Positions 1 through 64,000 of a DNA stretch of 64,000 bases are shown here, in pieces. Position numbers and translations under genes: made by a program. Numbering within the stretch: position 1 is the first letter of the stretch; every line of letters starts with the position of its first letter. Source of the DNA: Vibrio litoralis DSM 17657 (GTDB lineage Bacteria > Pseudomonadota > Gammaproteobacteria > Enterobacterales > Vibrionaceae); the NCBI RefSeq assembly GCF_000426765.1, contig NZ_KE384567.1, positions 541,152 through 605,151 of the forward strand, in the 5' to 3' direction. The notes beneath the pieces are model-generated. The model saw only the letters and a program-made list of their open reading frames with translations. It had not been told where the DNA came from and searched no databases.

Positions 1-1
1 T

Positions 2-319
2 AAATTTGAACTAGAGCAGCATCGCCAAGATCTTTCTGATCATTTTTCAAATGCCGCTGAAATGCTTGATACTCTTGGTAAGAATTACACTAAGCTTTAC
101 CAACACATGGCGCAGACTTCTACCGATCTATTGCCAAATATTCCTAAGCAAGATAATCCATTTATCACTCAAACCACTGAAGCGCCATCGGAAGAACGTA
201 GTAAGCCTGAAGAGACGCCGGAGATTCAACCTAAAGACTACGCCAAGGGCTCAACGGGTTTATTAAAAGAACAACCAAAAACTTATGTTGATTCTCCAGA
301 GCTGAATAAAGCGTCATAA
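2..319 (+). CDS. zapG: ZapG (YhcB, DUF1043) C-terminal part, truncated by the window edge
   Basis: The reading frame is open from base 2, so the start and the N-terminal membrane anchor lie outside the window. The visible 105 residues contain LYQHMAQTSTDLLPN and DYAKGSTGLL, which match the conserved end of YhcB/ZapG from E. coli (LYQHMA..S..LLP; DY..GASGLL). The family is an inner-membrane coiled-coil protein linked to cell division and envelope synthesis. The gene sits directly upstream of degQ-degS, as in E. coli. The tail is rich in Pro and Glu and probably disordered. Identity is from remembered family sequence, not a search. Confidence 0.85.
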   Translation, partial: KFELEQHRQDLSDHFSNAAEMLDTLGKNYTKLYQHMAQTSTDLLPNIPKQDNPFITQTTEAPSEERSKPEETPEIQPKDYAKGSTGLLKEQPKTYVDSPELNKAS

Positions 320-371
320 ATTTCTTTCATTAAACGGTTCAATTTGGGAACTTTGTAAAGGTTTTTAGTTC

Positions 372-394
372 TATACCCAAGTCACTTGGGTATA
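372..394. repeat. Perfect 23-bp intergenic palindrome
   Basis: Arms TATACCCAAGT and ACTTGGGTATA flank a single central C; all 11 arm positions match. It lies between zapG and degQ. Imperfect relatives occur at 17303-17325 and 28721-28745. Similar short palindromes are, from memory, scattered through Vibrionaceae intergenic DNA. It may act as a hairpin or protein site; its right end TATAAT could also serve as a -10 box for degQ. Confidence 0.7.
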
Positions 395-434
395 ATCCTT
401 TAATATTGATTTTGTTCAATCAAGGAGTATTAGA

Positions 435-1808
435 ATGAAAAAACCTTTACTTGTTTTGAGCGCTATCTCATTAAGCCTCAGTGCTATCCTTACCCCGGCT
501 TCAGCTTCAGCCAGCCTTCCTAATTCAGTCGATGGCCAACAAATGCCAAGCCTAGCGCCTATGCTAGAGCAGGTAACGCCTGCTGTTGTCTCGGTGTTGG
601 TTGAAGGTAAGAAAAATGCCAACAGTCAATCTATCCCTGAGCAATTTCGCTTTTTCTTCGGCCCTGACTTTCCTTCACAATCTCTACCTGAGAGACAATT
701 TAGAGGATTAGGCTCAGGGGTTATTATTGACGCTAAAAATGGCTACATCGTCACTAACTACCATGTCATCAATGATGCCGATAAAATTCTCGTGGCACTG
801 TCAGATGGACGAGAAGTTAAAGCGACGCTGATTGGTGGCGATAAGTTATCCGATATTGCGATCATCAAGCTCGACAAGAAAGTGTCCAACTTAGTACAAA
901 TAAAAATCTCCGACTCCGATCAATTGCGTGTCGGTGATTTTGCCGTGGCGATAGGTAACCCATTTGGACTAGGTCAAACCGTTACCTCTGGTATTATTTC
1001 AGCGCTAGGACGTAGTGGGCTCAACATTGAGAACTTTGAGAACTTTATTCAAACCGATGCGGCTATCAATACCGGTAACTCAGGTGGCGCACTGGTGAAT
1101 CTCAACGGTGAGCTCGTCGGGATCAATACCGCTATTCTAGGGCCGAGTGGAGGGAACGTAGGGGTTGGATTTGCTATCCCCTCTAACATGGTAAAAAACC
1201 TAACCGAACAAATTATTGAATTCGGTGGCGTTAAACGCGGCATTTTAGGAATTCAAGGTGGAGAAATCACCCCCGATCTTGCCGAAGCCATGGGCTATAA
1301 CAGCAGTAAAGGAGCATTTGTCAGCCAAGTACTGCCAGACAGTGCCGCTGAAAAATCCGGACTACAAGCTGGCGATGTGATCACTTCAATAAATGATAAA
1401 AACATTGATACTTTCGGAGAGCTAAGAGCGAAAATCGCCACTATAGGAGCTGGCAAAACTGTCAAGCTGGGCTTAATTCGTGATGGTAAAGCGTTATCTA
1501 AAACCGTGACCCTTGACGAAGCTGAACAAATTCAAGCCAGTGCAAGTGATATTCACCCGGGATTAGAAGGGGCGAAATTCAGCAATACCGACAGTAGCGA
1601 TGCTATTTCGGGAATTAAAATTACCAATATTGCCAAAGGCTCATCTGCGGAAGCCTATCAACTACAACAAGGTGACATTATTATTGGTGTCAATCGAACT
1701 CGCGTGAAAAACCTAGCGCAAATGAAAAAAGTGCTCGAGCAAAAAACCAATATTCTGGCTTTAAATATCCAACGAGGTGATCGAACCATTTATCTTGTGG
1801 TGAAATAG
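435..1808 (+). CDS. degQ: DegQ periplasmic serine endoprotease (HtrA family)
   Basis: A 457-residue HtrA protease, the usual DegQ length. A Sec signal peptide covers about residues 1-26 (ends in PASASA). The trypsin-like domain has the triad His110 (TNYHV), Asp140 (LSDIAI) and Ser216 (GNSGGAL). Two PDZ domains follow, at about 255-350 and 370-457. The family degrades misfolded periplasmic proteins as oligomers. DegQ is preferred to DegP because degS follows directly and the Q-linker loop is short. The start has a good AAGGAG site 7 bases upstream. A strong hairpin terminator separates it from degS, so the two are probably separate transcripts. Confidence 0.95.
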   Translation: MKKPLLVLSAISLSLSAILTPASASASLPNSVDGQQMPSLAPMLEQVTPAVVSVLVEGKKNANSQSIPEQFRFFFGPDFPSQSLPERQFRGLGSGVIIDAKNGYIVTNYHVINDADKILVALSDGREVKATLIGGDKLSDIAIIKLDKKVSNLVQIKISDSDQLRVGDFAVAIGNPFGLGQTVTSGIISALGRSGLNIENFENFIQTDAAINTGNSGGALVNLNGELVGINTAILGPSGGNVGVGFAIPSNMVKNLTEQIIEFGGVKRGILGIQGGEITPDLAEAMGYNSSKGAFVSQVLPDSAAEKSGLQAGDVITSINDKNIDTFGELRAKIATIGAGKTVKLGLIRDGKALSKTVTLDEAEQIQASASDIHPGLEGAKFSNTDSSDAISGIKITNIAKGSSAEAYQLQQGDIIIGVNRTRVKNLAQMKKVLEQKTNILALNIQRGDRTIYLVVK

Positions 1809-1838
1809 AATCCTTTCAAACAGCATAAAGTCTAACTG

Positions 1839-1872
1839 AAAGAGAAGTTTCCCTGTAAACTTCTCTTTTCTT
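1839..1872 (+). terminator. Rho-independent terminator after degQ
   Basis: AAAGAGAAGTTT and AAACTTCTCTTT form a perfect 12-bp stem around the loop CCCTGT, followed by TTCTTTG. It lies 30 bases after the degQ stop and 68 bases before degS. Confidence 0.85.
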
Positions 1873-1939
1873 TGTTTTCCATCCAGTGCTATTCTTTGCC
1901 AAATCATCTCTTTTCTAATTCTGCCTATTTGAGGAAAAA

Positions 1940-3004
1940 ATGCTTAAATTTTTGCTTCGACCTATTCTTATCGGGCTAGCAACAGCAGCGGTCATTCTTA
2001 TTGCCGTTCCCTCATTACGTCAGGATTTAGTTCATATCGAAAGCGAATCTAAAGCTGAAAACATCGATGATGTCCAAGTTTCGTTCAGCCATGCGGTACA
2101 TCGTGCCGGCCCTGCGGTGGCGAATATTTACAGTCGTCAATATGTTGAAGGCGATCGTTTAAAGCTTAAAACTCAAGGACTTGGTTCTGGGGTTATTGTC
2201 TCAGACAAAGGCTACATCATTACCAACTACCACGTCGTCGCACAAGCCGATCAAATCGTAGTCGCATTGCAAGATGGCCGAGTATCGAGCGCCCAATTAG
2301 TGGGATCAGATAAACAAACCGATATTGCGGTACTCAAAGTGGAAATGAATAACTTACCGGTTATTCCACAAAACTCACTGAGCAAAACCAAAGTCGGCGA
2401 TATTGTTTTAGCGATCGGTAACCCTTACAACCTAGGTCAAACCACCACATTTGGAATTATTTCGGCTATTGGTCGCTCCTCTGTTAGTGCCGATGGCCGT
2501 CAGGCATTCATCCAAACCGATGCGGCAATTAACAAAGGTAACTCGGGGGGCGCATTAGTAAACACCCGTGGCGAGCTTATCGGAATTAATACCGCTTCAT
2601 TTCAACAAGCTACCGACCTTGAAACTTATGGTATTTCTTTCGCTATTCCCTACCCTTTAGCTTATAAAATTATGACCAAAATTATTGCCGATGGTCGGGT
2701 GATCCGAGGTTACATAGGTATTGATGGTCAAGACATGAACGCGGTTGCCGCGCGCCTACTCGGCATTGATCATGTGAGTGGCATTATTGTACTAAGCATT
2801 GCTGAAGGTGGACCAGCAGACAAAGCGAGCTTAAAAGAAAAAGATGTTATCGTCGCTATTGATGGTAAAAAAGTCCTTAACAGCCAAAGCGTTATGGAAA
2901 TGGTCACTGAACTGAGACCTGGCACTACGGTTGATTTTGATGTATTACGCGACGGTAAAACCATCACACTACCTGTGACCATCGAAGAAGATCCTAGGGA
3001 TTAA
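1940..3004 (+). CDS. degS: DegS site-1 protease of the sigma-E response
   Basis: A 354-residue HtrA protease with one PDZ domain. An uncleaved N-terminal membrane anchor spans about residues 5-24, so the protease domain faces the periplasm. The triad is His98 (TNYHV), Asp128 (QTDIAV) and Ser202 (GNSGGAL). In the family, the PDZ domain senses unfolded porin C-termini and the protease cuts the anti-sigma factor RseA, releasing RpoE. One PDZ domain plus a membrane anchor distinguishes it from DegQ upstream. The start has AGGAAA about 6 bases upstream. Confidence 0.95.
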   Translation: MLKFLLRPILIGLATAAVILIAVPSLRQDLVHIESESKAENIDDVQVSFSHAVHRAGPAVANIYSRQYVEGDRLKLKTQGLGSGVIVSDKGYIITNYHVVAQADQIVVALQDGRVSSAQLVGSDKQTDIAVLKVEMNNLPVIPQNSLSKTKVGDIVLAIGNPYNLGQTTTFGIISAIGRSSVSADGRQAFIQTDAAINKGNSGGALVNTRGELIGINTASFQQATDLETYGISFAIPYPLAYKIMTKIIADGRVIRGYIGIDGQDMNAVAARLLGIDHVSGIIVLSIAEGGPADKASLKEKDVIVAIDGKKVLNSQSVMEMVTELRPGTTVDFDVLRDGKTITLPVTIEEDPRD

Positions 3005-3048
3005 TTCGCCAAGTCCTTCTTAACTTTATAGTTCAATGGAAACCTAGT

Positions 3049-3924
3049 ATGACATGGATATTGTTTACTTTGATGGCTGCCTTTATGCAGTCTTGGCGCA
3101 ATGCTTTTCAAAGTAAATTATCCGCAGAGGTCAAAACACTCGGGGTCACACTGGCGCGATTTTTATGGGCTAGCCCGATTGCTGCACTGTACCTATTTGC
3201 CCTTTATCAAACCAACCCTGTCGCTTTACCCGAATTCAACACTCGCTTCGTTTCTTTTGTTATTGCTGCCGCTTTAATGCAAATCCTCGCCACCGCGCTA
3301 ATGGTTCAATTATTTAAACTCAATAATTACGCGATTGGCGCCGGACTTGCCAAAAGTGAAGCGTTAGCCGCCGCTATTTTAGGCATGCTGTTTTTTGGCA
3401 CTCAATTATCAACAGTCGGTTGGATGGGCGTCTGCTTAGGTGGAATTGGGGTGTTTATGTTAAGTACTACCTCTGGCATTCGAGGCATTTCCCTTTCAAC
3501 CGTGTTACTCGGTTTATGTTGTGGCAGCGCCTTTGCATTGACCTCTCTGTGGATACGCGAAGCCAGTCTATCACTTAACTTACCATTCCCTTATAACGCT
3601 GCTTGGGTGTTGTGGTTAGTGATTAGCATACAAACGTTAATCTTGTTGGCTTATATTTTTATGACCGACAAATCCACCTTACAAGCCTTATGGCAACGCC
3701 CTAAACTGACCTTCCTTGCCAGTGCGACAAGTTGTTTAGGCTCTATTGGTTGGTTTAGTGCAATGTCACTAGAAACAGTGCCGTATGTTAAAACACTAGG
3801 ACAAGTTGAAATATTTTTTACCATGATGATTTCAGTGCTTTGGCTAAAACAGAAAGTCAAAGTTAAGGATGGTTTAGGTTTGGTTCTGGTGGCGATTGCG
3901 GCAGTTTTAGTGATGTGGACATAG
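3049..3924 (+). CDS. EamA/DMT-family membrane transporter
   Basis: A 291-residue, very hydrophobic protein with about ten predicted membrane segments and the two-repeat layout of the drug/metabolite transporter superfamily. The second repeat ends in FFTMMISVLWLKQKVKVKDG, typical of EamA. Its substrate cannot be told from sequence. It starts 44 bases after degS on the same strand and converges on parC across a shared terminator. It is not part of the E. coli degQ-degS locus, so it is a lineage-specific insertion between conserved genes. Confidence 0.8.
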   Translation: MTWILFTLMAAFMQSWRNAFQSKLSAEVKTLGVTLARFLWASPIAALYLFALYQTNPVALPEFNTRFVSFVIAAALMQILATALMVQLFKLNNYAIGAGLAKSEALAAAILGMLFFGTQLSTVGWMGVCLGGIGVFMLSTTSGIRGISLSTVLLGLCCGSAFALTSLWIREASLSLNLPFPYNAAWVLWLVISIQTLILLAYIFMTDKSTLQALWQRPKLTFLASATSCLGSIGWFSAMSLETVPYVKTLGQVEIFFTMMISVLWLKQKVKVKDGLGLVLVAIAAVLVMWT

Positions 3925-3943
3925 CCGAGTTGCGAAAAATTAT

Positions 3944-3982
3944 AAAGCCGCTAAACAACTTGTCTAGCGGCTTTAATCCTTT
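3944..3982. terminator. Bidirectional terminator between the EamA gene and parC
   Basis: AAAGCCGCTA (3944-3953) pairs with TAGCGGCTTT (3965-3974); T-rich tracts lie on both sides. It serves the two convergent genes. Confidence 0.85.
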
Positions 3983-4000
3983 TAATAACAAAGACAGAAT

Positions 4001-6274
4001 TTACTCTTCTTCGTTACTTGTCGAACTATTGGCTTCCACTTCAATACGAGTCACACGTTGCAAGCCTCTTGGCAGCTTACCACCACGGCGGCCACGTTCA
4101 CCTCGGAAGTTATCCAAATCAATCGGTTTCAAGCCTAGCTTACGTTTGCCTGCATATAAGGTCACCGTCACGCCATAAGGGATAGCAATTAATTGCGAGA
4201 CCACTTCTTCACGTGTTTTAGCTTTGGCTGAAGGAATATTGATGATCTTATTGCCTTTACCTTTACTTAATTGAGGTAGGTCTTTGATCGGGAATAACAG
4301 CATTCTGCCATCATTGGTGATCACTAAGATCTCATCTTTCTCGATATCCGAAACCGGGCTAGGCGGTAGTACTTCAGCGTTTTCAGGAAGATTTAACAAC
4401 GCCTTACCACTGCGGTTTTTCGATAATAGATCCGCACCTTTACAGACAAAGCCATAACCGGCATCAGAGGCAACTAACCATAACTGATCTTCTTCACCCA
4501 TCAACACTTGGCGAATTTGGCTACCTTCGGCAATCCCTAAACGACCAGTGATAGGTTCACCCTGACTACGTGCCGAAGGAAGCGAATGAGACTCTAATGA
4601 ATAACTACGGCCATCAGAACCTAAGAACACCGCAGGCTGGTTGCTCTTACCATGCGCCGAAGCAAGATAACCATCACCAGATTTATAGTTCAGTGTCGAA
4701 GCATCAACATCATGGCCTTTAGCATGACGGATCCAACCTTTTTCAGATAGTACAACCGTAATCGGCTCACTTGGAATCAAGTCACGTTCAGTTAAGGCTT
4801 TCGCTTCTGCACGTTCAACCAGTGGAGATCGACGATCATCACCGTATTTTTCCGCATCCGCTTGGATTTCTTTTTTGATCAAGGTATTTAAACGACGATC
4901 CGAACCCAGCAGTTGCTCTAGTTTTTGACGTTCTTTTTCTAACTCATCTTGCTCGCCACGCAGCTTCATTTCTTCAAGCTTGGCTAAGTTACGCAAGCGA
5001 GTATCTAAAATCGCATTAGCTTGAATTTCCGTAATTCCAAAGCGTGCCATTAATACTTCTTTTGGCTCATCTTCAGTACGGATAATGTCAATCACTTCAT
5101 CAAGGTTTAGATAAGCAACCAATAAACCTTCTAAGATATGCAGACGATCGAGTACTTTGTCTAAGCGATGTTGCAAACGACGGCGTACTGTGGTTTTACG
5201 GAATTCAATCCACTCAAGCAGAATTTGAACTAAACCTTTCACTTCAGGACGATTATCTAAACCGATCATGTTTAAGTTAACACGGTAGTTTTTCTCAAGA
5301 TCGGTTGAAGCAAATAAGTGGTTCATTAACTGATCACAATCGACACGGTTTGAACGCGGTACAATCACAATACGAGTTGGATTTTCATGATCCGATTCAT
5401 CACGCAGATCATCGACCATCGGCAGCTTTTTAGCGCGCATTTGGTTGGCGATTTGCTCAAGCAATTTTGCACCAGACACTTGGTGAGGCAATGCAGTTAT
5501 AACGACGTCAGAGCCTTCTTTGTGCCATATAGCGCGCATTTTAATGCTGCCACGACCAGTGCGATAAATTTTTTCGATATCAGCTGGTGCCGAGATAATT
5601 TCCGCTTCCGTTGGGTAGTCTGGGCCTTTAACATGCTCCATCACCTCGCCCAATTCGGCTTTCGGATTATCAATTAAATGTACTGCTGCACCAGCAATTT
5701 CACGCACGTTATGTGGCGGAATATCGGTTGCCATACCAACCGCAATACCGGTAATACCATTAAGTAAAATGTGCGGCAAACGCGCCGGCAGCATTTTCGG
5801 CTCTTTCATGGTGCCATCAAAGTTTGGCGCCCACTCCACCGTACCTTGGCCTAACTCACCTAATAACACCTCAGCAAACTTAGATAGTTTAGCTTCGGTA
5901 TAACGCATCGCAGCGAAAGACTTAGGATCATCCGGCGCACCCCAGTTACCTTGACCATCAACTAATGGGTAACGGTAAGAAAACGGCTGAGCCATCAATA
6001 CCATGGCTTCATAACAGGCTGAATCACCGTGAGGGTGGTATTTACCGAGTACATCACCGACGGTACGAGCGGATTTTTTATATTTTGCTGCAGCCGATAA
6101 ACCAAGCTCAGACATCGCATAAATAATACGACGCTGTACTGGTTTGAGGCCGTCCCCGACATACGGTAAGGCACGGTCCATAATTACGTACATTGAATAA
6201 TTTAGATACGCATCTTCAGTAAATTTGCGCAGGGCTAACTGTTCAACGCCATCAAATGTCATTTCAGAACTCAT
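4001..6274 (-). CDS. parC: DNA topoisomerase IV subunit A
   Basis: A 757-residue type IIA topoisomerase A subunit, the usual ParC length. The catalytic tyrosine is Tyr125 (AMRYTEAKL). The quinolone-resistance region reads [13 protein letters not shown], with Ser85 and Glu89 at the positions of E. coli ParC Ser80 and Glu84, the wild-type residues. The C-terminal domain from about 500 has beta-pinwheel repeats such as VLGSDGR and [10 protein letters not shown]. With ParE it decatenates daughter chromosomes. It follows parE with 31 bases between them, so the pair is co-transcribed. ParC is preferred to GyrA because of length and neighbours. Confidence 0.97.
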
Positions 6275-6305
6275 TGATTAACCTTAATTCTTTTCTATAA
6301 AGGGC

Positions 6306-8192
6306 TTATAGCTCTACGTCTGCTTGATCACCATAGGCTTGTAGCCAATTACGACGGTCTTCCGCACGCTTTTTACCGAGTAGCATATCCATCATTTCTA
6401 TGGTTTGCTCATTATCATCAACGGTTAATTGCACTAAGCGACGAGTATTCGGATCCATGGTCGTTTCACGAAGTTGTAATGGGTTCATCTCACCCAAACC
6501 TTTAAATCGCTGTACGTTAATTTTGGCTTTCTTATTGCTTAATCGCTCTAAAATGCCATCTTTTTCTGCTTCATCTAGGGCATAAAAGACTTCTTTACCA
6601 CAGTCGATACGGAACAAAGGCGGCATGGCAACATACACATGGCCAGCACGAACCAAAGATTCAAAATGACGCATAAATAGCGCACAAAGTAGTGTCGCGA
6701 TATGCAAACCATCGGAGTCCGCATCGGCAAGAATACAAATTTTACCGTAGCGTAAACCATCAAGATTATCAGTATCCGGGTCAATGCCTAGTGCAACCGA
6801 AATATTGTGAACTTCATCAGAGGCAAGAACTTGGTCTGAAGACACTTCCCAAGTATTTAAGATCTTACCACGCAGTGGCATAATCGCTTGAAATTCACGA
6901 TCACGAGCTTGCTTGGCTGAACCGCCCGCCGAGTCCCCTTCCACTAAGAAAAGCTCGGTACGGTTTAAGTCTTGTACTGAACAATCGGTCAATTTCCCCG
7001 GTAGCGCTGGACCAGAAGCGACTTTTTTACGCACCACTTTTTTACTAGCACGCATACGACGGTGCGCATTGGCAATGCAAGACTCTGCAAGTAACTCTGC
7101 TATCTGTGGTTTTTCATTAAGCCATAAACTAAAGGCATCTTTGACCACGCCAGAAACAAACGCCGCCGATTGACGAGAAGACAAGCGCTCTTTAGTTTGA
7201 CCAGCAAATTGTGGATCTTGCATCTTAATCGACAGGACATAAGCACAACGATCAAAAATATCATCACCGGTTAGTTTCACGCCGCGTGGCAGCAAATTAC
7301 GGAATTCACAGAACTCACGCATTGCATCCAGTAAGCCTTGACGTAAACCATTAACGTGAGTACCACCTTGAGCGGTGGGGATCAAGTTAACGTAACTTTC
7401 GGTAATTAAATCGCCACCTTCTGGCAACCAAATAATCGCCCAATTAGCCGCTTCAGTTTGCGCGATAAACTCACCAGTAAAAGGTTCTTCAGGCAACACT
7501 GGGAAGCCTTTCACACCTTCAACTAGGTAATCTTTCAAGCCATCTTCATAAAGCCATTTATGAGTTTTATCGTTCACTTTATCGATAAACTCAATTTCAA
7601 GGCCAGGGCACAATACCGCTTTAGCGCGTAAGTTATTGATTAATCGACTAACGGAGAAGTTGCCAGAATCAAAATAAGAAGCATCTGGCCAGAAATGAAC
7701 ACTGGTTCCAGTATTACGACGACCACAAGTACCGGTGACTTCAAGTTCAGAGACTTTATTACCATTTTCAAATGCAATTTCATACACTTGAGCATCACGT
7801 CTAATCGTCACTTCGACACGTGTAGATAAGGCATTCACAACTGAGATACCTACCCCGTGCAAACCGCCAGAGAATTGGTAGTTTTTATTTGAGAACTTAC
7901 CACCAGCATGCAGTTTACAGAAAATCAGCTCCACCCCTGAGATTTTTTCTTCAGGGTGAATATCGACTGGCATACCTCGACCATCATCTGTCACTTCAAC
8001 CGATTGGTCAGCATAAAGGGTCACTTGCACTTTAGAGGCATGACCGGCTAAGGCTTCATCGACACTGTTATCTATAACTTCTTGCGCCAGATGGTTTGGA
8101 CGTACGGTATCGGTGTACATCCCTGGGCGACGGCGAACCGGCTCGAGCCCATTTAGGACCTCAATCGCACCAGCATTATATTGTTCAGTCAT
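6306..8192 (-). CDS. parE: DNA topoisomerase IV subunit B
   Basis: A 628-residue ATPase subunit of topoisomerase IV. The GHKL ATP-binding domain (about 1-220) has EVIDNSVDEALAG and DDGRGMPVDIHP. The transducer domain follows, then the TOPRIM domain with LVEGDSAGGSAKQARDREF, PLRGKILN and ADADSDGLHI. It supplies ATP-driven strand passage to ParC. It is upstream of parC in the same direction. About 200 bases separate it from yqiA, including a degenerate Vibrio-type repeat, so it probably has its own promoter there. Confidence 0.97.
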   Translation of the reverse strand: MTEQYNAGAIEVLNGLEPVRRRPGMYTDTVRPNHLAQEVIDNSVDEALAGHASKVQVTLYADQSVEVTDDGRGMPVDIHPEEKISGVELIFCKLHAGGKFSNKNYQFSGGLHGVGISVVNALSTRVEVTIRRDAQVYEIAFENGNKVSELEVTGTCGRRNTGTSVHFWPDASYFDSGNFSVSRLINNLRAKAVLCPGLEIEFIDKVNDKTHKWLYEDGLKDYLVEGVKGFPVLPEEPFTGEFIAQTEAANWAIIWLPEGGDLITESYVNLIPTAQGGTHVNGLRQGLLDAMREFCEFRNLLPRGVKLTGDDIFDRCAYVLSIKMQDPQFAGQTKERLSSRQSAAFVSGVVKDAFSLWLNEKPQIAELLAESCIANAHRRMRASKKVVRKKVASGPALPGKLTDCSVQDLNRTELFLVEGDSAGGSAKQARDREFQAIMPLRGKILNTWEVSSDQVLASDEVHNISVALGIDPDTDNLDGLRYGKICILADADSDGLHIATLLCALFMRHFESLVRAGHVYVAMPPLFRIDCGKEVFYALDEAEKDGILERLSNKKAKINVQRFKGLGEMNPLQLRETTMDPNTRRLVQLTVDDNEQTIEMMDMLLGKKRAEDRRNWLQAYGDQADVEL

Positions 8193-8343
8193 AATAAAAA
8201 GATATTCTCAAAAAAGATGGTAGCCATTTTGGCATACAAATGATGTCACATGGTATTAATTAGAAATATACTCTGTATCCCCATATACAATGTCAAGTTA
8301 AGCCACAAAGCCAAATTTAGACACAAAGAAAGAAAGGATTCTA

Positions 8344-8378
8344 TAGCTATCCCCAAACAACCTCAAGATACGAGTTTC
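8344..8378. repeat. Degenerate Vibrio-type intergenic repeat
   Basis: The stretch contains CCCCAAACAACCTCAAGAT, resembling the 'TATACCCAA..AACCTCAAGATGC' sequences that recur in Vibrio intergenic DNA (recalled, not searched). A second degenerate relative is at about 14330-14353 (CCAAGTAACTCAAGATG). The rest of the parE-yqiA gap shows nothing else clear. Confidence 0.4.
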
Positions 8379-8398
8379 ACACGATAACGGTAAACACA

Positions 8399-8983
8399 CT
8401 ACAGTTGCAAAAACTCAATAATTTGTTGTGGGTAACGTTCAAAATTCACGAAACTATGATTGCCACCGACTTCAACAGTTGAGCGACTATGCTGATATTT
8501 ATCTACCGCTTGACGATAATCGAGCACTTCATCGCCTTCTTGCTGTAATAACCAGAAATCTTGAGGCGTTCTAAGGCTTGCCACTTCAAGTGCTTTAAGC
8601 TCTAAAATATGTTTCTGTTCTAATACGTAGTGCTGCTGAGTATAAGGATTGGTTTGTTGACCAAGGAAGTTAACCAATAACTCATAAGGACGAACCGCGG
8701 GATTGATCACCACCGCTCGACAACTATATTTATCATTTAACCAAGTTGCTAAATAACCGCCGAGTGAACTCCCCATCAGACCAATATTATAATCCCGGTG
8801 GTGGTTGCTCACAAAGGCATCTACATAATCTGCTGCACGCTTAGGAAAATGAGGAAGTTGTGGGATCTCGAGCTTAATATCAGGGCGATGTTGCTGACAG
8901 TATTGACGAATAACATTGGCTTTATGGGAACCGGGAGAGCTATTAAAGCCATGTAAATACAGCAACATTGAAGGTTTGGACAC
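8399..8983 (-). CDS. yqiA: YqiA esterase (alpha/beta hydrolase)
   Basis: A 194-residue alpha/beta hydrolase of the YqiA family (UPF0227). The N-terminus has LLYLHGFNSSPGSHKA; the nucleophile elbow GSSLGG puts the catalytic serine at Ser73; GNHSF near the end supplies the histidine. E. coli YqiA hydrolyses short-chain esters such as palmitoyl-CoA analogues; the true substrate is unknown. The start is GTG, chosen because GAGGAG lies 7 bases before it. It sits between cpdA and parE exactly as in E. coli. Confidence 0.9.
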   Translation of the reverse strand: MSKPSMLLYLHGFNSSPGSHKANVIRQYCQQHRPDIKLEIPQLPHFPKRAADYVDAFVSNHHRDYNIGLMGSSLGGYLATWLNDKYSCRAVVINPAVRPYELLVNFLGQQTNPYTQQHYVLEQKHILELKALEVASLRTPQDFWLLQQEGDEVLDYRQAVDKYQHSRSTVEVGGNHSFVNFERYPQQIIEFLQL

Positions 8984-9078
8984 GATATTCTCCTCAGTTT
9001 TTGTTGAGGTTCAATTCTACACCTAATTGGTATTCTGAAGCCATCGTGCCAAGCCTGATTTATCCATTATCGTGTGAT

Positions 9079-9909
9079 TTAATAACCTTGAGCCTCAAAG
9101 TTTGGTAAGAACTCCTCTCCCTCCAATCGATACACTTGGGTCTCAAGCTGACCGTTGGCTTTCAAAATCAAAGAACGCCAACCTGGAGCTACCTTATCAA
9201 GGGCAAAATCATTCGATTGAGGCTTAAACTGAATGCAAGTCGATGGGCTCGTCAGCACCTCAACACCTTGATGAACTTGATGGAAGTCTTGGTGAACATG
9301 ACCACATAATACCGCTTTCACATTATTAAACGGCTCTAGCGCTTTCCAGAATGCATCGCTGTTATGTAAGCAATGCTGATCAAGCCACTGACTACCCACC
9401 AATAATGGGTGATGGTGTAATAACACTAGGCTAAAACGGTCAGGGTACGCAGATAGGCAACCCGATAAATACTGCAGTTGTTGCTCAGTCAAAAAGCCAT
9501 GTGGACTACCTTCTGCTTGGCTATCCAATAAAATGACTTGCCAATACTGGCCAACCAACAGATGGGTATCTTGTTGAATTTGGGTAGAAGGATAAACACT
9601 TTGCATGCTTGGTTGGTAATCGTGATTGCCCGGTAACCAATAACAAGGCTTATTCAAAGGGGCGATGCCTTGTTCAAAATTGGCATAAGATTCATCGGTG
9701 TGATCTTGCGATACATCCCCAGTCATAATCAAAGCATCATAAGCGAGTGCTTGTTTTTTAATATCAGCAACCACCGCAGAAAAGCTACTTAAGGTGTTCA
9801 CACCAAGCAACTCCCCTTTGTCATCCGCAAAAAGGTGGGTATCGGTAATCTGAACCAAGGTTATATCTTCACGCTCTGGTTCAATCATAGTGGGAGAATC
9901 TTTTTTCAA
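9079..9909 (-). CDS. cpdA: 3',5'-cyclic-AMP phosphodiesterase CpdA
   Basis: A class III metallophosphoesterase of up to 276 residues. Metal-binding motifs appear in order: QITDTHLF, MTGDVSQDH, LPGNHDY, LLHHHPL and CGHVHQDFH. The C-terminus APGWRSL...EGEEFLPN..AQGY matches CpdA. It hydrolyses cAMP and so lowers CRP activity. The start is uncertain: the longest frame begins with TTG at 9909, which gives the same N-terminal length as E. coli CpdA; an ATG at 9888 is the alternative. Neither has a strong ribosome site. It lies between yqiB and yqiA. Confidence 0.92.
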   Translation of the reverse strand: MKKDSPTMIEPEREDITLVQITDTHLFADDKGELLGVNTLSSFSAVVADIKKQALAYDALIMTGDVSQDHTDESYANFEQGIAPLNKPCYWLPGNHDYQPSMQSVYPSTQIQQDTHLLVGQYWQVILLDSQAEGSPHGFLTEQQLQYLSGCLSAYPDRFSLVLLHHHPLLVGSQWLDQHCLHNSDAFWKALEPFNNVKAVLCGHVHQDFHQVHQGVEVLTSPSTCIQFKPQSNDFALDKVAPGWRSLILKANGQLETQVYRLEGEEFLPNFEAQGY

Positions 9910-9960
9910 GGCTGCTAACTCAAATATGCTATGGTTGAAATTAATAAGTTGGGATTGACA

Positions 9961-10383
9961 TTAATAAATCGGGGCGCGGCTAATTCCGTGCCTTAAACAA
10001 AAGCTTAACCACTCACCAAGAAATTGGTTTACTTGGAACTTTTCGTCCTTTTGCATCATTTTTTTATTAGGATAATCATAACGCGCTTCTACCCGCGAAA
10101 TCTGCTCACTAGCACACACTTCCGCAACCCGAGCATCATGATATAAGCGCACTTGCATGCGTGGCAGTGGAAATACTGGACGGGCATCACATTGAAAAAC
10201 ATCCACTAAAGTCGTGTAACGCGTAATCTCTTTAACTTCTAATTGATAAGCCATTTGCGAGACTTGATACGAACGCGTATCTCCTACCGTAGGATCAAAC
10301 GGCAGTAAAGAATTCATTTTGGCATAATTGGTTTCATACACTCGCATTAAACCCGCCAGATCAACATGATACGTTTTTTGCAT
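9961..10383 (-). CDS. yqiB: YqiB, DUF1249 family protein
   Basis: A 140-residue soluble protein of family DUF1249, recognised by DLAGLMRVYETNYAKMNSLL and its fixed place between nudF and cpdA. No enzymatic motif is visible. Its function is unknown; in E. coli it is in the nudF operon. It starts with ATG at 10383, 77 bases after nudF ends, so the minus-strand genes nudF-yqiB-cpdA-yqiA are probably one unit. Confidence 0.88.
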   Translation of the reverse strand: MQKTYHVDLAGLMRVYETNYAKMNSLLPFDPTVGDTRSYQVSQMAYQLEVKEITRYTTLVDVFQCDARPVFPLPRMQVRLYHDARVAEVCASEQISRVEARYDYPNKKMMQKDEKFQVNQFLGEWLSFCLRHGISRAPIY

Positions 10384-10460
10384 TAATAACCTTAGAAACC
10401 TTTTTCTAGAATATTTTTAGTCATCAAAACACTGAGATGGTTCATCGACTATAGGTGTCT

Positions 10461-11087
10461 TTACTCAGCCCAACGCTGTTTGATCTTTTGATTATTTAAC
10501 TCTAACCATAGTAGAGCTATGATAGTGGCACCATTTTCAATTACACCAGATTCGACCAGCTGATACGCTTGCTGACGACTCATTACATGCACTTGAATAT
10601 CTTCATCCTCATCATCAACCCCGTGAACACCAGAAGCTGAACTGGCATCGACTTGGCCAATAAACACATCTAAGGTTTCAGAACAGCCGCCAGATGAAGG
10701 ATAATAGTGGCTAATATGTTGTACTTCGCCAATGTCAATGCCAGCTTCTTCTTTGGCCTCACGTCGAACCACTTGATCGAGAGGCTCATCCTTATCATTA
10801 ATACCAGCGATAATTTCTAATTGCCAAGGTGATGAGTGCTCTAGTGCACCAACTCGAATTTGCTCGATTAATACCACTTGGTCACGGGTAGCATCATAAG
10901 CCAGTAAAGCGGCGGCATGACCTCGCTCAAACATTTCACGAATAACCGGCTGACTCCAGCCACCAGCAAATAAACGATGCTTAAAGGTGTATTTCACTAC
11001 TTTAAAAAAGCCATTAAATACGGTTTCTTTACTCGCAATTTGAACGTCACTAGGCTGAAAAAGCGACTTAAATGGTTTAAAGTTCAT
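10461..11087 (-). CDS. nudF: ADP-ribose diphosphatase (Nudix hydrolase)
   Basis: A 208-residue Nudix enzyme with a perfect box at residues 95-117: Gly95, Glu101, Arg109-Glu110 and Glu113-Glu114. The family hydrolyses ADP-ribose to AMP and ribose 5-phosphate. It is the first gene of the minus-strand nudF-yqiB-cpdA-yqiA unit and diverges from tolC across 231 bases. AAGGAG lies just upstream of its ATG. Confidence 0.93.
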   Translation of the reverse strand: MNFKPFKSLFQPSDVQIASKETVFNGFFKVVKYTFKHRLFAGGWSQPVIREMFERGHAAALLAYDATRDQVVLIEQIRVGALEHSSPWQLEIIAGINDKDEPLDQVVRREAKEEAGIDIGEVQHISHYYPSSGGCSETLDVFIGQVDASSASGVHGVDDEDEDIQVHVMSRQQAYQLVESGVIENGATIIALLWLELNNQKIKQRWAE

Positions 11088-11318
11088 AGTGAAACTCCTT
11101 TTTATCGGATCAGGGATCTAATCACGATAATAATCAATCAACAAGCGTTGTTATAAATTTATTTGATAAACATTGAATTTTTTTTAGTTTTTACTTATTT
11201 TATTATCCATCCGGATAGCAAATGGTAAAATAGTGTAAAAGTTTGCATAACATTCTAGCTACTTAGGTTACAATCTAAGCCATGTTGTCTATTAATTTTT
11301 ATAAGCGGGAAAAGAACC

Positions 11319-12680
11319 ATGAAAAAACTGCTTCCACTTATCATTGGCCTTACTCTAGGTGGCGCTCACCTTGCACACGCTGATGATCTGGCAGAGATTT
11401 ATAATCAAGCAAAAGAAAACGATCCTCAATTATTACGTTCAAAAGCAGACCGTGACGCCTCCTTTGAAGCGATCGAGTCAAGCCGCGGTGACCTTTTACC
11501 TCAAATTAATTTGACCGCGGGTTACAATATCAATCGTAATATTAATAACCACAGGGGCTCGCATTCTGTTTCAGGCCCAGCAATTAGCTCTCAGTCTCAA
11601 AACGAAAGAAATACTTTCACAGCAGGCGTGGACTTCTCTCAAGAACTCTATCGTCGCGACAGCTGGGTAAATTTAGATATTGCTGAGCAAAATGCTCGCC
11701 AACAAGATTCAGCCTACGCCGCAGAGCAACAGGCAATGATTTTGCGGGTTTCTCAAGCTTACTTTGACGTATTGCAAGCGCAAGATAACCTAACCTTTAT
11801 CCAAGCAGAGAAAAAAGCGGTAGGTCGTCAACTTGAGCAGACGAAACAACGTTTTGAAGTAGGTCTATCAGCAATCACCGATGTACACGATGCACAAGCG
11901 CAATACGATAGCGTATTAGCCGATGAAATTTTGGCAAAAAATGATGTGACTAACAGCTATGAGGCGCTACGTGAAATCACTGGCCAAGATCATAAAGATC
12001 TAAGCGAACTAGATACCAAACGTTTTGCAGCCAATGTACCGCAAACTAACCAAAATGCATTGGTTGATGAAGCGCAGCAGAAAAACTTAGATTTATTAAC
12101 CGCTCGTATTGCTCAAGATATTGCCAAGAGCAATATTTCTTTAGCTCAATCAGGCTATTCTCCATCGCTAACACTCGATGGCGGTTATCAATATTCAGAT
12201 ATTGACGCCCATGATGACCATTCGTATCAAGGAAACTATACGAGTAATGATTACAATGTTGGTATTAATTTAGTCGTTCCTCTATACCAAGGTGGCACAA
12301 CTAACGCTGACGTGAAAACCGCTCAATACCAATACGTATCAGCAAGTCAGCAACTTGAAGCGACTTACCGTAACGTAGTGAAAAATGTTCGTGCTTACTA
12401 CAACAACATTAACGCTTCGATTGGTTCAATCCGTGCTTACGAGCAGTCTGTGATTTCTGCTAAATCGGCATTAGAAGCAACGGAAGCTGGTTATGAAGTA
12501 GGTACTCGTACTATCGTTGACGTATTAGATGCAACACGTCGTTTATACGATGCTAACCGTCAGCTTTCTGATGCACGTTACAGCTACGTACTAAGTGTGC
12601 TTCAACTAAAACAAGCGGTTGGTACATTGAGCGAGCAAGATATTCTCGATATCAATGCAGGTCTTAAACGTCCATCATAA
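11319..12680 (+). CDS. tolC: TolC outer-membrane channel
   Basis: A 453-residue outer-membrane efflux protein. The signal peptide (residues 1-21) ends HLAHA, before DDLAEIYNQAKENDPQLL, the conserved TolC start. Two outer membrane efflux repeats follow, at about 25-220 and 245-435, each giving helical hairpins and beta strands. As a trimer it forms the exit duct for RND pumps and type I secretion. The tolC-nudF divergence matches E. coli. The intergenic region has a short inverted repeat (CTTAG..CTAAG) about 30 bases before the start, whose role is unknown. Confidence 0.96.
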   Translation: MKKLLPLIIGLTLGGAHLAHADDLAEIYNQAKENDPQLLRSKADRDASFEAIESSRGDLLPQINLTAGYNINRNINNHRGSHSVSGPAISSQSQNERNTFTAGVDFSQELYRRDSWVNLDIAEQNARQQDSAYAAEQQAMILRVSQAYFDVLQAQDNLTFIQAEKKAVGRQLEQTKQRFEVGLSAITDVHDAQAQYDSVLADEILAKNDVTNSYEALREITGQDHKDLSELDTKRFAANVPQTNQNALVDEAQQKNLDLLTARIAQDIAKSNISLAQSGYSPSLTLDGGYQYSDIDAHDDHSYQGNYTSNDYNVGINLVVPLYQGGTTNADVKTAQYQYVSASQQLEATYRNVVKNVRAYYNNINASIGSIRAYEQSVISAKSALEATEAGYEVGTRTIVDVLDATRRLYDANRQLSDARYSYVLSVLQLKQAVGTLSEQDILDINAGLKRPS

Positions 12681-12725
12681 TCTCTGATCTGACAACAATC
12701 AGAGCTTTTGATTCTCGCTTAAAAT

Positions 12726-12757
12726 AAAACGCCACTTCAATTGAAGTGGCGTTTTTG
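12726..12757. terminator. Bidirectional terminator between tolC and hldE
   Basis: A perfect 30-bp palindrome: AAAACGCCACTTCAA (12726-12740) followed directly by its reverse complement. It has A and T tracts on opposite sides and separates convergent tolC and hldE. Confidence 0.9.
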
Positions 12758-12811
12758 TATCTCTTTAGGTTAGTTAATTAATTTGATTGGTATAATTCAA
12801 AGCAGAAAGAA

Positions 12812-14242
12812 TTAACCTTTACCACCTTTAATTGCATTGATGATTTCTGAAGTGGAACAACCATCTTCAAAGTTTAATACTTTTACTTCTCCACCCGCAG
12901 CGATCACCTCTTCACCACCAGCAATCTCTTCTGGCTTATAATCGCCGCCTTTAACAAGAATACTTGGTAGTACTTCTGAGATTAATCGCTGTGGCGTATC
13001 TTCGCTAAATGGTACCACCCAGTCTACTGCGCCAAGACCCGCTAACACTGCCATGCGGCGATCAGTTGGATTCACCGGGCGACCTGGACCTTTGAGACGT
13101 TTTACTGACGCATCTGTGTTAACCGCCACGATGAGCTTATCGCCAAGCTCTGCGGCATTATTTAAATAAGACACATGCCCTGCATGCAAAATATCAAAGC
13201 AGCCATTGGTCATCACCACTTTTTCACCACGCGCACGCGCACGTTTGACCGCTTCAATTAAAGCAGACTCACTGATCACGCCATAATCGGTATCTTTACT
13301 ACCATGGATCGCTTCAGCTAATTCAATGGTTGATAGCGTTGAAGTACCCAATTTACCAACCACAACACCTGCTGCCGCATTCGCTAATGCACAAGCTTCT
13401 TTTAAATCTTTACCCGCGGCAACCGAAGCGGCTAATACTGAAATAACAGTATCACCAGCACCCGTCACATCAAACACTTCTTGCGCTTGAGTTGGTAGGT
13501 GGAATGGTTCTTCACCACGGCGTAATAGTGTCATGCCATGCTCACTACGTGTCACCAATAACGCTTCGAAATCGAACTTTTCAATCAGAGCTAAGCCTTT
13601 TTCTACTAGTTCTCGTTCGTTCTTGGTTTTACCTACGACCAGTTCAAATTCTGATAAATTTGGAGTAAGTAAGGTTGCGCCACGGTAGCGTTCAAAGTCG
13701 GTACCTTTCGGATCAATAAACACTGGAACATTGGCCGCTTTGGCTTGCTGAATCATGGTTTGCACATCGTCTAATGCGCCTTTGCCATAATCAGATAGAA
13801 TCAATGATTTCACTTGAGGGAGGTATTGCGCCATACGCTCTAGCATTGGTTTAGAGTCAACATCTTCAAAGCTGTCTTCAAAATCTAAACGAATCAATTG
13901 CTGGCCACGGCTCATCACTCGTAGCTTAGTAATCGTCGGTAGATTCGGCACGGTAACAAAATCACAAGTGACATTGAGTGACGATAACTTTTGATTTAAT
14001 ACTTGAGCGGGTTCATCTTGACCGGTTAAACCGACTAATTTTGCATTGCCACCTAATGCCGCGATATTCATTGCAACGTTTGCTGCACCGCCCGGTCTTT
14101 CTTCATTATTTTCAATTTTAACTACCGGTACTGGTGCTTCAGGCGAAATACGACCTGTTGGGCCATACCAGTAACGGTCTAGCATTACATCACCAATGAT
14201 CAATACACCAGATTGAGCGTAATCAGGCAAAATAGGTTTCAT
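12812..14242 (-). CDS. hldE: Bifunctional heptose 7-phosphate kinase / heptose 1-phosphate adenylyltransferase
   Basis: A 476-residue two-domain enzyme, full length. The PfkB-type kinase domain (about 1-318) has [20 protein letters not shown] at the start and GAGDT at 261-265. The nucleotidyltransferase domain (about 340-476) has TNGCFD at 345-350 and HAGH at 353-356. It makes ADP-D-glycero-D-manno-heptose precursors for the LPS inner core. It lies downstream of glnE with 129 bases between, as in E. coli. Confidence 0.96.
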
Positions 14243-14371
14243 ACTGTTCTCCGCATGCTTAACGAATACATCATTTTCATTAAGCTAAAATTAACGTTGT
14301 TAAGCCGATAATATCACAGGCTTATATAGCCAAGTAACTCAAGATGTAGAATTCAGCAACTGAGCTTGTAT

Positions 14372-17230
14372 TTAGTCACTGTGTTGAACAAACCAGTGCT
14401 GCCATTGTGCAATAACACAATCTCTTTGCTCAGTAAAACGAGAGTCATCAACATCGACATCTAAGTTTAGCAAGTTTCTATGATGCGTTTCATTACGCAG
14501 GCAAGTATAGGCCGCTATTAATTGCTCAGAATCTTGAACTGTCATTAGTCCTTGTTCGGCAGCCTTTTCCAAAATACGCACATTATCCGACCATTGGGTT
14601 AAAGGCGAATGAGTGTGGCTATATTGCAACACCAAATATTGCACTAAAAACTCAATATCGGTAATACCTCCTTTATCTTGTTTAAGCATAAAACGGCCCG
14701 GCTTCTTGGCGCTTAAGTGCTCACGCATTTTCTCTCGCATATCGCTAACTTCTTGGCGGAGTTTTTCACCATCTCGCTCTTTAGTAAGTACGTTATGTCG
14801 AATGTGACTGAAGCTTTCCACTAGTTGAGCATCGCCGTAAATAATCCTAGCTCGTACTAATGCTTGATGCTCCCAAGTCCAGGCTTGTTGCAATTGATAT
14901 TCTTCAAAGGTTTCTGTTGCACAAGCCAGTAAACCAGATGTACCAGAAGGCCTTAGGCGAGTATCCATTTCATATAAAATACCCGATGGCGTTCTCACAG
15001 AAAAAATATGCACAATTCGCTGCGCTAGCCTTAGGTAAAATTGGCGACCATCAATTTCTTTTTGCCCTGTGGTATAAACGTTGGTTGGGCAATCATGCAA
15101 AAACACTACATCAAGATCTGAGTTATACCCTAGCTCCCAACCGCCCACTTTGCCATAACCGACCACCGCAAAGCCGCGGCCTTCTCTATCGGCTAAATGA
15201 CTCGGCTCACCGTATTTTTCAGTGAGTTGCAGCCACGCTTGTTGTACCACGGCATCCACTATCGCTTCTGCCAGATACGTTAAGTGATCGCTTACTTTCA
15301 TCACAGGAAGTACCCCTGCAATATCGGCAGCCGCAATACGCAAAATACAAATCTGCTTAAATTGGCGCAGCGCTTCCATTTGCTGCTCCATATCATCTTC
15401 TGGAATGCGCGCTAGAAAATCACGTAACTCAGAGCGATACTGATGTAACTCAATAGGGTTATACAATTGCTGAGGATCGATTAACTCATCTAGTAAAATC
15501 GGATAGCGACCTAGCTTTTCAGAAACCATCGGGCTTGCAGTACATAGGCGGACTAGCTGCTTTAACGCTCCGGGATGCTCTTCTAACAATTCTAAATATG
15601 TCGTTCGAGTCACGATTCGATTCAGTAGATGTAATACTCTCGCCAAACCAAACTGGGCATCTTTATGCGCAAAAACCATCTCGAAGACTTTAGGCATTAA
15701 GCGAACAAGCACTTCACGTCCGCGTGGACCCAGCGTCTTTTTGGCAAGATCTTGCTTAAAACGAACGATCACTTCAGCTAAAGCCACCGCATGTTCCGAT
15801 CCAACATCTTGCTGCAAAATAGTTTCTAATACATCCGCTTCACTGGCCATATCCCACATTTCAATAAAATGCGGTGCAACCGAATCTTCGGACTCCTCTT
15901 CCTCACCGATTAAATCAACAAAAACTTGATGAACATTCTGCATATGTTGGAAGGTGGTTTGAATTAGTGAAGACCAATCAGGCATCGACATAGCAAAGGC
16001 TAAACGCTGCTGATCAAGCTCATCATCAGGCAAGGTTTGAGTTTGCTTATCACCAATCGCTTGCAATAAGTTTTCCAGGCGACGTAGAAATAGATAAGAT
16101 TCACGCAAGGTTTGCACTTCATGTGACTCAAGCAGACCAAGCTCATCAATCGCGGTTAAGGTTTCCAATAAGCCTCGCCCTTGCAAACTCGGCTCTCGCC
16201 CACCACGAATTAATTGAAAAACCTGCACGATAAATTCAATTTCACGGATACCGCCTGCGCCAAGCTTAATGTTATTGCTCAAACCGCGGCGACGCACTTC
16301 AGCACTGATCATCGACTTCATGCGGCGCAAAGATTGGATCGCACTAAAATCAATATAACGGCGGAACACAAACGGCCTAAGCATCTGACGCAGCTCTTGA
16401 TATTGAGGATACATTTCACAGCCCATCACGCGAGCCTTCACCATCGCATAACGTTCCCAGTCACGACCTTGTTCTTGGTAATAATCTTCTAGTGCGGCAT
16501 AACTCATCACCAATGGGCCACTTTCGCCAAATGGGCGTAACCGCATGTCAACTCGATAACAAAAGCCATCAAAGGTAGTCTGATCGAGCGCTTTGATCAC
16601 ACGTTGACCTAGGCGAGTAAAGAACTGGGCATTATCTAAGCTGCGACGCTTACCTTGAGTTTCGCCATTTTCTGGGTAGGTAAAAATTAAATCAATATCC
16701 GAAGAAAAGTTCAGCTCAGCACCACCGAGTTTACCCATACCAATAATCAGCATAGGTTGGGCTTCTCCTTGCGCGTTGCACGGCGTTCCCCACTCTTCAC
16801 AGCATACTTTGTATTGCCATTGATATGCTTCAACAATCATCGCCTCCGCCAACATCGACAAATGCTGCAAGCTCGTTTCTAGAGGCCATTGTTGCAAAAA
16901 ATCACGCCAAGCAATGATCAACATTTCTTGACGACGGAATAGCCGCAGTTGATGCAAAAAGTCGATTTCATTGCCACATTGCGATAACCGTTGCTGCAAC
17001 TCCTGACGATAATTCTCAGCACGTTTATTTACTTTAAGGAGTTGAGGCAACTGTTCGAGTAACGTCTCATCACTCATCAGAGATTCAGTAATAAAGTCGC
17101 TTAGACCTAAAACAGTTTCGAGCTGCTGCTTTTCGTCTTGTGACCAATCTTGTAAGCTATTTGAATGACGCTCAAGCAATGTAGTGAATGCAGAATCAGA
17201 AAGGGCTTGTAGCGCAGCAGGCAAACTCAT
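14372..17230 (-). CDS. glnE: Glutamine synthetase adenylyltransferase/deadenylase
   Basis: A 952-residue protein with the duplicated GlnE layout: two nucleotidyltransferase domains, [18 protein letters not shown] at about 164-182 and [18 protein letters not shown] at about 685, each followed by a PII-uridylyltransferase-like helical domain. It adds or removes AMP on glutamine synthetase according to PII status. The frame is open for 18 more codons upstream (ATG at 17284), but the ATG at 17230 has AAGGAG 6 bases before it and gives the normal length, so it is chosen. hldE lies downstream. Confidence 0.95.
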
Positions 17231-17302
17231 AGAAACTCCTTGTTTCATTAATAGGCCATTATATTGGTCGTTTATCTTGTGCATGATAAAGTGCGGATAC
17301 TT

Positions 17303-17325
17303 TATACCCTAGTCACTTAGGTATA
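17303..17325. repeat. Imperfect 23-bp palindrome, relative of 372-394
   Basis: Arms TATACCCTAGT and ACTTAGGTATA around C; 9 of 11 arm positions are complementary. It lies between divergent glnE and the K+ channel gene and shares the frame TATACC..AGTCACTT.GGTATA with the element at 372-394. Confidence 0.6.
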
Positions 17326-17359
17326 TTCTACGTTAGAAATCAATTAATAAGGAAACACC

Positions 17360-18115
17360 ATGGCTAAGGTGCATAACGGCTCCGATTTTAAACCAATGAG
17401 CTTAATGTCATTATTGCTTTCGTTTATCTCAGTCGGCATTGTCATTTATTTGCTCCTGTTTCCAGTCGATCAAGAAACCCGCCATACCTTATTAGGCATA
17501 GATACCGCCATTTGTATTCTCTTTTTACTGCAACTGACGATTGATTGCTGCCGCTCTGCACACAAATTAGACTATTTGGAATCCCATTGGCTAGATATCG
17601 TCGCCAGCATTCCTACCATTGAAATCCTTCGACTTGCTCGAATCTGGCATATTATCAGAATGCTGTCCCTATTCCGCTATAGCAACTCTTTTATCAAGCA
17701 AGTCAAACAGAACCGTAAAGAAGCAACCTTAGCAACTATCTTCACTTTATTGATCATTTTAGTCTGCAGCGGCTCTATTTTTATGTTGATGTTTGAACGT
17801 GATGCGATCGATAGCAATATCCATACTGCCGGAGATGCCTTGTGGTGGAGTTTAGTCACTATATCTACAGTAGGTTATGGTGATCACTATCCTGTCACCG
17901 TTGGTGGCAAAGTACTCGCTACGGCAATGATTATCTGTGGTGTGGGGATATTCGGTATGATTTCTGGTTTGATCACATCAATTTTAACTTCGCCGGTAAA
18001 AACCGAAGCAGAAGATAATAATGCACTACAACAATTGCTATCTCAGCAACAAATCATGCTCGATAAAATAGAACGCTTAGAGCAACAGTTACAGCAGAAG
18101 AATCGAGATAGTTAG
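17360..18115 (+). CDS. Voltage-gated-type potassium channel subunit
   Basis: A 251-residue ion-channel protein. Hydrophobic segments lie at about 14-34, 44-62 and 75-90. An Arg/His-bearing S4-like stretch (RLARIWHIIRMLSLFR) is at 91-106. The pore segments flank the K+ selectivity filter TVGYGD at 170-175. A Gln-rich coiled coil forms the last 30 residues and could drive tetramer formation. The size and filter match small bacterial Kv/Kch-like channels. Physiological role is unknown. It has AAGGAAA upstream of its ATG and converges on ygiF across a terminator. Confidence 0.88.
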   Translation: MAKVHNGSDFKPMSLMSLLLSFISVGIVIYLLLFPVDQETRHTLLGIDTAICILFLLQLTIDCCRSAHKLDYLESHWLDIVASIPTIEILRLARIWHIIRMLSLFRYSNSFIKQVKQNRKEATLATIFTLLIILVCSGSIFMLMFERDAIDSNIHTAGDALWWSLVTISTVGYGDHYPVTVGGKVLATAMIICGVGIFGMISGLITSILTSPVKTEAEDNNALQQLLSQQQIMLDKIERLEQQLQQKNRDS

Positions 18116-18164
18116 AATCGAAAGAGCTAGCTTCATTGACTTCAAATATTCAACTAGCAGAAAT

Positions 18165-18192
18165 AACAAAGGGATCTTTCGATCCCTTTGTT
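18165..18192. terminator. Bidirectional terminator between the channel gene and ygiF
   Basis: AACAAAGGGATC and GATCCCTTTGTT pair around a TTTC loop, a perfect 12-bp stem between convergent genes. Confidence 0.85.
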
Positions 18193-18227
18193 CGTTATTG
18201 GATTGAATCAATCATGAATTGCGCCGA

Positions 18228-19751
18228 TTAATTATTTCGATGCCAATATGGAGCAGCTTCAATACAACGAGCACGCGTTTGCTCCATGGCATGTAGAATC
18301 GACATTTCTTGACGTCTTATCCAGCGCTCTAACTGTTCTTTATCCGATTCTTCAAGATCAGGTAATAACTGTTGTAATGGCTCTAGAGTCAATAAATCAT
18401 CAATCCCTTCCAACAAGTCTACCCAAGGCAAACGAAATTGAGTACGCAACTCTAAATCGAACAAGTAAGCGAACGCCAACCCAGTAAGCAAGTTACGTTT
18501 CAAGCGAGATTGCTGATCGATATAATCTTGGCGCGACAACTCACGCTCAACTGGAAAAGCTTCAATTAGCTCTGCCCAGCTGCGATCTAACTGCTTCATC
18601 GCAAAAGGTTTAACGTCTTGTGCCATTTTTTCACGCGCTTTGTCGTCTAAAAATGGTTGCCAACCTTTCGATAAAATCCAACGACTTAAATCCAGCAATA
18701 CTGCGGTATAACGTGCAGACTCAAATAACTTTAAAATCAAATCTGAACTAGGTAGAGCTTCTTTTTGTTCATTCAGTACCGCAACCAGTTGCTTTTGGCA
18801 ATCAAGCTTACGCAAGGTATAGCCTTTATCTTCGGTTAAATCCTCTAAATACTGCGAGGTTTTCAACCAAGATAACTCTTCTTCTAACCATTTGAACTCT
18901 TGGCGCAATAACGCACTAGCACGGCGAGGAATGATCCCGCCATAAACCGTAAACAACTGACGAATAAAGTGAATCGCATAATCTATTTGCTCTAACGCTT
19001 CTACCGTTTTTTGCTCACAGTAGATTTGTTCATGGTAATGCCAGTGCGACAAGCCATGTTCTAGCGATTGAACAAAACACTCTTCTACGCTGAATTTTGG
19101 GTCCGTTTCAATTAAAGAAAAATCTAGCACCGGATCGGACTCGTGGTTTTGCGCTAAACGATAACCGCGAGCCGCTTTACTTAAATTACCTAAACGCATG
19201 CCACCTTGATCAGACAAAATGCGCGCTAAAGTAAACAAGGATTCGGTTTGCCCTGATTTCAGTTCTAACTCTACTTCACAAATAGGTGACTGTTTGTCGC
19301 CTGCAACCACGACACCTTGATCGAAAGCCACTTCTATTTGACTTCCATCCGGCATGCTCAATAACCATTGCTCACGCTCAAAGTTGGTGGCGAAGAGCGG
19401 GACAATTTGCTGTTGTAAGACAGATACTTCTCGGCCTGCTGGCCAAATATCATCTGGGTGAAGTAAAAGATTCGGTTCATTACTGGTATGCTCAGCATTG
19501 TATTCGGGACGTTGATGCAGGCCCGCTACGACTCTACCAGACGTTTTAACCGTCTGAACATACACGCCATCGCTTTGACGAATCCGCAAACCAATATCAT
19601 GGTCGCGTAACCAAGAATCGGCGGTATCAAAATAAATATTGCCAAGCTCTTTTCTACTATGCTGTAGGACTTTGGTCTCGGCAATTTTTTTCTTTAAAAT
19701 ATCTGTGAAATCAGGTGAAACAAAAAACTTAAGTTCTATCTCGGTTTCCAT
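18228..19751 (-). CDS. ygiF: Inorganic triphosphatase YgiF (CYTH-CHAD)
   Basis: A 507-residue protein. The CYTH domain (about 1-200) opens with the ExExK metal/phosphate motif at Glu4-Ile-Glu6-Leu-Lys8. A CHAD domain rich in His, Arg and Lys (about 215-490) follows. E. coli YgiF hydrolyses inorganic triphosphate and CHAD domains bind polyphosphate. It keeps the glnE-ygiF-ygiM neighbourhood of E. coli, but here the K+ channel and phosphate transport genes have come between. Its closeness to the Pit phosphate system is suggestive but not proof of a link. Confidence 0.9.
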   Translation of the reverse strand: METEIELKFFVSPDFTDILKKKIAETKVLQHSRKELGNIYFDTADSWLRDHDIGLRIRQSDGVYVQTVKTSGRVVAGLHQRPEYNAEHTSNEPNLLLHPDDIWPAGREVSVLQQQIVPLFATNFEREQWLLSMPDGSQIEVAFDQGVVVAGDKQSPICEVELELKSGQTESLFTLARILSDQGGMRLGNLSKAARGYRLAQNHESDPVLDFSLIETDPKFSVEECFVQSLEHGLSHWHYHEQIYCEQKTVEALEQIDYAIHFIRQLFTVYGGIIPRRASALLRQEFKWLEEELSWLKTSQYLEDLTEDKGYTLRKLDCQKQLVAVLNEQKEALPSSDLILKLFESARYTAVLLDLSRWILSKGWQPFLDDKAREKMAQDVKPFAMKQLDRSWAELIEAFPVERELSRQDYIDQQSRLKRNLLTGLAFAYLFDLELRTQFRLPWVDLLEGIDDLLTLEPLQQLLPDLEESDKEQLERWIRRQEMSILHAMEQTRARCIEAAPYWHRNN

Positions 19752-20004
19752 AGTGATACCTATTGTGAATTACCCAGAAAGGATATTGCGGAATTGAGTA
19801 GTGAGCAAGAGAGAAATATATGATCAAATTACTTGGACATACTTATAACTCACAATAATATGATCTGCAGATAACATGATCTAAAATAGTATGAATGCTT
19901 TTCAGATTAAGTTAACATGCGCGACTTTATAGCACAGTCCAGTATTTGAGCTAAAGTTAAGCCAAATGTCCAATGGGTTATATTTTTTTGTAGGTCGAAT
20001 AACC

Positions 20005-20685
20005 ATGCCAGTAAATACGATAATGGGGTTATTTGCAAAGTCCCCTATTAAGCCTTTGCAAGAACATGTTGTATGTGTGAACGAATGCTGTTCTCACCTA
20101 ATCCCTTTTTTTGAAACTTGCGCCAAAGGCGACTGGGAAGAAGCGAATAACATTCGTGAAAACATCTCTCGTCTAGAGCGTGAAGCTGACGTATTGAAGC
20201 GCGAGATCCGTCTCAAACTTCCACGTGGCCTTTTCATGCCGGTAGATCGTACCGACATGCTTGAACTCCTCACTCAACAAGACAAGCTTGCTAACCTTGC
20301 AAAAGATATTGCAGGGCGCGTGATTGGTCGTCAGTTGGAAATCCCAACTCAAATGCATGAAGCGTTTATTGCTTATGTATCTCGTTGCCTTGACGCTGCA
20401 AGCCAAGCTCAAGAAGTTATCCACGAATTGGACGAACTACTTGAGACAGGCTTTAAAGGTCGTGAAGTGACTCTTGTTGCCGAAATGATTAACCAACTAG
20501 ATGAAATTGAAGATGACACTGACACGATGCAAATTGAGCTTCGTCAGCAGTTAATGGCAATTGAATCTAAATACAACCCGATTGATATTGTATTCCTATA
20601 CAAGATCCTTGAATGGGTTGGTGGTATTGCCGATCAAGCACAACGTGTTGGTGCTCGTTTGGAAGTCATGCTGTCTCGTTCTTAA
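20005..20685 (+). CDS. DUF47 / PhoU-like partner of the Pit transporter (TIGR00153)
   Basis: A 226-residue all-helical protein of the DUF47 family (TIGR00153). The conserved start is MPVNTIMGLFAKSPIKPLQE, so the ATG at 20005 is chosen over an in-frame ATG at 19966 that adds 13 atypical residues. The family is distantly related to PhoU and is nearly always encoded next to Pit-type phosphate carriers, which it may regulate. The pit gene follows 116 bases downstream in the same direction. No signal peptide or membrane segment is seen. The 250 bases before it show no recognisable Pho box. Confidence 0.88.
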   Translation: MPVNTIMGLFAKSPIKPLQEHVVCVNECCSHLIPFFETCAKGDWEEANNIRENISRLEREADVLKREIRLKLPRGLFMPVDRTDMLELLTQQDKLANLAKDIAGRVIGRQLEIPTQMHEAFIAYVSRCLDAASQAQEVIHELDELLETGFKGREVTLVAEMINQLDEIEDDTDTMQIELRQQLMAIESKYNPIDIVFLYKILEWVGGIADQAQRVGARLEVMLSRS

Positions 20686-20801
20686 CGTTCGACATAGCTA
20701 CAATAAATAAAACAGTAAAAAATAACTGATGCGGTAAGTGCAGGGTGTGATTCCTTGCGCCCAACTTACCTAAATTGTTATCTCAAAAACTAGGTATTAC
20801 G

Positions 20802-22061
20802 ATGGATATCCTCGCAAACTACGGCACTATTTTAATTTTAGTTGCAGCGTTCTTTGGTTTCCTAATGGCTGTTGGTATTGGTGCAAATGATGTTGCCAAT
20901 GCAATGGGCACATCTGTTGGTTCTAAAGCGCTAACAGTAAAGCAAGCAATTGTTATTGCTATGATTTTTGAATTTGCTGGTGCTTATCTGGCAGGTGGCG
21001 AAGTAACAGACACCATACGCAAAGGGGTGATTGACACCTCATACTACACCGCCCAACCGGACGTTTTAGTATACGGTATGATGTCAGCCTTACTTGCGGC
21101 AGGTACATGGCTACTTTTGGCCTCTTATATGGGATGGCCAGTATCAACGACTCACTCAATTATTGGCGCCATCATTGGTTTTGCTTGTGTTTCAGTAGGT
21201 ACCGAAGGTGTTGATTGGCATTCAGTGCAAGGTATCGTTGGCAGCTGGATTGTCACGCCCTTTATCGCTGGTTTTTTTGCCTATGGTATCTTTGTCAGTG
21301 CACAACGGCTGATTTTCGATACTGAAAACCCAGTCCACAATGCGAAACGTTTTGTACCGGTTTACATGTTTATTACCACTATGGTAATCGCTCTAGTTAC
21401 CATCAAGAAAGGCTTAAAGCACATTGGCCTGCATCTAACTCATAGTGAAGCTTGGATGTATTCAGCATTGGTTTCTGCTCTTGTAATGGTATGTGGTTAT
21501 ATCTATATCAGCAGAAAATTTGCCGGTCAAAAAGAAGACCATAGCTTTGCCGGTGTTGAGAGTATCTTTAGCGTATTAATGGTTATCACAGCGTGTGCGA
21601 TGGCATTTGCTCATGGCTCAAACGATGTAGCTAATGCAATTGGTCCACTATCTGCTGTAGTATCAACTGTTCAGAATATGGGTGAATTAACAACGAAAAG
21701 CGCCATCGCATGGTGGATCCTTCCTCTGGGCGGTATCGGTATTGTGGTGGGTCTTGCGACTATGGGTCACAAAGTAATGGCAACCGTTGGTACGGGTATT
21801 ACTGAACTAACTCCTAGCCGTGGCTTTGCGGCTCAACTTGCAACCGCAACTACCGTGGTATTGGCATCTGGTACTGGTTTACCTATCTCAACGACACAAA
21901 CCTTAGTGGGTGCGGTATTGGGTGTTGGTTTTGCTCGTGGTATCGCAGCATTGAACCTAGGTGTAGTACGTAATATCGTGGCATCTTGGATCATTACCCT
22001 GCCAGCAGGTGCAGTGCTTTCTATTGTATTCTTCTACGCAATTCAAGGCATCTTTGCATAA
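20802..22061 (+). CDS. Low-affinity inorganic phosphate transporter (Pit family)
   Basis: A 419-residue membrane protein with about ten to eleven hydrophobic segments. The duplicated signature is GANDVANAMGTSVGSKAL near the N-terminus and GSNDVANAIGPLSAV in the second half. PVSTTHS and PISTTQTLVGA are also present. The PiT family imports phosphate, usually as a metal complex, with H+ or Na+. The ATG at 20802 is preferred to one at 20775 because AGGT lies upstream at useful spacing and the protein then starts like its family. A terminator follows. It pairs with the upstream DUF47 gene. Confidence 0.9.
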   Translation: MDILANYGTILILVAAFFGFLMAVGIGANDVANAMGTSVGSKALTVKQAIVIAMIFEFAGAYLAGGEVTDTIRKGVIDTSYYTAQPDVLVYGMMSALLAAGTWLLLASYMGWPVSTTHSIIGAIIGFACVSVGTEGVDWHSVQGIVGSWIVTPFIAGFFAYGIFVSAQRLIFDTENPVHNAKRFVPVYMFITTMVIALVTIKKGLKHIGLHLTHSEAWMYSALVSALVMVCGYIYISRKFAGQKEDHSFAGVESIFSVLMVITACAMAFAHGSNDVANAIGPLSAVVSTVQNMGELTTKSAIAWWILPLGGIGIVVGLATMGHKVMATVGTGITELTPSRGFAAQLATATTVVLASGTGLPISTTQTLVGAVLGVGFARGIAALNLGVVRNIVASWIITLPAGAVLSIVFFYAIQGIFA

Positions 22062-22125
22062 TACAACCCCGCTATCGTCGTAAGGCATTCTGTCATAGCT
22101 ATGTCATAATTTTTGCGACAAGGTA

Positions 22126-22153
22126 AAAAGAGGGAGCGAAAGCTCCCTCTTTT
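22126..22153 (+). terminator. Terminator after the Pit gene
   Basis: AAAAGAGGGAGC and GCTCCCTCTTTT form a 12-bp stem with a GAAA loop. The remaining 190 bases before ygiM show no other clear element. Confidence 0.88.
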
Positions 22154-22342
22154 GTTGCACCTCAAGCTGAAACTTCTTACTATTCGATAAGCTCTTATCT
22201 ATCCAATTCTGGGGGATATTTAAGGTGTCTGGTTTTATCAGGCTATTGAAACAGTTAATTACTGTTCATCTCCTTTAGATGTATATAAATGAAAAAGCTT
22301 TATTCAACTGAAAGCTTTATACCAAATTAAAAGGGACAAAAT

Positions 22343-22954
22343 GTGAAAAAGCTTCTTTGCTTAGTATTATTGGCATGTTTTTTTGCTCCAATGACATACG
22401 CACGTGACTTCTACATTTCAGACCAACTTTTTACTTATGTGCATTCAGGACCAAGTAATGACTACCGTATCATTGGTAGTGTTGATGCAGGTGAAGTGAT
22501 TAAAGTATTAGGTCGCAATAACTCAACTAAATTTACGCAAATCTTAGATAGCAAAGGTCGTAAAGGCTGGATTGAGAGCAAGTATGTGACTCAAGATGTC
22601 AGCATGGCTGTTCGCATGCCTAAACTTGAAAAAGAATTGGCAACGGTAAAGGAGCAATTAAGTAAAGCTCGTGAAACGTCGGATACTGAAAAAGCAGGTC
22701 TAGTTAGTTCTCTAGAGTTAAGCAAAAAGCAGATTACCGATTTAGAAACTAACTATCGCGAAATCAACCAGCAGCTTGCTGATTCTCAAGAAGAAGTTCG
22801 CGCATTACGTGCAAGAATTGATACTCAAAAAGATGACTTACTACTTCGTTACTTCATGTATGGCGGTGGCGTTGCAGGTCTAGGTCTATTGTTTGGTTTA
22901 ATTCTGCCACACATCATTCCACGCCGTAAGAGAAACCCAGGTGGTTGGGCTTAA
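22343..22954 (+). CDS. ygiM: YgiM, SH3-domain membrane protein (TIGR04211)
   Basis: A 203-residue protein. It has a signal peptide (1-20, ends MTYA) and a bacterial SH3 domain at about 22-90 with YVHSGPSNDYRIIGSVDAG and GWIESKYV. A coiled coil follows at about 95-160. One membrane helix near 170-192 (GGGVAGLGLLFGLILPHII) is followed by a basic tail. The layout matches YgiM (formerly HtrG). SH3b domains often bind peptidoglycan; the cell role is undefined. It is in the conserved ygiF-ygiM-cca order. Confidence 0.88.
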   Translation: MKKLLCLVLLACFFAPMTYARDFYISDQLFTYVHSGPSNDYRIIGSVDAGEVIKVLGRNNSTKFTQILDSKGRKGWIESKYVTQDVSMAVRMPKLEKELATVKEQLSKARETSDTEKAGLVSSLELSKKQITDLETNYREINQQLADSQEEVRALRARIDTQKDDLLLRYFMYGGGVAGLGLLFGLILPHIIPRRKRNPGGWA

Positions 22955-23022
22955 TCCCACAACCTTAGGTATTTAACCTCAGTTATCGTTATCTAACCTC
23001 CGTTACGGTTATTTAAGATATA

Positions 23023-23055
23023 AAAAAGTGCGCCTATAACAAGGGCGCACTTTTT
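23023..23055. terminator. Bidirectional terminator between ygiM and uraA
   Basis: AAAAAGTGCGCC (23023-23034) pairs with GGCGCACTTTTT (23044-23055) between convergent genes. Confidence 0.87.
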
Positions 23056-23084
23056 GTATCTATCACTTTAACTTTGAGATCATA

Positions 23085-24341
23085 TTACTTAACGTCTGAA
23101 TCACCTTCCATTTGCGCGTTATCGACAATATGGTTTTCTCCAATATCTTTAGGAAGTACTAGATTAAGAATAATTGCCACGATACCGCATAAGCTGACAC
23201 CTTGTAGGCTAAACTCACCAATACCGAACGCCATTCCACCAATACCAAACACCAATGTCACCGCCACAATCACTAGATTACGTGACTTGTGTAAATCAAC
23301 TTGGTTTTTAATCAAAGTATTCAAACCAACTACAGCAATCGAACCGAATAATAAGATCATAATGCCACCCATCACAGGAACCGGAATAGTTTGCAGTACT
23401 GCGCCTAGTTTACCTACAAATGCTAATATCAGAGCAGTCACCGCCGCCCATGTCATGATCACAGGGTTAAAAGCCTTGGTGAGCATTACCGCTCCAGTCA
23501 CCTCTGAGTAGGTGGTATTGGGTGGTGCACCAAACATAGCCGCAGCCATAGTTGCCACCCCATCCCCCGTCATAGTGCGATGCAATCCGGGCTTTTTCAG
23601 GTAGTTTTTGCCAGTCACATTAGAGATAGCCAGAATATCACCGACATGCTCAACCGCTGGCGCAATCGCCACCGGGATCATAAATAGCACCGCATTGATA
23701 TTAAACTCTGGGAAAGTAAAGTTAGGTACTGCAAGCCATGCCGCTTGTTGAACAGGTGAAAAGTCCACTACGTCGAAGAATAAGCTCACGATATAACCAG
23801 AAACGATACCGCCAAGAATCGGCACTAGCTTAAAGAAGCCCTTACCCATCACGCTTAAAATAATGGTCACAATCAAAGAAACCGCAGAAATCCATAATGC
23901 AGCATCATGAGCGACAATTTGAATACCACCATCACCACTTTTACCTAGCGCCATATTCACGGCCGCAGGAGCCAGTCCTAAACCAATAACCATGATCACT
24001 GGGCCAACGACCACTGGTGGTAACAACTTATGAATGAAGCCGCTGCCACGCACTTTAATCACCGCTCCTAATATCACATACACGGCACCCGCGGTCATTA
24101 AACCACCTAGGGTACTAGCAACACCCCATGTTTGGATGCCATACATGATAGGAGCAATGAAAGCGAAAGAAGAGGCAAGAAAAATGGGAACGCTTCGCTT
24201 GGTAATCACTTGGAAGATAAGAGTACCGATACCAGCACCGAATAACGCAACACTAGGATCTAACCCAGTTAACAGTGGAACTAAAACCAACGCACCGAAT
24301 GCTACGAATAACATTTGAGCGCCTTGTAATATCTGGAACAT
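23085..24341 (-). CDS. uraA: Uracil permease, NCS2 family
   Basis: A 418-residue carrier with the 7+7 inverted-repeat layout of NCS2 nucleobase transporters. Signatures are SSFAFIAPIMYG near the N-terminus, VEHVGDILAIS and NTTYSEVTGAV. The two glutamates correspond to the uracil-binding glutamates of UraA. It is a proton-driven uracil importer in the inner membrane. Xanthine or uric acid carriers of the same family are longer and less like this, so uracil is favoured. TAAGG lies before the start. No upp gene is adjacent here. Confidence 0.85.
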   Translation of the reverse strand: MFQILQGAQMLFVAFGALVLVPLLTGLDPSVALFGAGIGTLIFQVITKRSVPIFLASSFAFIAPIMYGIQTWGVASTLGGLMTAGAVYVILGAVIKVRGSGFIHKLLPPVVVGPVIMVIGLGLAPAAVNMALGKSGDGGIQIVAHDAALWISAVSLIVTIILSVMGKGFFKLVPILGGIVSGYIVSLFFDVVDFSPVQQAAWLAVPNFTFPEFNINAVLFMIPVAIAPAVEHVGDILAISNVTGKNYLKKPGLHRTMTGDGVATMAAAMFGAPPNTTYSEVTGAVMLTKAFNPVIMTWAAVTALILAFVGKLGAVLQTIPVPVMGGIMILLFGSIAVVGLNTLIKNQVDLHKSRNLVIVAVTLVFGIGGMAFGIGEFSLQGVSLCGIVAIILNLVLPKDIGENHIVDNAQMEGDSDVK

Positions 24342-24516
24342 ACGCAGCCTTAATCTTTTATAAAAAACAAACTGACGAATTCTAGCATTAAAACTCTTAT
24401 TATTGCGGAAACATTTTTAAACAACTTGTGGCTATTCCCATAAAGAAATCGTTTAACTTAAGATAAAAATAGCGATCCTCGTGGAATGACTACTTTTATT
24501 AGCTAACTTAAAGTGG

Positions 24517-25368
24517 TTAGCCTCCCCATTCATACAAGGCTGGAATTTGCAGTTGTTGATTATCAAACGTCACAATCAAACTACCAGGCAGGATTTGATC
24601 CAACTTGACCAATTTATTGATCACCCACTCCCCTTCATGCACATTATTGCCGTTCACTTTAATCCAGCGGCTTTGGGATTTAGAAGAATACATATGGGTT
24701 TCAAAATTCATTTTTGGTAAGCGACCGCGATAATCACTTTCATGCCCGACTAAATTAATCGCGTCTTGCGGTTTAGTCGGCATCACGGTAGTTTGCGTTT
24801 GAGACTTGCTTTGAGCGGGATGCTTTTCTAGTGCCGATTGAAAACGCTGAGCCAGTTCCGGTGATAAGCCAGAAAGATCAAGATCATCAACATTCCAGTC
24901 TTGCTCTGATGTTTGGCTGAGATTAACTTGATCGGTTTCAATACGTCGCCCTTCTGATGGTGCGTTATTTCGACTCGAGGTACTTGACGGCTTAGGCTTC
25001 GCAGGTAAGGGCTTGGCGACCGCTTTAGGTAATGCCGCTAATCCGGTTAGTTCAGGATAAGGTAACAACTTGGCCAGTGGCTCACTTTTCTCACTTGATT
25101 CATTTGGCTCAAACCTAGTCGCTTGTTGTTGATTTTTTTCAGCATCAGTCGTTTCAAGCTGAGAGGATGTATTCGCGACCTGATTGAAATGCAAATAAGC
25201 CATCATTGCCAATATCGCAATAATAGGTAACACGGCAAATACCCCAACCAACCACCAGCGCGTGGTTTTGCTGGCATTAACGCGAGTTGAGGAAGATGAA
25301 TGAGGCTGTGATATTTGCGCTTGATAGGCTTGTTCGGATTGTTGAAGCGCTTTCATGACTTCCGACAT
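24517..25368 (-). CDS. gspB: General secretion pathway protein B (GspB/ExeB)
   Basis: A 283-residue bitopic protein. It starts with a cytoplasmic MSEVMKALQQSEQAYQ. One membrane helix spans about 38-62, followed by a Pro/Ser/Gln-rich periplasmic linker. A C-terminal T2SSB domain has DYRGRLPKMNFETHMYS and RWIKVNGNNVHEGEW. With GspA it helps the secretin GspD assemble across peptidoglycan. Its ATG overlaps the gspA stop by one base (TAATG), which implies translational coupling. Confidence 0.88.
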   Translation of the reverse strand: MSEVMKALQQSEQAYQAQISQPHSSSSTRVNASKTTRWWLVGVFAVLPIIAILAMMAYLHFNQVANTSSQLETTDAEKNQQQATRFEPNESSEKSEPLAKLLPYPELTGLAALPKAVAKPLPAKPKPSSTSSRNNAPSEGRRIETDQVNLSQTSEQDWNVDDLDLSGLSPELAQRFQSALEKHPAQSKSQTQTTVMPTKPQDAINLVGHESDYRGRLPKMNFETHMYSSKSQSRWIKVNGNNVHEGEWVINKLVKLDQILPGSLIVTFDNQQLQIPALYEWGG

Positions 25369-27095
25369 TACTTATCCTCCGTGGCTAACGGTAAGATATT
25401 ATCAACCACACTCGGCGCTTTATTATTAACGTAGCTATCAAGCAGCATCAGTGTTCTTTTACCTGCGATACCATCAACATTAATGCCTTGCCACATTTGA
25501 AAGGCTTCCACTTTATTTTTCACACTTTGATCAAACTGACGACGCTCTTTTAGCGGCTCACCTAGTACTTGAGACAATAGGTTATTCAGTTTCGCCACTT
25601 CCGGCCCTTGAGAGTTTAACTTCAAGGTTTGATCGGCCAATTCACTATGCCACAACAACTGATACTCTCCGCTCCAATGTTGTTTCAGCCATTCGATTGG
25701 AACTTCAATTCTTTTCTCTGCGAGTAGTAATTGCGCCTTGTCATCAGACAATTTATATAAAATGGCAAAATAAGAATGGTATTGATCTTGTAGTGTCAGC
25801 ATGGCTGGGCGATTAATCACAGCCAGAACATTTAAAGTGCCGGAATCTTGGTAACAGTATAAATTCGCACGCTCGGCTTGTTGGCAATTGGCTTCATCAT
25901 TCGCCACCTTATATCCCCACAAAGCCATTAATGTTTTCATCGCGGCAATGGGGTTATAACTTTGGCGAATCAGCGGCTCAACCAACTCGGCGACATTATT
26001 GTTTTTAGAATTGTTGTTTTGAGATGATAAATCATTGCGTTCTTGAGCATCTAAAGACTCGGCTAAATTATCAGCTTGCTCCACCTGTGGTGAGATTGAT
26101 GCGGCAACTGACTCAAGCTTGGCACTCTCAAATTTTTCATTGGCCATCCAACTCGGTAACCAAAACCATGCTGCCGCCGCTAACAAACATCCCACCGACA
26201 AACTGGCGATATACGCTAGCCAAGGTTGAGATTGATTGGCCGATTCGGTTCTACCATTTAACGCAGGATTAGAACGGCCAATTGGACGCTGAAAACTCAT
26301 CACATCTTCACACGCTTTTTCCGCGATAGACAAAGAAATATGAGCCTCACCACTGTAGTAGGCATACAGCATGCACTTATCGCACACTAGGTTAATTAAA
26401 CGAGGCACACCTTGAGTTTGCTTGACTATCAACTTAACCGCTTTGCCCGTGAAAACATCATATTGTCCACCCGCTACTTGCAAGCGAAATTGAATATATT
26501 GTGAGACTTCTTCTGTACTTAGAGGCAGTAGGTGGTAACGTCCAGTAATGCGTTGCGCGAGTTGACGAAGCTCTTCGGTTTGCAGTTTATATTGCAGCTC
26601 AGGCTGACCAATCAATAGCACTCTAAGTAGCTTTTGGCTTTCGGTTTCTAAGTTGGTCAATAAACGTAATTGTTCTAACACATCGGCCGATAAATGCTGC
26701 GCTTCATCAATCAATAGTAGTGTTTTGATGCCCTTACCATGGTTATCCAATAAGTATTGGTAGATCGCTTGGGTGAGTTGCTTAAGACTGGCAGATTCTT
26801 GATATCCAATAGAAAACTCATCACAAATCGCTTCTAACAAATCAGTGCTGGTATAGGTTGGATTCAACAAGAGTCCGGTTTTAACATTCGACTCTAATAC
26901 TGAAAGCAGTGCTTTAGAAACGGTGGTTTTCCCCGTGCCCACTTCACCGGTGAGTAAGGCAAAACCGCCCCCTCCACCTAAACCCGCTTGTAAGTGATTC
27001 ATGGCTTCACGGTGACGCGCACTCAGAAAAATATAGCGAGAGCTAGGAACAATCGTAAACGGCAGTTCTGATAAACCAAAAAAATCCTTGTACAT
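25368..27095 (-). CDS. gspA: General secretion pathway protein A (GspA/ExeA) ATPase
   Basis: A 575-residue protein. The AAA ATPase domain (about 1-270) has Walker A GEVGTGKTT and Walker B LLLIDEAQHL. A membrane helix (LAYIASLSVGCLLAAAAWFW) is near 295-315. The periplasmic half ends in a peptidoglycan-binding domain (about 495-560; SQGPEVAKLNNLLSQ, VDGIAGKRTLMLLD). It uses ATP to help the GspD secretin pass peptidoglycan. The frame extends four codons to a TTG at 27107, but the ATG at 27095 begins the family's MYKDFFGL motif and has GAGAG upstream. The pair gspA-gspB stands apart from the main gsp operon, as in Vibrio. Confidence 0.9.
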   Translation of the reverse strand: MYKDFFGLSELPFTIVPSSRYIFLSARHREAMNHLQAGLGGGGGFALLTGEVGTGKTTVSKALLSVLESNVKTGLLLNPTYTSTDLLEAICDEFSIGYQESASLKQLTQAIYQYLLDNHGKGIKTLLLIDEAQHLSADVLEQLRLLTNLETESQKLLRVLLIGQPELQYKLQTEELRQLAQRITGRYHLLPLSTEEVSQYIQFRLQVAGGQYDVFTGKAVKLIVKQTQGVPRLINLVCDKCMLYAYYSGEAHISLSIAEKACEDVMSFQRPIGRSNPALNGRTESANQSQPWLAYIASLSVGCLLAAAAWFWLPSWMANEKFESAKLESVAASISPQVEQADNLAESLDAQERNDLSSQNNNSKNNNVAELVEPLIRQSYNPIAAMKTLMALWGYKVANDEANCQQAERANLYCYQDSGTLNVLAVINRPAMLTLQDQYHSYFAILYKLSDDKAQLLLAEKRIEVPIEWLKQHWSGEYQLLWHSELADQTLKLNSQGPEVAKLNNLLSQVLGEPLKERRQFDQSVKNKVEAFQMWQGINVDGIAGKRTLMLLDSYVNNKAPSVVDNILPLATEDK

Positions 27096-27214
27096 GCACA
27101 CTCTCAAACCAGAAAAGAAAAGCTATCGATAGCTAAAATCAGATACCCTAAAGTACACCAATAAAGGCTAAATTTATACTTACAGACGGCTTCATCGTGG
27201 CGAAGTTCTAGTTT

Positions 27215-27392
27215 ATACCAATTCCGATAAATAAGTGGTCTAAATTAGCGTAGGGAAAAAGCTTGATAACAAGGCATAAAGTTTCTGTTAGTAGTGGTTC
27301 TACATGCAAGTCTTTATAAACAAAAAGGTTATAACGCAGTTAGCGAGTTTTTTAACAAGCTAAGGTGATCAGTTATTTGTTGGAGTTGGTAT
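27215..27392. mobile_element. MITE-like 178-bp element with 26-bp inverted ends
   Basis: The left end 27215-27240 (ATACCAATTCCGATAAATAA...) and the reverse complement of the right end 27367-27392 (ATACCAACTCCAACAAATAA...) agree at 21 of 26 positions. The inside encodes no protein. It fills most of the 342-base gap between divergent gspA and cca, ending about 45 bases before cca. The left-end sequence is, from memory, a common Vibrio intergenic repeat. The size and inverted ends suggest a non-autonomous transposon remnant. No clear target duplication is seen apart from flanking T/A bases. Confidence 0.6.
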
Positions 27393-27437
27393 TGTTGCTA
27401 AAATGCCGATCAATATGACGGTAAAAAAGGAATTCGA

Positions 27438-28661
27438 GTGGAAATTTATCTGGTAGGTGGTGCGGTGCGTGACCGACTTCTTGGCATTCCAAGTTACGAT
27501 AAAGATTGGATGGTGGTGGGTAGCAGTCCACAAGAAATGTTGGCACAAGGCTTTCGTGCGGTCGGGCAAGATTTCCCAGTATTTCTTCATCCTGAAACTC
27601 AAGAAGAATACGCACTGGCTCGTACGGAACGTAAGTCTGGGCAAGGTTATACTGGATTTGAATGCCATTACGCGCCCGATGTAACCCTAGAAGAAGACTT
27701 GGCCCGCCGCGATCTAACCATTAATGCCATTGCACAAAGCCCCGATGGCAGCTTACACGATCCTTACCACGGCGAAAAAGATCTACAAGCTCGAATACTA
27801 CGTCATGTCTCCCCTGCCTTTAGCGAAGATCCATTGCGTGTGCTACGCGTTGCAAGGTTTGCCGCTAAATTACAACCCTTTGGCTTTACCATCGCCCCTG
27901 AGACTATGCTGTTAATGCAGCAAATTGTGGATTCTGGCGAATTATCATATTTGACGGCTGAGCGCGTATGGCAAGAATGGCAAAAATCATTAAACACCGA
28001 CTCTCCACAAGTTTTTCTAGAAACCTTAAAACAATGCGGCGCACTGGCCGTGATTTTGCCGGAAATCGACGCATTATTTGGCGTCCCGCAACCTGAGCGC
28101 TGGCACCCTGAAATTGATACGGGTATTCACACTTTAATGGTGGCTAAGCAAGCCGCTCAATTAAGCTCTGATATTGCGGTACGATTTGCCGCGCAAGTGC
28201 ATGATCTAGGTAAAGCCATCACCCCTGAATCAGAATGGCCAAGCCATAAAATGCATTGTCATACTGGTCTAAAACTGATCAAACAACTTTGCCAACGCTT
28301 AACCGTTTCCAATGAATGCCGTGATTTAGCACTATTGGTTTGCCAGCATCATTCCAATCTTCATCGAACCATGGAACTTAAACCATCGACCGCGCTCAAA
28401 TTGCTCAACCAGCTTGATGCTTGGCGTAAACCGCAACGCTTTGAACAAGTTTTGTTATGCTGTCAGGCCGATCATCAGGGACGATTAGGATTGGAATCAC
28501 AACCCTATCCACAAAAAAAGCGCATGTTAGATTATTACCACGCTGCGGCAAGCATTAATGTACAAGCCATTATCTCCCAAGGCGTTATTGGGAAAGCTAT
28601 CCGAGAGGAATTAGATAAGCAAAGAACAGCGGCAATTGAGTCGGTAAAACTGCTCAAATAA
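27438..28661 (+). CDS. cca: CCA tRNA nucleotidyltransferase (multifunctional Cca)
   Basis: A 407-residue class II nucleotidyltransferase with a C-terminal HD phosphohydrolase domain. Motifs: VGGAVRDRLLGIPSYDKDWM (residues 5-24), RRDLTINAIAQ, LRVLRVARFAAK, and the HD residues in QVHDLGKAITP. It adds or repairs the CCA end of tRNAs; the HD domain adds phosphatase and phosphodiesterase activities. The start is GTG, with AAGG 7 bases upstream, and matches the E. coli N-terminus (xxIYLVGGAVRD). Confidence 0.96.
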   Translation: MEIYLVGGAVRDRLLGIPSYDKDWMVVGSSPQEMLAQGFRAVGQDFPVFLHPETQEEYALARTERKSGQGYTGFECHYAPDVTLEEDLARRDLTINAIAQSPDGSLHDPYHGEKDLQARILRHVSPAFSEDPLRVLRVARFAAKLQPFGFTIAPETMLLMQQIVDSGELSYLTAERVWQEWQKSLNTDSPQVFLETLKQCGALAVILPEIDALFGVPQPERWHPEIDTGIHTLMVAKQAAQLSSDIAVRFAAQVHDLGKAITPESEWPSHKMHCHTGLKLIKQLCQRLTVSNECRDLALLVCQHHSNLHRTMELKPSTALKLLNQLDAWRKPQRFEQVLLCCQADHQGRLGLESQPYPQKKRMLDYYHAAASINVQAIISQGVIGKAIREELDKQRTAAIESVKLLK

Positions 28662-28720
28662 CCCCCTGTATTATCGATAAAAATCATCGTACAATACGAC
28701 CCATTTTACATCACCACACT

Positions 28721-28747
28721 TTTATCCCTAACTGACTTGGGTATAAA
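28721..28747. repeat. Degenerate copy of the TATACCCAAGT palindrome
   Basis: The right arm ACTTGGGTATA (28735-28745) is identical to that at 384-394; the left arm TTTATCCCTAACT is decayed. It lies between cca and uppP. Confidence 0.5.
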
Positions 28748-28812
28748 ACATAAACGCGATCCGGTAAGTGATTTTACCAGCCACGATATCTAACTAAGGA
28801 TACACACTTCCA

Positions 28813-29583
28813 ATGACCATTTTTGATTCCATTATCCTCGGAATAATCGAAGGTATTACTGAGTTTTTACCTATTTCATCAACTGGACACATGATCGTTG
28901 TCGGTGATTGGTTAGGCATTGCCAATACCGATACCAACCAAGCTTTTGAAGTGATTATTCAAGTGGCCGCTATTTTGGCCGTTATCGCTAACTATAAAGA
29001 AAAGTTTCACCCTAGATTCTTTGATCTTTGGGTGAAAGTCGCAGTGGCTTTCTTACCTATCGGTATCATTGGCTTTCTAATGAGTGATGTGGTGAAGGCG
29101 TTATTTAGTGTCACGGTAGTAGGAGTAATGTTTATCGTCGGCGGGATTATTTTCATCGCAGTTGAAAAGTATTATCAAGAAGAATCCTGCCCAACCACCG
29201 ATGTTAATGATGTCACTATGAAGCAAGCGATGTGGATTGGTTTCGCGCAGATATTTGCCCTAATTCCAGGTACTAGCCGTGCTGGCTCAACCATTATTGG
29301 TGCCATGCTTGTCGGGTTGAATCGTAAAACCTGTGCTGAGTTTTCATTCCTACTCGGTTTACCGGTTTTAGCCGCGGCATCAGGTTATGATTTATTAAAG
29401 CACTACCAAGACTTCACTACCGCCGATTTTACTAACCTTGCGGTTGGTTTTGTTACTGCCTTCATTGTGGCTTACTTTGTAATTAAGTGGTTTATCAGCT
29501 TCTTAGCTAAGTTCACCTTTGTCGGGTTTGGTATCTACCGCATTCTATTTGGCCTGTTATTACTTGGCATGGCTTGGGGTTAA
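28813..29583 (+). CDS. uppP: Undecaprenyl-diphosphatase UppP (BacA)
   Basis: A 256-residue membrane protein with about eight helices. The BacA signatures are [14 protein letters not shown] at residues 13-26 and [13 protein letters not shown] in the second half, which hold the catalytic Glu, Ser and Arg. It dephosphorylates undecaprenyl diphosphate to recycle the lipid carrier for peptidoglycan and other envelope glycans. It lies downstream of cca, as in E. coli. Confidence 0.95.
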
Positions 29584-29612
29584 TCAAACCTACCGACAGG
29601 TTCAAATATAAT

Positions 29613-29650
29613 AAAATGGGCGTGATACGGTTAAGTATCACGCCCATTTT
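29613..29650. terminator. Bidirectional terminator between uppP and folK
   Basis: AAAATGGGCGTGATAC (29613-29628) pairs perfectly with GTATCACGCCCATTTT (29635-29650) around GGTTAA. Confidence 0.92.
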
Positions 29651-29679
29651 GTATCTGCGGCCTAGATTAACTGTCTGTA

Positions 29680-30162
29680 TTAACTAAAATCAAACGGAAC
29701 CGCTTGCAGACTACCTTTCGGCGTAAAACCATCCCATAGTTGGCGAATACTTCGACCATCATTTGGTACGCTCAAATCTGGACATAATTCATATAACGGC
29801 TGCAACACAAACTCATAATTAAAAATATCGGCTCTTGGCAAGATCGGCTTAACCGTTGAAACCACGTTTCCATACAACAAAATATCCAGATCTAACGTTC
29901 GATCTTGGAACTTTTGTGCCTCAACCTCGCGACCCCACTTCAACTCAATTTCTCTAAGCTTGATGTGTAATTCAGACAAACTTAATGAAGTTTCCAGCTC
30001 AAACACTAGGTTATAAAAAGCATGACTATCAAAGCCAACGGGCTGACATTGATAAACCGCAGAAGATCTTAATTCACCTAGCAAGCTAAGCTCTTCAAAG
30101 GCGGCCTTTACATGCTTTTTGGGTTCGAGATTACTGCCTGCTCCAATATAACTGAGTGTCAC
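29680..30162 (-). CDS. folK: HPPK: 6-hydroxymethyl-7,8-dihydropterin pyrophosphokinase
   Basis: A 160-residue HPPK. Family motifs are GAGSNLEPKKHV at the N-terminus, LKWGR, and DRTLDLDILLYG, which holds the Mg-binding aspartates. It activates the pterin for folate synthesis. It overlaps folB by four bases (ATGA), so aldolase and kinase, consecutive steps, are co-translated. Some gammaproteobacteria also keep a folK beside pcnB, so this could be a second copy; that cannot be judged from this window. Confidence 0.92.
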   Translation of the reverse strand: MTLSYIGAGSNLEPKKHVKAAFEELSLLGELRSSAVYQCQPVGFDSHAFYNLVFELETSLSLSELHIKLREIELKWGREVEAQKFQDRTLDLDILLYGNVVSTVKPILPRADIFNYEFVLQPLYELCPDLSVPNDGRSIRQLWDGFTPKGSLQAVPFDFS

Positions 30163-30518
30163 ATTTGGCCTCGTTCAATAATCACGCCTACGCCTTTCGC
30201 TTGTGGCACGGCACCAGGCTTAATTAAGTGAATTTTCACCCAAGGCACTGCAAAAGTTGTCATGATAAGTTCAGCTACTTCTTCAGCGACTCGTTCAACT
30301 AGTTGAAAGTGACCATTCTCAATATGATTTAGTACCGCTTGGCTCACTTGGGCGTAATCTAATGCATCATTAACATCATCACTTTTGCCTGCCGGACGGT
30401 TATCGTGAGCCATTTCGATATTAAGCACTAATTTCTGCTTAATATCTTGCTCCCAATCATAAGCGCCAATCGTAGTAATCACTTCTAATTGCTCAATAAA
30501 TACTTTGTCCAAGGCCAT
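30159..30518 (-). CDS. folB: Dihydroneopterin aldolase
   Basis: A 119-residue tunnelling-fold enzyme with IEQLEVITTIGAYDWEQ at the start, DYAQVSQAVLNHIEN and FQLVERVAEEVAELI. It converts dihydroneopterin to the hydroxymethyl pterin used by FolK, whose gene overlaps its 3' end. It diverges from plsY, as in E. coli. GGAAG lies upstream of its ATG. Confidence 0.93.
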   Translation of the reverse strand: MALDKVFIEQLEVITTIGAYDWEQDIKQKLVLNIEMAHDNRPAGKSDDVNDALDYAQVSQAVLNHIENGHFQLVERVAEEVAELIMTTFAVPWVKIHLIKPGAVPQAKGVGVIIERGQM

Positions 30519-30699
30519 GCTGCTTCCTTATTAAGAATAATTAATTTTGTATGCCTAGCATTAATATCGATGAATTTCTAAGATTACGACTCATCGGATA
30601 CCCAAGCGAGATAAAAACACGTAATATGCGCAAAATATACTATATATTCACGTGATTTGGGTAGAAAGCCCCAACTGCACACTACCGCCTAGGAAGACT

Positions 30700-31302
30700 A
30701 TGAGCATTCTGGCACTTATATTGATCATTCTCGCCTACTTACTCGGGTCAATTTCGAGTGCGGTGCTGATCTGTCGAATGTGCAAATTGCCAGACCCACG
30801 TCTTCAAGGTTCAAAAAACCCGGGGGCAACCAATGTATTGCGTGTCGGCGGTAAATGGGCTGCGCTCGGCGTACTGCTGTGTGATATTTTGAAAGGCATG
30901 CTTCCGGTTTGGGGAAGTTACTACCTAGGTATCGAACCACTGATTCTTGGTTTTATTGGGGTTGCCGCCTGTTTAGGACACATCTACCCAATCTTCTTCC
31001 ACTTTAAAGGTGGTAAAGGCGTTGCCACCGCCGTAGGTACCATGGCGCCGATTGGTTTTGATTTAACCGGTATGGTGATGGCGACATGGCTTATCACCTT
31101 CTTCTTTAGTCGCTATTCATCGCTTGCCGCCATTGTCACATCACTACTTGCGCCGTTTTATACTTGGTTGGTCAAACCGCAATACACCATTCCAGTGGCT
31201 ATGCTCTCTTGCCTAATAATCTTTAGACACTACCAAAATATTAAACGCTTAATTGATGGTAGTGAACCTAAGATGGATAAAAAGAAATTATCTTCTAAAT
31301 AA
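30700..31302 (+). CDS. plsY: Glycerol-3-phosphate acyltransferase PlsY
   Basis: A 200-residue membrane enzyme with about five helices. PlsY motifs are [27 protein letters not shown] and [19 protein letters not shown]. It transfers acyl groups from acyl-phosphate to glycerol 3-phosphate, the first step of phospholipid synthesis. The ATG at 30700 has AGGAAG upstream and begins the first helix; an in-frame GTG at 30652 would add 16 non-conserved residues. Confidence 0.94.
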
Positions 31303-31326
31303 AAACGGCAACCTAAACTGCCGTTT
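31303..31326. terminator. Bidirectional terminator between plsY and tsaD
   Basis: AAACGGCA and TGCCGTTT form the stem around ACCTAAAC, immediately after the plsY stop. Confidence 0.75.
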
Positions 31327-31349
31327 GTTCATCGAATTCTCACCAAAAT

Positions 31350-32366
31350 TTATTCAATTGGCTTCAATTGATCGATAGGCCAACGCGGCTGAGCTTGAAC
31401 AGAAAGATCGGTCATTTCACCATTACGTAAGCGCTGCATCCCCGCATAAGCAATCATCGCACCATTATCGGTACAAAATTCAGTACGAGGATAATACACC
31501 GCGCCACCGACTTTTTGTGCCAGAGCTTCTAGCGAAATTCTCAGCTGCTTGTTAGCACTTACTCCGCCTGCAATCACGATACGCTTTAGTCCGGTTTGCT
31601 CTAGTGCACGACGACACTTGATCACTAAGGTGTCACATACCGCCTCTTGGAAAGCATAAGCAATATCCGCGCGAGTTTGCTCATCATTATCGTTTGCCGC
31701 AATGGTATTAGCCGCAAAGGTTTTTAAACCAGAGAAACTAAAATCAAGCCCCGGGCGATCCGTCATCGGACGCGGAAACTTAAAGCGACCTTTGGTGCCA
31801 TTTTCAGCCAAACGAGATAGCAAAGGACCACCAGGATAATCCAAGCCCATTAACTTAGCGGTTTTATCAAATGCCTCACCTGCGGCGTCATCAATGGATT
31901 CACCTAAAATTTGGTACTCACCAATCGCTTTCACCTCAACCATCATAGTGTGGCCACCAGAGACTAGTAAGGCGACAAATGGGAACTCAGGTGGATTATC
32001 TTCTAACATCGGCGCTAACAGATGCCCTTCCATATGGTGTACTGGCACTGCGGGCACATTCCACGCATAAGCAAGGCTGCGGCCAATCGTTGCGCCCACT
32101 AATAATGCGCCAACTAAGCCTGGGCCAGCAGTATAGGCCACGCCATCAATATCTTTTGAGGTTAAGCCTGCTTCTTTCAGAGCCTCTTTAATCAACGGAA
32201 TGGTTTTCTTAACATGATCACGAGAGGCCAGTTCCGGCACGACACCACCATAATCAGCATGTAGTTTCACTTGGCTATATAATTGATGAGACAATAACCC
32301 TTGCTCTTCATCATAAATTGCAATACCGGTTTCATCACATGAGGTTTCAATACCTAAAATTCGCAT
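31350..32366 (-). CDS. tsaD: tRNA t6A37 threonylcarbamoyltransferase TsaD
   Basis: A 338-residue ASKHA-fold enzyme. It starts [14 protein letters not shown]. Metal ligands His111 and His115 lie in HHMEGH, and [10 protein letters not shown] forms a nucleotide-binding loop. With TsaB, TsaC and TsaE it makes t6A37 in ANN-decoding tRNAs. It diverges from rpsU, the fixed order in gammaproteobacteria. Confidence 0.96.
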
Positions 32367-32594
32367 AGTTATCCCTGTACATCTTGGTACATCGGTTGAT
32401 TTTTCTATAATTGAGCGTAATCTTACCGCCTCGGAAAAAATTTAACCAGATCTTCCCTTGATAATGCTTTACAAATGGGTAGCGATCGGATTAAAATTCC
32501 GCACCATTTTTGATCTAGCTGATTAATGTCTGGGCTAACAATTGAACAGACTCAAAGATCAGCATTAATGAATAACCCCTGAGGTGAAAGGCAT

Positions 32595-32810
32595 ATGCCA
32601 GTAGTTAAAGTACGTGATAACGAACCGTTTGACGTTGCATTACGTCGTTTCAAGCGCTCTTGCGAAAAAGCAGGTGTTCTTTCTGAAGTGCGTCGTCGTG
32701 AGCATTACGAAAAACCAACAACTGTACGTAAACGCGCTAAAGCAGCAGCTCAAAAGCGTCACGCTAAGAAGCTAGCTCGCGAAAACGCACGTCGCGTTCG
32801 CTTGTACTAA
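32595..32810 (+). CDS. rpsU: Ribosomal protein bS21
   Basis: The 71-residue protein begins [20 protein letters not shown] and is rich in Lys and Arg throughout, the usual bS21 sequence and length. It is the first gene of the macromolecular synthesis operon. AGGTGAAAGG precedes the ATG. The 228 bases between it and tsaD probably hold the operon promoter; no single hexamer pair is clear. Confidence 0.97.
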
Positions 32811-32838
32811 TAACTTAACTTCCATAAGGACTTAAGTT

Positions 32839-33282
32839 ATGGCTCTAATTGAACAACTCAAAGAAGAGCAAAAATTAGCGATGAAAGCCAAGGACAAATT
32901 GCGCCTTGGCACTATTCGTTTAGCTTTATCAGCCATTAAGCAACGTGAAGTCGACGAAAGAATTACACTTTCGGATGATGACATTCTTTCTGTGTTGACT
33001 AAAATGGTTAAACAACGTCGCGACTCTGTTACGCAATATGAAGCTGCAAATCGTCAAGATCTTGCAGATGCTGAAAAAGCTGAAATTACGGTTCTAGAGG
33101 AATTTATGCCTCAACCGCTAACCGATGAAGAAGTATCGGCTTTAGTTGATAAAGCGATTACCGATTCTGGTGCTGCGGGCATGCAAGACATGGGGAACGT
33201 AATGGGGGTATTAAAACCTCTACTTCAAGGACGTGCAGACATGGGTAAAGTAAGTGGTTTGGTTCGTTCTAAGTTAGCTTAA
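32839..33282 (+). CDS. yqeY: GatB/YqeY domain protein
   Basis: A 147-residue helical protein of the YqeY family, homologous to the tRNA-binding tail domain of GatB. Motifs: LKEEQKLAMKAKDKLRLGTI, EEFMPQPLTDEE and MGNVMGVLKPLLQGRADMG. Its free-standing function is uncertain; tRNA binding is an inference from the GatB domain. It lies between rpsU and dnaG, an arrangement seen in Vibrio and many other bacteria, 28 bases after rpsU. Confidence 0.92.
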   Translation: MALIEQLKEEQKLAMKAKDKLRLGTIRLALSAIKQREVDERITLSDDDILSVLTKMVKQRRDSVTQYEAANRQDLADAEKAEITVLEEFMPQPLTDEEVSALVDKAITDSGAAGMQDMGNVMGVLKPLLQGRADMGKVSGLVRSKLA

Positions 33283-33300
33283 TTTCCCCAGATTAAATTA

Positions 33301-33340
33301 AAACAAGCCGTGCACTTCTTTGGATTTGCACGGCTTGTTT
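33301..33340 (+). terminator. Terminator between yqeY and dnaG
   Basis: AAACAAGCCGTGCA (33301-33314) pairs with TGCACGGCTTGTTT (33327-33340). It could reduce transcription into dnaG, as the rpsU-dnaG terminator does in E. coli. Confidence 0.85.
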
Positions 33341-33523
33341 GTATGTGAAAGGATGAAGGTTACTAGTCCCTAGTTTCGAGGAATTCGTCTCTAAGAAACT
33401 TTAATTCTTTGGCAACAAACCACACTGCAATGACAAATGAACATAGAACGACCTCTACCTACTTACTAGTAACTCAATTTTCATTTACCCAAATTTAAAA
33501 TTCATTAAGAGTTTAAACCTTAT

Positions 33524-35284
33524 ATGGCAGGACACATTCCACGTAGTTTTATTGATGACCTTCTTGCTCGAGTTGATATCGTCGATCTTGTTGATCCACG
33601 CGTCAAGCTCAAGAAACAAGGTAAGAACTACGGCGCATGTTGCCCGTTTCATAATGAGAAATCCCCTTCTTTTATTGTCACTCCAGATCGCCAAACTTAT
33701 CACTGCTTTGGCTGCGGTGTACACGGTAACGCTATTGATTTCATGATGGAATACGAACGTCTTGAGTTCGTAGAAGCGATTGAAGAATTAGCTGGAATGC
33801 TAGGCCTTGATGTACCTCGTGAGCAACGCGGCGGTGGCAACTTTCAAAATAATGCCCCACGCGCTAACGCGGAGCAAAAACGTAATCTATACGACTTACT
33901 GGGAAGTATTAGCCAATATTATCGGTCTCAGTTAAAAGTTGCCGCCAATAAACCAGCGATTGAATACCTTAAAAATCGTGGATTATCCGGTGAGATCGTA
34001 CAAAAATTTGGCATCGGTTACGTCCCTGATGAATGGGATAATGTGCGTAAAAATTTTGGCCAACAAAAAGCCGTACAGGATATGTTGGTCGAAGGCGGCA
34101 TGTTGATTGAAAATGATAAAGGCAATCGCTACGACCGTTTTCGTGGTCGTATTATGTTCCCGATTCGCGATCGTCGTGGACGAGTGATTGGTTTTGGTGG
34201 CCGTGTACTCGGTGATGAAAAACCTAAATATTTAAACTCTCCGGAAACCCCGGTGTTCCATAAAGGCAAAGAGTTATACGGCTTATATGATGTCTTGCAA
34301 AGCCATCGTGAACCTGCACAAATATTAGTGGTCGAAGGCTATATGGATGTGGTTGCCTTAGCACAATATGGCGTTGATTACTCAGTTGCAGCCCTAGGCA
34401 CTTCAACCACTGGTGATCACATGCAAATGTTATTTCGCCAAACTGGTACTGTCGTCTGTTGTTACGATGGTGACCGCGCCGGTCGAGAAGCTGCGTGGCG
34501 CGCCATGGAAAATGCGTTACCGTATTTAACGGATGGCCGCCAATTAAAGTTTATGTTCTTGCCCGATGGTGAAGACCCAGATTCTTACATTCGTGAATAT
34601 GGCAAAGAGCAATTTGAACAACAGGTATTCCATGCAACATCTTTGTCTGAATTTTTATTCTCGACCTTGATGCAGCAAGTGGATACCAGTAGTAATGAAG
34701 GTAAAGCAAAATTAACCTCATTGGTGGTGCCATTAATAGAAAAAGTGCCAGGTGGGACATTGCGTCTATACTTGAGGGACTTACTCGGTAAAAAACTCGG
34801 GTTACTGGATGAGCGTCAATTGCAACAATTAATCGCTAAAGACAGTCAGCCGCAAACAACACCTCAACCACATAAAGAGATAAAACGCACTCCAATGCGA
34901 GTAGTTATCGCATTACTGTTGCAAAAACCCAGCTATGCTGAATTAGCACCAAACTTAGATACAATTCGCCATATAGACTTACCAGGCTTAAGTTTATTAC
35001 TAAATGTACTTGATATTTGTCGAGAAAATCCCCATATCAAGTCTGCCCAGTTAATCGAACACTGGCGAAATCAACAAAATGAAGCATTATTATCACGCTT
35101 AATGAATTGGGATATCCCCCTCAATGATGATAATGAACAAGATGTATTTTTAGATACATTGGATAAAATACTAGCCCAATGTATTGAAAAACAAATTGAA
35201 ACATTGCAAGCGAAAGAAAGAAGCTCCGGCTTATCAGTCGAGGAAAAACGGGAGTTGCAAGATCTTATTCTTCAACGTCCTTAG
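33524..35284 (+). CDS. dnaG: DNA primase
   Basis: A 586-residue primase. The zinc-binding domain has Cys40, His43, Cys61 and Cys64 (CPFHNEKSPSF, YHCFGCGVHGN). The catalytic core has the RNAP-like motif YDRFRGRIMFPI and the TOPRIM motifs VEGYMDVVAL and CCYDGDRAGREAA. The C-terminal helicase-binding domain starts at about 440. It makes RNA primers for replication and is recruited by DnaB. The 184 bases between the upstream terminator and the start contain no gene. Confidence 0.97.
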   Translation: MAGHIPRSFIDDLLARVDIVDLVDPRVKLKKQGKNYGACCPFHNEKSPSFIVTPDRQTYHCFGCGVHGNAIDFMMEYERLEFVEAIEELAGMLGLDVPREQRGGGNFQNNAPRANAEQKRNLYDLLGSISQYYRSQLKVAANKPAIEYLKNRGLSGEIVQKFGIGYVPDEWDNVRKNFGQQKAVQDMLVEGGMLIENDKGNRYDRFRGRIMFPIRDRRGRVIGFGGRVLGDEKPKYLNSPETPVFHKGKELYGLYDVLQSHREPAQILVVEGYMDVVALAQYGVDYSVAALGTSTTGDHMQMLFRQTGTVVCCYDGDRAGREAAWRAMENALPYLTDGRQLKFMFLPDGEDPDSYIREYGKEQFEQQVFHATSLSEFLFSTLMQQVDTSSNEGKAKLTSLVVPLIEKVPGGTLRLYLRDLLGKKLGLLDERQLQQLIAKDSQPQTTPQPHKEIKRTPMRVVIALLLQKPSYAELAPNLDTIRHIDLPGLSLLLNVLDICRENPHIKSAQLIEHWRNQQNEALLSRLMNWDIPLNDDNEQDVFLDTLDKILAQCIEKQIETLQAKERSSGLSVEEKRELQDLILQRP

Positions 35285-35335
35285 TTCAGCAACGCCCTAA
35301 GAAAATGTTCTTAAGTGGCGAGCAATGATTAAATT

Positions 35336-35344
35336 TGTTATAAT
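35336..35344 (+). promoter_or_regulatory. Predicted extended -10 promoter for rpoD
   Basis: TGTTATAAT is a perfect TATAAT box with an upstream TGn extension, 60 bases before the rpoD ATG. No good -35 box is present, as is usual for extended -10 promoters. It would let rpoD be expressed apart from the operon. Confidence 0.5.
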
Positions 35345-35404
35345 TGGCGGTTTGCATTTCGCATACTAATATTCTTCACTCAGACCTCAAGTTGGATATC
35401 GTCG

Positions 35405-37243
35405 ATGGATCAAAATCCGCAGTCACAGCTAAAGTTACTTGTCGCAAAAGGTAAGGAACAAGGCTATCTGACCTACGCCGAAGTAAATGACCACCTACCT
35501 GAAGAAATCGTAGATTCAGAACAGGTAGAAGACATCATTCAAATGATTAACGACATGGGTATCCAAGTCGTTGAAACCGCACCTGATGCGGACGATCTTA
35601 TGTTGAATGAGGCAGTAGCAGATGAAGACGCTGCCGAAGCTGCAGCAGCCGCACTTTCAAGTGTAGAAAGTGAAATTGGCCGAACTACTGACCCAGTGCG
35701 CATGTACATGCGTGAAATGGGTACGGTTGAGCTATTAACTCGTGAAGGTGAGATCGACATTGCTAAACGCATTGAAGATGGCATCAACCAAGTACAATGT
35801 TCAGTCGCTGAATACCCAGGCACTATTTCTTACATTCTTGAGCAATTTGATAAAGTTCAAGCTGAAGAACTTCGTTTAACCGACATTATCTCAGGCTTCG
35901 TTGATCCTGATGATGATGGCAATGCCGCACCAACTGCAACACACGTTGGTTCAGAGCTTGCTGTTACGGATGATGATCTGGATGACGATGATGATGATGA
36001 TTCAGATGAGGACGAAGAAGAGGAAGATACAGGTATCGATCCTGAGCTTGCTCTAGAACGTTTTACTGAACTTCGCAATACCTATCAGAACCTGCAACTT
36101 GCGATCAATGAACACGGTCGTGAAAGCAAAGCAATTGCTGATAGAAAGCAAGAGTTCCTTGATGTTTTCCGTCAATTCCGTCTGATTCCAAAACAGTTTG
36201 ATTATTTAGTCAATAATCTTAAAAATTCAATGGATCGCGTACGTACCCAAGAGCGTTTGATTATTCGTACTTGTGTTGAATACGGAAAAATGCCGAAAAA
36301 AGCATTCGTACAAGCCTTTACTGGTAATGAATCATCAGAAGCATGGCTAGACGAAGTTCTGGCATCAGGCAAGCCATACGCAGAAAAGATCAAACAAAGC
36401 GAAGAAGAACTGCGTCGTAGTATCTTCAAGCTAAAATCAATCGAAGAAGAAACATCTTTGAATGTTCAAACTATCAAAGATATCAGCCGTCGCATGTCAA
36501 TCGGTGAAGCAAAAGCTCGTCGTGCGAAGAAAGAAATGGTTGAAGCAAACTTACGTTTGGTTATCTCGATTGCGAAAAAATACACTAACCGTGGCCTACA
36601 ATTCTTGGATCTTATTCAAGAAGGTAACATTGGCCTAATGAAAGCGGTTGATAAGTTCGAATACCGTCGTGGTTATAAGTTCTCGACTTATGCAACATGG
36701 TGGATTCGTCAGGCGATCACTCGTTCAATTGCTGACCAAGCACGTACGATTCGTATTCCGGTACACATGATCGAAACCATTAACAAATTGAACCGTATCT
36801 CTCGTCAGATGCTTCAAGAAATGGGTCGTGAGCCGTTACCAGAAGAATTGGCTGAACGCATGCAGATGCCTGAAGACAAAATTCGCAAAGTACTGAAAAT
36901 TGCTAAAGAGCCAATTTCAATGGAAACCCCTATCGGTGATGATGAAGATTCACACCTAGGTGATTTCATTGAAGATACGACTCTTGAGCTACCTTTAGAC
37001 TCTGCTACTTCGACTAGCTTGAAGTTCGCAACTAAAGATGTGTTAGCGGGTCTAACGCCTCGTGAAGCAAAAGTACTTCGTATGCGTTTCGGTATCGATA
37101 TGAACACTGACCACACTTTGGAAGAAGTGGGTAAGCAGTTCGACGTAACCCGTGAACGTATTCGTCAGATTGAAGCCAAAGCATTGCGTAAACTTCGTCA
37201 CCCAAGCCGCTCAGAAACACTGCGCAGCTTCTTGGACGAGTAA
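35405..37243 (+). CDS. rpoD: RNA polymerase primary sigma factor, sigma-70
   Basis: A 612-residue sigma-70. Region 1.1 is at the start. Region 1.2 has [12 protein letters not shown] strongly acidic stretch lies within the non-conserved region at about 190-211. Region 2 contains [20 protein letters not shown]. Region 4 has the helix-turn-helix [18 protein letters not shown] near the end. It directs RNA polymerase to housekeeping promoters. It is the last gene of the rpsU-yqeY-dnaG-rpoD block and is followed by a strong terminator. Confidence 0.98.
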
Positions 37244-37268
37244 ACCAAGCTGGATACATTTCTGATTG

Positions 37269-37297
37269 AAAAGGTGAGTTCTATACTCACCTTTTTT
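37269..37297 (+). terminator. Terminator after rpoD
   Basis: AAAAGGTGAGT (37269-37279) pairs with ACTCACCTTTT (37285-37295), followed by further T bases. Confidence 0.9.
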
Positions 37298-37382
37298 GTG
37301 CCTAAAATTTAAACTTCAAGTCATTGGAGAATATAAGCCGTTTAAGTGGGTAAAAACTAAGCGCAATCTAGACGCACACATC

Positions 37383-37411
37383 TAGACACTCTTGGTTCAT
37401 TCCCCTATAAT
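37383..37411 (+). promoter_or_regulatory. Sigma-70 promoter of the tRNA gene
   Basis: TAGACA (37383-37388), 17 bases, then TATAAT (37406-37411). Five of six -35 bases and all -10 bases match consensus. The tRNA begins 14 bases downstream. Confidence 0.75.
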
Positions 37412-37424
37412 CGTCCAACAATTT

Positions 37425-37501
37425 GGCCCCATAGCTCAGTTGGTTAGAGCGCACGACTCATAATCGTTAGGTCCACAGTTCAAGTCTGTGTGGGGCCACC
37501 A
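37425..37501 (+). tRNA. ileX: tRNA with CAT anticodon, probably tRNA-Ile2 (lysidine type)
   Basis: A complete 77-base cloverleaf with encoded CCA. The acceptor GGCCCCA pairs with TGGGGCC, the D arm is GCTC/GAGC, the anticodon loop is CTCATAA and the T arm contains GTTCAAG. The acceptor stem GGCCCC, with C4-G69 and C5-G68, and the anticodon arm ACGACTCATAATCGT closely resemble E. coli ileX/ileY, not elongator tRNA-Met (GGCTACG acceptor). E. coli ileX also lies near rpoD. TilS would convert C34 to lysidine so that it reads AUA. Automatic tools may call it tRNA-Met. Confidence 0.88.
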
Positions 37502-37506
37502 TATTA

Positions 37507-37533
37507 AAAAAGACGCCCTATGGGCGTCTTTTT
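37507..37533. terminator. Bidirectional terminator between the tRNA gene and ribB
   Basis: AAAAAGACGCCC (37507-37518) and GGGCGTCTTTTT (37522-37533) form a perfect 12-bp stem with a three-base loop. Confidence 0.9.
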
Positions 37534-37618
37534 GGTTTCAACTAATACAAACTCATATAGTAATCATATTGAAGCAGACTTAATCGCTATAGTTTTATAT
37601 GACACTTCAACGAATAAT

Positions 37619-38281
37619 CTACGCTTGTTTTTTCATTAACGATTCACGGTATTGAACGATATCGTCAATGGTTAATACTGGCATGTTATGCAGTTTGCCG
37701 AATGCCACGATCTCTTCTGCACGCGCCATTGTCCCATCAGGATTAGTCACTTCACACAATACGCCAGCAGGGTTTAAACCGGCCAATTGCATTAAGTCTG
37801 TCGTACCTTCTGTATGCCCGCGACGTGTTAATACCCCACCGGTACGAGCGCGTAGCGGGAATACATGGCCTGGACGCGCCAAATCATCCGGCTTAGCATC
37901 AGCAAAGATGGCGGTTTTAATTGTCGTGACACGATCAGCTGCTGATACACCTGTTGTCACCCCTTGCTTGGCTTCAATTGAAACCGTAAATGCCGTCTGG
38001 TTCTGGCTATTGTTATTAACCACCATTGGCGGTAAATCAAGTTGATTGGCTTGTTCATCAGTTAAGCACAAACACACAATACCGCTACATTCGCGGATCA
38101 TTAATGCCATCTGTGCATCGGTAAGTGTTTCTGCTGAATAAATAAGATCGCCTTCATTTTCACGATCCTCATCATCAAGCACGAGTACGCCTTGCCCTTG
38201 TTGCAATGCAACTAAAGCGGCTTCAACACGCTCAATAGGATTTCCAAATTCGGCTAATAAAGAAGGTTGGTTCTGATTCAT
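37619..38281 (-). CDS. ribB: 3,4-dihydroxy-2-butanone 4-phosphate synthase
   Basis: A 220-residue RibB with the acid-rich active-site loop [10 protein letters not shown] at residues 36-45, [11 protein letters not shown] and [17 protein letters not shown]. It has no GTP cyclohydrolase II (RibA) domain. It turns ribulose 5-phosphate into the four-carbon riboflavin precursor. AGGAGA precedes the ATG. A long leader with an FMN riboswitch lies upstream. The start MNQNQPSLL with the leader CTGATTC..GAATCAG stem resembles E. coli ribB. Confidence 0.96.
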
Positions 38282-38311
38282 GGTAATGTCTCCTGTGGAT
38301 ACCAGAATCAG
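38273..38311 (-). promoter_or_regulatory. Stem closing over the ribB start codon and ribosome site
   Basis: In the mRNA, CTGATTC (complement of 38305-38311) can pair with GAATCAG (complement of 38273-38279), which begins at the G of the ATG. The 25-base loop holds AGGAGA. This is a likely translation-blocking expression platform for the riboswitch. Confidence 0.6.
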
Positions 38312-38374
38312 GGCTCTTTAAGAAGGGGTCAGTAAACCTATAGCCAAAAGCTACGCATTACCAACGTCAAAGCC

Positions 38375-38408
38375 ACTTAACCACCTTAGAACATTAAGGT
38401 AGTTAAGT
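38375..38408 (-). promoter_or_regulatory. Strong 14-bp hairpin between the FMN aptamer and ribB
   Basis: Arms at 38395-38408 and 38375-38388 pair over 14 positions in RNA, one as a U-G wobble, with a 6-base loop. No U tract follows, so it is not a standard terminator. It may be part of the riboswitch expression platform or an RNA-stability element. Confidence 0.55.
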
Positions 38409-38417
38409 GTCATTTAT

Positions 38418-38567
38418 CCTCTCCCATCCAGACTATAACTGTCGGCTCTGGCATCTCACCAGATCTGCTGACCCTACTTCAAAACGATAATGAACTAGGC
38501 GCTCGCGGGCTGATAACATCAAGTGCTATATACCGCCGGTGGGGAATTTCGCCCCGCCCTGAGAATA
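38418..38567 (-). ncRNA. FMN riboswitch (RFN element)
   Basis: On the minus strand the conserved RFN blocks appear in order: CAGGGCGGGGCGAAATTCCC, ACCGGCGGTATA, AGCCCGCGAGCG, GCAGATCTGGTGAGATGCC, AGAGCCGACAGTTATAGTC and TGGATGGGAGAGGA. These form the six-arm FMN aptamer. It lies 137 bases upstream of ribB and should repress ribB when FMN is plentiful. Confidence 0.95.
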
Positions 38568-38637
38568 AGTTAAAAAATTGTGCCACTTAGTGTGGTGGAG
38601 ACATACTATTACAGCTATGCAATAAAATCTAATTCGA

Positions 38638-39816
38638 TTACGCTTTTCTCTTCGTCGCGCTATCCATCCATACCGCAAGCAACAAGATCGAGCCTTTGAC
38701 GATGTACTGCCAAAACGTTGGAACATCCATCATACTCATACCATTGTCTAAAGCTGACATAATAAAGGCACCAATCACCGCTCCAAGGACCGTCCCCACG
38801 CCGCCAGCCATACTCGCACCACCAATCACACAAGCGGCAATTGCATCAAGCTCAGCAATGTTTCCGGCAGAAGGAGATCCAGCACCTAACCGTGAACTTA
38901 ATATCAAGGCAGCCACCCCGACTAAAAGACCATTCATAGCGTAAACGGCTAATTTATTGCGCTCCACATTGATACCAGATAAACGACTTGCTTCAATATT
39001 GCCTCCTATTGCGTAAATGCGTCGCCCAAAGCTGGTTTTATTCGAAATAAACATACCCACAATCAGTAATACCGATAAAATTAATACTGGCATAGGCACG
39101 CCACGGTAATCATTGAGCAATAGAATCACGCCTAAAATAGCGATAGCGGTAATGGCACTTTTACCAATATTTTTAGATACATCAGGAACCGTTAACCCAT
39201 AATGACGCCTTAATTGGTTTTGGCGCTTTTGCCACGCAAAGTAACCACACAGGCCTGTAACTCCTAAAAATAAACTAATCATATTGGGTAGATAGCTTTG
39301 CCCTATAATGGACATCGCATCCGATGTTGGTGCCACAGTGGTACCATCAGTCACACCAACCAAAATGCCTCTAAAGGCTAACATGCCAGCTAAAGTAACA
39401 ATAAAAGAAGGTACCTTGCGGTAAGCAACCCACCATCCATTCCAAGCACCAAGTAATAACCCAGAAATTAATGTAATGACAATGGTTAAGGCTAGTGGAA
39501 GTCCAAGCCAAACATCCATAATTGCAGCTAGACCACCAAGCAGCCCCATCATAGAACCAACAGAAAGATCAATTTCACCACTAATAATCACGTACACCAT
39601 GCCAATCGCAAGAATGCCCGTTATCGCTGTTTGCCTGAATAAATTAGAAATATTTCTAGGGCTTAAATAGCTCCAATCAGTCATCACACTAAAAAACAGC
39701 ATGATAAAAAGAATCGCGATGATCATAATAACCATCTGCAAATGATCCCCTTTTAAATAGGACCAAATAGAACGACTCTTATCCGGTGCTCTCCCTGCCT
39801 TCACTTGCACACTCAT
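38638..39816 (-). CDS. xylH: Xylose-type ABC transporter permease XylH
   Basis: A 392-residue permease with about ten membrane helices, very close to E. coli Xyl[53 protein letters not shown] and ending MDSATKRKA. It imports D-xylose or a related sugar with XylF and XylG. Its ATG at 39816 overlaps the xylG stop (ATGA); an in-frame codon at 39852 is rejected. It is the last gene of xylFGH. No strong terminator follows; a weak CCAC/GTGG stem and a run of T precede the ribB leader. Confidence 0.92.
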
Positions 39817-41342
39817 GCTACTTCTCCTTGTTTTTGTTCTGATAGCGCACAATCCATAATCATTTCTTGTGTCAAATCTTCATTTTTAAATTCACCCTTA
39901 ATAACCCCTTCATGCATGACAACTACGCGATCACTAATCCCCAAAATTTCAGGTAATTCAGACGACACCATAATGATGCTAATCCCTTGTTTCACTAGGG
40001 CGAACATCAATTTATAAATTTCATATTTAGCACCGACATCAATCCCCCGAGTCGGCTCATCTAAAATTAAGATTTGCGGCTGTAACATTAAGAACCGAGC
40101 TAAAATAGCCTTTTGTTGATTGCCTCCCGATAAATGTTTGATGGCGATATCATGACTGGACGTTTTCACTTTTAATTGCTCAACTGAATCTAAAATGGCT
40201 TTCTCTTCATCCGTTCTCGATAAGCCTTGATAACTTGAAAATTTATCTAACCCTGCAATCGAAATATTATGCCCTACCGACATGATCGGAATAATGCCAT
40301 GTCGTTTTCTGTCCTCCGGCACCATTGCAATACCTGATTTTAATGCGGCTTCACTAGTTTTGAATGAGATTGGATTTCCATTCAAATAAAAACATCCTGC
40401 GTATTCACCTTGATAGCAGCCATAAATACATTCCATCAACTCCGTACGCCCTGCTCCTACAAGCCCTGATATACCTAAGATCTCCCCTCGTCGTAATTGA
40501 AGGTTTGCACTTTTCACCTTGTAAGTACTAGGATTAGATTTATCTTTTGCAAATACATCCTCAACACGCAAAACCTCATCACCGATCTCATGAGCTTCTT
40601 TGGGATACAATTCTTTCATCTCCCTGCCTACCATCATGGTAATAATGTCATCAGTCGTCATTTCAGAGCCAAGACGAGTCCCAATATGCTCACCATCACG
40701 AATCACACAGATATGGTCGGAAATCGCTTTCACTTCACTTAACTTATGTGAAATAAAAATACAGCTTACTCCCTGCCCTTTTAAATTCTTCACCAAGTTT
40801 AATAAAATTTGAGTTTCTGATTCAGTTAGGGGTGCGGTCGGTTCATCAAGCACTAATAATTTGGCTTTTTTAGATAATGCCTTGGCTATTTCAACCAATT
40901 GTTGCTGGCCGACCCCAAGCTCATTAACTTTTGTTTCTGGAGACACAGTTAATTTAACTTTATCAAGTAAGCCCACTGCTTTTTGATGCATTTGGATAAA
41001 GTCGACCACGCCGAAGTGACTAATTTCATCACCCAGAAATAGGTTTTCTAAAATACTTAATTCTTTCACTAAAGTGAGTTCTTGATGAATAATCGCAATA
41101 CCAAGATTTTCTGTATCTTTAATAGATTGTGCTTCGACTTTTTTGCCTTCAAAGTAAATATCGCCTTCATATTCCCCAAAAGGATAAACGCCACAAAGCA
41201 CCTTCATTAAGGTCGACTTACCGGAACCATTTTCACCACAAAGGGATAACACTTCACCTTTATCGAGAGTTAAATGAATACCATTAAGCGCATAAATATT
41301 ACCGAAGGTTTTTTTTATATTTTTCATCTCTAATAAGCGCAT
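39813..41342 (-). CDS. xylG: Xylose-type ABC transporter ATPase XylG
   Basis: A 509-residue duplicated ATPase of the monosaccharide importer type. The first domain has GENGSGKST (Walker A) and [13 protein letters not shown]; the second has [20 protein letters not shown] and [20 protein letters not shown]. It matches E. coli XylG along its length. It energises XylFH import. AGGAGAAGT precedes the ATG. It is separated from xylF by 51 bases holding a stem-loop and overlaps xylH by four bases. Confidence 0.93.
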
Positions 41343-41355
41343 ATACTTCTCCTAG

Positions 41356-41387
41356 AAGCACTTAACCACCCGAGTAATTAAGTGCTT
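41356..41387 (-). promoter_or_regulatory. Stem-loop between xylF and xylG
   Basis: In the mRNA, AAGCACTTAA pairs with TTAAGTGCTT over 10 bp around a 12-base loop. On the transcribed strand it is preceded by A bases and not followed by a U tract. It more likely protects xylF mRNA or limits read-through than acts as a full terminator. Confidence 0.55.
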
Positions 41388-41393
41388 TTTTTG

Positions 41394-42392
41394 TCATTTC
41401 TGATAAACGTCTTCTTTAGAGTGGAATTGATCGGCAATAATAGTTGCATCAATATTCGACTTATCGACTGAAATAGGGTTCAACAGCCAAGCGGGAACAT
41501 CTTTTAAGCCATTATTGAGAGAGGCATTCGATGCAACGTCTTCGTCACTTCCCAATTTAACCGCAATTTCTGCCGCTTTATTGGCTAATTCAGATATCGA
41601 CTTATATACCGTCATTGTCTGAGTACCATCTACAATGCGTCGGATTGCAGCAAGGTCGGCATCTTGACCAGAAATAGCGACTTTACCGGCCAAACCCTGG
41701 GCTTCTAACGCTTGAATCGCACCACCAGCCGTAGCATCGTTTGACGCGACAACTGCATCAATCTTGTTATTATTCGCCGTTAAGGCATTTTCCATAATTT
41801 TCAATGCATTTTCTGCTAACCAAGAATCTACCCATTGATCACCAACAACCTTAATATCGCCGGAATCAATCTTAGGTTGAAGAATATTCATTTGGCCTTG
41901 ACGGAATAATTTTGCGTTATTATCGGTTGGTGCCCCCCCCATTAAGAAATAATTACCGGTTGGCTTTTTATCTATCATCGCTTGCGCTTGGATCTCACCG
42001 ACTTTTTCATTATCAAATGATAAATAAAAGTCGATATCTGCGTTATTAATTAGTCGGTCATAAGCAAGCACTTTAATTCCATCACGTTTGGCATCTTTTA
42101 TGACATTACTTAATACTTCACCGTTATATGGAATAATGACTAATACATCGACGCCACGAGAAAGCATATTTTCAATTTGTGAGATTTGTGTTTGCTCATT
42201 ACCATTCGCCGATTGAACATACACGGTCGCGCCTAACTCTTCGGCTTTATTGACAAAAATATTGCGGTCTTTTTGCCAGCGTTCTAATCTCAAGTCGTCA
42301 ATCGCCATACCTATTTTTATATCTTTGGCGAAAGATTGCACTGGCCCAACACTTAACATCATGCCTAAGACTGTCAGTATTAATTTTTTCAT
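41394..42392 (-). CDS. xylF: Xylose-type periplasmic binding protein XylF
   Basis: A 332-residue substrate-binding protein with a signal peptide (1-22, ends QSFA). It is strikingly like E. coli XylF: IGMAIDDLRLERWQKDR, SANGNE.TQ.SQIENM, YNGEVLSNVIKDAKRDGIKV and GQDADLAAIRRI. It captures D-xylose or a close analogue for XylGH. No xylA, xylB or xylR gene lies nearby, so the assignment rests on transporter similarity alone. An inverted repeat ATTACGA..TCGTGAT at 42505-42528 lies upstream and might bind a regulator. Confidence 0.92.
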   Translation of the reverse strand: MKKLILTVLGMMLSVGPVQSFAKDIKIGMAIDDLRLERWQKDRNIFVNKAEELGATVYVQSANGNEQTQISQIENMLSRGVDVLVIIPYNGEVLSNVIKDAKRDGIKVLAYDRLINNADIDFYLSFDNEKVGEIQAQAMIDKKPTGNYFLMGGAPTDNNAKLFRQGQMNILQPKIDSGDIKVVGDQWVDSWLAENALKIMENALTANNNKIDAVVASNDATAGGAIQALEAQGLAGKVAISGQDADLAAIRRIVDGTQTMTVYKSISELANKAAEIAVKLGSDEDVASNASLNNGLKDVPAWLLNPISVDKSNIDATIIADQFHSKEDVYQK

Positions 42393-42561
42393 GCTACATC
42401 CTCATTGTTTATTATTTTTACCCCAAATCCATGAGAGGGGCTTACTCGCCTTATAAAACTAGAAGAGGAGTAAATAAAAAACACTTGAGAGATTTTGCTT
42501 TGATATTACGATTTTTATTTTTCGTGATCTCATACCTAAAATACATGGAGGAAGATTAATT

Positions 42562-43554
42562 TTAGGTTTTAGGTGGTGCAGTACTCGACCTAACCAATAA
42601 TTGTGTCGAAATTACTGTATCAAAGTTGACTCTATCGCCATTAAACCTTTTTAGCATGACCTTCATGGCATTTCGCCCTATCTCTTCTTGAGGCTGACGT
42701 ATGGTTGTTAGGGCTGGTGAAGCAAACTCAGCAAAAGCTAAGTCATCAAAGCCCACAATGGACAAATCATCAGGCACCTTAACGCCTTGTTGTAATGCAG
42801 CTTTCATCGCACCTAAAGCCATCATGTCATTAAAACAAAATAAAGCGGTCATATCTTCATGATTGGACATATTCATAAACGCAGAGTACCCCGATTGAAA
42901 ACTGAAATCCCCTTCTTCAAAAGCTTGCTCTGAAAGCGAAAGTCCCGCTTGCTCTAAGGCCTGTTGATAGCCATCTTTACGTGCAACACAAATCGGGTTT
43001 TGCTTGGGACCAGAAATACAGCCGATTTTACGATGGCCTATACTCACTAAGTATTCGATCGCATTTTTCGCTGCTAATTGATTATCCACTCTTACTGTTG
43101 GTATAGGAAAGGATGGAAAGTACTCACACGCCATGACCATAGGAATGGTCGTCCCTTGACGAATTTCTTTAGGTAATTCCGCCGTTAAAGAAATAACCCC
43201 ATCGGCTTGCTTACTACTAATTAAATCTAAATACACTTTGGCTTGCTCTACCGTATGAATAGAGTCGCCTAACAATACTTTATAACCGGCTTGTAAGGCG
43301 ACAGCTTGAATTCCACGTACGATATTGGCAAAAAACATATTCGCGATATCAGGTACAATCACGACGACCGTTTTGGACTCACTACGCCTCAAGTTTCTTG
43401 CCATTACATTAGGAGAAAAGCCCGATTCTGCGATAGCAGACTCCACTTTTAAGCGTGTTTTTTCAGACACTTTATCAGGAGAAATCATAGCCCTAGAAAC
43501 AGTGGCGGTAGATACCCCTGCAATTCGAGCAACATCCTTAATCGTTGGCATCAT
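42562..43554 (-). CDS. LacI-family repressor, CytR-like
   Basis: A 330-residue LacI-family regulator. The N-terminal helix-turn-helix IKDVARIAGVSTATVSRAM is at about 4-22, with the hinge helix SPNVMARNLRR. A periplasmic-binding-protein-like effector domain follows. It resembles CytR more than other family members (ESKTVVVIVPDI, KQADGVISL, CNDMMALGA, AAPP-like end), but the locus is a sugar locus, so cytidine is not assumed. It lies between xylFGH and a divergent sugar operon; two operator-like palindromes flank the intergenic region. Confidence 0.88.
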   Translation of the reverse strand: MMPTIKDVARIAGVSTATVSRAMISPDKVSEKTRLKVESAIAESGFSPNVMARNLRRSESKTVVVIVPDIANMFFANIVRGIQAVALQAGYKVLLGDSIHTVEQAKVYLDLISSKQADGVISLTAELPKEIRQGTTIPMVMACEYFPSFPIPTVRVDNQLAAKNAIEYLVSIGHRKIGCISGPKQNPICVARKDGYQQALEQAGLSLSEQAFEEGDFSFQSGYSAFMNMSNHEDMTALFCFNDMMALGAMKAALQQGVKVPDDLSIVGFDDLAFAEFASPALTTIRQPQEEIGRNAMKVMLKRFNGDRVNFDTVISTQLLVRSSTAPPKT

Positions 43555-43566
43555 CCCCCCTTATAA

Positions 43567-43580
43567 TGTAATGGGTTACA
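43567..43580. promoter_or_regulatory. LacI-type operator near the regulator start
   Basis: TGTAATGGGTTACA has TGTAA and TTACA half-sites with four central bases, 13 bases before the regulator ATG. It shares half-sites with the site at 43780 and would allow self-repression. Confidence 0.55.
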
Positions 43581-43779
43581 TAATTTTACATTTCACGATT
43601 AAACCACTACTGAATTTAATAAACACCAACCCTGCTTAAAAAACCACCATAGATCACATTTTTGTAACATTAGCTAGATAAATCGTAAAGTCATGCCTAG
43701 GTTTTAATCAAAGTTATCAATAAATCAAAAAACAGATAACGATAATAGATTCATTTTATGTACTTCCTCGGCTAAAAAA

Positions 43780-43793
43780 TGTAATCGATTACA
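43780..43793. promoter_or_regulatory. LacI-type operator before the sugar operon
   Basis: TGTAATCGATTACA is a perfect 14-bp palindrome with the central CG typical of LacI-family operators. It lies 35 bases before the isomerase start. Centres of the two sites are 213 bp apart, suitable for looping. Confidence 0.7.
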
Positions 43794-43827
43794 AATGTAA
43801 CCATAATAGAAAAAGTAAGGGATGAAA

Positions 43828-44880
43828 ATGAAAACGATAAAAGGAGCCGCGTTATTCCTCGCGCAGTTTATTGATGATACCCCCCCGTTCAATACATTAG
43901 AAAACATCACTCAATGGGCTAGCTCAGTAGGCTTTAAAGGCGTCCAAATGCCAACTTGGGATAAACGAATTTTTGATTTAGAGCGTGCTGCAAACGATCT
44001 TGAATATTGCCAATATGTTCAAAGCACTTTAGAAAAAGCAGGCCTCACCTTAACCGAGTTATCTACCCACTTACAGGGTCAACTAGTTGCGGTTCACCCA
44101 GCCTATGATCAAATGTTTGATGGATTTGCCCCTGAATTTGTACACAATAATCCCGAACGTCGCCAATCATGGGCAGTTGAACAATTAATGCTTGCGGCTA
44201 AAGCGTCAAAAAACTTAGGCCTAACCGCTCATGCCACTTTCTCTGGGGCTTTACTTTGGCCTTTTATTTACCCATGGCCACAGAGACCTCAAGGGTTAGT
44301 CGAAACGGGGTTTGAAGAGCTGGCGGCTCGCTGGCGACCAATATTGGATGCCTTTGATCAATCAGGGGTTGATGTCTGCTATGAAATCCACCCAGGCGAA
44401 GACTTGCATGACGGCATTACATTTGAAATGTTTCTTGCGGCTGTCGATAACCATCCTCGTTGCAATATATTATTCGACCCTAGTCATTTTTTGTTGCAAC
44501 AACTTGATTATCTTAACTTTATTGACCGATACCATGATCGAATCAAGCTATTCCACGTCAAAGATGCTGAGTTCAACCCAACAGGACAACAAGGGGTCTA
44601 CGGTGGTTACCAAAGCTGGACAGAGCGTGCTGGTCGTTTTCGTTCCCTCGGTGATGGTCAAGTCGACTTTAATGGTATTTTTTCCAAGCTAACCCAGTAC
44701 AACTTCTCAGGTTGGGCGGTCGTTGAATGGGAGTGTTGTTTAAAACACCCCGAAGATGGCGCTAAAGAAGGTGTGAAATTTGTCGAAGAACACATCATCC
44801 GCGTTACCGAAAAAGCTTTTGATGATTTCGCTGATAGCAGCGTTGATCAAAATGCCAACCGTCGAATTTTAGGTCTGTGA
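43828..44880 (+). CDS. Sugar isomerase/epimerase, xylose-isomerase-like TIM barrel
   Basis: A 350-residue AP-endonuclease-2/xylose-isomerase-fold protein (COG1082). A likely metal site is Glu186 (CYEIHPGE), Asp217 (FDPSHF), His243 (FHVKDAE) and Glu300 (VEWECC), the E-D-H-E set of this fold. The ATG at 43828 has TAAGG 7 bases upstream; the ATG two codons earlier does not. Members of this fold act on free or keto-sugars. Together with the next gene it resembles dehydrogenase-epimerase pairs such as E. coli YcjS-YcjR. The exact substrate is unknown. There is no signal peptide, so it is cytoplasmic. Confidence 0.82.
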   Translation: MKTIKGAALFLAQFIDDTPPFNTLENITQWASSVGFKGVQMPTWDKRIFDLERAANDLEYCQYVQSTLEKAGLTLTELSTHLQGQLVAVHPAYDQMFDGFAPEFVHNNPERRQSWAVEQLMLAAKASKNLGLTAHATFSGALLWPFIYPWPQRPQGLVETGFEELAARWRPILDAFDQSGVDVCYEIHPGEDLHDGITFEMFLAAVDNHPRCNILFDPSHFLLQQLDYLNFIDRYHDRIKLFHVKDAEFNPTGQQGVYGGYQSWTERAGRFRSLGDGQVDFNGIFSKLTQYNFSGWAVVEWECCLKHPEDGAKEGVKFVEEHIIRVTEKAFDDFADSSVDQNANRRILGL

Positions 44881-44890
44881 GGATAGTGAT

Positions 44891-46060
44891 ATGAATAAGA
44901 TAAAACTTGGTATGGTCGGCGGCGGTAGTGGTGCATTTATTGGTGGAGTGCACCGAATTGCAGCTCGGATTGATGATAAGTTTGAGCTAGTCGCTGGTGC
45001 ACTAAGCTCCGATCCGACAAGAGCACACGAATCAGCTCGCCATCTAGGTATTGAGGTTCAAAGAAGCTACTCCGACTTTAAAACCATGGCTCAACAAGAG
45101 TCTCAGCGTGATGATGGTATTGAAGCCGTAAGTATCGTGACCCCCAACCATATGCACTTTCCTATTGCCAAAGCTTTCCTAGAGGCTGGCATTCATGTCA
45201 TTTGTGATAAGCCAATGACCTTAAACCTCGCAGAAGCAATAGAGCTGAAAAAGATTGCCGATCAATCCAATAAGCTCTTTATTTTAACTCATAACTACAG
45301 CGCCTACCCGATTGTCCGCCAAGCAAGACAAATGGTGCAAGATGGTTTACTCGGACAACTTCGTTTAATCCAAGTCGAGTATGTACAAGATTGGATGACC
45401 GATGCGGCAGAACACAGTGGTAACAAACAAGCAGAGTGGAGAACCGATCCCTCTCGCTCAGGCGCAGCTGGCTGTTTAGGTGATATAGGGACTCATGCCT
45501 TTAATTTGGCTCGTTTCATTTCTGATGTAAAGCTCGATAAAGTCAGTGCCGATCTCTCGACTTTTGTTGAAGGCCGAATGCTCGATGACAATGTCCATGC
45601 GCTATTACGTTTTGAACAAGGAGTAAAAGGCATGATGTGGACAACACAAGTGGCACCAGGTCATGAAAATGGATTGAAAATTCGAGTATTTGGTAGCGAA
45701 GGTGGAATTGAGTGGCAACAAGAAAATCCGAATCACCTGCTTTATCACCCGCACGCTAACCCCACACAAATTATTACTCGTGCCGGCTATAGCTTTTCTG
45801 ACCAACATGCTTATCTCACTAGAACCCCAGCAGGCCATCCTGAAGGTTACTTGGAAGGGTTTGCCAATTTATATTTAGAAACCGCACAAGTCATCCAAAA
45901 AGTAAAACAAGGCCAAGCGGTCAATAGCGCACTGGCCGAGTTCCCACTCCCTGGAACCCAAGAAGGCCTGGAAGGATTGCAGTTTATCACTGCTATGCTG
46001 CACTCCTCTCAACATGATGGGCAATGGACTCAGTTGGAGAACGCACATGAACTCACCTAA
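44891..46060 (+). CDS. Gfo/Idh/MocA-family sugar dehydrogenase
   Basis: A 389-residue NAD(P)-dependent oxidoreductase. The Rossmann domain starts KLGMVGGGSGAFIG. Lys107 lies in CDKP, equivalent to the family EKP motif. Asp198 and His202 lie in GDIGTH, the family's DxGxH catalytic pair. TPNH at 84-87 contacts the nicotinamide in relatives. It probably oxidises a sugar hydroxyl to a ketone. It starts 10 bases after the isomerase, and its 3' end overlaps the ABC ATPase by 14 bases. Substrate cannot be told from sequence. Confidence 0.85.
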   Translation: MNKIKLGMVGGGSGAFIGGVHRIAARIDDKFELVAGALSSDPTRAHESARHLGIEVQRSYSDFKTMAQQESQRDDGIEAVSIVTPNHMHFPIAKAFLEAGIHVICDKPMTLNLAEAIELKKIADQSNKLFILTHNYSAYPIVRQARQMVQDGLLGQLRLIQVEYVQDWMTDAAEHSGNKQAEWRTDPSRSGAAGCLGDIGTHAFNLARFISDVKLDKVSADLSTFVEGRMLDDNVHALLRFEQGVKGMMWTTQVAPGHENGLKIRVFGSEGGIEWQQENPNHLLYHPHANPTQIITRAGYSFSDQHAYLTRTPAGHPEGYLEGFANLYLETAQVIQKVKQGQAVNSALAEFPLPGTQEGLEGLQFITAMLHSSQHDGQWTQLENAHELT

Positions 46061-47579
46061 TCCAATTTTGTCACTTAAACATATCTGCAAGAGCTTCTCT
46101 GGTGTTCAGGTACTGCACAACATCAGTATTGATATCATGCCAGGAGAAGTCATGGGGGTACTCGGAGAAAACGGGGCTGGAAAATCGACCTTGTTGAAAA
46201 TCATTTCAGGTATTTACCAACTCAGCTCTGGCAACATTTCTGTTTCTGGAAAAGAAGTCAATATCAACTCTCCAGCAGAAGCTAAAGCGCTGGGCATTGC
46301 TATGATACCGCAAGAGTTTAATTTAATTTCTAGCTTGAATGTGTTTGAAAATGTCTTCCTAGGACAGGAAGTGAAGCAACAAGTCCTTCTCAATAAAAAG
46401 GTCATGCGTGACAAAACTCAGGCACTGTTATCTCAATTAGAAACTAAGATCGCCCCTGATACCTTAATTGAAGAACTCAGCGTTGCAGAAAAGCAAATGG
46501 TTGAGATAGCGAAAGCCTTAGTCAATGATGCGCAAATATTAATCATGGACGAACCCACAACCGTCTTAACGAATCAAGAAGTGAAAATTTTATTTACGCT
46601 TATTGCCAAACTTAAGCAACGTGGCGTGACCATCATTTTTATTTCTCATAAGCTCAAAGAAGTGAAACAGCTCTGTGACCGCTTGTTAATTCTACGTGAT
46701 GGCCAACTTGTTTCTATCGATGATGTTTCCCAAATCGATGAACAAGATATGGCGAGAAAGATGGTCGGTAGAGAGTTAAATCAAGTCTTTCCCGCTCGCT
46801 CTGAACCTACCTCAGAAGAGGCATTAAAAGTAGAGCACCTCTCAATCAAAAACCTCCTGCATGACATTAACTTTTCAGTGAATAAAGGAGAAGTTCTGGG
46901 GTTTTCTGGGCTAATCGGAAGTGGCCGCACTGAAACCGCGGAAGCTATTATGGGGCTCAGACAGCATCAAGGCCATGTTTCGGTTCACCAAAACCCAGTT
47001 AAAATTAAATCGATTAACGACGCAGTCAAGCACGGGCTCGCTTATTTAAGTGAAGACCGTCAAGGCTGTGGCCTTACGATGAACTTCAACCTGATTGAAA
47101 ACATCAGCCTCATTTCACTCAATAACTACTGTAAGGGCTTTATTAATCATAAGGCCACCGAACAAAAAGCCTCCGAATATGTTCGCCAATTCAGTATTAA
47201 AGCTGCGTCATTAGATACGGAACTACTGTATTTGAGTGGTGGTAATCAGCAAAAAGTGTATTTATCAAAATGGATGGATACTCAACCACAAATCTTAATT
47301 TTGGATGAACCCACTCGAGGAGTTGACGTTAACACTAAGAAAGATATCTATCACTTTATCCACAACCTCACTGAGCAGGGTTTGGCAGTAATTGTTATTT
47401 CATCAGATATGGAAGAGCTTATTGGCCTAGCCCATCGAGTCATTGTGATGCGTGAAGGCACGATTCAAGGTGAACTCCCACAAAATGAAATGAACGAAGA
47501 AAACATCATGTTCTTAGCCGCAGGCTTGCAAGGTAGTACATCAAATATTACCAATCAACAGACGGAGGTAATGTTATGA
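46047..47579 (+). CDS. Sugar ABC transporter ATPase (RbsA/MglA type)
   Basis: A 510-residue duplicated ATPase. First domain: GENGAGKSTLLKIISG and LIMDEPTTVLTNQE. Second domain: [20 protein letters not shown] and [15 protein letters not shown]. The ATG at 46047 has GGAGA 6 bases upstream and starts at the family's usual point; an ATG at 46014 is rejected. It overlaps the dehydrogenase by 14 bases and the permease by 4. It differs clearly from xylG nearby, so the two systems are not a recent duplication. Confidence 0.9.
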   Translation: MNSPNPILSLKHICKSFSGVQVLHNISIDIMPGEVMGVLGENGAGKSTLLKIISGIYQLSSGNISVSGKEVNINSPAEAKALGIAMIPQEFNLISSLNVFENVFLGQEVKQQVLLNKKVMRDKTQALLSQLETKIAPDTLIEELSVAEKQMVEIAKALVNDAQILIMDEPTTVLTNQEVKILFTLIAKLKQRGVTIIFISHKLKEVKQLCDRLLILRDGQLVSIDDVSQIDEQDMARKMVGRELNQVFPARSEPTSEEALKVEHLSIKNLLHDINFSVNKGEVLGFSGLIGSGRTETAEAIMGLRQHQGHVSVHQNPVKIKSINDAVKHGLAYLSEDRQGCGLTMNFNLIENISLISLNNYCKGFINHKATEQKASEYVRQFSIKAASLDTELLYLSGGNQQKVYLSKWMDTQPQILILDEPTRGVDVNTKKDIYHFIHNLTEQGLAVIVISSDMEELIGLAHRVIVMREGTIQGELPQNEMNEENIMFLAAGLQGSTSNITNQQTEVML

Positions 47580-48547
47580 ATGAGGCAGTAAAAATGAAAT
47601 CTAACTCGTTACCTAAAGTAAATTTATCAACATGGGCCCCCTTGATCGCACTGATCATCTTGATTGTGCTATCGGCCATTGCCAGTGAGCATTTCCTCAA
47701 CCCAAGAAATATTACCAATGTATTAAGGCAGGTTTCCTATACCGGCATCATTGCGTTAGGTATGACTTTCGTCATCATTGCCGGCGGTATTGATTTATCG
47801 GTAGGTTCCATGGTGGCGTTAATTGGCGTTCTCGTCTTAATGCTTTTGAATTACCTGGGCGATGGTTGGTTAGCTGTATTTATCTCTATCTCGGCAGCCA
47901 TGGTTATCGGTGCGTTCTTAGGTGCAATTAATGGACTACTCACGACCAAAGGAAAGATCACCGCGTTTGTTGCAACGTTAGCTACGATGTCGATCTTCCG
48001 CTCTTTAACCTTATACATAAGTGATGCTGGCGAAATGGTCGCGACTAACTCTCATTATCCTGACATTGGAGGAGGCTACTTCCTCGCGATTCCAATACCA
48101 GTTTGGGTTTTCTTTTCCTTAGCGATTATTGGCCATATTTTACTGCGTCATACTGCATTTGGTCGTCATGTTTGTGCCGTCGGTTCTAATGCAAAAGTGG
48201 CGACCTATTCGGCCATTAACGTTACTAGAGTGTACTTTTATACCTTCGTAATAGTGGGCTTCACTGTCGGGCTTTCTGCCGTCATGCTCTCATCTCGTCT
48301 CAATTCAATAAGCCCAGGGGATGCTGGTTTATTTTACGAACTGGATGCAATTGCCGCAGTGGTTATTGGTGGAACCGCATTAACAGGAGGAAAAGGAACC
48401 CTATGGGGTACCGTCATTGGTGCCATTATCTTAGGGATAATTAATAACATGTTAAATCTAATAGGAGTATCACCTTACTTACAAGGCGCCGTCAAAGGTC
48501 TAGTCATTATTATTGCGGTACTAATGCAATTTAAACGTGAACGATAA
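47576..48547 (+). CDS. Sugar ABC transporter permease (RbsC type)
   Basis: A 323-residue permease with about nine to ten membrane helices and the family motifs [34 protein letters not shown] and AVVIGGTALTGGKGT. Its ATG overlaps the ATPase stop (ATGA) and is preceded by GGAGGT, a strong ribosome site. It forms the membrane channel of the second sugar importer. Confidence 0.9.
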   Translation: MNEAVKMKSNSLPKVNLSTWAPLIALIILIVLSAIASEHFLNPRNITNVLRQVSYTGIIALGMTFVIIAGGIDLSVGSMVALIGVLVLMLLNYLGDGWLAVFISISAAMVIGAFLGAINGLLTTKGKITAFVATLATMSIFRSLTLYISDAGEMVATNSHYPDIGGGYFLAIPIPVWVFFSLAIIGHILLRHTAFGRHVCAVGSNAKVATYSAINVTRVYFYTFVIVGFTVGLSAVMLSSRLNSISPGDAGLFYELDAIAAVVIGGTALTGGKGTLWGTVIGAIILGIINNMLNLIGVSPYLQGAVKGLVIIIAVLMQFKRER

Positions 48548-48566
48548 ATATACACAACAATAAACA

Positions 48567-48607
48567 CTTTCTACATATGAATGCCATAACCGTATGAATG
48601 TAGAAAG
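48567..48607 (+). promoter_or_regulatory. Stem-loop between permease and binding-protein genes
   Basis: CTTTCTACAT (48567-48576) pairs with ATGTAGAAAG (48598-48607), 10 bp with a 21-base loop and no U tract. It lies just before the binding-protein ribosome site and could stabilise that mRNA segment. Confidence 0.5.
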
Positions 48608-48629
48608 GTGTCATAATAAGGAGAAAAAC

Positions 48630-49604
48630 ATGAGCTTATTCAAATTTATAAGCAAAGGGATATTGGGCGTATTTTTACTCACCACTTTATCTTTAAATGC
48701 CGCCATCGCCAAAAGCTATAAAATTGGTGTATCGGTCCCCTCTGCAGATCATGGTTGGACCGCGGGCTTACTCTGGTGGGCAGAAAAAGCCGTCAAAGAC
48801 TTTGAAACCAAAGATAAAGATCTTGAATTTTATGTTGTTGCCGCAAGCTCTGGCTCAAAACAAGTCGGTGATGTGGAAGACTTAATGATAAAAGGCATTG
48901 ATGCATTAGTCATCCTTCCTCATAACCCAGCAACGTTACAAAAAGTCATCGAAGAAGCATATGGTAATGGCATTTATACCGTAGTGGTCGATAGAGAGCT
49001 AGAAAAGCCAACACAAAATGTATTTATTGCTGGTGATAATGCTGGTCTAGGTCGAGTGAGTGGTGAATGGCTAACTGAAGAAATGGATGGAAAAGGCAAA
49101 ATTGTCGTGATTGAAGGCATGTCGATTCCAATCAATAAACAACGTGTTGATGCTTTCAATGAAGTAATTGCAAAGCATAAAAACATTGAAATTCTTGATA
49201 GTCAACCAGCTGATTGGTCAACTCAAAAAGCGTTAGCGGTAATGGAAAACTACCTACAAAAACACCCACAAATTGATGCAGTCTGGTGCCAAGATGACGA
49301 TATGTTAAAAGGCGTAATGCAAGCTATCAAAGAGTCAGGCCGTACCGATATTAAAACCGTGTTAGGGGGGGCAGGTTCACAAGATGTTATGAAGATGATT
49401 AAAGATGGCGACACTGTTGTTCGTGCAACCGTCACTTACCCACCAAGCATGGTGGCATCTGGGATTAGCCTTGCTATTACCGGTTTAAAGCATGAAAACC
49501 TAGGTAATATGTATCACTCTTCACCATCTCGAGTGATCTTAGCAGCTGAACTAGTAGACAAAAACAATGTAGATGACTTTATCGAAGAAGGTGCCGCTTA
49601 TTAA
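48630..49604 (+). CDS. Periplasmic sugar-binding protein (RbsB/Peripla_BP_4 type)
   Basis: A 324-residue binding protein with a signal peptide (about 1-24, ends AAIAKS). The mature part starts YKIGVSVPSADHGWTAGLLW and has the usual two-lobed repeats (DALVILPHNPATL; QIDAVWCQDDDMLKG). The ATG at 48630 has AAGGAG 7 bases upstream; the upstream in-frame ATG at 48594 lacks one. It delivers the sugar to the preceding ATPase and permease. Placing the binding protein last in the operon is less common. Confidence 0.9.
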   Translation: MSLFKFISKGILGVFLLTTLSLNAAIAKSYKIGVSVPSADHGWTAGLLWWAEKAVKDFETKDKDLEFYVVAASSGSKQVGDVEDLMIKGIDALVILPHNPATLQKVIEEAYGNGIYTVVVDRELEKPTQNVFIAGDNAGLGRVSGEWLTEEMDGKGKIVVIEGMSIPINKQRVDAFNEVIAKHKNIEILDSQPADWSTQKALAVMENYLQKHPQIDAVWCQDDDMLKGVMQAIKESGRTDIKTVLGGAGSQDVMKMIKDGDTVVRATVTYPPSMVASGISLAITGLKHENLGNMYHSSPSRVILAAELVDKNNVDDFIEEGAAY

Positions 49605-49640
49605 GTGGTAACCATTTCATAACTATACAATGTAAAACAA

Positions 49641-49680
49641 AGCCCCCAGTCACGACAAAAGCGTCACTGGGGGCTATTTT
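49641..49680. terminator. Bidirectional terminator between the sugar operon and satP
   Basis: AGCCCCCAGT (49641-49650) pairs with ACTGGGGGCT (49666-49675), followed by ATTTT; an inner ACG/CGT pairing extends it. Confidence 0.87.
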
Positions 49681-49730
49681 ATTAATATAAATTATTCTAT
49701 GCGAGTTTATACTCTCGTCATGTTAAATCA

Positions 49731-50345
49731 TTAAGCAGCGGCTTTAATTGACTCAACAGGTGCAGCAACTTTCTTCTCACCGATAGGAAGAATAGTACGG
49801 CCAAACTCTAAGTTAATCACTGTAGCAACCGCTAGGTAAACCGCGCTTGAACCACAGAAGATGCCGACAACACCTGCGATATGGCCGATAGTTGCGATGC
49901 CAGTGAAATCACCCGCTGCAAGCAAAAAGAATAGTAGAGTTAAGCTACCGAAGACTACTTGTTTAGCCACTGGGTAACGAGCCAAGGTTGCGATAAACAT
50001 GAAGCCTGTGAAGATGCCCCAGATTAATAGGTAAGAGGCAAGAAAATGCGCTGGCGTTGCTTCGCCTAAGCCCATACCTGGCATTAAAATTAGGCCAACT
50101 AGTGATAACCAAAACATACCGTAAGAAGTGAACGCAGTCGTACCGAATGTATTACCGTTTTTGTATTCCATAATACCAGCGATAACTTGTGCAATACCGC
50201 CATAAAAAATCCCCATAGCAAGAACTACGGTAGTTAATGGAAATAAGCCTACGTTATGTAAGTTTAAAAGAATCGTCGTCATACCAAACGCCATAAGGCC
50301 TAATGGTGCTGGATTTGCTGGTTTTGAAGTAGTCGCGGTTGACAT
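49731..50345 (-). CDS. satP: Acetate/succinate transporter SatP (YaaH family)
   Basis: A 204-residue protein with six membrane helices. The AceTr/YaaH signature NPAPLGL is at residues 11-17, followed by MAFGMTTILLNLHN. The family exchanges acetate and succinate with protons. A near-consensus CRP site lies about 80 bases upstream of the start, consistent with control by carbon status. It is a single-gene unit facing the sugar operon terminator. Confidence 0.88.
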   Translation of the reverse strand: MSTATTSKPANPAPLGLMAFGMTTILLNLHNVGLFPLTTVVLAMGIFYGGIAQVIAGIMEYKNGNTFGTTAFTSYGMFWLSLVGLILMPGMGLGEATPAHFLASYLLIWGIFTGFMFIATLARYPVAKQVVFGSLTLLFFLLAAGDFTGIATIGHIAGVVGIFCGSSAVYLAVATVINLEFGRTILPIGEKKVAAPVESIKAAA

Positions 50346-50424
50346 AATATTACCTGATTAAAATATGAACTGGATTTTAAAAGCGGCGTATTATTATCGA
50401 TGCTTGATAGTTTGTAAAATGTTT

Positions 50425-50440
50425 TGTGGGATAAGTCACA
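50425..50440. promoter_or_regulatory. Predicted CRP-binding site upstream of satP
   Basis: TGTGG-GATAAG-TCACA matches the CRP core TGTGA-N6-TCACA at 9 of 10 positions, with flanking T and A bases. It is centred about 87 bases before the satP ATG, where it could activate a promoter starting near 50391. Confidence 0.65.
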
Positions 50441-50530
50441 AAAAACGACTTTAGATCATAAAAAAACTGAACGGTTCGCGAAGAAAATCAAGTTCAGGCT
50501 TTAATGTATATAGATGTTTATTAAAAGTAA

Positions 50531-51142
50531 TTAAACCACTTTTTTATCTAAACCTTCCGCTTCTGTTGCTGTTACCGCTTCTTTATTTTCAACTGCTTCG
50601 TTTTCAGTTTTAGGTTGTGGTGGCACTTTTAACACAATCACTGGGCGCGTCATAAATAAGTTATTCGGGTACAAAACCAAATCCCCATCCAGACTACGTA
50701 GCTGAACGTTCATAAAACCCATTTCCGTGATTTCCCCCTCCAAAAAATTCGCACCATCTACCACTCTCACCCAGCGACCCACTCGGCAATCATTTTGGGT
50801 AAACAAAATTAAGAAGCTGGTTAAGTTACTCAGTAATGACCAACCGGCAAATAGCGCCACACCAAGTAAAGCAAACATGGAGGAACCAACAACCAATAGG
50901 CCTCTTAACTCAATCCCCCATAGCATCAATAGCAAACAGATTAAAATGATAGAAGTAATGGTATTGAGTAATAATCTGGCGCGCTGCTTACGGTGAGGGC
51001 TAATGCCAGCTTTCATTCCACGTAAAAAAATCTTGCCAGGAATGCGGCGCAGCATTGGATAGAACACTAAAACCAATACCGTAATAAACCATTTGTAATA
51101 GTCTTGGGTAAACACCAACCACTCTTGAGGTATTGTCGACAT
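50531..51142 (-). CDS. Small MscS-family mechanosensitive channel
   Basis: A 203-residue protein with membrane segments at about 15-35 and 60-80, a pore helix near 85-105 and a beta domain ending SLDGDLVLYPNNLFMTRPV, the MscS signature. It is shorter than E. coli MscS (286 residues) and lacks most of the C-terminal alpha/beta domain; a Glu-rich tail follows. It starts at the last base of the upstream transporter stop, so the two are translationally coupled. Channel activity is inferred. Confidence 0.85.
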   Translation of the reverse strand: MSTIPQEWLVFTQDYYKWFITVLVLVFYPMLRRIPGKIFLRGMKAGISPHRKQRARLLLNTITSIILICLLLMLWGIELRGLLVVGSSMFALLGVALFAGWSLLSNLTSFLILFTQNDCRVGRWVRVVDGANFLEGEITEMGFMNVQLRSLDGDLVLYPNNLFMTRPVIVLKVPPQPKTENEAVENKEAVTATEAEGLDKKVV

Positions 51143-52155
51143 TAGCTCTTAGCCTCTATTTGCTGTTCACGAGCGATGGCTTTCTTTTGATAACGATTGG
51201 CCAGAACTGCGCAATAAAATATTTGTAATGGGTGATAAATCATTATCGGCAACAATATCATCCCCAACCTAGGATCAGCACTAAAAATCACTTTCGCCAT
51301 TGGCACGCCGGCCGCCAAGGTTTTTTTGCTACCACAGAAAACTGCCGCCACTTCATCACCATGATCAAAACCCAGCCAACCAGCACTTTTGACCATCAAG
51401 TTAACAACAAAAAACAGCACCAGTCCGCAGAGCACAACTGACATAATGACATATTCAATCGAAAAGCTATGCCAAATACCTTCTGCCACTGAATCACTAA
51501 AGGCATTAAAAACAATTAATAAGATTACGTATTTATCCAGTTTACCAACAATATTCTTATGTTTTTCAAAACTAGCCAGCAAAAAAGGTCTCAACAGTTG
51601 ACCTAATACCATAGGCAATAATAGCATCGTCGAAATGGAAGTAACCGATTCCATAACATTAATTTTAGCGCCTTCTAAGCCCATAAAAACTTGAATCAGT
51701 AGCGGTGTAATTAAAATGCCTAGAATACTAGAGAGTGACGCGTTAAATATTGCTCCTGGCATATTGCCTCGACCAATCGCGGTCATAGCGACGGATGACG
51801 AAATGGTGCTCGGCAATACAAATAAAAAACAGAAACCAAGTGCCAGCGCGCTAGGCATCACAGCCAGTAGCCCCTGACCGAACACTACCCAAAGTAAAGG
51901 GTAGAGAATAAACGTCGCCGACTGAATAAATAGATGAAGTCGCCAATTACTCATCCCCGCTTTTAACGATTGCGGAGAAAGGCCAATACCATGCAAAAAG
52001 AAAACAATCGCAATACCGAAAGCGGTCACTTGATCTAAATGCAAGCTACCTTGGCTACGTCCAACATCAGGAATAATCGTAGCGAGTAACATGCTGATAA
52101 CCATCGCGACTAAAAACCATTCTTTTTTAAATGCTGCGACTAAATTTAAACGCAT
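51142..52155 (-). CDS. Bile acid:sodium symporter-like transporter (YfeH/SBF-like)
   Basis: A 337-residue membrane protein with nine to ten helices. The family start FKKEWFLVAMVISMLLATI, the segment FVLPSTISSSVAMTA and FCGSKKTLAAGVPMAKVIF match the SBF-like family (YfeH, PF13593). It probably moves an organic anion; bile acid is only a family name. It overlaps the MscS gene by one base in a two-gene unit. Confidence 0.87.
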   Translation of the reverse strand: MRLNLVAAFKKEWFLVAMVISMLLATIIPDVGRSQGSLHLDQVTAFGIAIVFFLHGIGLSPQSLKAGMSNWRLHLFIQSATFILYPLLWVVFGQGLLAVMPSALALGFCFLFVLPSTISSSVAMTAIGRGNMPGAIFNASLSSILGILITPLLIQVFMGLEGAKINVMESVTSISTMLLLPMVLGQLLRPFLLASFEKHKNIVGKLDKYVILLIVFNAFSDSVAEGIWHSFSIEYVIMSVVLCGLVLFFVVNLMVKSAGWLGFDHGDEVAAVFCGSKKTLAAGVPMAKVIFSADPRLGMILLPIMIYHPLQIFYCAVLANRYQKKAIAREQQIEAKS

Positions 52156-52393
52156 ATAATTAGTATCTCTTAATAATTAAATTGGATAAAAACTTTGGAA
52201 CTTCATTGGCATCGTATAAACTAACATGACGTATACACCATATATTATGAAATACCGCCCTAAGAGTACAAAACGCAGTGTTTTAAACAAAGCTTTGTTT
52301 GGCATAGAATATTAACTAGCATTGATAAAATCACGATATTTTTATTAGTAACTGTCAGCGCATTACATTAAGCGAACAGGTAAAGGAAAAATA

Positions 52394-52777
52394 ATGACAT
52401 TAGATTACGTAGCCTTAGGCATACTTATTTTCGTCGTACTGGTGTTGTTTTACGGCATCATTGTTATTCACGATATCCCCTATGAAATTTCCAAAAAACG
52501 CAATCACCCTCACCAAGACGCCATTCATGTTGCGGGCTGGGTAAGCCTATTTACTTTGCATGTACTTTGGCCATTCTTGTGGATCTGGGCGACCTTATGG
52601 CGCGAAGATCGTGGTTGGGGCTTTAATAAACTACAAGCCGAACAAGATGATATGCACCATAAAGTGGATGAATTAAATAAGCAAATCTCTCAGCTACAAA
52701 AACAAATGGCTGAATTGACACCTCAAGCAAAACCAACTGAGAACACACAAGAGAGCACCAAGGGAGAATCAAACTAA
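52394..52777 (+). CDS. DUF3302 small membrane protein (YiaW type)
   Basis: A 127-residue protein with two membrane segments (about 6-27 and 48-66), between them IHDIPYEISKKRNHPHQDAIH, and a coiled-coil tail (about 85-110). It belongs to DUF3302, found in E. coli as YiaW beside YiaV. Function is unknown. Its stop overlaps the start of the next gene by one base (TAATG), so it is probably a partner of that membrane fusion protein. AGGTAAAGG precedes the ATG. The 238 bases before it contain no recognisable element. Confidence 0.82.
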   Translation: MTLDYVALGILIFVVLVLFYGIIVIHDIPYEISKKRNHPHQDAIHVAGWVSLFTLHVLWPFLWIWATLWREDRGWGFNKLQAEQDDMHHKVDELNKQISQLQKQMAELTPQAKPTENTQESTKGESN

Positions 52778-53907
52778 TGGAAACAATATTGATTCTAACC
52801 TATACCGCTTTTTGTATTGCGATATTTAAAATCTTCCGTATTCCACTTAACAAATGGACAGTTCCAACCGCTGTTTTAGGTGGTGTCGTTTTACTTGGCT
52901 CTATTTTCTTAGCCATGAACTACTTCCAACCATTTACTCAGCTTGGTGGCCAAATCTATAGCACGACACCAATGGTTTCTAATGTTCGAGCTCGTGTGGT
53001 CTCTGTAGAAGTTCAGCCAAACAGACTAGTTAAACAAGGCGATGTATTAGTTCGTTTAGATGATACGCCGTTTAAAGCTGCGGTAGTACAACAAAAAGCA
53101 GCGCTTGCTGCCTCAGATCAAAATGTATTAGTACTTGAAGCAGCTTACAAACAAGCGGCTGCTAGTAGCGTACAAGCTTTAGCAGAAAGAGATCGCTCTC
53201 AACGTGAAGCGGCGCGTTATCAAAAAGGTTACAAGCGTGGCGCATTTACTTTGCAACAAGTGGATGACAAACAACAAATCGCTAAAGGCGCAGAAGCGGC
53301 CTACCAAGCAGCGCTTTCTAATGAAAGTGCCGCCAAAGCAGCTTACGAGTCGCAAATTGATGGTGTTAATACTTCAGTAGCAGAAGCACAAGCGGCATTA
53401 GATAAAGCGCAATTTAATCTAGACCAAACCATTATTCGTGCTCCAACCGATGGTTATGTTTCGCAGTTAGCATTAAAGCCCGGCGTCATGGCAGTTCCAC
53501 TACCATTTAAGCCAATTTTGACTTTCGTGAGCACTCAAGATCATTATTTCGTTGGTGCTTTCCGTCAAAATTCAACACTGAATATTAAAGCCGGTGATGA
53601 AGCGGATGTGATCTTTAGAGCGCTACCTGGTAAATCTTTCAAAGCAGAAGTAGCTGAAGTGCTGCCTGCAATTGCAGAAAGCCAGATACAAGCCAGTGGT
53701 GCGCTACTAGGCACCAATATGCTGCAAACTCAAGGCCGCATTATGGTGAAGTTCAAGCTGATTGATGATGTAGAGCAATACAACTTACCTATGGGTGCCA
53801 ATGTTGAAATTGCGGTCTACTCAGGCAAATTAGAACACGTTGCTATCATTCGTAAAATCCTAATCCGAATGAAGAGCTGGCAAAACTACGTGTACTTTGA
53901 TCACTAA
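52777..53907 (+). CDS. yiaV: HlyD-family membrane fusion protein (YiaV type)
   Basis: A 376-residue membrane fusion protein. The N-terminus has two close helices (about 4-20 and 30-48) with KIFRIPLNKWT between. A lipoyl half (VVSVEVQPNRLVKQGDVLVR), a long alpha hairpin (95-215) and IIRAPTDGYVSQL follow. The end ILIRMKSWQNYVYFDH matches E. coli YiaV. Such proteins join an inner-membrane pump to an outer-membrane channel, but no pump gene is adjacent; only DUF3302 is. Confidence 0.87.
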   Translation: METILILTYTAFCIAIFKIFRIPLNKWTVPTAVLGGVVLLGSIFLAMNYFQPFTQLGGQIYSTTPMVSNVRARVVSVEVQPNRLVKQGDVLVRLDDTPFKAAVVQQKAALAASDQNVLVLEAAYKQAAASSVQALAERDRSQREAARYQKGYKRGAFTLQQVDDKQQIAKGAEAAYQAALSNESAAKAAYESQIDGVNTSVAEAQAALDKAQFNLDQTIIRAPTDGYVSQLALKPGVMAVPLPFKPILTFVSTQDHYFVGAFRQNSTLNIKAGDEADVIFRALPGKSFKAEVAEVLPAIAESQIQASGALLGTNMLQTQGRIMVKFKLIDDVEQYNLPMGANVEIAVYSGKLEHVAIIRKILIRMKSWQNYVYFDH

Positions 53908-53957
53908 TATCGACGTACTCGCAATCATTGCTCAGATACATAATTGTTCAGATACAC

Positions 53958-53984
53958 AAAAGCCCCGATCGTTCGGGGCTTTTT
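53958..53984. terminator. Bidirectional terminator between yiaV and the halogenase-like gene
   Basis: AAAAGCCCCGA and TCGGGGCTTTT form an 11-bp stem with a TCGT loop between convergent genes. Confidence 0.9.
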
Positions 53985-54022
53985 ATTGTCTATAACTCTA
54001 GCTGACTTGAACCTTTAAATCG

Positions 54023-55270
54023 TTAACTAGAACAAATTTCAGCCAAGGTACTCAAGCGCTTTTGCGGGTTAGCTACATAAGGGTTAGAGGTGTCCCACGC
54101 ATAACCAGCCAAAATGGAGCTGATTTTTTTCTTTATGTCTGGATGAGAATTTTCAAAAAACACCACATTTTGGAAACGTCCGTCATACCAACCTTCGACA
54201 TAAGCTCGGAAGGTATCTACCCCAACCATTAATGGCTCTGCGTAATCTTGTTGCCAATCGACCACTTCACCATTTAATTGACGAATTAACGTATCGGCTG
54301 CCATCTCCGCAGACTTCATCGCAATCGTCACGCCAGATGAGAATACTGGATCTAAGAACTCACCAGCATTACCCAACATCGCATAGTTGCTAGCCGCGAG
54401 GTGCTTCACATTGGCCGAGTAACCGCCAATTGTACCGCTCATGTGACAAAAATCAGCATCCCTAAATAGCAACTTTAAATGCGGCTCTTCTGAGGTTAAT
54501 TGTTTCAACGCGGCAATCTCATCATCAGAATAAGCGTCAAAGAAATCAGGCGTTGAAACGACCCCAACAGAACACACGCCATTGCTAAATGGAATTAGCC
54601 AATACCAAACACTTTGATTATCAGGATGCACATAGATGGTGATCTTATCGCGATCATAATTTAACTCAGTAGCTAAGCTGTCCGTAATATTATCGGTAAC
54701 ATGAGTAAATAACGCCTTGCGTTGCGGGAGATCTGAAGGTAATTCTAAATCAAGTAGTCGAGGTAATACTCGTCCATAACCGCTAGCATCTAAAATAAAA
54801 TCGGCTTGAATTTGATAGGGCTTGTCTGATTCATCAATAACAGATAACACCGGCTGTTTTGGCTCAACATCTACTTCAGTTACGGTATGTTGATAACGAA
54901 TCGCAACACCTTGCTTTTGCGCTTCGTCCGCGAGTAGTTTATCGAATGGCCCGCGCTGAACTTGAAAAGTCGTGCCCTCACCTGGGGTATACTTGTCGGT
55001 AAAATCAAAATAAGTATATTTATCTTGATAACGAAATGCGGCGCCATTTTTAAATTGATAACCCGCTTGGTTGACCGCTTCAAACATATTGGCTTTTTTT
55101 AAGCTTTCCATACAAGCCGGTAGCAAGCTTTCACCAATAGAAAAACGAGGAAAGGTACTGCGCTCAAGAACCACACAATCTATATTATGCTGATTTAAAA
55201 TCGCGGCAGCAACCGAGCCCGAAGGACCCGCACCAATAATCACCACCGATGTTTTCTGTACTGTGCTCAC
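54023..55270 (-). CDS. FAD-dependent halogenase/monooxygenase-like protein of the APE cluster
   Basis: A 415-residue flavoprotein. The FAD-binding GAGPSG is at 13-18. FPRFSIGESLLP follows at about 40-51, a motif of flavin-dependent halogenases and their relatives. VWYWLIPF in the middle matches the WxWxIP motif of halogenases. A DASGYGR segment contacts FAD. It could halogenate or hydroxylate the aryl head, or reduce a double bond (the fold also includes geranylgeranyl reductases). It follows the methyltransferase by 25 bases on the minus strand; the two form a unit divergent from the main APE operon. Confidence 0.78.
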   Translation of the reverse strand: MSTVQKTSVVIIGAGPSGSVAAAILNQHNIDCVVLERSTFPRFSIGESLLPACMESLKKANMFEAVNQAGYQFKNGAAFRYQDKYTYFDFTDKYTPGEGTTFQVQRGPFDKLLADEAQKQGVAIRYQHTVTEVDVEPKQPVLSVIDESDKPYQIQADFILDASGYGRVLPRLLDLELPSDLPQRKALFTHVTDNITDSLATELNYDRDKITIYVHPDNQSVWYWLIPFSNGVCSVGVVSTPDFFDAYSDDEIAALKQLTSEEPHLKLLFRDADFCHMSGTIGGYSANVKHLAASNYAMLGNAGEFLDPVFSSGVTIAMKSAEMAADTLIRQLNGEVVDWQQDYAEPLMVGVDTFRAYVEGWYDGRFQNVVFFENSHPDIKKKISSILAGYAWDTSNPYVANPQKRLSTLAEICSS

Positions 55271-55295
55271 TCTAAATCCCTATCTAAATTCAATA

Positions 55296-56375
55296 TTAAT
55301 CCGCTTTAAGATGTAAAAGCGTGTGCCCAAGCCCTATATTGTCAATGCGATTGTTCACCACAAATCCGGCTTCTTTTACGATCTCTAAAAAATCATCGCT
55401 ACGATAAAAACGGCTATTACCATTGGCTAAACAGGTAAAATAAAGCGAAGTAGCATTTAAGCTGTATGACGCCGCTTCATAGCGCTGCGCATCCCAAAAT
55501 AGCTCAAGGATATACACATCGTCCTGAGGCTTCATTGCCGCACGAACTCGACGCAAAATACTGAGGATTTCCATCGGCGAGAAACAGTCTAAGAATTGAC
55601 TCATCCACCATACATCAGCCCCTTGTGGCAGAGCTTGTTGCCTATCGAGCATATTGGTTGGGAAAAACTCAACCCGCTCAGAAAAACCATGCTGAGCAAC
55701 ATTCTCTTTGGCTAACTCAATTTGTTGTGGCAGATCGATAATCGTAACGTTGACATTCTCATCATGCTGGCAACATTGCAGTGTCCACTTCCCCGTATTT
55801 CCGCCAATATCAAAAATGCGTTTAGGTTGATTAGCAAAAATATGCTTCAACAAAATAGGGAAGGTATTATCCGAATAAAAATGATCAAACTTAAACCAGC
55901 TATCTTGCGCCTTTTCCGGCAAGCTAGATAAGCCTTCATAAATCGTTGACCAATCGCCTAACTCTTTCAAACCCGCAGGCGTGCCTTCTTGAATCGCTTC
56001 GGTTAAATGCATCATGCCGGCATAACAAACGTCTGCCGTAAAATCCATATTGGCAATAGTCATACCATCGCTTAATAAGGAATGGCCTAGCTTAGCCAGT
56101 ACATAATGCTCATCACGCCAAGTCACGATATGTGCACTTAACGCCATATCTAATAACACTTTGACACCGTATTCAGACACTTGAGTAGCTTCGGCAATTT
56201 GTGCGGCCATCATGCCTTGCTCTGGCTGTTTTTCTAATGCTGCTAAAATACCAAGATCACGTAAAGTTCGAGCGGTATGAAAAACAATGGGAGAAAAGGC
56301 TAATTTCTGAGCTTCAGTTTTCGCTTCTAATGCAGTGTATGGATCGTGTTGATATTGCTTCAAAATAAAGTCCAA
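55296..56375 (-). CDS. SAM-dependent methyltransferase of the APE cluster (ApeB type)
   Basis: A 359-residue class I methyltransferase. A winged-helix-like dimerisation domain (about 20-100) is followed by the SAM-binding core FDIGGNTGKWTLQ and YILELFWDA. The layout resembles O-methyltransferases of aromatic natural products. In known APE clusters a gene in this place methylates the aryl head. It divides the pigment locus with the apeC operon across a 172-base divergent promoter region. Confidence 0.8.
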   Translation of the reverse strand: MDFILKQYQHDPYTALEAKTEAQKLAFSPIVFHTARTLRDLGILAALEKQPEQGMMAAQIAEATQVSEYGVKVLLDMALSAHIVTWRDEHYVLAKLGHSLLSDGMTIANMDFTADVCYAGMMHLTEAIQEGTPAGLKELGDWSTIYEGLSSLPEKAQDSWFKFDHFYSDNTFPILLKHIFANQPKRIFDIGGNTGKWTLQCCQHDENVNVTIIDLPQQIELAKENVAQHGFSERVEFFPTNMLDRQQALPQGADVWWMSQFLDCFSPMEILSILRRVRAAMKPQDDVYILELFWDAQRYEAASYSLNATSLYFTCLANGNSRFYRSDDFLEIVKEAGFVVNNRIDNIGLGHTLLHLKAD

Positions 56376-56454
56376 ATAACGAGTCAGTAGATAAGAGGAA
56401 CAAAGCTATCGCAGTTCGAAGCGATAATTATATCCCCATTAAGGTTATATTTTT

Positions 56455-56484
56455 TTGTATCAATTAATGACTGAACAATATAAT
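56455..56484 (+). promoter_or_regulatory. Predicted promoter of the APE operon
   Basis: TTGTAT (56455-56460), 18 bases, then TATAAT (56479-56484), 64 bases before the apeC ATG in a very AT-rich divergent region. The -35 box is weak, which suggests an activator is needed. Confidence 0.45.
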
Positions 56485-56547
56485 GTTTACATCAATAAAA
56501 ATGTTATTTTTACATTTTGTTTTCACAAATGGTATGAATGAACATCA

Positions 56548-57288
56548 ATGAGCACAATTGCATTTAATATTGAGCAATGGCACGCACTCTCTCCGGGCTT
56601 CAGCACGCCTGCTGATTGGCGTCATTATTGTTCGTTTAATACTGGTAGTGAAAATGCATCGCTAGAGGTCAATTTAATTCCAGCGATGATGCGCCGCCGC
56701 ATGAGCCCGCTGAGCAAAATTGCCTTACAGACCGCCATCCATTTACAGCAATCAAGCCCATCCGACTTTGACTACCTGATTTTTTCAAGTCGTCATGGTG
56801 AACTGCCGCGTACCGTCGAATTACTACAGCAAGTGCTGCAAGGTGAAGAAGCCTCACCAATGGCATTTTCTCAATCGGTACATAACACTAGCGCAGGCTT
56901 ATTTACCATTGCCACCAAAAGCCCGATTCCAGCCACCTCACTTGCCGGCTGCGAATCTAGCCTACATCATGCGTTAATTGAGGCTAGTGCTTACTTATCC
57001 GAAAATCCACAGCATAAGATATTGCTGATCGACTTTGATGCGCCACTGCCAAAACCTTATGACCAATTTGAATCACAACCCACTCCACCATTGTATTCAT
57101 TAGGTTTAATTTTAACTTCAGGTACACAGACACAAATTACTTGGCAGGCCAAGACAACATCAAATATAGAATTCAAAAATCGTTCGCAAACCATCGATAT
57201 CATTCAACAATTAGCGAGCCAAAGCCGTTCCTGGACGATTGAAGATTCTCGAAATCAATGGCAATGGCAACGAGGTGACGCTGAATAA
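56548..57288 (+). CDS. apeC: Ketosynthase-like chain-length factor (ApeC type)
   Basis: A 246-residue protein equal to the N-terminal half of a ketosynthase (Ketoacyl-synt_2, PF13723). The signature FSQSVHNTSAGLFTIAT is at about 107-123. AGCESS puts Cys135 near the nucleophile position of true ketosynthases, but the C-terminal half with the two catalytic histidines is missing. In Xenorhabdus, ApeC is reported to act as a chain-length-factor partner of the ketosynthase ApeO. It starts the operon, and its stop overlaps the next ATG by one base. Confidence 0.8.
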   Translation: MSTIAFNIEQWHALSPGFSTPADWRHYCSFNTGSENASLEVNLIPAMMRRRMSPLSKIALQTAIHLQQSSPSDFDYLIFSSRHGELPRTVELLQQVLQGEEASPMAFSQSVHNTSAGLFTIATKSPIPATSLAGCESSLHHALIEASAYLSENPQHKILLIDFDAPLPKPYDQFESQPTPPLYSLGLILTSGTQTQITWQAKTTSNIEFKNRSQTIDIIQQLASQSRSWTIEDSRNQWQWQRGDAE

Positions 57289-58076
57289 TGGCAAACCATT
57301 CACTTAGCTTTGCCCAACGTTGTAATAAATACTGGCGAGTAATTGCCACTGGCAGTTGCTTTGCAATTTTTGGTATTGGCGCACTGTGCCTAACCTTTAT
57401 CGTCTTTCCACTGATGACTTGGGCGGCTCGCAATCAAACCCAACGTGAAATGCGGGTTCAATCGATCATTCAACAGGCTTTCGATTTATTTTGCCGTACC
57501 ATGAAATTTACTGGCACGATTGATTACCGCTTCGATAATGTAGAGCAAATGCAACAAGACAGAAATTGCTTGATCGTCGCCAATCACCCAAGCTTAATTG
57601 ATTATGTGTTAATTGCCTCTCACCTACCGCAATGCGATTGTCTGGTCAAAGCCGCGATTTGGCATAACCCATTTATGAAAGGGATCGTAAAAGCCGCCGG
57701 TTACATCCCTAATCGAGACCCAGAAAGCTTGCTCGATGACTGTAGCCAACGGCTAAACCATGGTAATGTTCTGCTGGTTTTCCCTGAAGGTACTCGCACG
57801 ACGCCCGGTCAAACCTTAAAGTTACAGCGAGGCGCAGCACAAATTGCCGTGCGCACGCAAACCGATTTAAGAGTGGTTCACATCACTGTGAACCCGAGCT
57901 TTTTAACCAAGCAAATGAAATGGTACCAAGTACCCGATACTAAACCCTTTTTTCATGTAGAAGTGAAAAACAAAATTAAGGTCGAGGAATTCATCCAAAG
58001 CAGTGACTCTCCAACCACTGCTGCGCGTCAACTGAATCGACATTTATCGAGTGCGATATTCCCCGATATCAAGTAG
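57288..58076 (+). CDS. Lysophospholipid acyltransferase-like protein (ApeD type)
   Basis: A 262-residue 1-acyl-glycerol-3-phosphate acyltransferase-like protein. One membrane helix spans about 22-46. The catalytic motif is NHPSLID, with His100 and Asp105, and FPEGTRTTPG is the glycerol-phosphate-binding block. It probably transfers an acyl or aryl polyene chain to a lipid in the inner membrane. It is translationally coupled to apeC. The 145 bases after it, before the first ACP gene, show nothing clear. Confidence 0.8.
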   Translation: MANHSLSFAQRCNKYWRVIATGSCFAIFGIGALCLTFIVFPLMTWAARNQTQREMRVQSIIQQAFDLFCRTMKFTGTIDYRFDNVEQMQQDRNCLIVANHPSLIDYVLIASHLPQCDCLVKAAIWHNPFMKGIVKAAGYIPNRDPESLLDDCSQRLNHGNVLLVFPEGTRTTPGQTLKLQRGAAQIAVRTQTDLRVVHITVNPSFLTKQMKWYQVPDTKPFFHVEVKNKIKVEEFIQSSDSPTTAARQLNRHLSSAIFPDIK

Positions 58077-58221
58077 ATACAAATAGCGAACCAATGTACA
58101 AAATAACGGAAGACAGACTTCCGACCCCAACGTCATTCATGTTGTGGCAACAAAGCTGCCGCTTCAATAGGCAAGGGTATATTATAATGAATAAACCTTT
58201 TATCAATTTAGGTAGGTTAGA

Positions 58222-58479
58222 GTGGAACAATTACACAACGAATTAAAAGCATTAATTATTGAAGCGTTAAACCTTGAAGATATTCAAGTGGAAGATATCG
58301 AAACTGACGCGGCTTTATTTGGTGATGGGCTAGGTTTAGATTCTATCGATGCACTAGAACTCGGTCTTGCCATTAAGAAAAAGTATCATATTGTGATTGA
58401 TGCTGACGATAATCAAACTCGTGAGCACTTTGCTTCTGTCGCGAACCTAGCGAACTACATTAGCGCTCAACAAAACTAA
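58222..58479 (+). CDS. apeE: Acyl carrier protein 1 of the APE cluster
   Basis: An 85-residue acyl carrier protein with the phosphopantetheine serine at Ser41 (GLGLDSIDALEL). The charge is strongly acidic. The start is GTG with TAGGTAGG upstream; no ATG fits. It would carry the growing polyene or the aryl starter. Which of the two carriers holds the starter cannot be told here. Confidence 0.87.
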   Translation: MEQLHNELKALIIEALNLEDIQVEDIETDAALFGDGLGLDSIDALELGLAIKKKYHIVIDADDNQTREHFASVANLANYISAQQN

Positions 58480-58500
58480 CTCAAACAGAACAAGAATATT

Positions 58501-58758
58501 ATGACGGAAATAAACAGAGACGAAGTATTCAGCAAAGTACAAGATGCCTTTGTTGAGCTATTTGAAATTGATGCTGATGATATCAAGCCAGAATCAAAAC
58601 TTTACCAAGAGCTGGACCTCGATAGCATTGATGCGGTTGACCTTGTAGTTCATCTACAAAAATTAACCGGCAAAAAGATCCAACCTGATGAGTTTAAAGC
58701 AGTACGTACCGTCAACGATGTTGTTGATGCTGTGGTAGAGCTACTCAAGGAAAAATAA
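58501..58758 (+). CDS. apeF: Acyl carrier protein 2 of the APE cluster
   Basis: An 85-residue acyl carrier protein with the modified serine at Ser42 (ELDLDSIDAVDLV). It is only distantly like the first carrier, so the two probably have different roles. Its stop overlaps the next gene by one base (TAATG). Confidence 0.87.
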   Translation: MTEINRDEVFSKVQDAFVELFEIDADDIKPESKLYQELDLDSIDAVDLVVHLQKLTGKKIQPDEFKAVRTVNDVVDAVVELLKEK

Positions 58759-59321
58759 TGCGCGCATTAACGGCTTTATCTGCCCTACTGCTACTGGCTT
58801 ATCCTTTAGCGGTTTATTACGGATTGAGCCGTTGGGGCATTGGCGTGATAGGTATTATCTTTGTCGCCCTGTTTGTCATTCGTATTGCAGCCGGTCATCA
58901 AACTAAGTTAAAAGAACTTAAATACATTGCTTGGTTAAGTGGCGCTGCCGGTATTATTCTCACTTTATGTGCGACATTATTTCGCGAACACGGTTGGTTT
59001 ACCTACTACCCAGTGGTGGTTAATCTTCTGATGTTTCTATTATTCTTCAGCAGCTTATGGCAATCGCAAACCTTAGTGGAGCGACTGGCTCGCCTACAAG
59101 AACCTGAACTACCAGAAAGTGGCGTGCGCTACACTCGCAATGTCACCAAAGTATGGTGTGGCTACTTTGTGATTAATGGCTCGATCGCACTTTATACCTG
59201 CTTTTTGCCACTTGAAATCTGGACCTTATACAATGGCTTACTCAGTTATTTGTTTGCCGGAAGTTTATTTACGATTGAATGGCTAGTAAGAGGTTATATC
59301 CGGAAATCTAACGAGCAATAA
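58758..59321 (+). CDS. APE-cluster membrane protein (COG4648, ApeG type)
   Basis: A 187-residue membrane protein with about five to six helices and the conserved loop RLQEPELPESGVRYTRNVTKV near the middle, where it meets the next helix. It is a regular member of APE clusters with no proven role. It is coupled to the second ACP gene by a one-base overlap. Confidence 0.78.
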   Translation: MRALTALSALLLLAYPLAVYYGLSRWGIGVIGIIFVALFVIRIAAGHQTKLKELKYIAWLSGAAGIILTLCATLFREHGWFTYYPVVVNLLMFLLFFSSLWQSQTLVERLARLQEPELPESGVRYTRNVTKVWCGYFVINGSIALYTCFLPLEIWTLYNGLLSYLFAGSLFTIEWLVRGYIRKSNEQ

Positions 59322-59362
59322 TCAACTCGTTACTATTACTGCTAGTTTTAAAAACTCCCAAT

Positions 59363-60796
59363 ATGGAAATTGCCACCAGCATGATACCTGCTTCTTTTGT
59401 TCCTCTTTCTCAATTGATGAATACCGATAGAGCCACTCAACGCTCTGTCGATTTTCCTGTTGCATTCGATGGTTTCAACCAGCAAGGCCAGGCAATTAGC
59501 TGGCAACAATTTCAACAAGATACTTATCAACTCAGCCAACAATTACTTGCTCGTAGTGAATCTCGTTGGGCGCTTTGTTTTGACAATAGCTACTGGTTTT
59601 CCGTGGCATTTATGGCGGCTTATCATAGTCAAAAGCAACTTATCATACCGGGCAATTTACAACCGGCGGCCTTAGCCGAACTTTCTCAACACTTTGATGC
59701 GGTTTTGCATGATGAGGTGATTGACTCCACGACTCTCGCGCCACACTTTGCCTTTGATGTTCCCAAAGTATTGGCCAAGAAATCTGAGATGGGCTTGCTT
59801 CAATTTAAAGATTTAGCCGATGTAGCAATCACCTTGTTTACTTCAGGCTCCAGTGGCCAACCCAAAGCCATCGACAAGCCACTATCAATTCTCGAAAAAG
59901 AAGTGGCACAATTACAAGCTACTTGGGGTGAATCATTATCCGGAGTAACCACAGCTAGCACGGTTTCTCACCAGCATATTTATGGTCTGCTATTTCGCAT
60001 TCTATGGCCACTTTCGGCTGGCAGGCCATTTCTTGCCCAAAACTGGCAATACCCTGAGCAAATTATCGAACATGCAGATCAAGATACGGTTTTGATCAGT
60101 AGCCCCGCTTTACTCAAGCGCTTAACCCCAGCCGAGCCAGCAAACCGTTATCGCGCTATTTTTTCATCCGGTGGTCCACTACCTCTGGATGCCGCGAAAA
60201 CCTGTAATACATTATTTAACAGTTACCCACATGAAGTGCTCGGCAGCACTGAAACTGGTGGTATCGCCCATCGCCAACAGCGCTCAAGCGACACACCTTG
60301 GCAAGCATTTGTCGGCACGCAAATTGATGTCAATGCCGAGCAATGTTTGAAAATCAAATCACCGTTGGTGGATATCGCAAATTGGTATCAAACTGCCGAT
60401 CAATGTGAGTTATTAGATGATCAGCATTTTATTTTGAAAGGTCGTGCAGACCGAGTCATTAAAATAGAAGAAAAGCGTATATCATTAAGTGAGATTGAGC
60501 GTCGTTTAAATCAACTTGATGACATTACAGAAGCCGCAGTGATCCCATATCAAGAGCCTAAGCGTTTAATTACCGCTGCCGCGATTACGCTATCCCCAAT
60601 TGGACAAGCGAAACTCAAGCAACTCGGTAAGGGAAAATTTGTCCTGATGCTACGCCAATCTTTGCATCAATGGATTGAGCCTGTGGGTATTCCACGCCGT
60701 TTTCGAGTGGTTGATGAGATTCCCCTTAATACTCAGGGTAAGCGGTTAATCAGTGATATTGAGCAACTCTTCCACTCAGAATCGAGAAGTAAATAA
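59363..60796 (+). CDS. apeH: AMP-dependent aryl-acid ligase of the APE cluster (ApeH type)
   Basis: A 477-residue ANL-superfamily adenylating enzyme. Core motifs: TLFTSGSSGQPKAIDK (A3), LGSTETGGIAHR (A5), LKGRADRVIKIEEKRIS (A8) and NTQGKRLISD with the A10 lysine near the C-terminus. It is expected to activate a hydroxycinnamic or hydroxybenzoic acid and load it on an ACP. The start has no strong ribosome site; an ATG at 59381 is the alternative. Confidence 0.82.
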   Translation: MEIATSMIPASFVPLSQLMNTDRATQRSVDFPVAFDGFNQQGQAISWQQFQQDTYQLSQQLLARSESRWALCFDNSYWFSVAFMAAYHSQKQLIIPGNLQPAALAELSQHFDAVLHDEVIDSTTLAPHFAFDVPKVLAKKSEMGLLQFKDLADVAITLFTSGSSGQPKAIDKPLSILEKEVAQLQATWGESLSGVTTASTVSHQHIYGLLFRILWPLSAGRPFLAQNWQYPEQIIEHADQDTVLISSPALLKRLTPAEPANRYRAIFSSGGPLPLDAAKTCNTLFNSYPHEVLGSTETGGIAHRQQRSSDTPWQAFVGTQIDVNAEQCLKIKSPLVDIANWYQTADQCELLDDQHFILKGRADRVIKIEEKRISLSEIERRLNQLDDITEAAVIPYQEPKRLITAAAITLSPIGQAKLKQLGKGKFVLMLRQSLHQWIEPVGIPRRFRVVDEIPLNTQGKRLISDIEQLFHSESRSK

Positions 60797-60797
60797 G

Positions 60798-61157
60798 ATG
60801 ACAGTGATAAGAAAACCCACCGTTATAAAGAAAAAAGGTGACGAAAACACCCTCACTTTACATCTACAAGTCGATGCTGAAATTGAAGACTTTAAAGGTC
60901 ACTTTCCTCAGTTTGCTTTATTGCCGGGGGTCACTCAAATTGATTGGGCAGTCCATTATGCTCAGCAACTTTTCGATTCGCCAAAATCCTTTCAATCAAT
61001 GGAAGTGATCAAATTCCAAGAGCCTATTTTAAAAGACACACTAGTCAAACTGACCTTAACTTGGCATGCTGACAAACAAAAGCTGCACTTTAGTTATACC
61101 TCAGGGCAAGATGATGAGGTACGTACTCATTCATCGGGTCGAATCTTATTAGGTTAA
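60798..61157 (+). CDS. apeI: Hotdog-fold 3-hydroxyacyl-ACP dehydratase (ApeI type)
   Basis: A 119-residue FabZ/FabA-like protein. GHFPQFALLPGVTQ puts the catalytic His at residue 35. It is short, with one hotdog domain. In Xenorhabdus, ApeI pairs with ApeP to form the active dehydratase, so a partner is expected beyond the window. The ATG at 60798 comes directly after the ligase stop; an upstream in-frame ATG at 60753 inside the ligase is rejected. Confidence 0.8.
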   Translation: MTVIRKPTVIKKKGDENTLTLHLQVDAEIEDFKGHFPQFALLPGVTQIDWAVHYAQQLFDSPKSFQSMEVIKFQEPILKDTLVKLTLTWHADKQKLHFSYTSGQDDEVRTHSSGRILLG

Positions 61158-61174
61158 AGGAAGCATGTCTTAAT

Positions 61175-62953
61175 ATGGCCTCATTTTCACCCTGCTTTGT
61201 CATTCCTTGCTATAACCACGGCTCGACCATGGCAAGCGTTATCGCCTCTTTGCAGCCTTTTGGCTATCCGATCTTGGTAGTGGATGATGGTAGTGATAGC
61301 GACACCAAAGCGGCTTTAAATAACTTAATCGACACACCAAATCTGACCTTACTTGCCAATCCAGTTAATCAAGGTAAAGGCGGGGCAATGATTTTGGGCT
61401 TACGGGAAGCGCACCGACTAGGGTTTAGCCATGCGATCCAAATTGATGCCGATGGACAGCACGATCCAACCGCCATTCCTCGATTAATTGAAGCCTCAAA
61501 AACCAATCCTGAGCAATTAATCTCAGGTCGTCCTATCTATGACGAATCGGTACCCAAAGCGCGCCTTTATGGCCGTTATGCCACTCATATTTGGGTTTGG
61601 ATTGAAACGCTCTCTTTTGCTCTCAAAGACAGCATGTGCGGCTTTCGTTCTTATCCACTGGATGCAACCATTGCCACGCTCGACCGGTATTCAATGGGTC
61701 TGAGAATGGATTTTGACACTGAGATTATGGTCAAAATGTACTGGCAAGGTGTCGACTGTCAATTCATTGAAACTCATGTTATTTATCCAGAAAATGGCAT
61801 TTCTCACTTTGATGCCCTACACGACAATATTCGCATCAGCAAAATGCACACTAAATTATTTTTTGGCATGCTACCGCGTATTCCTAAACTGATCGCCCGT
61901 CATTTCAAGCCACCTCAAGCAGAAAAAGACAAACAAACCTCAAATACGCACTGGGCGAAAAGTAAAGAACAAGGTTCGGTTTTTGGTATCAAACTGCTAA
62001 TGGCGGTTTACTCTCTACTCGGTCGCTCAGTATTTAATGCCATTCTAAAACTAGTGATTGGTTACTATCACAAAACCGGTAAGCAAGCGAGACTCGCCTC
62101 TGAGCAGTATATCCAACAACTTGAACATTACTGTCGCGAACAAAAGATCGCGTTAGCTACACCGCTTTCTAGCTACCAACACTTGTTATCATTTGGCCAG
62201 ACCATGTTGGATAAACTGGCTGGATGGCGTGGGGATATTACTCGTGATGATTTGACCATTCATGGCAAAGAGCACTTTGAACACGTCATAGGCAACCAAC
62301 AAGGTGTTATTATTCTCGGCTCACATTTAGGTAACTTAGAGCTTTGCCGAGCCATGGGAAGCTTGCGTACCAATGTCACCATTAATGCTTTAGTGTTTAC
62401 CGAGCACGCTGAACGCTTTAACCGTGTCATGAAAGCTGTCAATCCCGACTCCTCGGTTAATCTCATTCAAGTCACCTCACTTGGACCGGATACCGCAATT
62501 TTATTGCAGCAAAAGCTTGAACAAGGTGAATGGATCGTGATTGTGGGTGACCGAACCTCCGTGACCAAAGAACAACGCGTAATCTGGGCGGACTTTCTAG
62601 GTAAACCGGCCCCTTTCCCGCAAGGCCCTTTTATGCTGGCCAGTGTGTTAGCCGCGCCAGTCTATTTATTGTTTGGCCTACGTGATGAACAACAAAGCCA
62701 GAAACGCCCAAACTATCATGTCTATTTTGAACCATTTTATGACCAAATTGTGCTGCCAAGAAAACAGCGTATGCAAGCCTTGCAAGAGGTTGTTCAACAG
62801 TACGCCACACGCTTAGAACACTTCACCTTACAAGCGCCATTACAATGGTATAACTTTTTTAATTTTTGGCAGCTGACCAATCCAACGCCAAGTGACAGTG
62901 CCAGTACGACTCAACACGATCCGAATTCAGGACAAAGTGAACACAATGACTAA
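61175..62953 (+). CDS. Glycosyltransferase 2 - acyltransferase fusion (ApeJ type)
   Basis: A 592-residue two-domain protein. The N-terminal GT2 domain (about 1-240) has CFVIPCYNHGSTMASV and the DxD motif at Asp91-Asp93 (IDADGQHDP). The C-terminal domain from about 290 is a lipid A-type lysophospholipid acyltransferase (LpxL/HtrB) with GSHLGNLELCRAMG, catalytic His384 and Glu389. It may build the lipid anchor by adding a sugar and an acyl or polyene chain. Its end overlaps the lyase start by 8 bases. Confidence 0.83.
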   Translation: MASFSPCFVIPCYNHGSTMASVIASLQPFGYPILVVDDGSDSDTKAALNNLIDTPNLTLLANPVNQGKGGAMILGLREAHRLGFSHAIQIDADGQHDPTAIPRLIEASKTNPEQLISGRPIYDESVPKARLYGRYATHIWVWIETLSFALKDSMCGFRSYPLDATIATLDRYSMGLRMDFDTEIMVKMYWQGVDCQFIETHVIYPENGISHFDALHDNIRISKMHTKLFFGMLPRIPKLIARHFKPPQAEKDKQTSNTHWAKSKEQGSVFGIKLLMAVYSLLGRSVFNAILKLVIGYYHKTGKQARLASEQYIQQLEHYCREQKIALATPLSSYQHLLSFGQTMLDKLAGWRGDITRDDLTIHGKEHFEHVIGNQQGVIILGSHLGNLELCRAMGSLRTNVTINALVFTEHAERFNRVMKAVNPDSSVNLIQVTSLGPDTAILLQQKLEQGEWIVIVGDRTSVTKEQRVIWADFLGKPAPFPQGPFMLASVLAAPVYLLFGLRDEQQSQKRPNYHVYFEPFYDQIVLPRKQRMQALQEVVQQYATRLEHFTLQAPLQWYNFFNFWQLTNPTPSDSASTTQHDPNSGQSEHND

Positions 62954-64000
62954 TCAAAATCGCAATAACAACCGCATTACTTTTGGCGCACAACGCCTGA
63001 CGATTGAAGATGTCATGGCTATCGCTCAGGGTAGTCAGGCACAAATGAACAGCAATGAAGCCTTCACCAGTAAAATTGATCGTGGTGTGGCTTTTTTAGA
63101 GCGTCTTTTACAACAAGAAGGCGTAATTTATGGTGTCACTACTGGCTATGGCGATTCTTGTACGGTTGCCATTCCAATGGATTTAGTCGATGAACTCCCC
63201 CTGCATTTAACCCGCTTTCACGGCTGTGGTTTAGGTGAGCATTTAGATGAACAACAAGCTCGCGCGGTATTAGCCACGCGTTTATGTTCGTTATCGCAAG
63301 GGGTTTCTGGTGTCACTCATGACCTACTCAATCAAATCGTTACCCTAATCAATCAAGGCATTACACCTTTAATTCCACAAGAAGGTTCAGTGGGCGCGAG
63401 CGGAGACTTAACGCCACTTTCTTACCTTGCAGCCGTATTAATTGGTGAGCGTGAGGTGTTATACAAAGGCCAAGTGCGTCCAACTTCTGAAGTATTTTCT
63501 GAACTGAATATCCAACCGATTAAACTTAAGCCCAAAGAAGGCTTAGCGTTAATGAATGGCACCTCAGTGATGACGGCGATCGCTTGTATTGCCTTTAAGC
63601 GCGCAGAATATCTGGCTCAGCTTTCCACGCGTATTACCGCTATGGTGTCACTCGGCATGCAAGGTAATGACTTTCACTTCGATGAAGCGCTGTTTGCCGT
63701 AAAACCCCATCAAGGCCAGCAACAAATTGCCGCTTGGTTACGTGCTGATCTACAAGCAGAACGTCCACCAAGTAATAGTGATCGCTTGCAAGATCGCTAT
63801 TCATTACGCTGTGCACCGCATGTGATTGGCGTGTTGCAAGACACCCTACCGTGGTTACGTCAAATGATTGAAAATGAACTGAACAGTGCCAATGACAATC
63901 CAATCATTGATGGGGATAACGAACGCGTACTACATGGCGGACATTTCTATGGCGGTCATATAGCAATGGCGATGGATACTTTAAAAACCGCCGTTGCAAA
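62946..64000 (+). CDS. Aromatic amino acid ammonia lyase of the APE cluster, truncated at the window edge
   Basis: The frame is open from ATG 62946 to the window end, giving 351 residues of a protein normally near 510-530. The MIO cofactor triad Ala151-Ser152-Gly153 lies in SVGASGDLTPLSY. MNGTSVMT, SLRCAPHVIG and SANDNPI are also present. The family removes ammonia from His, Phe or Tyr. The selectivity pair is Phe91-His92 (TRFHG), unlike HAL (Ser-His), TAL (His-Leu) and PAL (Phe-Leu). In APE clusters it probably makes the aryl acid starter. It overlaps the previous gene by 8 bases. Confidence 0.85.
   Translation, partial: MTNQNRNNNRITFGAQRLTIEDVMAIAQGSQAQMNSNEAFTSKIDRGVAFLERLLQQEGVIYGVTTGYGDSCTVAIPMDLVDELPLHLTRFHGCGLGEHLDEQQARAVLATRLCSLSQGVSGVTHDLLNQIVTLINQGITPLIPQEGSVGASGDLTPLSYLAAVLIGEREVLYKGQVRPTSEVFSELNIQPIKLKPKEGLALMNGTSVMTAIACIAFKRAEYLAQLSTRITAMVSLGMQGNDFHFDEALFAVKPHQGQQQIAAWLRADLQAERPPSNSDRLQDRYSLRCAPHVIGVLQDTLPWLRQMIENELNSANDNPIIDGDNERVLHGGHFYGGHIAMAMDTLKTAVA

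Follow-up and report, generated by a model that had tools for sequence, protein, structure and literature searches.

Gene content of the locus

The window, a stretch of 64,000 nucleotides of the Vibrio litoralis DSM 17657 genome (G000; C2:541152-605151), contains about half of a 19-gene aryl polyene (APE) cluster that is complete on the contig, with the remainder lying downstream (Table 1). In the extended contig, the window end is followed by the rest of the ammonia-lyase gene and then by ApeK to ApeR (L003:1800-9665). The preliminary description had recognized an APE cluster that carries its own ammonia-lyase and continues beyond the window, and this was borne out: the genes, their order and their strands agree with the description, the full set was recovered by profile search, and the lyase is of the aromatic type and complete in the genome. 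The ketosynthase and reductase genes on whose presence downstream that description had staked the assignment were also found (ApeO, ApeR and ApeQ). Some labels required revision, since the gene taken to be ketosynthase-like is rather the chain-length factor ApeC, and the methyltransferase described as divergent is a plain member of the ApeB/FlxJ family; the membrane protein could be refined to ApeG-like.

Table 1. Features of the APE cluster and its flank (window positions)
Feature	Position	Strand	Basis
Hairpin resembling a terminator, lying between the genes of the flavoenzyme and its convergent upstream neighbour	53958..53983	.	11-pair stem and T tail; consensus match only
Flavoenzyme of the flavin-dependent halogenase family (APE-associated clade); GTG start, 415 aa	54023..55270	-	PF04820, PDB neighbours, motifs
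SAM-dependent methyltransferase, ApeB/FlxJ family; listed start TTG (provisional)	55296..56375	-	NF053543, 499 bits; best PDB match 3dp7
Divergent intergenic region	56376..56547	.	AT-rich imperfect direct repeat 56474-56515 (19 nt, 79%)
ApeC chain-length factor	56548..57288	+	PF13723, 226 bits, E 7e-67
ApeD lysophospholipid acyltransferase	57288..58076	+	PF01553
ApeE acyl carrier protein	58222..58479	+	NF006617, 95 bits, above cut-off
ApeF acyl carrier protein	58501..58758	+	NF003757, 132 bits, above cut-off
ApeG-like membrane protein	58758..59321	+	Homology and position in A. fischeri and E. coli loci; IspA PF04279 weak, below cut-off
ApeH acyl-ACP synthetase (AMP-binding)	59363..60796	+	PF00501
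ApeI dehydratase	60798..61157	+	PF22818 (ApeI-like), 81 bits
ApeJ fused glycosyltransferase and acyltransferase	61175..62953	+	PF00535 and PF03279
Aromatic amino acid ammonia-lyase, cut by window end (whole gene C2:604097-605647)	62946..64000	+	PF00221, E 1.5e-165
ApeK thioesterase	beyond window		Profile matches
ApeL (LolA)	beyond window		Profile matches
ApeM (MMPL)	beyond window		Profile matches
ApeN (DUF3261)	beyond window		Profile matches
ApeO ketosynthase	beyond window		Profile matches
ApeP dehydratase	beyond window		Profile matches
ApeQ reductase	beyond window		Profile matches
ApeR ketosynthase	beyond window		Profile matches

Relation to known pigment clusters

The APE_Vf cluster has reportedly been described in A. 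fischeri strain ES114. The A. fischeri emors.2.1 APE_Vf cluster agrees with that of V. litoralis in all 19 genes, their order and their strands, with protein identities of 43-85%, and differs in species only. Hallmarks of this type are present, namely the ApeO ketosynthase with the ApeC chain-length factor, the reductase and the dehydratases, an ammonia-lyase inside the cluster (PF00221) and the A. fischeri gene order. The arrangement is not due to chance, since the 19 genes are found in this order in A. fischeri, A. sifiae, Photobacterium phosphoreum and Aliivibrio sp. EL58, with matching orientation in the first three. The cluster itself is ordinary and of an already known kind, predicted to encode a yellow membrane pigment (aryl polyene). 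In the single E. coli record compared (E200086), the order from ApeB to ApeR is alike, but there is an extra gene in the ApeA position, neither ammonia-lyase nor flavoenzyme is present, and the methyltransferase is not divergently transcribed; an excerpt of PMC8253772 gives the APE_Ec cluster of E. coli CFT073 as ApeA-ApeR. Ammonia lyase genes are counted among those common to the ES114 cluster in the part of PMC5851621 consulted.

The cluster might instead be one for a flexirubin or a xanthomonadin, in favour of which FlxJ, FlxA, FlxB and LolA2 models all match here, each below its cut-off. The flexirubin cluster of Chitinophaga pinensis, as outlined in a section of PMC3992019, likewise begins with a tyrosine ammonia-lyase and has a ring methyl, but its product is a dialkylresorcinol ester and it has more genes, including several further ketosynthases. 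With the gene order identical to that of A. fischeri and, lyase and flavoenzyme aside, to that of E. coli, and no dialkylresorcinol (darA/darB) or XanB2 genes recognized by eye among the open reading frames around the cluster, such an identity is highly improbable.

The methyltransferase does not reach the cut-off of 560 of the FlxJ model NF053543 (499 bits); since the A. fischeri protein (496 bits) and the E. coli protein in the ApeB position (474 bits) also fall short of it, we place the enzyme in the APE branch of the FlxJ family. The ammonia-lyase matches HutH-type (407-418 bits), FlxA (372 bits) and BagA-type models, in each case below the model's own cut-off. The V. litoralis locus is very probably a full cluster of the V. 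fischeri type (APE subfamily 2) in which the halogenase-family flavoenzyme acts as a tailoring enzyme of the same pathway.

Proposed pathway

From what was observed, that is, gene content, the one-to-one correspondence with the A. fischeri genes, the flavoenzyme's motifs and predicted fold, and its co-occurrence with APE clusters, we infer every reaction of the following scheme. The ammonia-lyase would supply a starter of the cinnamate type, 4-coumarate from tyrosine being the likeliest, and ApeH would load it on an acyl carrier protein. ApeR would start the chain and ApeO with ApeC, ApeQ and ApeI/ApeP would extend the polyene, ApeD and ApeJ would attach it to lipid, and ApeL, ApeM and ApeN would transport the product to the outer membrane. 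The phenol ring would be methylated by the ApeB-type methyltransferase, as its homology suggests, and may be halogenated adjacent to the hydroxyl by the flavoenzyme, with reduced flavin provided by a general reductase.

The flavoenzyme belongs to the halogenase family

A lysine, WxWxIP and FxxPxxSxG are hallmarks of flavin-dependent halogenases. In the flavoenzyme clade, K74, W222, W224, I226, P227, F305, P308, S311 and G313 are invariant, so that the lysine and both motifs stand in all 45 aligned rows; the alignment places the same three elements in CmlS, PltA and Mpy16. GESLLP and WYWLIP, the motifs named in the preliminary description, were located at residues 46-51 and 222-227. Four distant family members, which branch together in the tree, have neither the lysine nor WxWxIP. 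The FAD-binding motif differs from that of the three halogenases, with GN in 45/45 rows and in 3nix vs. GD in CmlS, PltA and Mpy16.

The protein scores 79 bits with Trp_halogenase (PF04820) and 145 bits with the CmlS model, far below the cut-off of 900 of the latter. In the profile search, 3nix (475 bits) was followed by nine halogenase chains (127-188 bits) and weaker halogenases (38-80 bits), the first non-halogenase, a reductase or hydroxylase, scoring 46 bits. The nearest solved structure, 3nix, is a Cytophaga hutchinsonii flavoprotein with 41-42% identity that shares the motifs and the GN; it comes from Bacteroidota, unlike the window, and its entry title names no proven function. Comparison of the predicted structure gave Z values of 53.3 for 3nix and 37-43 for halogenases save CmlS (34.2), with hydroxylases reaching at most 35.7, so that the halogenases are nearest by profile and fold and CmlS is an outlier by structure Z. 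The fold is common to Mpy16, PltA, ChlB4, CmlS and Bmp2; identity to Mpy16, PltA and CmlS is 27-30%, and the activity known for these halogenases is only predicted for the flavoenzyme. Motif, profile and predicted structure support membership in the flavin-dependent halogenase family.

Distribution and tie to APE clusters

Among 299 sampled genomes of the phylum (this and the related samples count V. litoralis itself), 59 carry an APE chain-length factor and 30 the flavoenzyme, and all 30 fall within the 59 (p 3.8e-25), which argues for an APE tailoring enzyme that is not peculiar to this window. At the order level, the chain-length factor was found in 72/73 flavoenzyme genomes tested, these being 72 positives outside the genus plus G015, with 20 same-genus positives left out and with broken flavoenzyme pieces only in two of the 73 (G061 and G405). 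A genome search of G086 found the flavoenzyme and no chain-length factor; since 10/11 genomes of its genus have the latter, co-occurrence there tells little. In G015 and G074 both genes are present and are not neighbours.

The flavoenzyme and methyltransferase genes are divergent from the ape genes and lyase in 13/14 same-genus loci, as far as the stretches reach, the one exception being G015; G096, from another family, has the same arrangement. The lyase lies in the stretch read at 21/28 loci with the flavoenzyme and 2/29 without it (p 1e-7, uncorrected for relatedness). Since certain flavoenzyme-free stretches were short or divergent, the count was repeated for loci with at least 10 core genes (21/28 vs. 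2/19, p 1.7e-5); the 28 are drawn from the 30 flavoenzyme genomes of the phylum sample, with G027 and G046 left out. Apart from the pieces in G061 and G405, nearly every flavoenzyme copy listed is an open frame of full length; the stop seen in G009 is the gene's terminal codon. A genome search of G071 found no flavoenzyme although its APE cluster (L123) keeps lyase and methyltransferase. Plasmid-collection records carrying the flavoenzyme include Acinetobacter, Burkholderia and Cupriavidus, and the matches with a product name are called NAD(P)/FAD-dependent oxidoreductase (10/11) or tryptophan 7-halogenase (1/11).

A special link between flavoenzyme and methyltransferase was considered and rejected, as the latter was lacking within about 10 kb on each side at all 24 flavoenzyme loci from outside the window's genus that were read for the lyase count, and E. 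coli has a methyltransferase without a flavoenzyme; the two do stand together in Aliivibrio, Photobacterium and G096 loci. A role apart from APE, sought through G086, G015 and G074, was likewise set aside: among the neighbours scanned there, those with a match have no connection with APE and include a NorR-like regulator, a MATE transporter, a nitrite reductase and deaminases for adenosine and dCTP, and a chain-length factor lies elsewhere in G015 and G074, with none found in G086. For nine stretches around weak homologues the comparison covered the ape genes, and one of them (L097) is an APE-like cluster, its flavoenzyme at 24% identity. The genus of G888 is rich in tryptophan halogenases.

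Activity of the flavoenzyme

The preliminary description had proposed a modified, perhaps halogenated, aryl head. Methylation is upheld by homology to ApeB/FlxJ; for halogenation, what stands is the family membership and the tracking of APE clusters. We predict halogenation of the phenol ring beside the hydroxyl as the likeliest single activity, with roughly even confidence. In its favour are K74 and the two motifs in 45/45 rows and the nine halogenase chains that come next after 3nix. We also count in its favour a genetic precedent, AltN of the bromoalterochromide cluster. AltN is named as a flavin-dependent halogenase on which bromination depends in an aryl polyene route primed by coumarate (PMC5577590, PMC7333567), and altN deletion strips alterochromide, an aryl polyene peptide with a coumarate primer, of its bromine (PMC5577590); the parallel with the flavoenzyme is drawn from described role. 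Against it we count the GN of the clade vs. GD, the Asp of which may not be needed for activity, the position of CmlS below hydroxylases by structure Z, and the missing or fragmented enzyme in G071, G061 and G405. In Azoarcus, a cluster gene is listed as a halogenase, yet the pigment proposed is non-brominated, according to an extract of PMC3949708.

That the halogenase fold serves another APE oxidation, for instance hydroxylation of the ring or a redox reaction of the polyene, is a substantial possibility, if short of probable. The p-hydroxybenzoate hydroxylases share the fold at a Z of 35.7, above CmlS, and the GN is clade-specific. The A. fischeri head, which Cimermancic is said to have described in 2014, is reportedly 4-hydroxy-3,5-dimethylphenyl, methylated and without halogen, which we count against halogenation and which fits an oxidation of this kind. 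The Acinetobacter, Burkholderia and Cupriavidus records, the habitats of which are taken to be bromide-poor, also fit such an oxidation. Lysine 74 and WxWxIP in every row argue for a halogenase instead, as does the gap in the sequence profile between the halogenase chains and the first reductase or hydroxylase. Absence from G071 and the mere pieces in G061 and G405 might also mark a dispensable or decaying passenger with a small effect on the product; with the other copies nearly all intact and the motifs strictly conserved, we regard this as improbable. As for halogenation, a narrower version, which we offer tentatively and consider rather unlikely, is that the enzyme brominates the phenol head given seawater bromide, with the methyltransferase as a possible competitor for both sites flanking the hydroxyl.

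Implications

The cluster points to a group of APE-associated, halogenase-like flavoenzymes across APE clusters of Pseudomonadota (30/59 chain-length-factor genomes), for which we found no assigned reaction in the open-licence papers listed by our searches. The reported A. fischeri APE product is said to come from heterologous expression, in a medium presumed to be low in bromide. If the flavoenzyme were a brominase, bromo-APEs of marine Vibrionaceae may have been overlooked for this reason. If it halogenates at all, the aryl heads of a very common class of bacterial pigments would often be halogenated.

Results

Organization of the cluster

An absence of ketosynthase and reductase genes downstream had been proposed as a sign against an aryl polyene (APE) cluster. 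This was not what we found, since the contig continues with two ketosynthases and a FabG-type reductase, and the expectation that the rest of the cluster lies outside the window proved right: everything from the lyase remainder to the second ketosynthase is present on the same contig.

Features of the APE cluster inside the window (G000:C2:541152-605151; host genome, 3.8 Mb) and beyond it
Feature	Position	Orientation	Remarks
Flavoenzyme (415 aa) and methyltransferase	from 54023 (flavoenzyme, 54023-55270)	minus strand	gene families by profile search
Imperfect AT-rich direct repeat, 19 nt, start-to-start 23 nt	56474-56515		between divergent methyltransferase and apeC; might be a regulator site
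Chain-length factor (ApeC, PF13723), acyltransferase, two acyl carrier proteins, membrane protein		divergent from flavoenzyme/methyltransferase pair	
Adenylating ligase, ApeI dehydratase, glycosyltransferase-acyltransferase, ammonia-lyase		same divergent run	lyase cut by window end
Lyase remainder, thioesterase, LolA-like protein, MMPL exporter, DUF3261 protein	beyond window, same contig		
Ketosynthase, ApeP dehydratase, FabG-type reductase, second ketosynthase	further downstream		
MerR-like regulator	after second ketosynthase		named by eye

The cluster is of the Vibrio fischeri (APE_Vf) type. All 19 genes are kept in order and orientation in Aliivibrio fischeri emors.2.1, A. sifiae, Aliivibrio sp. 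EL58 and Photobacterium phosphoreum, with identities to the A. fischeri proteins of 66% (flavoenzyme), 75% (methyltransferase) and 84% (lyase), which bears out the preliminary description of an APE cluster with its own ammonia-lyase. Within the fetched stretch, the order is also identical in P. piscicola and P. kishitanii, while in Shewanella hanedai the flavoenzyme lies between ApeM and ApeO in a single gene run and the nearest methyltransferase match is on a different contig. The search covered nine named genomes, of which A. finisterrensis gave no match and Pseudoalteromonas sp. NBT06-2 weak matches only. Of 20 further loci read, 14 were from the window's genus; 13 of these 14 had a window-like arrangement within the span read, and in the remaining one (G015) the flavoenzyme stands by itself and a separate contig carries the chain-length factor. 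A locus of a different family (G096) was arranged like the window too. The one E. coli record examined has a gene in the ApeA position, the methyltransferase and then ApeC to ApeR; it lacks both the lyase and the flavoenzyme, in agreement with the CFT073 gene table (PMC8253772). A study of another species (PMC5851621) describes ammonia lyase genes in common with the V. fischeri ES114 cluster and places APE_Vf in subfamily 2.

The methyltransferase had been read as divergent and, together with the flavoenzyme, as pointing to a modified aryl head. It scores with its APE homologues on the FlxJ model (window, 499 bits; A. fischeri, 496; E. coli, 474; cut-off, 560), and judged by homology it is the usual APE head methylase, nothing out of the ordinary.

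Distribution and genomic company of the flavoenzyme

With the own genome included in each sample, the flavoenzyme was found in 36/100 relatives, 30/299 phylum genomes and, at a looser limit, 92/394 order genomes, two of the latter with broken pieces only. The chain-length factor occurs in 59 of the 299 phylum genomes, including all 30 with the flavoenzyme (Fisher p 3.8e-25), and in 72 of 73 flavoenzyme genomes tested (72 positives of the order sample plus G015), the sole exception being G086, where a search for the factor found none. Of 70 genomes compared, 56 have flavoenzyme and factor no more than 25 kb from each other; six have them far apart on one contig and eight on separate contigs, where breaks in draft assemblies may account for some of the cases. 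Further, the lyase was present within the stretch read at 21/28 loci with the flavoenzyme vs. 2/29 without it (counts uncorrected for relatedness). This association with chain-length factor and lyase gives good support to a role of the flavoenzyme in APE biosynthesis.

In plasmid-collection records from one Pseudoalteromonas and one Acinetobacter, the flavoenzyme, annotated as NAD(P)/FAD-dependent oxidoreductase, sits between ApeM and ApeN. Two further records labelled Neisseria gonorrhoeae (NZ_CP119140.1, 158264-159404; NZ_CP119142.1, 157392-158532) carry it as two aligned pieces of ~53% identity, perhaps through a frameshift. On plasmid pAUEa of Aureispira anguillae (Bacteroidota; L076), a few genes separate a 42% identical copy from an MMPL-acyltransferase-methyltransferase fusion gene and the gene of an AMP-binding protein. 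Flavoenzyme genes without APE neighbours occur in G086 (L069), G015 (L070) and G074 (L071), the latter two genomes having the chain-length factor elsewhere. The gene is fragmented at G061:C1:2728140-2728645 and G405:C5:20871-21428 with the factor retained, which suggests that some lineages can do without the enzyme.

More divergent APE-like clusters (L097, L134, L135, L136, L142, L143, L146, L148, L149) carry other halogenase-family genes of ~23-29% identity, two copies each in L143, L148 and L149; L131, left out of the tree, also has one. The genes of these divergent clusters fall on separate tree branches, and the family therefore seems, from its phylogeny, to have been acquired more than once by APE-like clusters.

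Sequence and structure of the flavoenzyme

Residues K74, W222, W224, I226, P227, F305, P308, S311 and G313 are invariant in 45 aligned rows (the window plus 44 retrieved stretches, in which three genes appear twice and some rows are partial), and the same motif residues are present in the halogenases CmlS, PltA and Mpy16. The lysine and WxWxIP are missing from four distant members of the family on one shared branch of the tree, so these motifs separate subgroups; two other distant members have a gap in the lysine column. The clade differs from CmlS, PltA and Mpy16, which have Asp (GD), in its Asn301 (GN), found in 45/45 rows and in 3nix, a flavoprotein from Cytophaga hutchinsonii. The latter is the closest solved relative, with halogenases next. 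The predicted structure (mean pLDDT 90) aligned best with 3nix (Z 53.3), then with Mpy16 (42.6), ChlB4 (42.4), PltA (42.1) and Bmp2 (40.7), followed by p-hydroxybenzoate hydroxylase (35.7) and, lower still, CmlS (34.2). A common fold predicted in this way would not by itself demonstrate function.

Discussion

Family membership, motifs and precedent make halogenation the best single guess for the flavoenzyme's activity. As precedent, deletion of altN in alterochromide biosynthesis abolished brominated forms and left non-brominated ones (PMC5577590), and a halogenase is described in the xanthomonadin clusters of two Xanthomonas species but is missing from the Lysobacter cluster, whose pigment is non-brominated (PMC3691225). 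Other cases count against halogenation. The A. fischeri APE product reportedly has a 4-hydroxy-3,5-dimethylphenyl head without halogen. Also counting against it, an Azoarcus cluster gene is listed as a halogenase, yet the proposed pigment is non-brominated (PMC3949708). Expression of the ES114 cluster was in a heterologous host (PMC8253772), presumably in a medium poor in bromide. No reaction assigned to the flavoenzyme was found among the open-licence papers listed on aryl polyenes with (tryptophan) halogenase or bromination, on flexirubin with halogenase or chlorination and on xanthomonadin with halogenase, a scope outside which the main APE_Vf paper lies. The cluster of V. litoralis adds one more example to an already known cluster type.
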